Source of the DNA: Candidatus Aminicenantes bacterium
GTDB lineage: Bacteria > Acidobacteriota > Aminicenantia > UBA2199
DNA: 35,754 bases
Reading direction: 5' to 3'
NCBI GenBank assembly: GCA_011049425.1
Contig: DSBM01000155.1
Coordinates: 1 to 35,754, forward strand
A program made the translations under genes and the position numbers. How positions within the stretch are numbered: position 1 is the stretch's first letter; each line of letters starts with the position of its first letter. The notes under the pieces were generated by a model. It saw nothing but the letters and a program-made list of their open reading frames with translations. It was not told the DNA's origin and searched no databases. Below are positions 1-35,754 of the stretch, piece by piece.

Positions 1-2
1 AT

Positions 3-62
3 GGGCTGTGGAAATGTGCAAACCCCTTACGGGGTTCTCACATTACCACAAGCCCTTTTTTA
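3..62 (+). terminator. Strong intrinsic terminator hairpin
   Basis: A long imperfect inverted repeat runs from GGGCTGTGG (3-11) to CCACAAGCCC (46-55). The inner arms AATGTG/CACATT and AACCCC/GGGGTT close on a TTAC loop, and a T-run follows at 56-61. This is the form of a rho-independent terminator for a plus-strand gene lying left of the window. Confidence 0.7.
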
Positions 63-71
63 TACCCCAAA

Positions 72-117
72 CTCGTAAAGGTATGTGCCGCTAAACCTCG
101 TAAACATACATGCCGCT
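72..117. repeat. Two imperfect 21-bp direct repeats
   Basis: CTCGTAAAGGTATGTGCCG (from 72) and CTCGTAAACATACATGCCG (from 97) both continue into CT. They match at about 17 of 21 positions with a 25-bp period. They may be the end of a mobile element or protein-binding sites; no transposase gene is visible beside them. Confidence 0.5.
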
Positions 118-170
118 TGACAAAACCAAATGATCAGTATGAGTGCCCCTTGGGTAAGGTGTTGATATAT

Positions 171-192
171 AACTCTTCAACTTTCCAACTTT
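171..192 (-). repeat. GTTGAAGAGTT-type intergenic repeat, copy 1
   Basis: Read on the minus strand, this stretch contains GGAAAGTTGAAGAGTT, just beyond the cysA stop codon. The same purine-rich heptad-like motif recurs at 9261-9290 and, as GTTGAG units, at 16484-16519. No function is apparent. Confidence 0.45.
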
Positions 193-1291
193 ATTCTATA
201 TACCCCAGACTGCTCAACATGGTGCGCACCGATTGATGTCCTTCATCAGCGGAAAAGAGTTGAAATGAACCAAAGGTCATGCCCACCTTCTTGCCCGGCT
301 CCAGCGCCGCCCCGGATACCCTGTTACGTGAAACCATGCATTTTACTTGGTTATCTCCCAGCTTCACCTCCACTTCATAATGGCTGCCCCGGTATTGAAT
401 TCCCGATATCACGGAGGAAACAGCTTGAGAAGAAGGTTCCGGATGGATCTCAATCTCTTCCGGACGCACCAGTATGACCACGGCGCATTCTTTTGTGGAG
501 GAAGCGGCCGGCCAGGGAATGGTTTCACCGGTACCGGCAATGCGTAATTTTCCGCTTCCCGCAAACGCTTCCAGCACATTGACATGGCCGACAAAACTGG
601 CGACAAACCGGGAGTGGGGCGCTTCATAGACCTGGCTGGGCGTGCCGACCTGTTCCACGCACCCATGGTTGATCACCACGATTTTGTCTGCGATTTCCAT
701 GGCTTCACTCTGGTCATGGGTAACGAACACACTGGTTACGTGAATGCGGTCGTGCAGATTACGCAGCCATTGCGCCAGGTTTTTGCGCACCTTGGCGTCC
801 AGAGCGCCAAAGGGTTCGTCCAGCAACAATACCCGCGGTTCCGGGGCCAGGGCTCGCGCCAGGGCGACCCGCTGGCGCTGCCCTCCCGATAACTGGGCCG
901 GGTAATGGTATTCATGACCATGCAGTTTCACCAGGTCGATCAATTCCTCGACGCGAGAGCGGATCTCTGCGACGGGGCGTTTCTGGATTTCCAGGCCGAA
1001 AGCGATATTGCGAAACACGGTCATATGCCGGAAAAGGGCGTAGTGTTGAAACACAAACCCGACCCTGCGGTTCTGGGTGCGTATGGCGGTCACATCCTTA
1101 CCGGTCAAGTAAATCCTGCCGCTGTCCGCGTTTTCCAGGCCGGCGATAATGCGCAGGATAGTGCTCTTGCCGGATCCGCTGGGTCCCAGCAGGGCAACCA
1201 GTTCTCCTTCTTCCACTGAAAAAGAAGCATTCTTTACGGCCTCGAAATCACCAAAAGACTTGCACAGGTTTTCAATGCGGATCCCGCTCAT
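191..1291 (-). CDS. cysA: Sulfate/thiosulfate ABC transporter ATP-binding protein CysA
   Basis: This is the ATPase that powers sulfate or thiosulfate import at the cytoplasmic face of the CysT/CysW channel. The 366-residue product has the full ABC set: Walker [10 protein letters not shown] near residue 36, Q-loop VFQH, signature LSGGQRQR, Walker B VLLLDEP and the H-loop VTHD. The C-terminal 120 or so residues form the TOBE-like regulatory region found in CysA/MalK-type ATPases. The length is usual for CysA. The ATG is preceded by AAAGGAG about 9 nt upstream and starts next to the cysW stop, so the gene is the last of a four-gene minus-strand operon. The assignment to sulfate rather than another oxyanion rests on the neighbouring CysT/CysW/binding-protein genes. 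No clear terminator follows. Confidence 0.93.
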
Positions 1292-1292
1292 C

Positions 1293-2135
1293 TCAATTAA
1301 CTCCTTTGCGCCGATTCACGTACTGAATCACATTCAGGATCACAAAAGACACCAGGGCCAGAACCAATGCGGCGCTGAACGCCCCGGCATAGTTTAAATC
1401 CGTAAACTGGTCATGCACCCTCAGGGTTGCGGTCTGGGTCTTCTGAATAATGCTGCCGCTGACCACCAGAACGGCGCCGAATTCACCGATCGAGCGGGCA
1501 ATGGTCAGGGTGACGCCATACCCCAGGCCCCAGCGGATAGAGGGAAGGGTCACCCGCCGGAATGTCTGCCATTTGTTTGCCCCCAGAACCGCCGCGCACT
1601 CCTCCTGTTCTGCGCCGAATTCCCGCAAGACCGGAAGGATCTCTTTGATGACGAACGGCATGGTAACGAACAGGGTGGCCAACAGCATTCCGGGAAACGC
1701 GTACACGATCTTTGCGTTCATTCGCTCCAGTACCGGGCCGAGCCAGCCGTTCGGTCCGAAAAGCAGAATCAACATGAACCCCGCCACAACCGGGCTGATG
1801 GCAAACGGCAAGTCGATGCTGCTTTCCAGCAGCATCTTTCCAAAAAAGCGCTGGCGTGCCAGCACCAGTGCGGAAATGGTCCCCAGGACGGTATTGATCA
1901 CAACCGCCGCAACCGTCAGGATCAGGGTCATCCAGAATGCGTGCAGGGAGGCCGGAGAATGAAGGGCGGTGCGGATGGTTGTCCACGAATAGTCCAGTGC
2001 TTCGCGGGCGATTCCGTAAAGTGGAAACAGAATCAGCAAGCCGAACCATAACAACACCGCGCCGGTCAACAGGTGGCGACCCACCGGGGTCCGTTTCCGC
2101 AGATTCAAAGCGGCGATATCAGTTTGATTCCGCAT
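1293..2135 (-). CDS. cysW: Sulfate ABC transporter permease CysW
   Basis: One of the two inner-membrane permeases of the sulfate/thiosulfate importer, 280 residues with about six hydrophobic segments. The cytoplasmic EAA loop that docks on CysA is visible as [21 protein letters not shown] (about residues 176-196), followed by the conserved [15 protein letters not shown] stretch typical of CysT/CysW. The ATG lies inside the 3' end of cysT (17-bp overlap), with AAAGGA upstream, so translation is probably coupled. CysW and CysT are paralogues and normally form a heterodimer. Being second and nearer cysA is the usual order, which is why this one is called CysW. Confidence 0.9.
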
Positions 2136-2958
2136 GACCCTGATTCCTTTGCTGCAGAAAGTTCAACACCAGCAGTGTCAAAAGCGAAATCACCAGCAAT
2201 ACCACGGAAAGCCCCATGGCGCTTTCGGGACTGCCGCTTTCAATCTCGCCGTAGATGTATACCGACGCCACCTGGGTGCGCATCGGGATATTTCCCGCCA
2301 CGATGATAATGGAGCCGAATTCCCCCAAAGCCCGGGAAAACGACAGGGCCGCGCCACTCAGAATGGCGGGTAACAATGTCGGCAAAACCACCCGGAAAAA
2401 CGTGCGAATCCGGCCGGCGCCCAACGTAGACGCGGCTTCCTCCATGTCGCCTTCCATCTCCATCAATACCGGCTGAACCGCTCGGACCACAAAGGGGAAC
2501 GTGACAAAAAGCAGCGCCAGCACGATTCCCGGCCGGCTGAAAACCACTTCAATCCCATGCCTGGCCAGCAGCGTGCCGAGTACACTGCGGGGACCGTATA
2601 AAACCACCAGCATCATGCCGGTTACCACAGTGGGAATGGCAAAAGGGATATCCACCAAGGCGTTGATCAATCCGCGAAACGGCACCTGGTGGCGCACCAG
2701 TACCCAGGCGGTTGCCGTCCCCGTTAGCACATTGATCAGAACCATGATCATGGCCATGCGCAGGGTCAGCCATAGCGCCGCAAGGGCCTGGGGATGGGTG
2801 ATCTGCGCCCACAGTGATCCGAATCCGCTGCGGAACGCTTCCACACTAATCGCAAGAACCGGCAATACCACCAGCAGCCCGATAAAAAAAAGAAAAATCC
2901 CCCGCAAGACCAGGTCGGATGCCTGTCGGGGTTTTGCGGCAGCCTGATCAGTACGCAT
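2119..2958 (-). CDS. cysT: Sulfate ABC transporter permease CysT (CysU)
   Basis: The first permease of the sulfate/thiosulfate importer, 279 residues with about six membrane segments. The EAA loop reads EEAASTLGAGRIRTFFRVVLP, followed by SFSRALGEFGSIIIVAGN, the family hallmark; MRTQVASVYIYGEIE near the C terminus is also typical of CysT. It follows the binding-protein gene by 87 bp and overlaps cysW by 17 bp. The start ATG has a purine-rich GGGGAGAG directly before it, which is close for a Shine-Dalgarno site. Partners are CysW in the membrane, CysA inside and the binding protein outside. Confidence 0.9.
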   Translation of the reverse strand: MRTDQAAAKPRQASDLVLRGIFLFFIGLLVVLPVLAISVEAFRSGFGSLWAQITHPQALAALWLTLRMAMIMVLINVLTGTATAWVLVRHQVPFRGLINALVDIPFAIPTVVTGMMLVVLYGPRSVLGTLLARHGIEVVFSRPGIVLALLFVTFPFVVRAVQPVLMEMEGDMEEAASTLGAGRIRTFFRVVLPTLLPAILSGAALSFSRALGEFGSIIIVAGNIPMRTQVASVYIYGEIESGSPESAMGLSVVLLVISLLTLLVLNFLQQRNQGHAESN

Positions 2959-3045
2959 CTCTCTCCCCGGTTCCCTTCCGATTGCGCTCCGGGTATTCGC
3001 GTTTATCCCTGACTCCCGGTTTTGCGCCCATGAACACGGTTGACG

Positions 3046-4068
3046 TCAATTGCCCTGTTGCTCGAATATACGCGTCCAGACTCCCCGGCTGCTGTACAGG
3101 AGATCGGTCGCCTTTTTCCAACCACCCAGATAGCGAATATCAAATAACCGCGGCGGCCGGGGAAAGACGGTTGCGAACTCTGCCGCCACGTCGGCATTCA
3201 CGGAACGAAAACCATAACGGGCAAAAGCGCGCTGGGCTTCAGCCGAATGTAGAAATTGAACAAACGCTTCGGCCACCTCGCGGTTGCCGTGTCGCTCTAC
3301 GTTCGCGTCCACTACCGCAATGGGATTCTCGATCAGAATGGTCTCATCCGGAACGATGATTGAAAACTCTTTTCCCTGTTTCTGACGAAGCAAGGCTTCG
3401 TTCTCATATGTGAGAAGAACGTCTCCAACTCCGGTTTCAAAGGTGGTCACCGATGCGCGACCGGACTTGCTCATGACCCGGACCCGCGACTGCACCGCGG
3501 CCAGAAAATTGCCTGCGGCCAAGGGATCGGCCGATCCCGTCTCTATCTCGGTCCTCTTGAGCTCGGATCCGTAAATGGCATTGACCACCCACATGGCGCC
3601 TCCCGAGGTTCTGGGACTGGGATAGATTACATCCACATCTTCTCGGGTCAGGTCCTCCCAGCCTTGTATATTCTTGGGATTTCCCGGGCGGGCCATCATC
3701 ACCACAATGGATCGGGTGATGAATCCCCGGTGTTGGGCCTCCTGCCAGTCATGGGTGATTAACCGCGCATCCCGCAGGCGCTCAATATCCGCTTCCAGAG
3801 AGAGTGCGGCGATATCGGCTTCAAATCCCTGGACAATGGCACGGGACTGGGCGCCCGAAGCCATATAAGATTGCTGAACATGAAGGTCTCTGCCGGTTTT
3901 TTGTTTCCACAATTGCTGGAATCGTGGAATCAATTCCCGCTGATAAACCTCTTTCGGCACCGTGTACGCGCCCAGGGTCAGTGTATCGGAAACAGTATCC
4001 GTATGTCCCCCGCACCCGGCCAACAGCCCCAACAGCCCCAAACAAACCAGCCTGCGGAAAATTCTCAT
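3046..4068 (-). CDS. sbp: Sulfate/thiosulfate-binding lipoprotein
   Basis: The substrate-binding component of the importer, 340 residues. The N terminus is a lipoprotein signal: basic start, hydrophobic stretch and lipobox LAGC at about residues 16-19, so the mature protein is predicted to be lipid-anchored rather than freely periplasmic as in E. coli Sbp/CysP. Family features visible are QSYMASGAQSRAIVQGFEADI near residues 66-86, the NPKNIQGWEDLTR region, YPSPRTSGGAMW, and VGDVLLTYENEA. The start ATG has an excellent AGGAGGAGG site, and a good promoter lies upstream (4099-4127). First gene of the operon. I cannot separate sulfate from thiosulfate specificity by eye, so the symbol is approximate. 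Confidence 0.88.
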   Translation of the reverse strand: MRIFRRLVCLGLLGLLAGCGGHTDTVSDTLTLGAYTVPKEVYQRELIPRFQQLWKQKTGRDLHVQQSYMASGAQSRAIVQGFEADIAALSLEADIERLRDARLITHDWQEAQHRGFITRSIVVMMARPGNPKNIQGWEDLTREDVDVIYPSPRTSGGAMWVVNAIYGSELKRTEIETGSADPLAAGNFLAAVQSRVRVMSKSGRASVTTFETGVGDVLLTYENEALLRQKQGKEFSIIVPDETILIENPIAVVDANVERHGNREVAEAFVQFLHSAEAQRAFARYGFRSVNADVAAEFATVFPRPPRLFDIRYLGGWKKATDLLYSSRGVWTRIFEQQGN

Positions 4069-4098
4069 TTCCTCCTCCTGTAGTCAGATCTTAGTACG

Positions 4099-4127
4099 AT
4101 TATAGTACAGAAAGAAAAAAAAGACAA
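4099..4127 (-). promoter_or_regulatory. Sigma70-type promoter of the sulfate uptake operon
   Basis: On the minus strand, TTGTCT (4127-4122), a 17-nt spacer and TATAAT (4104-4099). Predicted +1 is about 4092, leaving a 24-nt leader with AGGAGGAGG before the ATG at 4068. The leader is too short for a SAM riboswitch. Confidence 0.75.
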
Positions 4128-4164
4128 GCCCGCAATAAAAAATGTTCGTTTGGGGAACTGCGGA

Positions 4165-4377
4165 CTAAAAGTAACCCAGGTTCTTCAGTCGGCGGCGGAT
4201 GGCCTCGGTTTCATCCCGGCTGCGGTCGTCCCTGTCTTCCAGGCCGGTTGACATTAGATCGCGCAAGACGTACACCACGAACTCGTTTACACTGCTGAAC
4301 CCACTGCCTTCAATGACTGTTTTCAAGCGGTCATAGAGTGGCCGGGGAATCTTCAGGGTCACCTTGTCCCGGATCAT
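4165..4377 (-). CDS. Ribbon-helix-helix (CopG-like) small protein
   Basis: A 70-residue protein whose N-terminal half fits a ribbon-helix-helix DNA-binding fold: a beta strand DKVTLKIP, helix YDRLKTVIEG, then GFSSVNEFVVYVLRDLM as the second helix. The C-terminal 25 residues are charged (EDRDDRSRDETEAIRRR). Such proteins act as dimeric repressors or antitoxins. No toxin-like gene adjoins it, so an antitoxin role is not supported. It has no Shine-Dalgarno site; instead a near-perfect promoter (4384-4412) places +1 on the A of the ATG, so the mRNA is predicted to be leaderless. The target is unknown. Confidence 0.65.
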   Translation of the reverse strand: MIRDKVTLKIPRPLYDRLKTVIEGSGFSSVNEFVVYVLRDLMSTGLEDRDDRSRDETEAIRRRLKNLGYF

Positions 4378-4383
4378 GGAAAG

Positions 4384-4412
4384 ATTCTATGCCGCGGGGA
4401 AAAGCTTGTCAA
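4384..4412 (-). promoter_or_regulatory. Sigma70-type promoter giving a leaderless mRNA (RHH gene)
   Basis: On the minus strand, consensus TTGACA (4412-4407), 17-nt spacer, TAGAAT (4389-4384), then exactly 6 nt to the ATG at 4377, so +1 coincides with the start codon. It overlaps the 3' end of the PilZ gene. Confidence 0.75.
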
Positions 4413-4738
4413 GGCCGTTGATCAAGACTGAAATCCGCCAGATACTCCACGTACCTGCGGGGCGGGCGTTTGATCTGAATGCCCATTCCGCCGGAAATTC
4501 CGGAAACATTGGGATCGGAATCCGTGTTGTTCCAGACCACGATTCCGGTTAAGGGAATCAACTCATTGCCCGCGGCCAGCAGCAATGAAAGGCGGGTATA
4601 CGGAGCGAACAGTTCCGGGGATTCAACATAAACTCCCCGCCTGGATACGTTCATGACCAGCCCGAGGCCGTCAAATCCATTGCTGCTGATATTGACCAAC
4701 AGGTTTTTCTGATAGCGCGGAAATTGTCGCTTGGCCAT
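4409..4738 (-). CDS. PilZ domain protein (likely c-di-GMP receptor)
   Basis: A 109-residue single-domain PilZ protein. Both ligand motifs are intact: RQFPR (RxxxR) at the N terminus and NVSRRG (NxSxxG) near residue 32, with the later conserved glycine in GGMGIQI. Family knowledge says these residues bind cyclic di-GMP; the downstream target cannot be seen. An upstream TTG at 4774 would add 12 residues, but the ATG at 4738 is preferred because AAGGAGG sits about 10 nt before it and the protein then begins in the usual MAKRQFPRYQ style. It lies between the permease gene and the RHH gene, with no evident partner cyclase nearby. Confidence 0.82.
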   Translation of the reverse strand: MAKRQFPRYQKNLLVNISSNGFDGLGLVMNVSRRGVYVESPELFAPYTRLSLLLAAGNELIPLTGIVVWNNTDSDPNVSGISGGMGIQIKRPPRRYVEYLADFSLDQRP

Positions 4739-4858
4739 CCGGACCACCGCCTCCTTGATTCCCTTAAGCAGCAAAACTCATGCCTCTATTCCGATAACCC
4801 GGCATTGCTTCGCGGGCCCCACGGGGTCTTTGTTTGGACTGCTTCGGACACTGCCTGC

Positions 4859-4886
4859 AAAAAAGATTGCGGGTAACAATTACCCG
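4859..4886 (-). terminator. Intrinsic terminator after the DMT permease
   Basis: CGGGTAA-CAA-TTACCCG (4870-4886) is a perfect 7-bp stem. On the minus strand it is followed after a few bases by a run of six T (4864-4859), about 25 bp beyond the permease stop codon. Confidence 0.7.
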
Positions 4887-4910
4887 AACCATACCCGGAA
4901 TTCACACATT

Positions 4911-5750
4911 TCAGCGCGAGATTCCCAGCAGGATGAGGGCCACCATGGCCAGAGTCACGGAAACCAGGCGCCTTTTGCCCAGTCGTTCACTGAAACAGAA
5001 CGTCCCCGCCAGGGCGAACAACACGATCACCCCCGTATCCACAACGGGAAACACCACAAAGGCCGGCATCTTTTCCAACGCCTTCACAAGAAAGAAAGAA
5101 GAGTAGTAGTTGGGAATGCCCAGGGCGAATCCGATACCCACGGCAAAACCGGAAAGCCGTTGCCTGCGAACTGCCACCACAATACAGCCGCCAACCAGGG
5201 CGGCGCCGAAAACCACAGTCAGGAAGCGACTCTCGGGAACATGCGGATGCACCACGGCAAACCATTTCAACATCGCGCTGATGCATCCGAACAAAGCAAA
5301 AAGCACCAGCAACACCGGCGCGATGCGCTTCTTGCCCCCTTCCCATGACCACAGAACCACGATAATGAGGACCAGAGCCGTTACATCGATCGCGCTCGGC
5401 GACTCACCGAAAACCGCCACCGCCACCAGGACGGGAATGATCAGGGAAATGCGGCCCATGGTAACAGCCGGCGCCATGCCTTCCCGGCGCAGGGCCAGCC
5501 CGAAAACCATGAACCCCACCAGAAACATTACGCCCAATCCCATCCCGGCAAAAAGCGCGTCGGGCGGCATGGCTATGCTTCGCCGGGAAGGGCCGCCCAT
5601 GGCCACAAAGGTGGCGGTGGCATAGTTGCTCGCGATTACAACCAGCCGCGGAAGATCGCGGCGCTCCACCCAGCGCAAAATCAGGGCTATGGAAAACGAA
5701 GACAAAAGCGCCGGCAGCAGGTAAATCACCCACGACCCCCGTTTGCACAT
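4911..5750 (-). CDS. EamA/DMT-superfamily membrane transporter
   Basis: A 279-residue, highly hydrophobic protein with about nine or ten membrane segments in two similar halves, the architecture of drug/metabolite transporters (EamA). Each half ends in a helix pair of the type seen here in PVLVAVAVFGESPSAIDVTALVLIIVVLW and FALAGTFCFSERLGKRRLVSVTLAMVALILL. Substrate cannot be inferred. The N-terminal ATG (5750) lacks a clear Shine-Dalgarno site; a GTG seven codons later, preceded by GGGGG, is an alternative start. It is divergent from the YIP1 gene and followed by its own terminator. Confidence 0.72.
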   Translation of the reverse strand: MCKRGSWVIYLLPALLSSFSIALILRWVERRDLPRLVVIASNYATATFVAMGGPSRRSIAMPPDALFAGMGLGVMFLVGFMVFGLALRREGMAPAVTMGRISLIIPVLVAVAVFGESPSAIDVTALVLIIVVLWSWEGGKKRIAPVLLVLFALFGCISAMLKWFAVVHPHVPESRFLTVVFGAALVGGCIVVAVRRQRLSGFAVGIGFALGIPNYYSSFFLVKALEKMPAFVVFPVVDTGVIVLFALAGTFCFSERLGKRRLVSVTLAMVALILLGISR

Positions 5751-5776
5751 CCGTTTCCGGAATGAATCACAACGGA

Positions 5777-5806
5777 TTGACTTTCCCTGAAGAGTGAAGG
5801 TACAAT
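5777..5806 (+). promoter_or_regulatory. Sigma70-type promoter of the YIP1-amidase-dapF run
   Basis: TTGACT (5777-5782), 18-nt spacer, TACAAT (5801-5806). Predicted +1 is about 5813, giving a 34-nt leader that ends with TAGGAGG ahead of the ATG at 5847. Confidence 0.7.
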
Positions 5807-5846
5807 TTGATACAGACTTGGATAACTATCCAGGTAGGAGGCTCTA

Positions 5847-6452
5847 ATGAATTTTAACGCCATCTTGCAGCGCTGTCTGGCCCTCGTAACCAAGCCCAAA
5901 GAAGAATGGGAAAAAATCAAGGGGAAAGACACATCCATTGCCGCCCTCTTTACCCAATACGCCATGATCCTGGCCGCCATACCCGCCCTGGCCGGCTTCA
6001 TCGGGTATTCCTTGATCGGCATCAACTTCGGTCTGCGCACGTTCCGGATTCCCGTGGGCCGGGGTTTGCTCTGGGCCATATTCCAGTACGTACTGGCATT
6101 GGTCGGGGTTTATGTTATGGGCATGATTATCGATCTCTTGGCTTCTTCCTTCGGAGCTGAGAAAAACCTGAATGAATCCATGAAAATCGCGGTATACGCC
6201 TGGACCCCGGCCTGGGTAGCCGGAATCCTGCTGCTCATCCCCTCGCTTTCCGTAATCACCCTCATCGTCAGCCTCTATGCCCTGTTTCTATTCTACCTGG
6301 GCATTAAAATCGTCAAGAACCCACCCGAAGACAAAGCCGTCGCTTATTTTGTCGTCACCCTGATTCTGGTCATCGTGGTTTCCCTGCTGATCAACTACCT
6401 GGCCCGTGTCATTGCGTTTCCCGGCATCGGGTCTTTCATGGGCCGGTTCTGA
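5847..6452 (+). CDS. YIP1 family inner-membrane protein
   Basis: A 201-residue membrane protein with an N-terminal amphipathic stretch (LVTKPKEEWEKIKGKD) followed by about five hydrophobic helices. This is the layout of bacterial YIP1-domain proteins, in which the P-x-x-x-W element precedes the first helix. The biochemical function of bacterial members is unknown. The start ATG has a strong TAGGAGG site, and a good promoter is 41 bp upstream of it. The next gene, a peptidoglycan amidase, follows in the same direction after 68 bp that contain a G/C homopolymer hairpin. Confidence 0.75.
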   Translation: MNFNAILQRCLALVTKPKEEWEKIKGKDTSIAALFTQYAMILAAIPALAGFIGYSLIGINFGLRTFRIPVGRGLLWAIFQYVLALVGVYVMGMIIDLLASSFGAEKNLNESMKIAVYAWTPAWVAGILLLIPSLSVITLIVSLYALFLFYLGIKIVKNPPEDKAVAYFVVTLILVIVVSLLINYLARVIAFPGIGSFMGRF

Positions 6453-6468
6453 TCCAGTATCATTGCCC

Positions 6469-6486
6469 GGGGGGGGACACCCCCCC
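6469..6486 (+). other. Homopolymer G8/C7 hairpin between YIP1 and amidase genes
   Basis: Eight G (6469-6476), ACA, then seven C (6480-6486) can form a 7-bp all-GC stem with a three-base loop. There is no T-run after it, so it is not a canonical terminator. Homopolymer tracts of this length are prone to slippage. Confidence 0.5.
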
Positions 6487-6520
6487 TGGGGGCCCGTTTC
6501 GGAAAACTCAAGATCCCGCC

Positions 6521-7753
6521 GTGCCGCGATCAACGCATAACTACCAGTCCATCTTCTGCGGGATTCTGTTGTTGGCCCTGTCGTCGCTTGCTTTTGCGGC
6601 AACGACCCGGGCAACGCTGAACAACATTCGCTTTTACAATTATCCCGATTACACCCGGGTGGTCCTGGACCTGAGCCGTCCCATGCAAATCCGGGAAAAA
6701 GTACTCCCGGGAAAAGAAGTAACCCGGCTCTATTTTGATCTCACGCCCTGTCGCATGGGGGCGGACTTCCCCAGGGAAAAAGTCCCGGAAATCCCGATCG
6801 ATACGGGAAACCTGAAACGGGTCCGCCTGGGGCAACAAAACGCAGACACCCTGCGGGTGGTTTTTGATTTTTTCCAGATCGGGAGGTATCGCCAATTTTA
6901 CCTGCGCGGACCGGACCGGATCGTCTTCGACATCTATCAGCAACAGCGGGAGATCGCGTCGGCCCCGACTCTCCCTGAAACGAGCGACGGCGGTTATTCT
7001 TTGGCACGGCAACTCGGACTGGGCGTACATCACATCATTGTAGACCCGGGACACGGCGGCAAGGATCCCGGCACCGCGAACCCCCAACTCAAGCTTCAAG
7101 AGAAAAGCATTACCCTGGACATCGCACGCCGGCTCAAACTGCTGCTTGGCGGAAAAGCCGGATTCAAAGTCACCCTGACCCGTGATGACGATCGCTACAT
7201 TTCTTTGGAAGAACGCACCGCGATCGCCAATTCACACAAAGCCGATCTGTTTGTGTCCATCCACCTGAACGCGGCGCCCAACAAAAAAGCCCGAGGGGTG
7301 GAAACCTACTATCTCAGTTTCACCACCGATCCGTGGGCGACCCAGGTGGCTGCCCAGGAAAACGCCGTCAGCACCAAATCGATCGGGGAAATGAAATCTC
7401 TGATCGAAAAAATCATGCAGAACGCGAAAGTAACGGAATCCAAAGCATTGGCCGCGAGCGTGCAGAAAAACCTTGCGGATACGTTGAGAAAACAACACAA
7501 GCAGGTCGCAAATCTGGGTGTAAAAAAGGCGCCTTTTTATGTGCTGGCCGGAGCGGAAATGCCCTCCGTTCTCGTGGAAGCCTCGTTCTTGAGCCACAAA
7601 GACGAAGCGCGGTTGCTGAACACGGATGCGTACCGTGAACAAATCGCCAAAGGCCTTTATGATGGCATCCTGGCCTACATCCACAGCCTGGGAAAAACCG
7701 AACCCGGCGGAGAACACTCACAAACCGCGGCTTCCGTGAACCTGCAACCATGA
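6521..7753 (+). CDS. amiC: Exported N-acetylmuramoyl-L-alanine amidase (AMIN + Amidase_3)
   Basis: Cleaves the amide bond between MurNAc and the peptide stem, as in daughter-cell separation. The 410-residue product has a signal peptide (hydrophobic SIFCGILLLALSSLAFA), an AMIN domain at about residues 30-135 that targets such enzymes to the envelope, and a C-terminal Amidase_3 domain. Zinc ligands are visible as His178 (VDPGHGGKDPG), Glu194 (LQEKSITLD) and His248 (FVSIHLNA), with the catalytic Glu353 in VLVEASFLSH, so it should be active. An insertion between His248 and Glu353 resembles the regulatory helix of AmiB/AmiC-type enzymes. The GTG start has only a weak Shine-Dalgarno site. The stop overlaps the next start (ATGA). 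The symbol denotes the AmiA/B/C family. Confidence 0.88.
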   Translation: MPRSTHNYQSIFCGILLLALSSLAFAATTRATLNNIRFYNYPDYTRVVLDLSRPMQIREKVLPGKEVTRLYFDLTPCRMGADFPREKVPEIPIDTGNLKRVRLGQQNADTLRVVFDFFQIGRYRQFYLRGPDRIVFDIYQQQREIASAPTLPETSDGGYSLARQLGLGVHHIIVDPGHGGKDPGTANPQLKLQEKSITLDIARRLKLLLGGKAGFKVTLTRDDDRYISLEERTAIANSHKADLFVSIHLNAAPNKKARGVETYYLSFTTDPWATQVAAQENAVSTKSIGEMKSLIEKIMQNAKVTESKALAASVQKNLADTLRKQHKQVANLGVKKAPFYVLAGAEMPSVLVEASFLSHKDEARLLNTDAYREQIAKGLYDGILAYIHSLGKTEPGGEHSQTAASVNLQP

Positions 7754-8631
7754 ACGCTCTGTTTTCTCTTGCCGGCATTCCGCAGCGGATCGACTTGATC
7801 AAAACGGTCAGCTGCGGCAACGATTTTCTGCAGCTCGATCTCGAATCCCTTTCGGAAAAGCGGCGTTCCCGTCTGGGGCAATTCGCACACGCGATCTGTG
7901 ACCGGCACAACGGCATGGGAGCCGATGGCTTGGTGGCACGTTGCTCCATTTCTTCCGGAACGTTCGGATTTCAAGTTTTTAACCGCGACGGTCGCGAAGC
8001 CGAGTTGTCCGGGAACGGCATGGCCGGATGCGCCGCGGTCGTTTTCGCTCTGGAGCCCGGACTCAATTCCATCACGCTTCAGACCGCCGTGGGACCCCGC
8101 CGCATCGCCTGCAAACAACGCCGATTCCCCCGGGTGGACATGAGCGTGGAAATCGGCCCGGCTGACTTTGCAAATTATCGACAATTTCCCTTTCTGGATA
8201 AGCGCGCGGGTGGGTACGCTTCCGATGGAATCGATTTCTTCCCGGTGTCCGTCGGCAACCCCCACGCGGTGTGCCTGGTACCATCGGGAATTTCCGAAAA
8301 AGAGATGGTTGAACTGGGGCAACACTTGCAGAGTTCCACCCGCTTCCCGGAAGGGATCAACGTGGAAGTCGTGCGCCCCGGAAATACGCCGGGACACTGG
8401 CATGCCCGCTTCATCGAGCGTGGAGTCGGAATCACGCAATCATCTTCTACGGGGTGCGCAGCCATCTTTGCCGTACTGCACAAACAGCGCCTCGCAGCCC
8501 AAAAAACGGTTATCTTTTCTGCCGGCGCCTCCGGAATCCATGTCGGCGGCAACTTGGACGGAATAACGGTTGAAAACACCACACAAATCGTTTATAAGGG
8601 TGAATATGCGCCGCTCAGCCAAGAAAATTGA
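7750..8631 (+). CDS. DapF-family protein lacking both catalytic cysteines
   Basis: Homologous along its whole 293 residues to diaminopimelate epimerase, which converts LL- to meso-DAP for peptidoglycan and lysine. Recognisable blocks are SCGNDF, CDRHNGMGADG, NRDGREAEL-SGNGMAG, SVGNPHAV, GINVEVV and ERGVGITQ. In active DapF the motif CGNG and the later ACGxG supply two catalytic Cys; here both are Ser (Ser87 and Ser232, codons TCC and TCT). Residues that hold the substrate in DapF (Asn in GNPH, Asn in GINV, the Glu-Arg of ERG) are kept. It may be a diverged enzyme of the same fold (PhzF and hydroxyproline dehydratases also lack one or both Cys) or a slow or inactive epimerase. It starts in a 4-bp overlap with the amidase gene, suggesting a wall-linked role. 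Confidence 0.82.
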   Translation: MNALFSLAGIPQRIDLIKTVSCGNDFLQLDLESLSEKRRSRLGQFAHAICDRHNGMGADGLVARCSISSGTFGFQVFNRDGREAELSGNGMAGCAAVVFALEPGLNSITLQTAVGPRRIACKQRRFPRVDMSVEIGPADFANYRQFPFLDKRAGGYASDGIDFFPVSVGNPHAVCLVPSGISEKEMVELGQHLQSSTRFPEGINVEVVRPGNTPGHWHARFIERGVGITQSSSTGCAAIFAVLHKQRLAAQKTVIFSAGASGIHVGGNLDGITVENTTQIVYKGEYAPLSQEN

Positions 8632-9259
8632 CACTCACATCATCGGTTTGCTACTGATGATTCTGATCGCGTTACCCCTTGCGGCCGACCAGTTGTACAC
8701 CGTGGATGGCAAAGTCTATGACGGAAAATTCGTGGCTTTCAAGTACAGCACCATCTTTTTCAATGTATACAAATTCGGCAAGTTTCATTCCAGCATGCGC
8801 TTTCCCCTCTACCAGGTATGGAAACTGGAGTTCAACGATCCACAGAACGCCAGCCTGGTTTCATCATTTGAAACCGAAGCCAATTACCGCAAATTCCGTC
8901 GCGGCAAGCGCATCAAAAAAATCAGCCTGCCCGCCGATCAACGCTGGGTCAATACGGGCATTCAACTGCAGATCGGCCAGGATATCCTCTTCTCCATTTC
9001 GGGCTCCATTCAGATCGACGACAACACCAAAGTCTTTCAGAACGGCAAGATCTCTCCCAAACTGGACGCCCGCAACCCCATGCCCAATCAACCCGTTGGG
9101 GCCGTGATCGCCAAAATCGGCGCCGACGGCCCGCCTTTCTATGTGGGCGATGACCGCGCACCATTTCACGTCTCCAGGCAGGGTTCGTTGTTTATGGGCA
9201 TCAACGATCACGACTTGTCCGACAACAACGGGGAATTTTCCGTAATTATCTATTATTAA
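8606..9259 (+). CDS. Exported protein with a LecA (PA-IL)-like domain
   Basis: A 217-residue secreted protein. The signal peptide is clear (RRSAKK basic start, then IIGLLLMILIALPLAA). Residues after it form a short beta-rich module (QLYTVDGKVYDGKFVAFKYS). The C-terminal 120 residues follow the LecA/PA-IL pattern: WVNTGIQLQIGQ, PVGAVIAKIG, PFYVGDD and GINDHDLSDNNGEFSV. In LecA the ND and DN residues bind calcium and galactose, so a carbohydrate or envelope-glycan contact is possible; this is inference. The ATG at 8606 is preferred over one at 8570 because AAGGG lies about 7 nt upstream. It overlaps the DapF-like gene by 26 bp and ends the operon. Confidence 0.6.
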   Translation: MRRSAKKIDTHIIGLLLMILIALPLAADQLYTVDGKVYDGKFVAFKYSTIFFNVYKFGKFHSSMRFPLYQVWKLEFNDPQNASLVSSFETEANYRKFRRGKRIKKISLPADQRWVNTGIQLQIGQDILFSISGSIQIDDNTKVFQNGKISPKLDARNPMPNQPVGAVIAKIGADGPPFYVGDDRAPFHVSRQGSLFMGINDHDLSDNNGEFSVIIYY

Positions 9260-9260
9260 G

Positions 9261-9290
9261 AAAGTTGAAGAGTTGAAGAGGAAAGAGGTT
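9261..9290 (+). repeat. GTTGAAGAGTT-type intergenic repeat, copy 2
   Basis: AAAGTTGAAGAGTTGAAGAG begins two bases after the preceding stop codon and continues purine-rich. It is the same motif as at 171-192 (opposite strand) and resembles 16484-16519. Confidence 0.5.
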
Positions 9291-9306
9291 AAAAAAAGGT
9301 GACAGG

Positions 9307-9325
9307 AAAAACCCTCGGTAGAGGG
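9307..9325 (-). terminator. Candidate intrinsic terminator of the nusA-truB operon
   Basis: On the minus strand, CCCTC-TACC-GAGGG followed directly by TTTTT (9311-9307). The stem is short (5 bp) and overlaps the 9323-9341 palindrome. It lies about 180 bp beyond the truB stop. Confidence 0.5.
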
Positions 9326-9390
9326 CGTATGGCATACGCCCGCCTGGAATAAAAACAGTTGGGAATGTAGGGGCGACCGGCCGGTCGCCC
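9323..9390. repeat. Pair of GGGCG...CGCCC intergenic palindromes
   Basis: GGGCGTATG-G-CATACGCCC at 9323-9341 and the perfect 20-bp palindrome GGGCGACCGGCCGGTCGCCC at 9371-9390 share the same ends with different cores. A third element of the same design is at 16639-16658. The rest of the gap between 9260 and 9502 holds no gene that I can see. Confidence 0.65.
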
Positions 9391-9502
9391 GAAACCTTGG
9401 TGCCGGGAGTGCTCTTTTCTACCTTCTACAAGTTCTCCCAGGCAATCCCTACTGTTGCTCCCAGGAGATCTTCCTACAAATACTCCTGAGGTCCCCTACC
9501 TT

Positions 9503-10417
9503 CTACTTGTCGTCTTCCGGAAAGACCATGCGAGGGCTGAACCGCGGTCCGTTGTCTTCCCGCGAAACCAGGGCTACCAGATGCCCCGATTCATCCATCA
9601 CCCGATACATGGGACTGGGAACAGCGGACACCATGCGAGTTACGTCCCGAACCCAAAGCGGGTTGCCGTTCAAGACAGATCGCTTCCCTTCTTTGCCGAC
9701 CGCCAGGGTCGGCCAATCGGGCAAGAGCTTTTCCATGGGAACCACGAACCGGGACGGATCATTCCCGCCATCCTGCCGCCGCTCCAGTTCAGCCAGGTCA
9801 ACCGCATCTTCCAACTTGAATTCCCCCACCGCGTCCCGGCTGAGGTGTTCCAGATAAGCTCCACAGCCCAGGATCTGCCCCATATCGTGGGCCAGAGACC
9901 TCAGGTAAACCCCGGAACCCGTTTGCGCAGAGAATTCCAGCCTGCGGGCATCGACGACACGTCCGCTTAAGGCGAAAACTTCCACCTCGACCGGCTTGGG
10001 AATCACCTCGATGCCTTTGCGGGCATAGGCATAGAGGGGACGTCCATGCATTTTCTTGGCGGAATAGGCCGGAGGTACCTGGGTGATTCGCCCGCGGAAG
10101 CGGTTCAGCAATGTCTCCAGGTCAACCCCGAACAGGTCGATCTCTTTCGGGTCTCCCACCGGTGTACCTTCTGCGTCGTACGTGGTAGTGGCCACACCGA
10201 AACGCACCACACCCGAGTACACCTTGCGACACAATTGATAAAACTGGAACAATCGCGTGCCCTGACCGATTCCAACCAGCAGCAAACCCTCGGCAATGGG
10301 ATCCAGGGTCCCGAAGTGGCCGGCTTTATGGCCGGGGAACACGCGGCGCACATGCTGCACCGCATCATGGGATGTAATCCCCGCTGGTTTTGCCAGGGGC
10401 AACAATCCGTGGATCAT
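9503..10417 (-). CDS. truB: tRNA pseudouridine(55) synthase TruB
   Basis: Makes pseudouridine 55 in the T-loop of tRNAs. The 304-residue product opens with GLLPLAKPAGITSHDAV and carries the catalytic block HFGTLDPIAEGLLLV with Asp39. It also has the KVYSGVVRFGVATTTYDAEG segment, PPAYSAKKMHGRPLYAYARKG, and GVYLRSLAHDMG, all standard TruB landmarks. The C-terminal 70 residues would be the PUA-like RNA-binding region. It is the last gene of the nusA operon, its ATG overlapping the nrnA stop by 4 bp (ATGA). The truB-nrnA-infB-nusA association is conserved widely in bacteria, supporting the call. Confidence 0.93.
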   Translation of the reverse strand: MIHGLLPLAKPAGITSHDAVQHVRRVFPGHKAGHFGTLDPIAEGLLLVGIGQGTRLFQFYQLCRKVYSGVVRFGVATTTYDAEGTPVGDPKEIDLFGVDLETLLNRFRGRITQVPPAYSAKKMHGRPLYAYARKGIEVIPKPVEVEVFALSGRVVDARRLEFSAQTGSGVYLRSLAHDMGQILGCGAYLEHLSRDAVGEFKLEDAVDLAELERRQDGGNDPSRFVVPMEKLLPDWPTLAVGKEGKRSVLNGNPLWVRDVTRMVSAVPSPMYRVMDESGHLVALVSREDNGPRFSPRMVFPEDDK

Positions 10418-11400
10418 GATAACTGCTCTTTCACAACCGCGAGTACTTTTCTTCGCGCTTCCTCTAAATCACCCTCGAAAAAAAAACCCGCGGCATGGTC
10501 GTGACCACCGCCGCCGAAACGGCGGGCCACCTGCTGCGCATTTAACTCTCCCTTTGACCGCAGTGAAATACGAAAGCGCCCCTCTCCAATCTCTTTGAAA
10601 AACAAGGTCATGCGCACTCCCAGGATTGAGCGGGCAATGGAAACGATGTCCTCTGTTTCAATGTCGTTCAGGGTGAGGTGGGAAAGAAAATTCCGTTCGA
10701 AGCGGATAATGCAGACCCGGCCGCCCAGCGTTAACTCCAGGGTGGACAGGACTTTCTGGATCAAACGTACTTTTTCCAGGGGATTGGAGTAAAACAGCAA
10801 TTCGCCTACATCGCTGGGCTCGATCCCGGAGAGTCGCACCAGTTCAGATGCGATAAACAGTGAACGATAAGTGGTGTTGGAATACTTGAATGAACCGGTA
10901 TCCGACGCAATGGCTGCATACAGGTTGAATGCGATCTCCGGAGTAAAGGCAACCCCGAGTTTAATCCCGAGCTCATAGATCAGTTCGCCCACGGCTGCAG
11001 CCCCGGAACAGACCCAGTTGATGTCGGCGTTACTGCCCCCGGTGGCATGGTGATCGATGTTAATGGTTCGATAGTGGTCCAGATGTTTTTGACCATTCCG
11101 GTCTTCGGTGCTGCCTTCAATTAAAACCAGGACATCAAAAGGGTCCGGATAGATCTGGCGGTATTGGATGGACTCGAAGCCGGGCAGGCGTGTGAGAGGA
11201 AAGGGCGCCGGATCAGTGTTGCAAAAGGCTACATCTTTGTCCATCTGCCGCAACATGGCGCTGATGGCCAATCCACTGCCGATGCAGTCGGCATCCGGAC
11301 GCACATGCGATGTCACGGCAATGCGATCAGCTTCCCGCAGCACCCGGGCAATGCGGGTGGGAATGTCTTGCCCGGCTGGATCCTCTTTGTGGTTACTCAC
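10414..11400 (-). CDS. nrnA: DHH/DHHA1 phosphoesterase NrnA (nanoRNase / pAp phosphatase)
   Basis: A 328-residue DHH-family hydrolase that in characterised members degrades 2-5 nt RNAs and dephosphorylates pAp. Metal-binding motifs are visible: HVRPDADCIGS near residues 32-42 and the DHH of NIDHHATGG near residue 114. The DHHA1 domain is marked by the terminal FGGGGHDHAAGF. A TTG at 11433 would lengthen it by 11 residues and overlap ylxP by 20 bp, but neither start has a strong Shine-Dalgarno site; the GTG at 11400 is preferred. It normally follows rbfA in this operon, but here it follows ylxP directly. If the host assimilates sulfate via PAPS, pAp turnover would link it to the sulfate importer, but that is speculation. 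Confidence 0.88.
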   Translation of the reverse strand: MSNHKEDPAGQDIPTRIARVLREADRIAVTSHVRPDADCIGSGLAISAMLRQMDKDVAFCNTDPAPFPLTRLPGFESIQYRQIYPDPFDVLVLIEGSTEDRNGQKHLDHYRTINIDHHATGGSNADINWVCSGAAAVGELIYELGIKLGVAFTPEIAFNLYAAIASDTGSFKYSNTTYRSLFIASELVRLSGIEPSDVGELLFYSNPLEKVRLIQKVLSTLELTLGGRVCIIRFERNFLSHLTLNDIETEDIVSIARSILGVRMTLFFKEIGEGRFRISLRSKGELNAQQVARRFGGGGHDHAAGFFFEGDLEEARRKVLAVVKEQLS

Positions 11401-11413
11401 CAGATTTTCTCTA

Positions 11414-11695
11414 TTAAAAAAATTCCCGTTCAACCGTTACCACAAACATGGGGTAGGTTTCCGCCACGAAGTTTTCAATACGGGAAAGAAGCTGATCCAA
11501 CACTTGCCGACTCATGGACAGGGTAACCATTGAGATCTGCGCCCGCTGCCAGGAATCCTGGTAGGCGCTTTCAATGGCGGCCACATTGAAACGGCGGCGC
11601 AAGCGTTCTTTCAGGCTGAGAACAAGCCGACGCTTTTCCTTTAAATTGTGGGTGTTTCCGGAATAGAGATCCAGCACCATGATCCCCACAATCAT
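11414..11695 (-). CDS. ylxP: DUF503 / YlxP-like protein
   Basis: A 93-residue DUF503 protein: MIVGIMVLDLYSGNTHNLKEKRRLV, then an arginine-rich turn RLRRRFNVAAIE. The end of the protein, NFVAETYPMFVVTVEREFF, also matches the family pattern. Members are small, dimeric and found after infB in many bacteria; an association with ribosome or RNA metabolism is suspected but not firmly known. Its ATG shares one base with the infB stop (TAATG), indicating translational coupling. The place downstream is normally held by rbfA, which is missing here. Confidence 0.88.
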   Translation of the reverse strand: MIVGIMVLDLYSGNTHNLKEKRRLVLSLKERLRRRFNVAAIESAYQDSWQRAQISMVTLSMSRQVLDQLLSRIENFVAETYPMFVVTVEREFF

Positions 11696-14151
11696 TAGAG
11701 CGGTTTTTCGGTCAATTCGTACGCTTCGAGAATATCGCCGATCTCAATGGCATTGAAATTCTTGACCCGAATTCCACATTCCGTGCCGGCTTTGACTTCG
11801 CTGACATCATTTTTGACACGACGCAGGGTCTCGACTTCGCCCTCAAATACCAGGTCTTTGCCGCGCATCACCTTGATTCGCGATTTTCGGGTCACCTTGC
11901 CCTCGCGCACCACGCAACCGGCCACAACCCCGAGCTTGGAGATCTTGAACTTCTGCAACACCTCCACCGTCCCGATGTGGGTTTCCTCGTACTCAGGCTC
12001 CATCTCACCGCGGATGGCCTTTTCCATATCTTCCATCAAATGATAGATCACGTTGTACAGTTTGATCTCGATGCCTTCCTGTTTGGCCAACGAAAGGATC
12101 TTTTGTGGGGCTTTGACGTTAAATCCCACGATCAACGCTTCAGAAGTCGAGGCCAGCAGGATATCACTTTCCGTGATATTGCCGATTCCGGAATGGACAA
12201 TGTTGATTTTGACTTTCTCCGTGACCTTTCTCAACAGCACATCCTGCAAAACCTCCGCCGAGCCGAAATTATCCGCTTTGACCACAACGGGAATCAGTTT
12301 CACCTCGGTTTCCTGCATCTTTTCAAACAACGTGTGCAGGCTCAACTTCTTTTCTTTGTCCATTTCCTGGGTGCGGCTGTCTTTTTCCCGTTGCAAGCGG
12401 ATTTCGATTACTTTGGCCGCCTTGTCCACATCTTTGACCACCTGAAACAGGTCTCCGGAATCCGGAGCGGCGTCAAAACCCATGATCTCGACCGGAATCG
12501 GGGCGGAAGCGCGGTTCAACGTTTTCCCGCTGTCATCGAAAACGGTTTTCACTTTGCCGACGGCGTTTCCACAGATAAAGTGGTCGCCCCGGTTTACGTC
12601 CCCGTGCAACAGCAACAACGTGCCGATGGGGCCCAACTTGGGATCCTGGCGGGCCTCAATGATTATGCCGCGGCCGGGAATATTGGCGTACATTTTTAAT
12701 TCCTGGATTTCCGACACGAGCACGATCATCTCCAGCAGTGAGTCCAGGTTGGTGCCTTCCGTGGCGGAGATTTCCACGCCAACCACATCACCCCCCCAAT
12801 CCTCAACCAGCACTTCATGGCGACTGAGCTCCTGCTTGACGCGGTTGGCATCGGCTCCCTCCATGTCCATCTTGTTGATGGCCACGATCATGGGGACCCC
12901 GGCGGAGCGGGCATGGTTGATGGCTTCAACCGTCTGGGGCTGTACCCCGTCGTTGGCGGCCACCACCAGGATCACGATATCGGTCACCTTGGCGCCCCGG
13001 GCCCTCAAGTTGGTGAAAGCCTCGTGACCCGGAGTGTCAATAAAAATGATGTCGTTTCCCCGCACCTTCAATTTATAAGCGCCGATACTCTGGGTAATGC
13101 CCCCGGCTTCGCCGTCGGCCACGCGGGTTTTGCGCAACGTATCCAACAAAGTGGTTTTGCCGTGATCCACGTGCCCCATCACCGTAACCACCGGTGCGCG
13201 AACCACTTCAGCCACACCCTTATGTTTCAAACTCACGCCGAAAACGTGGTCTTCGTAGGACTCCATTTCAAGCTTCACTCCCAGTTTTTCGCACAATGCC
13301 GCCACGTCCTCGGGCATTACGATCTGGTTGGCCAGGTATTCCCGGCCCAGCTCCTCCAGGTGAAGGGACAGGGTTTTGAGCTTGATGTTCAACTGGTCAC
13401 TGAGTTCCTTGATGGTGATAAAATCGGAAATGCGAATTAATTCGGGCAGATCCATTTCTTCTATTTTCGGCGGCAAGGTGGTGGGAGGCTGCTTACGCGT
13501 ACCGGCGCCACGTCCCCCGGACCGGCGCGGGCGTCGCATCATGGGAGGTTGACGAAAACGCTGACGCGGTCGCGACGCGGGCATTTTGGGCATAAACGCA
13601 TCTGGAGCAGACACGGGCGGCGTGCGCCTGGGTGTTCTCGGGGCCTCTTCAGCCTTATCTTTAGCCGCAACCGGTGCTTTCGTTGGAGTGCCGGATTTGG
13701 CTTTTTCGGGGCGAACGATGCGGCGTTCTTCAGGGGCCGCTTTGGAAGTGGATGGCGTCGCGGATTTTTCAGCGGAGGGTTCTTTACGGGGTGAAGGGGG
13801 AGGGGTGTGCGGCTTTCTTTTTTCGGTCGGCGATGGCGTTTCGGGCTTTGTTTCCCGCGGAATTGCAACCGGCTCCGGCTCTTTTTCAACCGGCTTCTCC
13901 GCTTCCGGTTTGGGCGCATCCGTCTTTTTGGGCGCCGCTTTACGGGCTTTTTCCATGGCCTTGAACTCTTTCTGAATCGCATTGAATTCCGGGCCGCCCG
14001 CGGAAAACTCGCGCAACAACTCAAGTTGCTCCATGGAAATCACCGAAGAATGCGATTTTACCGGCAGGCCCTGCCTTTCCAGGAAAAACATAGCCAATTT
14101 ATTCGATATCTTGAATTGCTTTGTCGCTTCATGTAGTTTGATGCTCTGCAT
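11695..14151 (-). CDS. infB: Translation initiation factor IF-2
   Basis: The GTPase that delivers fMet-tRNA to the 30S subunit and promotes subunit joining. The 818-residue product has a short IF2_N helix module (SIKLHEATKQFKISNKLAMFF), a long Pro/Lys/Glu/Arg-rich linker to about residue 235, and a second IF2_N-like module (LPELIRISDFITIKELSDQL). The G domain from about residue 320 shows GHVDHGKTT, DTPGHEAFT and NKMD, and domains II-IV follow. The ATG at 14151 is chosen over one 25 codons upstream because AGGGGGA lies 7 nt before it and it then follows the nusA stop by 11 bp. Basic linkers of this kind vary greatly in length between phyla. Confidence 0.95.
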   Translation of the reverse strand: MQSIKLHEATKQFKISNKLAMFFLERQGLPVKSHSSVISMEQLELLREFSAGGPEFNAIQKEFKAMEKARKAAPKKTDAPKPEAEKPVEKEPEPVAIPRETKPETPSPTEKRKPHTPPPSPRKEPSAEKSATPSTSKAAPEERRIVRPEKAKSGTPTKAPVAAKDKAEEAPRTPRRTPPVSAPDAFMPKMPASRPRQRFRQPPMMRRPRRSGGRGAGTRKQPPTTLPPKIEEMDLPELIRISDFITIKELSDQLNIKLKTLSLHLEELGREYLANQIVMPEDVAALCEKLGVKLEMESYEDHVFGVSLKHKGVAEVVRAPVVTVMGHVDHGKTTLLDTLRKTRVADGEAGGITQSIGAYKLKVRGNDIIFIDTPGHEAFTNLRARGAKVTDIVILVVAANDGVQPQTVEAINHARSAGVPMIVAINKMDMEGADANRVKQELSRHEVLVEDWGGDVVGVEISATEGTNLDSLLEMIVLVSEIQELKMYANIPGRGIIIEARQDPKLGPIGTLLLLHGDVNRGDHFICGNAVGKVKTVFDDSGKTLNRASAPIPVEIMGFDAAPDSGDLFQVVKDVDKAAKVIEIRLQREKDSRTQEMDKEKKLSLHTLFEKMQETEVKLIPVVVKADNFGSAEVLQDVLLRKVTEKVKINIVHSGIGNITESDILLASTSEALIVGFNVKAPQKILSLAKQEGIEIKLYNVIYHLMEDMEKAIRGEMEPEYEETHIGTVEVLQKFKISKLGVVAGCVVREGKVTRKSRIKVMRGKDLVFEGEVETLRRVKNDVSEVKAGTECGIRVKNFNAIEIGDILEAYELTEKPL

Positions 14152-14162
14152 ACACAATCCCC

Positions 14163-15230
14163 CTAGAGTTTTTTCTGAACCATGTCCGACCGGTTTTCCA
14201 TGCGGTTGGTCAACTGAATATTCCACTGGGTCAATTTTGAAGCCAAACGGATATTGACTCCCCGCTTGCCGATGGCTGCGGAAAGGGAATCATCGGTAAC
14301 CGTTACTTCCGCCTTGCGGTTCTCTTCGTCTAGAATCACGACTTTCAACACGTCGGCCGGACTCAGGGCGGACGCAATAAAGCGTTCCGGGGACTCGCTC
14401 CATGCGATAACATCAATGCGCTCGCCCCGCAATTCCTTGGTAATCGATAACACCCGATTGCCGTTCATACCCACGATGGCACCCACCGGGTCTACGGTTT
14501 TGTCGTTGGAAAAGACGGCGATTTTGGTTTTGATGCCGGGTTCCCGGGAAATCGCATAAACTTCCACGATCCCTTCGGAAACCTCCGGGACTTCCCGTTT
14601 CACCAGTGCTTCTATGAAATCATTTTGATAACGGGTCCCCAGGATCAACGGGCCCTTGCCTTCAGAAAACACGCGCTTGATATAGAACTTGACGATGTCG
14701 CCGCGAAAAAACTCATCCTTGGGAGACAATTCCTTGGGAGGCAAAACAGCCTCACCCACATCCATTCCCACAATGACGTTGCCTTTTTCCACGCGGCGCA
14801 CTTCACCCGAAACCAATGTCCCCTGCAGGGGGTGGTACTTGTCGTAGATCCGTTGCTGTTCCGCTTGCATTACTTTATGCATGATGATGTGTTTGGCCGT
14901 TTGAGCCGCCACCCGGCCCAGGGTTTCCCCAGGTAAAAAGATCTTGATATCATCACCTTCACGGACCCGTGAATTCAGTTTCAACGCTTCTTTCCAGGCA
15001 ATCTCGAAAGCCGGGTCCTTGACTTCACGAACCACCGTTTTGGTAATGTAAACCTTGATCCGGCCGCGGTCACGGTCGATCTCAACCTGAACGTTGTCCT
15101 CCTGTTCCGGAGGGAAGTACTTGCGGGAAACCGTTAAGAGAGCGTCTTCAATGGCAGAATAAAAAATGTCGGGAGAGATTCCGCGCTCTTTGCTCAGTTG
15201 CGTAATGCTCTTCAACAGTTCTTCTGCCAT
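14163..15230 (-). CDS. nusA: Transcription termination/antitermination factor NusA
   Basis: Binds RNA polymerase and nascent RNA and modulates pausing, termination and antitermination. The 355-residue product has the N-terminal RNAP-binding domain (about 1-125), the S1 domain (QGTLVSGEVRRVEKGNVIVGMD), then two KH domains (VGAIVGMNGNRV and AIGKRGVNIRLASKL). It ends soon after KH2, so it lacks the acidic AR repeats of E. coli NusA, as many non-proteobacterial NusA proteins do. The ATG has GAGG 8 nt upstream and a good promoter at 15254-15282. It is first in the operon; rimP, which usually precedes nusA, is not here. Confidence 0.95.
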   Translation of the reverse strand: MAEELLKSITQLSKERGISPDIFYSAIEDALLTVSRKYFPPEQEDNVQVEIDRDRGRIKVYITKTVVREVKDPAFEIAWKEALKLNSRVREGDDIKIFLPGETLGRVAAQTAKHIIMHKVMQAEQQRIYDKYHPLQGTLVSGEVRRVEKGNVIVGMDVGEAVLPPKELSPKDEFFRGDIVKFYIKRVFSEGKGPLILGTRYQNDFIEALVKREVPEVSEGIVEVYAISREPGIKTKIAVFSNDKTVDPVGAIVGMNGNRVLSITKELRGERIDVIAWSESPERFIASALSPADVLKVVILDEENRKAEVTVTDDSLSAAIGKRGVNIRLASKLTQWNIQLTNRMENRSDMVQKKL

Positions 15231-15253
15231 TTAACTGCCTCATGTTGGCGGAT

Positions 15254-15282
15254 ATTATAGGCGAGATCCACGAAAAAAGCAA
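15254..15282 (-). promoter_or_regulatory. Sigma70-type promoter of the nusA-truB operon
   Basis: On the minus strand, TTGCTT (15282-15277), 17-nt spacer, TATAAT (15259-15254). Predicted +1 is about 15247, giving a 17-nt leader with GAGG before the ATG at 15230. Confidence 0.7.
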
Positions 15283-15328
15283 ACCAGGGCGGTTAAAGAA
15301 AAGGCAATACGGGGAAAAACAGCCGCTT

Positions 15329-16462
15329 TTACCGGTTTTTCAAGCGGGTGCGCCGGGTTTGTTTCATGGCATGGCTGAACCATTGCCACAACTGCCGGTG
15401 AAATTCACTTGAACCGGGACGCCGTTCCAACACATCGACAAGAGACATGGAAGGTTCTCGGCCGGGAGCCGCACGATAAAGCCGATCCCTCTGAAATAGG
15501 GCGGCAAATTCCGGATGGAATTGAACACCGAGTACATTGGGATAATGCCGATGGGCCACCGCTTCCACCACGCGCCCGTCCATTGATCTGGCCACAACCA
15601 CCAGGTCCTTCGCCAATTCTGAGATGGCCTGGTGATGACTCGAGAGGACGGCGACCGGTTCAGCAGCGGCAGGCAGACGTTTCAGCCAATCCGCCTCGTC
15701 CCGCCAGCGAATAAAATGAAAAGCCGGCGGCAGATCTTCCATGCCCGGATTCAACATGGCCGCATACCGTGAAGAGTGGATTTGATCCGGCCCCGACGCC
15801 AACACCTCCTCAACCGTGTGCAAACCGTACACCTGCCAGGGAATATCCTGCCAGAGGGCACCCCCCAAAGCCACATTCAGGGTTTGCGCGCCCAGGCAGA
15901 TTGCAAGCAGCGGAAAGCCTTTTTCACTTTCCAACCAGGCGTCAGAATTGGGACGATGGGGATTCCCCAACAGATGCCGGAAAAATGACAATTCAAACTG
16001 GTTGCGAGCCGGGTTGTCGGCATCGGTCAACAACATGTGGGACTGTGCATAAGCCCTGGGCAAAAGGTCGCTGCCCCCGGTAAACAACACACCGTGGGCA
16101 CGGCCGAGCAAGCGGCGAAAATCCGCGGTCCATGGGTTTTGGCCGTGCGCGGCATCCGCGCTCGCCAGCCCGCGGAGCACCGTGAATTCAACCCAGGTAA
16201 GACCTTCTTTGTTAACAAAATCTCTTGCCGGCGCGTAATCGGTTTTCTCATCCTGATGATACACCCCGATCAAGCACATGGGCTCTGCAGGCAACAAGCC
16301 TTGGTTGCGCAATTGAAGTATGTTGCGGATCTGCCCGGTCGTGGGGTGGCACATCACCAGGGTCAGTGGCGGCGTATCCGCGGCCAGGGTTCCCACGCCA
16401 TGGATCAAAACGAATACAAGCAATCCCCAGATTGCCTGGCGGTATCTGCGGTCAGTTGTCAA
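15329..16462 (-). CDS. Exported class I glutamine-amidotransferase-like hydrolase (Peptidase_C26)
   Basis: A 377-residue protein of the gamma-glutamyl-GABA hydrolase / folate gamma-glutamyl hydrolase type. The glutaminase-fold triad is visible: nucleophile Cys in LLAICLGAQTLNVALGG, and His plus Glu in LGVQFHPEF; an oxyanion element reads GVLFTGGSDLLPRAY. Unusually, a signal peptide (IWGLLVFVLIHGVGTLA) precedes it, so it should act outside the cytoplasm, on a gamma-glutamyl substrate that cannot be named. I place the start at TTG 16462 because AAGGAG stands 5 nt before it; a GTG at 16477 would lie upstream of that site. It stands alone upstream of the nusA operon, 98 bp away, in the same direction. 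Confidence 0.75.
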   Translation of the reverse strand: MTTDRRYRQAIWGLLVFVLIHGVGTLAADTPPLTLVMCHPTTGQIRNILQLRNQGLLPAEPMCLIGVYHQDEKTDYAPARDFVNKEGLTWVEFTVLRGLASADAAHGQNPWTADFRRLLGRAHGVLFTGGSDLLPRAYAQSHMLLTDADNPARNQFELSFFRHLLGNPHRPNSDAWLESEKGFPLLAICLGAQTLNVALGGALWQDIPWQVYGLHTVEEVLASGPDQIHSSRYAAMLNPGMEDLPPAFHFIRWRDEADWLKRLPAAAEPVAVLSSHHQAISELAKDLVVVARSMDGRVVEAVAHRHYPNVLGVQFHPEFAALFQRDRLYRAAPGREPSMSLVDVLERRPGSSEFHRQLWQWFSHAMKQTRRTRLKNR

Positions 16463-16483
16463 TTTATCTCCTTGCACATGACA

Positions 16484-16519
16484 AGTTGAGAGAGTTGAGG
16501 CAGTTGAGAGAGTTGAGGG
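16484..16519. repeat. Tandem 18-bp repeat, two units
   Basis: AGTTGAGAGAGTTGAGGC (16484-16501) and AGTTGAGAGAGTTGAGGG (16502-16519) differ only at the last base. They are related to the GTTGAAGAGTT motifs at 171-192 and 9261-9290. They lie in the 334-bp gene-free gap 16463-16796. Confidence 0.7.
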
Positions 16520-16614
16520 AGGGAAAGAAGTAACAGCTTACTCTCGCCATTAGCCCTATCTGTGTTTGTAGAAGGTAGAACGCAGAAGGCAGAAAAAACA
16601 TTCCTTGCTTTCTA

Positions 16615-16635
16615 CTTTTCACTTTTCACTTTTCA
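16615..16635. repeat. CTTTTCA heptamer, three tandem units
   Basis: CTTTTCA is repeated exactly three times without spacers. It is part of the gene-free gap upstream of the LptF-LptG gene. Confidence 0.65.
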
Positions 16636-16638
16636 CTC

Positions 16639-16658
16639 GGACGGTTCGCGAACCGCCC
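16639..16658. repeat. GG(A)CG...CGCCC intergenic palindrome
   Basis: GGACGGTTCGCGAACCGCCC is self-complementary at nine of ten pairs, with a perfect 14-bp core CGGTTCGCGAACCG. It has the same size and end design as the palindromes at 9323-9390. Confidence 0.65.
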
Positions 16659-16673
16659 GTACACGTGTCAAAC

Positions 16674-16712
16674 CCTGCCACCTGTCTCCTGCCTTCCTGC
16701 CACCTGTCTCCT
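16674..16712. repeat. Exact 17-bp direct repeat, 22-bp period
   Basis: CCTGCCACCTGTCTCCT occurs at 16674-16690 and again at 16696-16712. This is the third distinct short tandem repeat in the same gap. Confidence 0.7.
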
Positions 16713-16759
16713 CTTTCTCGTATCACAGTTTTTCCCCAAGGGCAAATGTTTCGTCTGCA

Positions 16760-16789
16760 TAGACCCAAAGACCGCGTCTGTGCTATGAT
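16760..16789 (+). promoter_or_regulatory. Sigma70-type promoter giving a leaderless lptF-lptG mRNA
   Basis: TAGACC (16760-16765), 18-nt spacer, TATGAT (16784-16789), then 7 nt to the ATG at 16797. Predicted +1 falls on, or one base before, the start codon. The -35 is weaker than at the other leaderless promoters. Confidence 0.55.
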
Positions 16790-16796
16790 ATCTGCC

Positions 16797-19073
16797 ATGT
16801 GGAAATCCCTGGACCGCTACATCCTCAAAGAAATCGCCTCTCCTTTCCTGATCGGCTTGAGCGTCTACACTTTCACACTGTTGATCAACAACATCATGCT
16901 CCTGTCGCATACATTGGTCGCCAAGGCGGCCAGTACGGCCACTATCCTGAATATCCTTCTCTATCTCCTGCCCGACCTTCTAGCCTTCACCATTCCCATG
17001 TCCACTTTAATGGGAGTACTGGCCGGATTCAGCCGTATGAGCTCGGATTCAGAGACCATTGCCCTGAAAACAATGGGAATCAACAACCGGCGCCTGTTGT
17101 GGCCGGTAATGCTGTTTTGCCTCGGTACCTGGCTGCTCAGCTCCTACCTGATCATGTTCCTGGCGCCTGAAGCCAATTTCCGCCTCAACCGCCTGTTGAC
17201 CCGGGTCAGCGTTTCACGCGCCGTTTCCACCATTAAGCCGCGCACCTTCTACAGGGAACTCCCTTTTGTCACGTTGTACTTTTCCAATATCAACGATGCC
17301 TCCGGCATTTGGGAAAATGTGTTTGTGTACTCTGTGAAATCCGGCGACACGGACAGCGTCATCCTGGCCCCTTCAGGGCGTTTCGTGCATTCCCGGGAAA
17401 ATGATACCAGTCACCTGCTTTTGCAGAATGCCCGGGTGCACAGCTACAAACGCAACAACCCGGAGGAAACCTACTCCCTTACGCATTACAGTCTGCTCAA
17501 GGAAGATGTCTCTTCACGGGTAGAGATGAACTTCGCGCGCAAAAGTCACCAATTGGTTTTTCCGGAGTTGTTGAAACGCAAGCAAAAGAAGCCCGACGAC
17601 ATCCTTTTGGGCATGGAATTGCACAACAAGTTTGCCCTGCCTTTTACCTGCCTGCTTTTCGGCGTACTCGGACTTTCCCTGGGTTTGTCCACGCAGAAAG
17701 GCGGCAAAATCAGTGGATTTATCCTTTCCCTCGTCATTATTTTTGTCTACTATACCATCAGTACAGCAGCCCGCAGTCTCATTCTGAAAGAGACCCTGTC
17801 TCCGGGAGTGGGAATGTGGACCGCCAACATCTTTCTGATCATTATCGGGGTATTGCTTTTCCAGCTGAACTCGCGCGAACGCAATCTGCCACGGGTTTTT
17901 AAAAGAAAAGCATCCGTCCGCAAAAACAAGCAACAAAGGCAAAGCCGCAAACCCTTCCTGGTCGTCACCGTCCAGGCGTTCAGGCTCCGGCTGCTAAAAC
18001 GCATCGACCACTACGTGTCGCGGCGCATCCTGCTGACCTTTTTGCTGACTTACGTCTCTTTAATGCTGGTTTTCTTTATCATCGGCATCGTGGAACTCGT
18101 AGACGACGTGGTGGACAACGGCGTGCCATTCTACTACACGCTGCAATACGTCATTTACAACGCCCCCAGCGTTTCTGCGTTCACCATTCCCGTTTCCCTG
18201 CTGACCGCCGTGCTGCTCAGCTATTCCTGGATGAGCAAAAACAACGAAATCACCGCCATACAGATCAGCGGCACCAGCCTGCACCGCCTTGCTTTGCCGG
18301 CATTGTGGATCGGCATGCTTTTTTCCGTGGCGGCCTTTTTCCTGCAGGAAAGAATCACCCCCGACGCCAACCGGCGGGCGGAGGAAACCCTCAACATCAT
18401 TCACAAGCGTGAAAATCCGACCCTGAAGGAACGAGAGAAAAACTGGGTGGAGAGTAAAGACAACACTTTTTATTTCTACAACCATCTGAACCAACGCACA
18501 CAGGTCATTCATCAATTCAATATGCTGAAACTGGATCCGAACTTTAAGATGGGGAAGCGGGTGTTCGCCAAAACAGCCGCCTGGGTTGGCGAAAAGCGCC
18601 TGCAATTGACGGACGGCTTCCAGCGCCGTTTCCAGGAAGGCACTCCCGCCGATTTCTCGGCTTTTGAATCCCTGGAACTGCCGGTACCGGAGGGCCGCGA
18701 TTTCTTTTTTCACAAAGTGGCCTACACCCAACACATGAACATCCGCGAACTTCGGAACTACATCCATTATCTGGAGGAAAACCGCTCGGACACCCAGCGA
18801 TTCCGGGCGGAACTGTTCCAGAAGTACGCGTTCCCTTTTTCCAGCTTGATCATGGTGTTGATCGCCATTCCCTTTTCATTTATGATGGGCAGCAAGGGAA
18901 CGTTATATGGGATCGGCATTGCTGTGGGATTTTCCATGATTTTCTGGGGTATCGTTGGCATGTTCAACTCACTGGGCACGGCCACCCTGCTTTCTCCGGC
19001 CCTTTCCGCTTTCGCACCGTTGATTCTTTTCGCGGCTCTGTCCATGGGATTGTTCCTGCAAGTGAGAACGTAA
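16797..19073 (+). CDS. LptF-LptG single-chain fusion, lipopolysaccharide export permease
   Basis: LptF and LptG normally are two proteins of about 360 residues that, with LptB2, lift LPS from the inner membrane to the periplasmic bridge. Here one 758-residue chain carries both YjgP/YjgQ units. Unit 1 begins WKSLDRYILKEIASPFLIG and has membrane helices around residues 15-110 and 270-365, flanking a periplasmic beta-jellyroll region. Unit 2 begins near residue 400 (LLKRIDHYVSRRILLTFLL) and repeats the pattern to the C terminus. A basic linker (KRKASVRKNKQQRQSRK) joins them. The reading frame is open upstream, but ATG 16797 is preferred: it matches the family N terminus and the promoter +1. lptB and lptC are not in the window. 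Confidence 0.85.
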   Translation: MWKSLDRYILKEIASPFLIGLSVYTFTLLINNIMLLSHTLVAKAASTATILNILLYLLPDLLAFTIPMSTLMGVLAGFSRMSSDSETIALKTMGINNRRLLWPVMLFCLGTWLLSSYLIMFLAPEANFRLNRLLTRVSVSRAVSTIKPRTFYRELPFVTLYFSNINDASGIWENVFVYSVKSGDTDSVILAPSGRFVHSRENDTSHLLLQNARVHSYKRNNPEETYSLTHYSLLKEDVSSRVEMNFARKSHQLVFPELLKRKQKKPDDILLGMELHNKFALPFTCLLFGVLGLSLGLSTQKGGKISGFILSLVIIFVYYTISTAARSLILKETLSPGVGMWTANIFLIIIGVLLFQLNSRERNLPRVFKRKASVRKNKQQRQSRKPFLVVTVQAFRLRLLKRIDHYVSRRILLTFLLTYVSLMLVFFIIGIVELVDDVVDNGVPFYYTLQYVIYNAPSVSAFTIPVSLLTAVLLSYSWMSKNNEITAIQISGTSLHRLALPALWIGMLFSVAAFFLQERITPDANRRAEETLNIIHKRENPTLKEREKNWVESKDNTFYFYNHLNQRTQVIHQFNMLKLDPNFKMGKRVFAKTAAWVGEKRLQLTDGFQRRFQEGTPADFSAFESLELPVPEGRDFFFHKVAYTQHMNIRELRNYIHYLEENRSDTQRFRAELFQKYAFPFSSLIMVLIAIPFSFMMGSKGTLYGIGIAVGFSMIFWGIVGMFNSLGTATLLSPALSAFAPLILFAALSMGLFLQVRT

Positions 19074-19085
19074 AAAGGGAGTATG

Positions 19086-19110
19086 GGAACTTTTCGCCCG
19101 CCGAAACGTT
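19086..19110 (+). promoter_or_regulatory. Candidate ECF-sigma promoter (autoregulatory)
   Basis: GGAAC (19086-19090), a 16-nt spacer, then CGTT (19107-19110), just before the sigma factor gene. This is the usual form of promoters read by extracytoplasmic-function sigma factors, suggesting the sigma gene reads its own promoter. Predicted +1 falls close to the ATG at 19115. Confidence 0.55.
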
Positions 19111-19114
19111 GAAA

Positions 19115-19663
19115 ATGACGGACATCACGATGCTGACCGACCGAATCGCAACTGGTGATCCCGAGGCATGGAACATGATAGTGGACAGGTACTCCAAAGG
19201 TATTTACAGCCTGGCGTTGAACTTTGCCGGGAATGCGGACGATGCCGCCGACATCACCCAGGATATCTTTATCAAGCTCTTTTCCAATATCCACAAGTTC
19301 ACTCCGGAAGGAAACTTTAACGCCTGGCTCATGCGCCTGGCCAAAAACCATTGCATCGATTATTGGAGAAAAAACCGTAAAAGCCGTAATGTACTCCCGC
19401 TGAACGAAGACATTCGTGTTCATGACCACGATGAAGAGCAACACATGATCGACCGCATGGACATCCAGAGCCTGCGTCGCCACATCCACCAACTGGACCC
19501 GGAGCTGCGGGTCCTCTTGATCCTGCGCGATGTTGAAAACCACTCTTATCAGGAAATCGCCGCCTCACTGGACCTCCCATTGGGAACCGTTAAATCCAGG
19601 ATCAACCGCGGGCGGATCAAACTGGCGCGGATGTTTCAGCAAGGAGACGACCATGGATTGTAA
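19115..19663 (+). CDS. ECF-type RNA polymerase sigma factor
   Basis: A 182-residue sigma-70-family protein with only regions 2 and 4, the ECF form. Region 2 runs through YSLALNFAGNADDAADITQDIFIKL and FNAWLMRLAKNHCIDYWRK; region 4 is the helix-turn-helix YQEIAASLDLPLGTVKSRINRGR. It is followed by an anti-sigma gene that overlaps it by 11 bp, so the pair is a partner-switched unit. No Shine-Dalgarno site precedes ATG 19115, the alternative ATG 19130, or the upstream TTG 19109, so the start is uncertain. A GGAAC-N16-CGTT element upstream suggests autoregulation. Likely regulon members are the three membrane/envelope genes behind it. Confidence 0.88.
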   Translation: MTDITMLTDRIATGDPEAWNMIVDRYSKGIYSLALNFAGNADDAADITQDIFIKLFSNIHKFTPEGNFNAWLMRLAKNHCIDYWRKNRKSRNVLPLNEDIRVHDHDEEQHMIDRMDIQSLRRHIHQLDPELRVLLILRDVENHSYQEIAASLDLPLGTVKSRINRGRIKLARMFQQGDDHGL

Positions 19664-20180
19664 ACTGGTGGAAGAACGGATTTCCAACTATATCGAAAAC
19701 AACCTGAGCGCGGCGGAGATGGATGCCGTCCGCGAACATATCCAATCCTGCGCCGGGTGTCGCGACCTGCTGGAACACATGGAACAAGTTCTGTACCTGT
19801 GCGAAGACTTGACGGAAGATGTGCCTTTCTTTCTGAAAAACCGTTTATACAACATCGCGGAAATCCCGGTTCCGGAAGAACCGGCCATCAGTAACCGCAC
19901 CGTCGCCGTACTGAAATGGGCGGCCGCCATGGTGGGTGCCGCGGTATTGCTGCTCAACCTGCTTTATTTTACCAGCATCGTCCCTCCGGCGAACCGCGTT
20001 TTGCACCTGGCCGTTTCCAAAATCGAAACCTTTGTCGTTGAAGCAGGCGCTTACGTGGAACGCATATCGGAGTCCGATCGCAATCCATTCCTGGGCTTGT
20101 TTATGTCGCCGGACAATAGAATCGATGCAAACCAGCCATTCCCCGACAGAGCCAATCACGAAGGAGGAAAAAATGGATAA
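19653..20180 (+). CDS. Zinc-finger anti-sigma factor, single membrane span
   Basis: A 175-residue membrane anti-sigma protein that should hold the preceding ECF factor inactive. The cytoplasmic zinc-binding anti-sigma motif is HIQSCAGCRDLLEHM (H-x3-C-x2-C), near residues 27-41. One transmembrane helix follows (VLKWAAAMVGAAVLLLNLLYF), then a periplasmic tail of about 65 residues as the presumed sensor part. The ATG at 19653 has AAGGAG about 7 nt upstream and lies inside the sigma gene. The signal sensed is unknown. Its last codons overlap the next start (ATGGATAA). Confidence 0.85.
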   Translation: MDCKLVEERISNYIENNLSAAEMDAVREHIQSCAGCRDLLEHMEQVLYLCEDLTEDVPFFLKNRLYNIAEIPVPEEPAISNRTVAVLKWAAAMVGAAVLLLNLLYFTSIVPPANRVLHLAVSKIETFVVEAGAYVERISESDRNPFLGLFMSPDNRIDANQPFPDRANHEGGKNG

Positions 20181-20667
20181 CCGGGAACATTATGATCAAC
20201 GTGCCAAAAGCCCGATCCTGGCAGCCATTCTCTCCGTTTGTTTCCCTGGATCCGGTTTTCTCTACCTGGGCATGATTGGAAGGGGCATCACGTATATGGT
20301 TGTTTTTGCCGCCCTGATCGTCGCCCTGGTAAACGTCAGTGAATACAATGCCCGGGCCATGGAAGTGACGGTATTGGCATTGATGATGGCCGGATTTTAC
20401 ATCTTCCAGATCATTGACAGCTTCAATGCCGCGGGCGTGCCGCGAAAAGGCGGGACCCACGCGGGCGCTGCGGCACCCGCTGAAACCGAAACCCCCTCGC
20501 TTTTCGGTTCCGTGCTGATTCTGCTACTGGGCGTCCTGTTTCAACTGAACAATCTGGACCTGCTGGATTTTTCCCGTGTTGTTCGCCTGTGGCCGCTGTT
20601 GCTGATCGCCCTGGGCATTCACATCATGCTTTCGCATCAATCCAACCGCAAAGGAGGTGGCGAATGA
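20173..20667 (+). CDS. TM2-like / LiaF-TM-like membrane protein
   Basis: A 164-residue membrane protein with about four helices in two parts. The first resembles a TM2-type module (AAILSVCFPGSGFLYLGMIGRG, with the glycine turn), the second is a LiaI/LiaF-TM or DUF5668-like pair (GSVLILLLGVLFQLNNLDLL, then RLWPLLLIALGIHIML), separated by a small Ala/Gly/Thr-rich linker. LiaF-type proteins regulate envelope-stress signalling in Gram-positives; here the role is inferred from context only. A perfect AAGGAGG site precedes the ATG. It overlaps genes on both sides (8 bp with the anti-sigma gene, 4 bp with the next). Confidence 0.65.
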   Translation: MDNREHYDQRAKSPILAAILSVCFPGSGFLYLGMIGRGITYMVVFAALIVALVNVSEYNARAMEVTVLALMMAGFYIFQIIDSFNAAGVPRKGGTHAGAAAPAETETPSLFGSVLILLLGVLFQLNNLDLLDFSRVVRLWPLLLIALGIHIMLSHQSNRKGGGE

Positions 20668-20849
20668 ACAGCAATCGCATAGACGCCATTTTCACGGGCA
20701 TTCTGTTCCTGGTACTGGGCGTACTCTTTTTGCTGGATAACATGAATGTACTGCATTTCAGCCTGTGGACGTTTTTCGGACGGTTCTGGCCGGTCATCCT
20801 GATCTACATCGGGATGAAAAACATCATCATTCACTTGATCGAGCGGTAA
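20664..20849 (+). CDS. Small DUF5668/LiaF-TM-like membrane protein
   Basis: Only 61 residues, two helices: IDAIFTGILFLVLGVLFLLDN and WTFFGRFWPVILIYIGMKNIII. It is a close structural repeat of the C-terminal half of the preceding protein, sharing G-x-LFLxLGVLF-LDN and the F/LWPxxLIxxG element, so the two probably arose by duplication. It starts in an ATGA overlap and has an AAAGGAGGTGG ribosome site. Function unknown; it may associate with its neighbour in the membrane. Confidence 0.7.
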   Translation: MNSNRIDAIFTGILFLVLGVLFLLDNMNVLHFSLWTFFGRFWPVILIYIGMKNIIIHLIER

Positions 20850-22012
20850 TGAAGCGCAGCGAAATTCTCATCGTGCTGGGTTTGATCGCGTTCGGCCTGG
20901 TTTTTCAATTGCTCGATTCCGGGAAAAACCCCGCGGGTGTCAACGCCGGCGAACCACTGCGCAAATTGTCGCAGGGACCGGTGGAACGAATCGAAAAACC
21001 GGCCGTCACCCATTCGCCAGTGAAACGAATCCTGATTGTGAACCCGGCTGGAGACATGACCTTTCGCAACAACGAAACCGGAGCATTGGAAATCCTGCCC
21101 ACCGTGGAATGTTACAACGCTTCCGCCCAGGAAGCACGCAAGATGGCAAATCAGGTTGAAATCAAAAAAACGCTGCGCGATGACGGCACAATCGCGATTC
21201 ATACGAATATTCCCGGACACTATGGCTACAAACAGCTTCGCGTGCGCCTGGACATCCGCTTGCCCCGGACCGTACCCCTGGATGTCTATTCCCGCTACGG
21301 CATCGTGGAAATGGACCACCTGCAGAACCCCAGCCGGATCAATGTTTCCCGTGGCGATCTCGAAGCCGCCCATCACGCGTCCACCCTATTCGTGGAGCAT
21401 ACGCACGGCAGGGTTCATCTGTCGGAAATACGTGACGCGCTCGACATCCACACTTCCTTTTCAAAACTGGATGTTCGCCGATGCGGCGACGTTTTCGTCA
21501 AGGGACACCACGCGCGCATACGCCTGGAACAGGTCCGCGGAGACGTGGTTGTGTCCAACCGCCATGAACAGGTTGATTTGCAAGACATTCGAGGAAACAT
21601 CAATTTGCAGGTCCAGGATGCGCCGATCTCTCTGTCCCGGGTGGATGCCGTAACTCTTGCCATCAAGAGCGACTACAAATCACTCCATGGCCGCAATCTG
21701 GCCGTGACCACCCTGGATGCCATGGTTTCCCATGGGGACCTTGACCTCCAGTTCGCGCGAATACCGGAAACGCTGAACATTAAAGCCGGCCACTCGGATC
21801 TGCGCCTGTCCCTTCCGGCCGATGTCGATCCCCTTTTGCACGCGCAGTTGAAATACGGCCGCTTCATCAACCGCTCCGCCGTCAAAACGCATGTCATTAA
21901 ATCCCGGACCCTGCATCAGGTACACTCCGTCGGCACCACACCCGTTATCATGGTGGACGGCCGCTACAGCGACCTGCTCCTGCTGCAATCGCCCCCCCTT
22001 TCCATTGATTGA
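20849..22012 (+). CDS. Membrane-anchored DUF4097-like beta-helix protein
   Basis: A 387-residue protein with an N-terminal signal anchor (EILIVLGLIAFGLVFQLL) and a large extracytoplasmic domain. From about residue 115 it shows repeated short strands of the DUF4097 type: LDVYSRYGIVEMDHL, RINVSRGDLEAAH, GRVHLSEIRDALDIHTSFSKL, VRGDVVVSNRHEQVDLQDI. Such proteins occur downstream of ECF sigma/anti-sigma or LiaF-like genes. What they bind is not established. Its ATG shares one base with the stop of the preceding gene (TAATG). It is the last and presumably effector or sensor member of the operon. No terminator hairpin is evident after it. Confidence 0.7.
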   Translation: MKRSEILIVLGLIAFGLVFQLLDSGKNPAGVNAGEPLRKLSQGPVERIEKPAVTHSPVKRILIVNPAGDMTFRNNETGALEILPTVECYNASAQEARKMANQVEIKKTLRDDGTIAIHTNIPGHYGYKQLRVRLDIRLPRTVPLDVYSRYGIVEMDHLQNPSRINVSRGDLEAAHHASTLFVEHTHGRVHLSEIRDALDIHTSFSKLDVRRCGDVFVKGHHARIRLEQVRGDVVVSNRHEQVDLQDIRGNINLQVQDAPISLSRVDAVTLAIKSDYKSLHGRNLAVTTLDAMVSHGDLDLQFARIPETLNIKAGHSDLRLSLPADVDPLLHAQLKYGRFINRSAVKTHVIKSRTLHQVHSVGTTPVIMVDGRYSDLLLLQSPPLSID

Positions 22013-22037
22013 CATTTCCCCCTGATTCCGCTAGAAC
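22009..22037 (+). promoter_or_regulatory. Sigma70-type promoter of the mtnP-buk operon
   Basis: TTGACA (22009-22014), 17-nt spacer, TAGAAC (22032-22037). Predicted +1 is about 22044, leaving a 27-nt leader with GGAGA near the ATG at 22071. Confidence 0.65.
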
Positions 22038-22070
22038 TGGAGAGAAACCCTTATCCCTTATGGAGATCTC

Positions 22071-22934
22071 ATGAAACCAATTGAAACCGGAATCATTGGC
22101 GGCAGCGGATTCTACCAGATGGACGAGGTTCGCGACCCCCGCTTCGTTACCGTAGACACGCCGTATGGCCCCCCATCTGATCAAATTCTGACCGGCGAGT
22201 TCCGGGGGCGAAATGTGGCCTTTTTGGCGCGGCACGGCAAGGGACACCGCTTGAATCCCTCTGAGGTCAATTACCGCGCCAATATCTTCGCCATGAAATC
22301 ACTTGGAGTTGAGCGGGTTTTCTCGGTTACGGCAGTGGGTTCTCTCAAGCGGAACATTGCCCCCTCGAACCTGGTCATACCCGATCAATATGTGGACCTG
22401 ACCTTCAAGCGCGAAAAAACGTTTTTTGAAAACGGCATCGTGGCCCATGTGTCCATGGCGGACCCCACTTGCCCCGCGCTAAGCCGGACTGCCGCCCAGT
22501 GCGCGCGGGAGCTGGAGTTGACCGTTCACGAAGGCGGTATTTACGTCAACATGGAGGGTCCGCAGTTTTCATCGCGGGCGGAATCCGAAACCTACCGCAA
22601 AATGAATTTCGATATCATCGGCATGACCCAGGCAGTTGAAGCCAAGCTGGCCAAGGAGTTGGAACTGTGCTTTCTGCCCATGGCCTTTGTCACGGATTAC
22701 GACTGCTGGCACGAAGAAGAAGGACCCGTAAATGCGGACATGGTTGTGCGCATCCTGCAAAAGAACATCGCCAATTCGGTTAAGTTGATGGCCGCGATCC
22801 TGGACAAAATCGATCAGGCGGAAGCGTGTAATTGTGCGAATTCGCTGAAATTCGCACTGATGACGGACGCGAAAAACATTTCCCCCGGGGTGCGCGAGCG
22901 CCTGCACCCGGTATTGAAAAACTACCTGGACTAG
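22071..22934 (+). CDS. mtnP: S-methyl-5'-thioadenosine phosphorylase
   Basis: Phosphorolyses methylthioadenosine (the by-product of polyamine synthesis and other SAM-using reactions) to adenine and methylthioribose-1-phosphate. The 287-residue product belongs to the purine nucleoside phosphorylase family 2. Visible landmarks are GIIGGSGFY at the start, FLARHGKGHRLNPSEVNYRAN, the phosphate/nucleoside segment VNMEGPQFSSRAESE, and VTDYDCWH near residue 220, whose Asp pattern favours adenine over hypoxanthine nucleosides. The ATG has GGAGA upstream and the gene leads an operon with buk, only 4 bp apart. No other methionine-salvage gene is in the window. Confidence 0.87.
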   Translation: MKPIETGIIGGSGFYQMDEVRDPRFVTVDTPYGPPSDQILTGEFRGRNVAFLARHGKGHRLNPSEVNYRANIFAMKSLGVERVFSVTAVGSLKRNIAPSNLVIPDQYVDLTFKREKTFFENGIVAHVSMADPTCPALSRTAAQCARELELTVHEGGIYVNMEGPQFSSRAESETYRKMNFDIIGMTQAVEAKLAKELELCFLPMAFVTDYDCWHEEEGPVNADMVVRILQKNIANSVKLMAAILDKIDQAEACNCANSLKFALMTDAKNISPGVRERLHPVLKNYLD

Positions 22935-22938
22935 GCCG

Positions 22939-24003
22939 ATGCCCAAAACCATATTAATCATCAACACCGGAAACACCTCAACCAAGGTGGGCTTGTACAC
23001 AGACGGCATGCTGGATGACGCCACCGTGATCCGCCACGACGATGCGGAACTGGCCCGATTTACCGGGATCAACGATCAAAAGGAGTTCCGCGAAAGCCTG
23101 GTGCTGGATTATCTCAAATCCCACCAACTCGACGCCGGCGTGTTGGCGGCGGTGGCCGCCCGCGGCGGAATCCTCAGACCCATGGAGAGTGGAACCTATC
23201 TGGTGGATGAAACCATGATCCGCGACTTGATCGAAGCCAGGCGGGGATTGCATGCGTCGCACCTTTCCGCGCAGATCGGTTATTCAATCGCGCAGAAAGG
23301 CGGCATAGATTGCTATATCGTAGATCCCATCACGGTTGACGAGTTCGACCCCGTGGCCCGCATATCCGGACATCAAGCCTTTTCCCGGGAAATGCGCACC
23401 CACGCCCTGAACCTGAAAGCGGTGGCCAAGCGTTTCGCCAAAGAAACCCTTCGCCGATACACAGACCTGAATCTCGTTGTGGTTCATCTGGGAACCGGGG
23501 TATCCATCTCCATGCACCACAAGGGGCGAATGGTGGACGCCATGGATCCGTGCCAGGAAGGCGCCTTTTCACTGGACCGTGCCGGGGGCCTGCCCATTCT
23601 ACAGGTGGCCCGGTATATCACGAAAAACCGCATGGAATATGATGCATTTTCGCGCATGGTTTTCGGCGAAGGCGGCGTATATTCCTACCTGGAAACCCGG
23701 GATTTCAAACAAGTCACCAAGCGCTTCCATGAGCATGACGAGGCCGCCGTGAAAATCGTTCACGCCCTGGTTTACCAGATCGCCAAGGAAGTGGGCGCTT
23801 TATCCACCGTGGTGTGCGGGGCTCTCGACGCCATCTTGTTGACCGGCGGCATGGCGTATCAAGAGTATTTCACGGACCTGATCAAACAACGGGTTCGTTT
23901 TCTGGCCCCGGTTCACTGCTATCCCGGGGAAGATGAGATCCAGGCGCTGGCGGAGGGCGTATTCCGAATTCTAAACAACGAAGAGAGGGCACTGAAATAC
24001 TGA
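22939..24003 (+). CDS. buk: Butyrate kinase
   Basis: Catalyses butyryl phosphate + ADP to butyrate + ATP, the last step of butyrate fermentation; branched-chain acyl kinases are the alternative. The 354-residue product is an ASKHA-fold acyl kinase. It opens with ILIINTGNTSTKVGLY (phosphate-1 loop), and continues with VVVHLGTGVSISMHHKGRMVDAMD (phosphate-2), the EGAFSLDRAGGLP motif, and ILLTGGMAYQEYFTDLI (adenosine loop), which match Buk more than acetate kinase. No phosphotransbutyrylase lies beside it. It follows mtnP after 4 bp without a clear Shine-Dalgarno site, so it may be translationally coupled. Confidence 0.9.
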   Translation: MPKTILIINTGNTSTKVGLYTDGMLDDATVIRHDDAELARFTGINDQKEFRESLVLDYLKSHQLDAGVLAAVAARGGILRPMESGTYLVDETMIRDLIEARRGLHASHLSAQIGYSIAQKGGIDCYIVDPITVDEFDPVARISGHQAFSREMRTHALNLKAVAKRFAKETLRRYTDLNLVVVHLGTGVSISMHHKGRMVDAMDPCQEGAFSLDRAGGLPILQVARYITKNRMEYDAFSRMVFGEGGVYSYLETRDFKQVTKRFHEHDEAAVKIVHALVYQIAKEVGALSTVVCGALDAILLTGGMAYQEYFTDLIKQRVRFLAPVHCYPGEDEIQALAEGVFRILNNEERALKY

Positions 24004-24021
24004 TTCGGACGATGAGAATCC

Positions 24022-24603
24022 ATGAATGAACGCAAACCGAAATGGCTCGGGGATTCCCGCATTAAAAGCACGGAAGAGCATATTCGCGCAATTGAAAGCC
24101 GCATTGAAAACCTGAAAATTCACTATAACCAGTTTTTTGCCGGAGAGATCACCGCCCCCCCTGAAAAGGAACGCGAAACCATCGAGATGTTGATTCGCCG
24201 ATTGCTGAGCGAAGAGCACCGTTCCCCCCGCATCAACCTGCTGGTCCAGAACCTGGCCTCCCGCTTCAACCTGTTTAACAACCGCTGGCTGAAGCAACTC
24301 CATGAACTGGAAGTCGATTATCATCCGCAAAAGCGGCAATCGGAACGCTCCGCCGCCGGGGGCAAAACAATATCCCCGACCACAAAATTCCAGGAAATCG
24401 ACGTCAGCCTCAACCGTGAAGATTCGTTCGAACAACTGTTCAACAGCTATCGAAACATGACGCTCAATCCCGCGATTTCACTGGAGGCCAAAGAGAAATG
24501 GATCAACTCCTTGAAAGCAAAGATGATCTCCGCCAACCTGGTGGACGCCAAGATCAGTATTGCCCGGGAAGAGGGCAAACTGAAGGTCCGGGTGAAGAAA
24601 TGA
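24022..24603 (+). CDS. Uncharacterised protein, MXAN_5187-like
   Basis: 193 residues, soluble, largely helical and charged; no signal peptide or membrane span. The N-terminal third is likely coiled coil (EEHIRAIESRIENLKIHYNQFF), followed by ERETIEMLIRRLLSEE, and the C-terminal part is basic (SIAREEGKLKVRVKK). The run IENLKIHYNQFFAGEITAPPEKERETIE recalls a domain in myxobacterial proteins annotated as MXAN_5187; I recall this rather than verify it. It follows buk by 18 bp in the same direction, with only a weak ribosome site. Function unknown. Confidence 0.55.
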   Translation: MNERKPKWLGDSRIKSTEEHIRAIESRIENLKIHYNQFFAGEITAPPEKERETIEMLIRRLLSEEHRSPRINLLVQNLASRFNLFNNRWLKQLHELEVDYHPQKRQSERSAAGGKTISPTTKFQEIDVSLNREDSFEQLFNSYRNMTLNPAISLEAKEKWINSLKAKMISANLVDAKISIAREEGKLKVRVKK

Positions 24604-24616
24604 GCGGATGCCTGGA

Positions 24617-24646
24617 TTGACCAGCCCGAGGGTTCCCCTGTACAAT
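24617..24646 (+). promoter_or_regulatory. Sigma70-type promoter giving a leaderless mRNA (M16-like pair)
   Basis: TTGACC (24617-24622), 18-nt spacer, TACAAT (24641-24646), then exactly 6 nt to GTG at 24653. Predicted +1 coincides with that GTG. Confidence 0.65.
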
Positions 24647-24652
24647 GGATTG

Positions 24653-25963
24653 GTGAAACGAGTTTTGCTGGGACTGTTGGCCGTTTGTTTTATTCCCCTT
24701 TCCACCCATGCAGATACCGGGGCTCCTTACACCTATCAACTTCCCTCCGGAATGACGGTGATCTTGTGTCCGATCCCCGGCATGCAGGCCACCTGCGTAC
24801 TGACCTACCATAAAAACGGAGTGCGCCATGATCCCCCGGCCATCCGCGGTGCTTCATTCCTGTACCAGTACCTCATGATGTTGGGTACGGAGAACCTGGA
24901 TGATTTTGATCGTTTGATGTTTATTCGCAGGAACGCCGGTGAAAGCAACGTGCGTGTGGGCATGGACTACGCCTATTTTTCGCAATTGATCCCGGATCAC
25001 ACCATTGCCAACGCGTTATGGCTGGAGCATGAACGCCTGACCTCCCTGCTTTTTTTCGACCCGTCCGTGAATGCGCAAAAGCGCAATCTTTCCCAACGTT
25101 TGTCTGCCCTGGTTCGTGAAAACACCATATTCCGCGCCCAGGAATGGGTGCGCGCCAAGGTTTTTGAAAACACGGTTTACCAGGACCCGGTATACGGTTC
25201 GCTTGACGTCCTGCGCAACCTGGACAACGATTCAATCCGCAGCCGCTACCCGGTTTTCCAGAATCCGGAAAACATCATTCTCGTGCTGAGCGGTAGCTTG
25301 AAAATCCGTGAAGCCATATCGCTGATTCGAGAGCATTTTCCCCTTAACAGCGATGGTGCCGCAATAAAGTCTCCACCTTTTGAGGCGATTCCGCCGCGCG
25401 AGCAGGCGGCCAGAGAAACCTGGAAAGATACAGACACCAGTATGAACGCGATCATTTACGGGTTTCGCACCCCTGGATTGGTCAGCGAGGATTATCTGGC
25501 TTTCCAGATTATCCAGTCTTTCCTCACCGACCCGCGCCATTCCCGCTTGGACCGCATCCTCAACCAGGACAACCACCTCAACATTCGCATCGCCAGGGAG
25601 ATGACGCATCAATTCGAAGCCAACGCGCTCATCTTCCGGATCTCCTCACCCAGCCGCATGGCCATTCAGAAAGCCGCCGATCTTGTCAATCAATTGCTGG
25701 ACGTTCTCGCCGGCGGTAATTTGACCAACAACGACCTGCGTCAGACCCGCACACTCATGGAGATCGATTTGCGCAAAGCCATGCTGGAGCCGGAGCAGCG
25801 CGCGCTGAGGGAAGCGCAGCAAGTCCACTTATTCGGTCCCAAAGGTCTTGCGCGCTCGCCTGAGAGTGAACTGAAGGCGTTCACCATTCAGGACCTTCAA
25901 CAGGTCTGTCGCAAATACCTTTCTCAAAAGAACCGTGTGATTTTCAATGTATTCAAAAAATAG
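24653..25963 (+). CDS. Exported M16-family peptidase-like protein without the zinc motif (1)
   Basis: 436 residues with a classical signal peptide (KRVLLGLLAVCFIPLSTHA) and a pitrilysin-type (M16) fold: YTYQLPSGMTVILCPIPGMQATCVLTYHKNGVRHD at the start, and the NPENIILVLSGSL and ELKAFTIQDLQQVCRKYL pieces common in the family. The active-site HxxEH, expected after GVRHDPPAIRGASF, is replaced by LYQYL, so it should not be a zinc protease. In the family, inactive partners help hold substrate or act as chaperone-like subunits. I choose GTG 24653 over ATG 24608 because the promoter +1 coincides with it and the shorter N terminus is a standard signal peptide. It overlaps the next gene by 17 bp. Confidence 0.7.
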   Translation: MKRVLLGLLAVCFIPLSTHADTGAPYTYQLPSGMTVILCPIPGMQATCVLTYHKNGVRHDPPAIRGASFLYQYLMMLGTENLDDFDRLMFIRRNAGESNVRVGMDYAYFSQLIPDHTIANALWLEHERLTSLLFFDPSVNAQKRNLSQRLSALVRENTIFRAQEWVRAKVFENTVYQDPVYGSLDVLRNLDNDSIRSRYPVFQNPENIILVLSGSLKIREAISLIREHFPLNSDGAAIKSPPFEAIPPREQAARETWKDTDTSMNAIIYGFRTPGLVSEDYLAFQIIQSFLTDPRHSRLDRILNQDNHLNIRIAREMTHQFEANALIFRISSPSRMAIQKAADLVNQLLDVLAGGNLTNNDLRQTRTLMEIDLRKAMLEPEQRALREAQQVHLFGPKGLARSPESELKAFTIQDLQQVCRKYLSQKNRVIFNVFKK

Positions 25964-27365
25964 TTACATCCGCATTGCGGGAATGGTTTTGATCGCCTGG
26001 CTTATCTTCAGGTTTGCCCCTGCCATGTTGCCGGCCCAGACGCAAGATACCACGTACCGTTTCACCAGCTCCAAGGGTTTGGGGCTGCAGGTCATTCCCC
26101 AACCCCATTCGCGCCTCTGTGTGGCTGAACTGGTTGTGTTGACTCCCTACAAGGGTACCTACCCGGGGATCTCCCAGATCACCTATGAAAACCTGTTCAA
26201 CCCCATGCTGGCGGATGGCCACAACTCGCTGCTGACCGCGCTGAATCGCCTGGGCGGCGATTTTACCGTGATCAACGGCGGAGATCACACCCGTATCCAG
26301 GTATCCTTTCTGCCGGACAAGCTCAACGCGTTTATCCAGTTTATTGAAAAGCTCTTTACCTTCAATGACTTCAGCCAGAATCGTTTCAAATCCAGCACCC
26401 TCTATTTTGGAACCCGCATGCGCCGCACCCAGGATTGGGAAACACGGGTGGTGCATCAGCTCGCCTACAGGCATCTTTTCCCCGACCATCCACTCGGTTT
26501 CGGCCTCGTCTCCCGGGACGTCCTGACGCGATCCCGCCTGGGCCACGTGGTCACCTATTTCCGCCGCAACTTCCGCCTTTCCCACGCCACCTTGATTGTA
26601 AAGGGAGACATCAAGCCCTATGTAACATTCGGCCTGGTAGAGAAGGCGTTTAACAACTACCGCCGCGATGAAACACCCCTGAGCGTGGAAGATCCACAGG
26701 ATTTTCCCCGCAGCGACGTCATTCTTTTCCACACCGGCAAGAACTCGCCCATGACCATGTTCTGGTTCAAGGTGATTCCACCGGTAAACAGTGACGCCCA
26801 CATGGCCACCCTGGTCACGGAAAAGATCCTCTTCGGCATGCCGCTGGGAGTGGTTTTCCAACGCGCCGCCCTATCCGGACTCGGCAACATCCGCATTGAG
26901 ACCGACATTCAGGATCATTGCCGCTTTTCCGTTATCTCGAACACGATTTCCCGCCTGCAAGCGGAAAACATCAGCCGCTTCGTTATGCTGGCGCGCAGCG
27001 AACGGCGCAAATTGGCGCTGCAGAACGTGGACCGCAAGCAATACCTTTACGCAGTCAATTACCTGTACAGCCGCTTCAAGGTCAACTCCGCCTCATTTGC
27101 CAACGACTTGCGCCTAAAAACCCTTGAAAAACTGTGCGACGTGGATATCCGCCATTCCAAGGTCGACCGGAACAACTTTCAGCGCATATTTCAACAGGTG
27201 TCCCTGGAACAGGTCAACCGATTGCTGCGCAACCAGGCGCGCGAACGCCGTGACGATTCCCAGAGCCTGGTGCTGGGAGATGTGGTCATCATTACAGGAG
27301 ACGCGGATCAGATCGCCCCCCACCTAAAGATGTTTTCCGTTTCAAAATACCAGCCGGACTGGTAA
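25947..27365 (+). CDS. Exported M16-family peptidase-like protein without the zinc motif (2)
   Basis: 472 residues, signal peptide or anchor IAGMVLIAWLIFRFAPAMLPA. Like the previous gene it keeps M16 landmarks (SKGLGLQVIPQPHSRLCVAELVVL near the N terminus, HQLAYRHLFPDHPLGFGLVSRDVL, and ATLIVKGDIKPYVTFGLVEKAF) but lacks HxxEH: the region reads ISQITYENLF. M16B peptidases often work as a heterodimer of one active and one inactive chain; here neither chain has zinc ligands. It overlaps the preceding gene by 17 bp, so the two are probably made in equal amounts and work together in the periplasm. Confidence 0.65.
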   Translation: MYSKNSYIRIAGMVLIAWLIFRFAPAMLPAQTQDTTYRFTSSKGLGLQVIPQPHSRLCVAELVVLTPYKGTYPGISQITYENLFNPMLADGHNSLLTALNRLGGDFTVINGGDHTRIQVSFLPDKLNAFIQFIEKLFTFNDFSQNRFKSSTLYFGTRMRRTQDWETRVVHQLAYRHLFPDHPLGFGLVSRDVLTRSRLGHVVTYFRRNFRLSHATLIVKGDIKPYVTFGLVEKAFNNYRRDETPLSVEDPQDFPRSDVILFHTGKNSPMTMFWFKVIPPVNSDAHMATLVTEKILFGMPLGVVFQRAALSGLGNIRIETDIQDHCRFSVISNTISRLQAENISRFVMLARSERRKLALQNVDRKQYLYAVNYLYSRFKVNSASFANDLRLKTLEKLCDVDIRHSKVDRNNFQRIFQQVSLEQVNRLLRNQARERRDDSQSLVLGDVVIITGDADQIAPHLKMFSVSKYQPDW

Positions 27366-27382
27366 CCCTGGAATTCGCCCGC

Positions 27383-27411
27383 TTGACTTGAACCGGCCGG
27401 GTTCCTATAAT
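27383..27411 (+). promoter_or_regulatory. Sigma70-type promoter giving a leaderless asnS mRNA
   Basis: TTGACT (27383-27388), 17-nt spacer, consensus TATAAT (27406-27411), then exactly 6 nt (TGGGCA) to the ATG at 27418. Predicted +1 coincides with the start codon, and no Shine-Dalgarno site exists. Confidence 0.78.
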
Positions 27412-27417
27412 TGGGCA

Positions 27418-28716
27418 ATGACTCAGTGGATTTCCATTCGTGAAGCAGCAAAGAATACCGGCCAACGAGTTGAGTTGCGCGGCTGGATCGTCAACCTACG
27501 CGACAGCGGGCGCATCAAGTTCATGCTGATCCGCGACGGCAGCGGCACCATTCAGGCCACGATCTGGTCAAAAGACCCCGATCACCCCATGTTCAAGGCC
27601 TTTGCCCGACTGACCCAGGAATCCAGCCTGAAAGTTCGCGGCACCATCCAGGCCGACCCACGCGCGCCCGGTGGATATGAGTTGCAGGTCGACCACCTGG
27701 AACCGGTCCACATCGCCCCCGAATACCCCATCGCGCGCAAAAGCCACGGCACGGCGTTCCTGATGAAGCACCGCCATCTGTGGCTGCGTTCCCAGCGGCA
27801 AACCGCCATTTTAAGAATCCGCGCCGCCATCATCCGGGCCATCCGGGATTTCATGGACAGCCAGGGTTTTGTATTGACGGATGCGCCCATCCTGACCGGC
27901 AACGCCGCCGAAGGTACGACCACCCTGTTTGAAACCAAGTACTTCGGAGAATCCGCTTACCTTTCTCAATCGGGACAATTGTACGCCGAAGCCACGGCCA
28001 TGGCCCTGGGCAAAGTGTACACGTTCGGCCCCACTTTTCGTGCCGAAAAGTCCAAGACACGCCGGCATTTGATCGAATTCTGGATGATGGAACCCGAGTG
28101 GGCGTTTGCCGAGTTGGACGATATCATCCAGTTGAGTCAACACCTTCTGGCCGCGGTGGTCACCCGGGTCCTGGAGCAGCACCGGGAAGACCTGAAAACC
28201 CTGGAGAGGGATACCGCCCCGCTGGAGAAAATCGTTCCCCCCTTCCCCCGCATCACCTACGACGAGGCATTCGCCCTGCTGAAAGCATCGGGTGAATCAC
28301 AAACCCCGTATGGTGAAGACCTGGGCGGAACGGATGAGACCATTGTATCCAGAAGTTTTGACCGCCCGCTCGCCATCACCCATTACCCCGCCGACATCAA
28401 GGCGTTTTATATGCAACCCGACGCCGACGACCCCAAAAAGGTTTTGTGCATGGACGTGATTGCGCCGGAAGGCTACGGAGAAATCATCGGCGGCAGCCAG
28501 CGCATCCACGACCTGGAGTTGCTGGAACAGAAAATCCGCGAACACGGCCTCAGCGAGGAAGTGTTTCAGTGGTACCTGGACCTGCGCCGCTTCGGCAGCG
28601 TGCCCCACTCCGGGTTCGGACTGGGAATCGAGCGCACCGTGGCCTGGATCTGCAAGTTGCCTCACATTCGCGAAAGCATTCCCTTCCCCCGCATGCTGTA
28701 CAACCTCTATCCCTGA
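27418..28716 (+). CDS. asnS: Asparaginyl-tRNA synthetase
   Basis: Charges tRNA-Asn with asparagine; 432 residues. The N-terminal OB-fold anticodon domain (VELRGWIVNLRDSGRIKFMLIRDG) is followed by the class II catalytic domain. Motif 2 is visible as FGPTFRAEKSKTRRHLIEFWMMEPE and motif 3 as GFGLGIERTVAWICKLPHIRESIPFPR. YLSQSGQLYAEA and TFRAEKSKTRRHL are typical of AsnRS rather than AspRS. The ATG follows a consensus promoter with no leader. Convergent with glnS; only 4 bp separate the two stop codons and no terminator fits between them. GluRS and GlnRS lie next door. Confidence 0.93.
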   Translation: MTQWISIREAAKNTGQRVELRGWIVNLRDSGRIKFMLIRDGSGTIQATIWSKDPDHPMFKAFARLTQESSLKVRGTIQADPRAPGGYELQVDHLEPVHIAPEYPIARKSHGTAFLMKHRHLWLRSQRQTAILRIRAAIIRAIRDFMDSQGFVLTDAPILTGNAAEGTTTLFETKYFGESAYLSQSGQLYAEATAMALGKVYTFGPTFRAEKSKTRRHLIEFWMMEPEWAFAELDDIIQLSQHLLAAVVTRVLEQHREDLKTLERDTAPLEKIVPPFPRITYDEAFALLKASGESQTPYGEDLGGTDETIVSRSFDRPLAITHYPADIKAFYMQPDADDPKKVLCMDVIAPEGYGEIIGGSQRIHDLELLEQKIREHGLSEEVFQWYLDLRRFGSVPHSGFGLGIERTVAWICKLPHIRESIPFPRMLYNLYP

Positions 28717-28720
28717 TCTC

Positions 28721-30418
28721 TTACTCCAGTTTCTTTTCAATCCTGGCCCAGGTATCGCGCAGGGTAACGGAACGGTTGAAAACCAGTTGCCCCGGATGGG
28801 AATTCTTTGAATCCAGGCAAAAATAGCCCCGGCGCAGGAACTGGTAATACTCACCCGGAACGGCCGCGCCCAGGGCGGGCTCCACTTTGCACCCCGTCAG
28901 CACTTTCCGCGATTCCGGGTTCAGGAAGTCATACAATTCCTTTTCTTCCGCCGCGGCCCGGGCCCGGGGATCGGGGTCGGTAAACAACGTGTCAAACAGG
29001 CATATCTGCGCGTCCAGGGCATGCTGGACCGACACCCAGTGGGACGTTCCCTTCACCTTGCGGTTGTCCGGGGACCAGCCGCCGCGGCTTTCGGGATCAT
29101 AGGTGCAATGGATCTCTTTGACCCGCCCCGTGGCTTCATCCATGAAAAAGTTCGCGCAGCGGATGTAGTAGGCATGCTTCAGGCGGATTTCACTGCCGGG
29201 CGACAGCCGGAAGTACTTTTTGGGCGGATCCACGCGGAAGTCTTCCCTTTCAATATAGATCTCCCGCGAAAACGGGATTTCCCGCGTACCCGCGGCTTCA
29301 TCTTCCGGGTTGTTGACCGCTTCGAGCATCTCGACCTGGTTTTCCGGGTAGTTGACGATCACCACCTTGACCGGATCCAGGACGGCCATGTACCGCAGCG
29401 CCCGCTGGTTCAGGTCTTCGCGCAAACAGTGCTCCAGCAGGGCCAGGTCCACCGTGCTGTCCCGCTTGGCCACACCGATGCGGTCGGCGAAATCACGGAT
29501 CGATTCCGGAGAGTATCCCCGGCGCCGCAGCCCTGCGATGGTGGGCATGCGCGGGTCGTCCCAACCGCAAACCCGGCCCGAAGCCACAAGACCCTGGAGC
29601 AGGCGCTTGCTCATGATGGTGTAGCTGAGGTTCAGGCGCGCGAATTCGATCTGGCGCGAGGGAAACATCTCGAGTTTTTCCAGGAACCAGTCGTACAGCG
29701 GGCGGTGGTCTTCAAACTCCAGGGTGCAGATGGAGTGGGTAATGGTTTCAAAGGAATCCGACAGGCTGTGGGCGAAATCGTACATGGGGAAAATGCACCA
29801 GTCGGTTCCGGTGCGGTGGTGTTGGGCATACTTGATGCGGTAGAGGGTGGGGTCACGCATATTGAGGTTGGGCGACTTCATGTCGATCCGGGCCCGCAGC
29901 ACATGGGCGCCTTCAGAAAATTCGCCCGCGCGCATGCGCCGGAACAGGTCCAGGTTCTCTTCCACCCCTCTTTCTCGGTAGGGACTCTCCCGCCCCGGTT
30001 CGGTCAACGTGCCCCGATGGGCGCGGATCTCTTCGGCGTTGAGGCTGTCCACGTACGCCAAGCCGCGGCGGATCAGCTCCTCCGCGCAATCGTACAGACG
30101 TTCAAAATAGTCGGAAGCATAGTAAAGGCGATCACCCCACTCAAATCCCAGCCAGCACACATCATTCTTGATCGACTCCACGTACTCCTCGTCCTCGCGG
30201 ATGGGGTTGGTGTCGTCAAAGCGCAGGTTGCACAAGCCGTTGAAATCCCGGGCCAGCCCGAAATTGAGGCAGATCGACTTGGCGTGACCGATGTGGAGGT
30301 AACCATTGGGTTCGGGGGGGAAACGCGTCTGCACGCGTCCGCCGTTTTTGCCGCTTTTGATGTCGGTGGCGATGATCTCACGAATGAAATTGGTGGTGAT
30401 TTCCCGCTCGCCGCTCAT
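28721..30418 (-). CDS. glnS: Glutaminyl-tRNA synthetase
   Basis: Charges tRNA-Gln directly with glutamine; 565 residues, class Ic. The HIGH motif is HIGH at residues 42-45 ([12 protein letters not shown]), the KMSKS-type loop is TIMSKRLLQ near residue 269. [20 protein letters not shown] and [37 protein letters not shown] are diagnostic of GlnRS. The C-terminal two beta-barrel anticodon domains are present, ending [15 protein letters not shown]. Its ATG overlaps the gltX stop by 4 bp (ATGA) with AAAGGAG upstream, so it is co-translated with gltX. Possession of GlnRS suggests that Gln-tRNA need not be made by amidotransferase. Confidence 0.95.
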
Positions 30419-31938
30419 TGCCCGTCTCCTTTGCCCGCGGCACCCGGAGGTTCCGCCTCCGGGCTCTCTTCCCGCTTTGAAATCCAGTCCAGCGCCGCGC
30501 GCAGGCGCCTCAATGTCGTCTCCCTGCCCAGGGTTTCCATCAGCTCAAACAATCCCGGGCCATGGCCGACCCCACTGAGCGCAAGCCGGGTGGGATGGAT
30601 CAACTTGCCCGCGGACATCTCCATTTCTTCGGCCAGGCGACGATACAGGTCTTCCAGCTCCACCGCGGAAAACGTTTTTTGCGACTCCAGCTCGCTCAAC
30701 AGGCGCTGCAGTCGCGGCGCGGCTTCCACGCGGAAATGCTTGCGCGCGGGTTTGACCTCGTATTCACGCGGGTCGCAAAAAAAATACTCCGCCTGTTCCA
30801 CCAGCTCCGTGATTTTGCGGCTGCGCGGCTGCAGCAACTGAATCACCGCCAGGAGGTAGTCCGGATCGCCTGCCGCATCGCCGCTCAACCAGCCCTTGTT
30901 TTTCCAGATCTCCGTCACCGGATCCAGCAGGGTTTGCGGGTCGCGCCGCGCCAGGTATTGCCCGTTCATCCATTCCAGCTTCCGCTCATCAAACACCGAG
31001 GCCTTGGCCGATACGCGCGCCAACTCAAAAGTCGCGATCATCTCTGCGCGGCTCATGATCTCGCGGTCTTCTCCCGGGGACCAGCCCAGCAGGGCCAGAA
31101 AGTTCACCAGGGCTTCGGGCAAAAATCCCGCGTTGCGGTAATCGGTCACCGAGGCCGCCCCGTGGCGCTTGGAAAGCTTGCCGCCTCCCGGGGCCAGGAT
31201 TACCGGCAAATGGGCGAACACCGGCAGTGACCAGCCGAACGCCTCGTAAATCAAGATATGGCGCGGAGTGGAAGAGATCCACTCATCGCCTCGCAGCACG
31301 TGGGTAATGCCCATAAAGTGGTCATCAACCACATTGGCCAGGTGATAAGTGGGCAAACCGTCGGATTTCAGCAGAACCAGGTCATCAAGGAGCTCGCCGC
31401 GGGTGGCGATTTCGCCCCGGATTTCGTCCCGGAAAACCACCACGCGGTTGTTTGGAACTTTCAGACGCACTACATGGGCCTCGCCCGCGGCCATTTTTTT
31501 TGCCGCTTCTACGGGATCAAGGTTGCGGCAATGCCGGTCATACCCGCCGGCCCCGGGCAGCCTGGCGCGTTCCTGCTCCAGGCGCATGGCGGCCAGCCGC
31601 TCGGGCGTGCAGAAACACGGGTAGGCGTTTGCGGAATCCAGCAATTTGCGGGCATGTGCCTGGTACAGCTCCGCGCGTTCGGACTGCACATAGGGGCCGA
31701 CATCGCCTTCGCGGCCCGGGCCTTCATCCCAGTCCAGGCCCAGCCACTCCAGGCTGGAATAAATCTCATCCATGGCCTCTTGCTGGAAACGGGTGCGGTC
31801 CGTATCCTCGATGCGCAACAGAAAGCAGCCCCCGTGACGGCGGGCGAAAAGAAAGTTGAACAAGGCGGTGCGGGCGCCGCCCACGTGCATGTAACCCGTG
31901 GGTGAAGGCGCGAAACGAACTCGAACGGAATCAGCCAT
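30415..31938 (-). CDS. gltX: Glutamyl-tRNA synthetase
   Basis: Charges tRNA-Glu; Glu-tRNA also feeds heme synthesis in many bacteria. The 507-residue class Ic enzyme shows [20 protein letters not shown] (HIGH-equivalent HVGG at 18-21), [25 protein letters not shown], and KLSKRHG (KMSKS-equivalent) near residue 256. The helical anticodon domain follows. An upstream ATG (31944) and a longer reading frame exist, but ATG 31938 is preferred: GAGG lies 8 nt before it and the protein then begins [15 protein letters not shown] as usual. It is first in a two-gene operon with glnS. Confidence 0.95.
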
Positions 31939-31993
31939 ACTCATATCCTCGTCTGAAAAACCCGGTACGGAAGAGCGCCGGAGCGTCAGTGCC

Positions 31994-32022
31994 ATTGTAT
32001 CTAAAACCCCGCATGGGCGCAA
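31994..32022 (-). promoter_or_regulatory. Candidate promoter of the gltX-glnS operon
   Basis: On the minus strand, TTGCGC (32022-32017), 17-nt spacer, TACAAT (31999-31994). Predicted +1 is about 31987, a 49-nt leader. The -35 is weak, so this is less certain than the others. Confidence 0.45.
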
Positions 32023-32041
32023 GCGCGGCGGGAAAAGGGGA

Positions 32042-32737
32042 TCAGGCTCCGCGGATATCGACCTGGGCGAAATGGCCGCGGGCCGCGCGGGCGGCATCAT
32101 GCAGGACCGACGCCGCGTACGGTTTTACCGCTTTCATGAGCGCATCCAGGGTGACGTCTGGACGAAACTGCTGCAGGACAAAACGCGCGGCGCCCTCGAT
32201 GCGCGCCGTGATGGCCGGCAGGTCTTCGGGAGCCACGATGCCGGGTACCATGGTGGTGCGAAACTCGTGCGCCGGACCGCCGTGGATAATCAAATCGATC
32301 GATTGATCGATCAGGTCCGGGTCTACCACGACTCCGGCCGCGCGGTTGTAATTTTCCTTCGCGGCTTTCAGGTCCATGGAGATAAAATCCACCAGGTTCC
32401 GGTGCAACGCTTCTTTGAGCACATCGGGGCGCGCGCCGTTGGTGTCCACTTTTACCGCCAGGCCGGTTGAACGAAGTTTTTGCAAGAGCTCCAGGATGTC
32501 CGGCTGAATCAGGGGTTCGCCGCCGGAAACCGCCACCCCGTCCAGAAATCCGGCTCGCCGCTCCAGTTCGGCAAACACCGTTTCTTGTGGGATCGCTTCG
32601 CAATCAGCGGTCCGCACCACCAGTGAAGGGTTGTGGCAAAAAGGGCAACGAAAGTTGCATCCGGCCACGAACAGGGCGGCCGCCACCCGGCCGGGGTAAT
32701 CGATCAGGGTGGTGCCGATAAACCCGCAGATCTTCAC
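32042..32737 (-). CDS. nrdG: Anaerobic ribonucleotide reductase activating protein (radical SAM)
   Basis: A 231-residue radical-SAM enzyme that uses a 4Fe-4S cluster and SAM to place the glycyl radical on NrdD. The cluster cysteines are Cys27, Cys31 and Cys34 in AGCNFRCPFCHN, and SGGEPLIQ is the SAM-binding GGE motif. The start MKICGFIGTTLIDYPGRVAAALFV is typical of the longer NrdG2-type activases. The GTG start is 11 bp after the small glycyl-radical gene, in the same direction. Its substrate here would be the Gly32 mini-protein rather than the C terminus of the large NrdD chain, if the split is real. Confidence 0.9.
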   Translation of the reverse strand: MKICGFIGTTLIDYPGRVAAALFVAGCNFRCPFCHNPSLVVRTADCEAIPQETVFAELERRAGFLDGVAVSGGEPLIQPDILELLQKLRSTGLAVKVDTNGARPDVLKEALHRNLVDFISMDLKAAKENYNRAAGVVVDPDLIDQSIDLIIHGGPAHEFRTTMVPGIVAPEDLPAITARIEGAARFVLQQFRPDVTLDALMKAVKPYAASVLHDAARAARGHFAQVDIRGA

Positions 32738-32748
32738 CCGGCTCTTTT

Positions 32749-32943
32749 TCAGCTTTGCGACAGGGTGGAAGAATCCGGATCAATCAGGTTACGCTCCAGG
32801 AATTCTTCCATTTTTCCCTTGTTCCAGTTCTGAACCGGGCGATAGTAGCCCACCACGCGCGAATAGACTTCAGTGGGAATGACTTTTATGCGCACCTTTT
32901 CGGATTGCTGCTCAGTTCGCGGTTGTGTTTCTTTCTCTATCAT
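32749..32943 (-). CDS. Separate glycyl-radical domain of NrdD (64-residue mini-protein)
   Basis: It encodes the C-terminal glycyl-radical element normally at the end of class III ribonucleotide reductase: EVYSRVVGYYRPVQNWNKGK, where Gly32 in RVVGY is the predicted radical site. The preceding Zn-binding Cys pairs of typical NrdD are absent. A strong ribosome site (GGAGGAGATC then ATG) stands inside the end of nrdD, and the reading frame differs, so the start is well supported. It sits between nrdD (32-bp overlap) and nrdG (11-bp gap), as one would expect for a detachable radical subunit, comparable in concept to GrcA/YfiD for pyruvate formate-lyase. A frameshift in a formerly continuous gene is the alternative. 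Confidence 0.8.
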   Translation of the reverse strand: MIEKETQPRTEQQSEKVRIKVIPTEVYSRVVGYYRPVQNWNKGKMEEFLERNLIDPDSSTLSQS

Positions 32944-35080
32944 GATCTCCTCCGTTGTTGCGGGCCGATGCCGACGTGGATGCGTTGTCGGTCTCTTTGC
33001 CTGTTTCTTCCATTACCAGGTAGGAATCCGGGTGCAACTTTGAAAGCACCTCTTTGTCCACGAAGATTTCCACGCCGTGCTCTTCCAGGTCTTCACGGCG
33101 CTGCGCGCTGGGATCGAAATGGTGGATGCCGGCGATGTAGCCCGAAGTCGGCGAAACCGAAAAAGTGGGCGTAAATGAAAAATAGGGCAGGTGAAAGCGC
33201 CGGGTGATCTTGCGGGTCAGGGCGCGCACCACTTTCCAGTCGCGAATCTGCTCTCCGAAAAACAGGTGCACCACGGTCCCTCCGGTGAATTTGCCCTGCA
33301 ATTCATCCTGGTGGTCCAGCAGTTCAAACACGTCGGAAAACGCCGACACCGGCGGATGCACCGAATTGGTATAATAAGGCTCGTTTTTGCCGCTGCTGAC
33401 CAGGTCGGGATAGCGTTCCCGGTCCGCCCGCGCCAGTCGATACGATGCCCCTTCCGCGGGCGTGGCCTCCAGGTTGTACATGTTGCCGGTTTCTTCCTGG
33501 ATCTCCTGGATCTTTTCACGCATGAAGTCCAGCACTTCCAGGGCGAAGGTCCGCGCGTTTTCATCCACCAGGTCACTACCCAGGAAGTTCCGCACGCATT
33601 CGTTCATGCCCACAATGCCGATTGTGGAAAAATGGAATTTCCAGAACTCATCGGTGCGTGCTTTCAAGGAGCGCAAGTAAAAACGGGTAAAGGGATAGAG
33701 GCCGGAATCAGTAAAGCGCTCGATGTTTTTGCGCTTGATCTCCAATGCTTCCACGGCCAGGTTGATCTGACGCTCCAACAGGTTGAAAAAGGTTTCCTTG
33801 TCATCGGCGCGGTATCCGATGCGCGGCAGGTTCACCGTGACCACGCCGATAGATCCGGTCAGGGGATTGGCGCCGAACAAACCGCCGCCGCGCTTCCACA
33901 ACTCGCGGTTATCCAGCCGCAGGCGGCAGCACATCGAGCGGGCGTCTTCCGGCTTCATATCGGAATTAACGAAATTGGCGAAATAGGGGATGCCGTACCT
34001 GGCGGTCATGCGCCACAAGGGCTCAAGGTCATCGTCCTCCCAGTCAAAATCATCAGCAATGTTGTAGGTGGGAATGGGAAAAGTGAAGATCCTGCCCCTG
34101 GCGTCCCCCGCCATCATCACCTCGGCGAACGCGCGGTTGATCAGGTTCATCTCGGCCTGGAAATCGCCGTATGTTTCTTCGCGGGTTTTACCCCCCACCA
34201 CCACCGGTTTGTCCCGCAGGGTGACCGGGGGTACCAGGTCCATGGTCAGGTTGGTGAACGGGGTCTGAAATCCCACCCGCGTGGGTACGTTCAGGTTAAA
34301 GATAAATTCCTGGATCGACTGCTTGACCTCGGCGTAATCGAGTTGGTCATAACGCACGAACGGGGCCAGTAGGGTGTCGAAATTGGAAAAAGCCTGCGCG
34401 CCCGCGGCTTCGCCCTGTAGCGTGTAAAAAAAGTTTACCACCTGGCCCAGGGCGGTGCGAAAATGTTTCGCCGGCAACGACTCCACCTTGCCCCGCGCGC
34501 CGGTAAAACCCACACTTAAGAGGTCTTCCAGGTCCCAACCCACGCAATACGGCCCGAGCACGCCCAGGTCATGAATATGCAGGTCGCCCTCTTCGTGGGC
34601 CATGCGGATATCCAGGGGATACAACTTGCGCAGCCAGTACTTGGCCACCAGCTTGGACGACACGTGCAGGTTCAACCCCTGTAGGGAATAAGACATGTTG
34701 GAGTTTTCTTTGATGCGCCAGTCACGCATGTTCAAGTACTCATCGATCACCTTGATGCCGTCCAGGAAGTTCTGGCGGATGTCGCGCATTTCCGCGCGTT
34801 TTTCGCGATACAGGATGTAGGCTTTCGCCGCTTCCGCCTGTTGCTCATCGATCAACACCCGTTCCACGATATCCTGGATCTCTTCCACATTCGGAACCAG
34901 GCGAGATTGAAAGAAGCGCTCTTCGAGCACCGCGACCACCGCGTCGGTCAGGCGGGAAACCTGTTGACGATCCTTGCGGCCAACGGCGCGAAAGGCCTTG
35001 GCGATTGCGCGACCGATCTTTTCCTTGTCAAAGGGAGCGTAACGCCCGTCCCGTTTCTGAATAGACATCTCCTGCGACAT
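32912..35080 (-). CDS. nrdD: Class III (anaerobic) ribonucleotide reductase large chain, no glycyl-radical end
   Basis: Reduces ribonucleotides to deoxyribonucleotides without oxygen. The 722-residue chain starts with an ATP-cone domain (QKRDGRYAPFDKEKIGRAIAK; about residues 8-95), which binds ATP or dATP for activity control. The barrel follows, with Cys179 (LGPYCVGWDL) and Cys384/385 (MCCRLRLDNRE) as candidate active-site thiols, and MNECVRNFLGSDLVDE. The chain ends in a disordered tail (ETDNASTSASARNNGGDHDR) and lacks the expected RVxGY radical motif, which is on the next gene. The ATG at 35080 has AGGAG 8 nt upstream; GTG 35086 is less likely. Two NrdR boxes and a consensus promoter precede it. 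Confidence 0.93.
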   Translation of the reverse strand: MSQEMSIQKRDGRYAPFDKEKIGRAIAKAFRAVGRKDRQQVSRLTDAVVAVLEERFFQSRLVPNVEEIQDIVERVLIDEQQAEAAKAYILYREKRAEMRDIRQNFLDGIKVIDEYLNMRDWRIKENSNMSYSLQGLNLHVSSKLVAKYWLRKLYPLDIRMAHEEGDLHIHDLGVLGPYCVGWDLEDLLSVGFTGARGKVESLPAKHFRTALGQVVNFFYTLQGEAAGAQAFSNFDTLLAPFVRYDQLDYAEVKQSIQEFIFNLNVPTRVGFQTPFTNLTMDLVPPVTLRDKPVVVGGKTREETYGDFQAEMNLINRAFAEVMMAGDARGRIFTFPIPTYNIADDFDWEDDDLEPLWRMTARYGIPYFANFVNSDMKPEDARSMCCRLRLDNRELWKRGGGLFGANPLTGSIGVVTVNLPRIGYRADDKETFFNLLERQINLAVEALEIKRKNIERFTDSGLYPFTRFYLRSLKARTDEFWKFHFSTIGIVGMNECVRNFLGSDLVDENARTFALEVLDFMREKIQEIQEETGNMYNLEATPAEGASYRLARADRERYPDLVSSGKNEPYYTNSVHPPVSAFSDVFELLDHQDELQGKFTGGTVVHLFFGEQIRDWKVVRALTRKITRRFHLPYFSFTPTFSVSPTSGYIAGIHHFDPSAQRREDLEEHGVEIFVDKEVLSKLHPDSYLVMEETGKETDNASTSASARNNGGDHDRERNTTAN

Positions 35081-35125
35081 GAACACACTCCTGAAAAGGG
35101 GAAAATCTCTCTCCTTCTAACAGGT

Positions 35126-35154
35126 ATGTTACACAGCCAATCCGGGTTTGTCAA
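35126..35154 (-). promoter_or_regulatory. Sigma70-type promoter of nrdD
   Basis: On the minus strand, TTGACA (35154-35149), 17-nt spacer, TAACAT (35131-35126). Predicted +1 is about 35119, a 39-nt leader with AGGAG before the ATG at 35080. Confidence 0.75.
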
Positions 35155-35161
35155 CAGAAAA

Positions 35162-35177
35162 ACACAATATATGGTGT
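35162..35177. promoter_or_regulatory. NrdR box 1
   Basis: ACACAATATATGGTGT matches the NrdR consensus ACACWATATATWGTGT at 15 of 16 positions. It lies just upstream of the nrdD -35 element. Confidence 0.8.
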
Positions 35178-35191
35178 CGTTTTTAAAATAA

Positions 35192-35207
35192 CGACTACAT
35201 ATAGTGA
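35192..35207. promoter_or_regulatory. NrdR box 2
   Basis: CGACTACATATAGTGA matches the NrdR consensus at 12 of 16 positions. It starts exactly 30 bp after box 1, close to the three-helical-turn spacing usual for paired NrdR sites. Confidence 0.65.
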
Positions 35208-35238
35208 TATAGCGAGCCCGACAAGGCACATCAATGGG

Positions 35239-35274
35239 TTGCCTTGATCAGCGGATATGGGCTACAATATCCGC
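35239..35274 (+). promoter_or_regulatory. Promoter and overlapping operator-like palindrome of the ZIP gene
   Basis: TTGCCT (35239-35244), 18-nt spacer, TACAAT (35263-35268). GCGGATAT (35251-35258) and ATATCCGC (35267-35274) form a perfect 8-bp inverted repeat with an 8-nt centre that covers the -10. A regulator bound there would block transcription. Confidence 0.5.
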
Positions 35275-35295
35275 GTTTGTGCGGAGAGAAGCACC

Positions 35296-35754
35296 ATGGA
35301 AAGTACCACTGTACTGATCGCGTTCGGGTTGACCGTGGTTGCCGGCTTGTCCACCGGAATCGGCAGCGCCATGGCCCTGCTGTGCAAACGCACCAACACC
35401 CGCTTTCTCTCCGCCGCCCTGGGCTTTTCCGCCGGCGTCATGATCTACGTCTCGTTTGTGGAGATCCTGGGCAAAGCCAGAGAAAGCCTGATCGAAATCT
35501 GGGGAGTCCGCACCGGAAACTGGCTGACCCTGGCCGCCTTCTTTTCCGGCATTCTCTTGATCGCCGTAATCGACCGCCTGGTGCCGAACGTTGAAAACCC
35601 CCACGAAGTCCACCGCGTGGAAGAGATTAAAACGGATAGTCCGAAAAGGCGGGAGGACCCCAGGCTGATGCGCATGGGGCTTATGACCGCCCTGGCCATC
35701 GCCATCCACAATTTTCCCGAGGGCATCGCCACCTTTACCAGCGCCCTGTCGGAC
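35296..35754 (+). CDS. zupT: ZIP-family divalent metal transporter (ZupT-like), partial
   Basis: The window ends inside this gene; 153 codons are visible. The product is a hydrophobic membrane protein with the ZIP signature HNFPEGIATF at the end of the visible part, which contributes metal-coordinating His and Glu in the fourth helix. The N terminus (TVLIAFGLTVVAGLSTGIGSAMALL) and FSAGVMIYVSFVEIL are close to bacterial ZupT, a broad zinc/iron/manganese importer. The loop with PHEVHRVEE may hold metal-binding His. GGAGAG lies about 8 nt before the ATG. It is divergent from nrdD; the NrdR boxes between them could affect both. Confidence 0.82.
   Translation, partial: MESTTVLIAFGLTVVAGLSTGIGSAMALLCKRTNTRFLSAALGFSAGVMIYVSFVEILGKARESLIEIWGVRTGNWLTLAAFFSGILLIAVIDRLVPNVENPHEVHRVEEIKTDSPKRREDPRLMRMGLMTALAIAIHNFPEGIATFTSALSD

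What the first reader, a model, noticed from the sequence alone, without database searches (positions are those of the whole stretch)
7750..8631. DapF homologue with Ser at both catalytic Cys positions
The two motifs that carry the acid/base cysteines of diaminopimelate epimerase read SGNGMAG (Ser87) and QSSSTG (Ser232). Substrate-binding Asn, Glu and Arg residues (GNPH, GINV, ERG) are kept and the frame is intact. Paired loss with a preserved pocket suggests a changed reaction (dehydration, a different racemisation, or a PhzF-like isomerisation) or a sensor role rather than decay. It is coupled to a peptidoglycan amidase.
Basis: partly seen in the sequence, partly recalled or inferred. Interest (0 to 1): 0.6.

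Follow-up and report, generated by a model that had tools for sequence, protein, structure and literature searches.

The report
Cysteine-free DapF conserved across Acidobacteriota
A cell-wall enzyme that textbooks say needs two cysteines has serines in both places here, and the same swap turns out to be ancient and widespread in a whole bacterial phylum, where it is often the only enzyme available for the job.

Summary
ORF 7750-8631 is a full-length DapF homologue with Ser87 and Ser232 at the two catalytic Cys positions, and the genome holds no other DapF. It is not a local oddity. The window is from a Candidatus Aminicenantes MAG (class Aminicenantia, Acidobacteriota). In 106 sequence-checked orthologues (66 Aminicenantia, 40 from the rest of the phylum) every one is Ser/Ser. 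None is mixed, although Cys is one base away. The Ser/Ser proteins fall into one clade. The residues that hold the substrate's two amino-acid ends are kept. Outside Aminicenantia, 30 sampled genomes have DapB, no meso-DAP dehydrogenase, and this Ser/Ser protein as their only DapF: there it is the only visible candidate for the DAP epimerase. So a conserved serine variant of DapF is more likely than a lost or repurposed enzyme. The window's own family is less clear: it has mostly lost DapA, DapB and LysA, sits on a long branch and carries extra active-site changes, but keeps MurE with the DNPR motif and a coupled PG amidase. There the substrate may be salvaged DAP, lanthionine or something else. 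No activity has been shown; catalysis by serines is an inference.

The parts
7750..8631 (+). Ser/Ser DapF homologue, 293 aa, the only DapF-family gene in the genome
8008..8010 (+). codon TCC of Ser87, at the position of the first catalytic Cys (motif SGNGMAG)
8443..8445 (+). codon TCT of Ser232, at the position of the second catalytic Cys (motif QSSSTG)
6521..7753 (+). exported N-acetylmuramoyl-L-alanine amidase (AMIN + Amidase_3); its stop overlaps the dapF start (ATGA); a homologous gene is directly upstream of dapF in most Aminicenantia loci examined
8605..9259 (+). small exported protein of unknown function, no family; overlaps the end of dapF; conserved downstream in the window's family (cluster c7)
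   Evidence: the start codon at 8605 is a reading of the sequence

Best explanation
This is a member of an ancient Acidobacteriota lineage of diaminopimelate epimerase in which both acid/base cysteines are serines. The most likely working is unchanged in outline: a DAP-like substrate is held by both amino-acid ends in the DapF cleft, and its alpha-carbon proton is exchanged between two residues at the tips of two helices, here Ser87 and Ser232 instead of Cys. In Acidobacteriota with DapB it most likely makes meso-DAP from LL-DAP. In the window's own family, which mostly no longer makes DAP precursors or lysine by this route, it most likely acts on salvaged DAP or on a close analogue such as lanthionine, feeding MurE. 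Shown: the Ser/Ser pair, its conservation, single-copy status, pocket conservation and pathway context. Inferred: that it is catalytically active, that it epimerises, that the serines do the proton transfer, and the substrate.
For: Ser/Ser in 106 of 106 complete non-Cys sequences, no mixed pair; codons are TCN plus three AGC, each class one base from Cys, so serine is actively kept. One clade on the best tree (p-AU 0.79 with the clade held). Substrate-contact residues named for Anabaena DapF (PMC12039745) are conserved: N24, N78, N204 in 115/115, E223 and R224 in 114/114, N170 in 107/115. 31 of 40 sampled Ser/Ser genomes outside Aminicenantia have DapB, and 30 of these 31 have exactly one DapF-family match; meso-DAP dehydrogenase is in 2 of 297 genomes. 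The profile would have seen a Cys-type DapF (it finds 1gqz DapF at 1e-70). In one family (f18) the gene neighbours LD-carboxypeptidase and Mpl, the meso-DAP-tripeptide ligase (467 bits, cut-off 388.7). In Aminicenantia it follows a PG amidase and MurE has the DNPR motif. In genus g12, G059, G064, G071 and G084 have only a Cys/Cys DapF while G036, G053 and G077 have only the Ser/Ser one, as if one replaces the other. Precedent in the same fold: a 4-hydroxyproline epimerase with a Ser/Cys pair is active (PMC4113996).
Against: No activity data. In Cys enzymes a single Cys-to-Ser change is used because it hinders catalysis (PMC12039745, PMC11602996), and Ser is harder to ionise than Cys (PMC8142540). 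The Cys-free precedent in the fold (Ser/Thr) is a dehydratase, not an epimerase. DapF presence does not follow DapB: a DapF match is found in 167 of 170 DapB+ and 123 of 127 DapB- genomes, so a biosynthetic role is not demonstrated. No Aminicenantia genome of 119 has DapB, and the own genome lacks DapA and LysA too. E. coli survives without dapF (own knowledge), so one cannot assume that every DapB+ genome needs one.
Confidence: 0.55

Rival explanations
1. The Ser/Ser protein catalyses a different reaction on a DAP-like amino acid, such as alpha,beta-elimination (dehydration of a beta-hydroxy-DAP, or cleavage of lanthionine), with one serine as base; another, unrecognised enzyme makes meso-DAP in these bacteria.
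For: The Cys-free pair reported in the fold, Ser90/Thr256, belongs to a trans-3-hydroxyproline dehydratase (PMC4113996). DapF and mutant glutamate racemases readily do eliminations (PMC8142540). The gene is kept in genomes without DapB.
Against: Would require an unknown DAP epimerase in the many DapB+ genomes that have only this DapF and no meso-DAP dehydrogenase. The distal DAP-binding residues are kept.
Confidence: 0.18
2. The phylum enzyme is a DAP epimerase but the window's family (f1) has changed function: the gene is an orphan of the DAP/lysine pathway, with a new amino-acid substrate, as in F. nucleatum HisR, or a role in PG turnover with the amidase.
For: Own genome lacks DapA, DapB, Ddh and LysA. 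f1 has a stem of 1.45 changes per site, and f1-wide changes next to the catalytic sites: Arg to Ala at 92 and Gly to Ser at 233. dN/dS is higher in f1 pairs (0.16-0.29) than in two other Aminicenantia pairs (0.06-0.09). F. nucleatum DapF, also without a DAP pathway, is a histidine racemase (PMC11602996).
Against: MurE with DNPR is kept, so a DAP-like residue is still expected, and the distal-end binding residues are kept. Higher dN/dS may only mean weaker constraint.
Confidence: 0.17
3. Catalytically dead DapF that binds DAP or a muropeptide and acts as a sensor or scaffold.
For: Both acid/base residues are replaced; conserved link with a PG amidase.
Against: A dead enzyme would not be expected to keep serine without exception at both positions in 106 sequences. 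No fused regulatory domain; it would leave DapB+ genomes without any visible epimerase.
Confidence: 0.08
4. Artefact: misaligned motifs, sequencing error or a decaying copy.
For: None found.
Against: Unambiguous alignment to five solved DapFs, same residues across the phylum, purifying selection, no second copy.
Confidence: 0.01

Closest known systems
Diaminopimelate epimerase DapF (TIGR00652, PF01678)
   Same: Length, two-domain homology, substrate-contact residues, curated equivalog score passed by the window protein (125 bits) and by four other Acidobacteriota members (191-250 bits)
   Different: Both catalytic Cys replaced by Ser; all nine named DapF-family rows used as outgroups, including E. 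coli, have Cys at the first site and eight of nine also at the second
Proline racemase superfamily with Ser/Cys (4HypE) or Ser/Thr (t3HypD) pairs (PMC4113996)
   Same: Related fold (established knowledge); natural replacement of catalytic Cys by hydroxyl residues
   Different: Different family (not hit), different substrates; a Ser/Ser pair is not reported in the passages read
F. nucleatum histidine racemase HisR and S. aureus CntK (PMC11602996)
   Same: HisR is a DapF-family protein in a host without a DAP pathway, like the window's genome
   Different: They keep both Cys; the window protein keeps the DAP-type distal pocket
Cyanobacterial and plant DapF that also accept lanthionine (PMC12039745)
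   Same: Gly at the position of H. influenzae Gln44 (window Gly60)
   Different: Cys/Cys enzymes with proven activity

Membership tests
DapF (TIGR00652 / PF01678) | score above the curated cut-offs | tested here: met
   125.2 bits vs 114.65; PF01678 101.9 vs 34.7
DapF (TIGR00652 / PF01678) | residues contacting both ends of DAP (Anabaena N13, N66, N164, N197, E215, R216) | tested here: met
   N24, N78, N170, N204, E223, R224
DapF (TIGR00652 / PF01678) | two catalytic cysteines | tested here: not met
   Ser87 and Ser232; Ser/Ser in 106 orthologues
DapF (TIGR00652 / PF01678) | epimerisation of LL-DAP to meso-DAP | not testable with these tools
   needs an assay
DapF (TIGR00652 / PF01678) | companion DAP pathway in the genome | tested here: not met
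   own genome: no DapA, DapB, Ddh or LysA match; MurE with DNPR present; but DapB is present in 31 of 40 sampled Ser/Ser genomes outside the class
PhzF (PF02567) | match to the PhzF profile | tested here: not met
   only PF01678 found at E up to 1
Proline racemase / hydroxyproline epimerase (PF05544) | match to the proline racemase profile | tested here: not met
   only PF01678 found at E up to 1
Histidine racemase (HisR/CntK) | two catalytic Cys | tested here: not met
   Ser/Ser; histidine activity not testable here

The most novel reading that the evidence does not exclude
A whole phylum uses a cysteine-free DAP epimerase in which two serines do the 1,1-proton transfer that the field attributes to a thiol/thiolate pair, so the two-cysteine requirement of this enzyme class is not general.
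Probability: 0.45. Interest if true: 0.78.

Novelty: new variant of a known kind. Interest (0 to 1): 0.56.

Why it matters
Cofactor-independent racemases of this fold are explained by a cysteine thiol/thiolate pair, and DapF inhibitors such as aziDAP work by alkylating those cysteines. A natural, widespread Ser/Ser DapF would show that hydroxyl residues can do the same chemistry, or would reveal a different reaction hidden under a confident 'DapF' annotation (the curated model passes all five tested members). It also exposes a gap: Aminicenantia seem unable to make DAP by the known route yet keep MurE of the DAP type. A single purified enzyme and a standard D2O exchange assay would decide.

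Tried and rejected
Second Cys-type dapF in the same genome: none. Bypass by meso-DAP dehydrogenase: absent. The weak DapB hits in 18 Aminicenantia genomes cover only about the N-terminal 100-180 positions of the model and lie below the cut-off; two inspected ones sit beside an aminotransferase-like gene and are probably other dehydrogenases, not DapB. A ~780-aa ORF hit by the LL-DAP aminotransferase model scores best as aspartate transaminase and is below the DapL cut-off. LysA hits exist over the cut-off in 41 genomes but not in the own genome. A viral-contig scan found only two distant Cys-type fragments. Literature searches for Aminicenantes with lysine or peptidoglycan, and for DapF in Acidobacteria, found nothing on point.

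Full report
What is there. ORF 7750-8631 (+) encodes 293 aa and is the only DapF-family gene in this 96%-complete genome. It passes the curated DapF equivalog model (125.2 bits, cut-off 114.65) and aligns over most of its length with solved DapFs. Ser87 and Ser232 lie at the two catalytic Cys. The nearest relative outside is in a Candidatus Aminicenantes MAG (72-73% identity), and the genome search places that genome in the same genus group as the window; in GTDB terms the phylum is Acidobacteriota (own knowledge of that taxonomy).

How far it extends. Of 119 genomes of the class, 112 have a match to the protein. In every sequence-checked orthologue both positions are Ser. A minority of genomes carry a separate Cys/Cys protein: G002, G059, G064, G071 and G084 as their only copy found, G072 and G095 beside a Ser/Ser copy. 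Of 297 genomes of the phylum, 290 have a DapF match. I fetched 40 of the better-scoring non-Aminicenantia ones from many families: all are Ser/Ser, with motifs such as SGNGTRC and SSGTGS. These 40 are high-scoring matches to a mostly Ser/Ser profile, so they over-represent Ser/Ser; lower-scoring ones, for example in family f32, may be Cys-type and were not read. In all, 106 complete sequences are Ser/Ser, 8 are Cys/Cys, none is mixed. Ser codons are TCN, with three AGC at the first site; both classes are one base from a Cys codon, so the absence of Cys points to selection for serine.

Origin. A tree of 99 sequences with the catalytic columns left out puts the Ser/Ser sequences together apart from long-branch rows. 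After removal of two long plasmid rows, the best tree holds all 83 Ser/Ser sequences as one clade (p-AU 0.79). The window's family f1 sits on a stem of 1.45 changes per site. It has two further family-wide changes beside the catalytic residues: the Arg of GNGxR is Ala, and the Gly after the second catalytic residue is Ser. Pairs within f1 have dN/dS of about 0.16-0.29, against about 0.06-0.09 in two other Aminicenantia pairs. The gene is under selection but less tightly.

Pocket. The residues that hold the proximal amine and the distal amino-acid end of DAP in Anabaena DapF (N13, N66, N164, N197, E215, R216; PMC12039745) correspond to N24, N78, N170, N204, E223 and R224 and are nearly invariant. 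Gly60 stands where H. influenzae has Gln44; that paper suggests that Gln44 limits lanthionine use. So the substrate is still likely to be a double-ended amino acid such as DAP or lanthionine.

Pathway context. In the phylum sample, DapB is in 170 of 297 genomes and meso-DAP dehydrogenase in two. Of the 40 sampled Ser/Ser genomes, 31 have DapB, and 30 of these have one DapF-family match only. In those the Ser/Ser protein is the only visible DAP epimerase. In family f18 the gene is beside an LD-carboxypeptidase and/or Mpl in five of six loci, both enzymes of meso-DAP peptide recycling. Against a purely biosynthetic role, DapF is about as common without DapB (123 of 127) as with it (167 of 170). 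In Aminicenantia no genome of 119 has DapB or meso-DAP dehydrogenase, LysA is over its cut-off in 41, and MurE is matched in 118 of 119, with the DNPR motif in nearly all inspected. The own genome has MurE (DNPR) but no DapA, DapB, Ddh or LysA. DAP salvage is therefore likely in the class; DAP in the environment is used by marine bacteria through LysA (PMC9602339). An amidase with AMIN and Amidase_3 domains overlaps the start of the window gene, and its homologue lies upstream of dapF across the class.

How it may work. Precedent for hydroxyl residues in this fold: a 4-hydroxyproline epimerase with Ser93/Cys255 is active, and a trans-3-hydroxyproline dehydratase has Ser90/Thr256 (PMC4113996). 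Thus a Ser can serve as one of two acid/base residues in an epimerase, while the Cys-free pair reported there supports elimination. Cys-to-Ser mutants of DapF-like enzymes are used in crystallography because they hinder catalysis. A Ser/Ser epimerase is therefore chemically surprising but, on the genomic evidence, the best single reading for the phylum. I put it at 0.55; changed reaction 0.18; changed function only in the window's family 0.17; binding protein 0.08.

Novelty. The family is known and public models name these proteins DapF; I found no report of the Ser/Ser pair in the library searched, which lacks most subscription journals. I rate it a new variant of a known kind.

Noticed in passing
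class Aminicenantia, 119 genomes: No DapB (TIGR00036 over cut-off, PF05173) and no meso-DAP dehydrogenase in any genome, yet MurE with the DNPR motif is nearly universal and LysA is present in many: the source of DAP is unexplained.
   Followed up: partly
L087, L090, L091, L092 (genus g12: G084, G064, G071, G059): These genomes have only a Cys/Cys DapF, with no amidase homologue in the fetched stretch, while sister genomes of the genus have only the Ser/Ser one.
   Followed up: partly
L252:289-1089: A plasmid-borne Sphingomonas morindae DapF has a CGSATR first motif and a GSGSCS second motif, an apparent natural Cys/Ser pair.
   Followed up: no
L154:2260-4602 and many class genomes: A ~780-aa protein with an aspartate-aminotransferase-like N-terminal half; the second half was not identified.
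   Followed up: no
window 16605-19073: One 822-aa ORF carries two LptF_LptG domains, apparently a fused LptF-LptG permease.
   Followed up: no
window 8605-9259: Exported protein without any known family, conserved directly downstream of dapF in the window's family.
   Followed up: no
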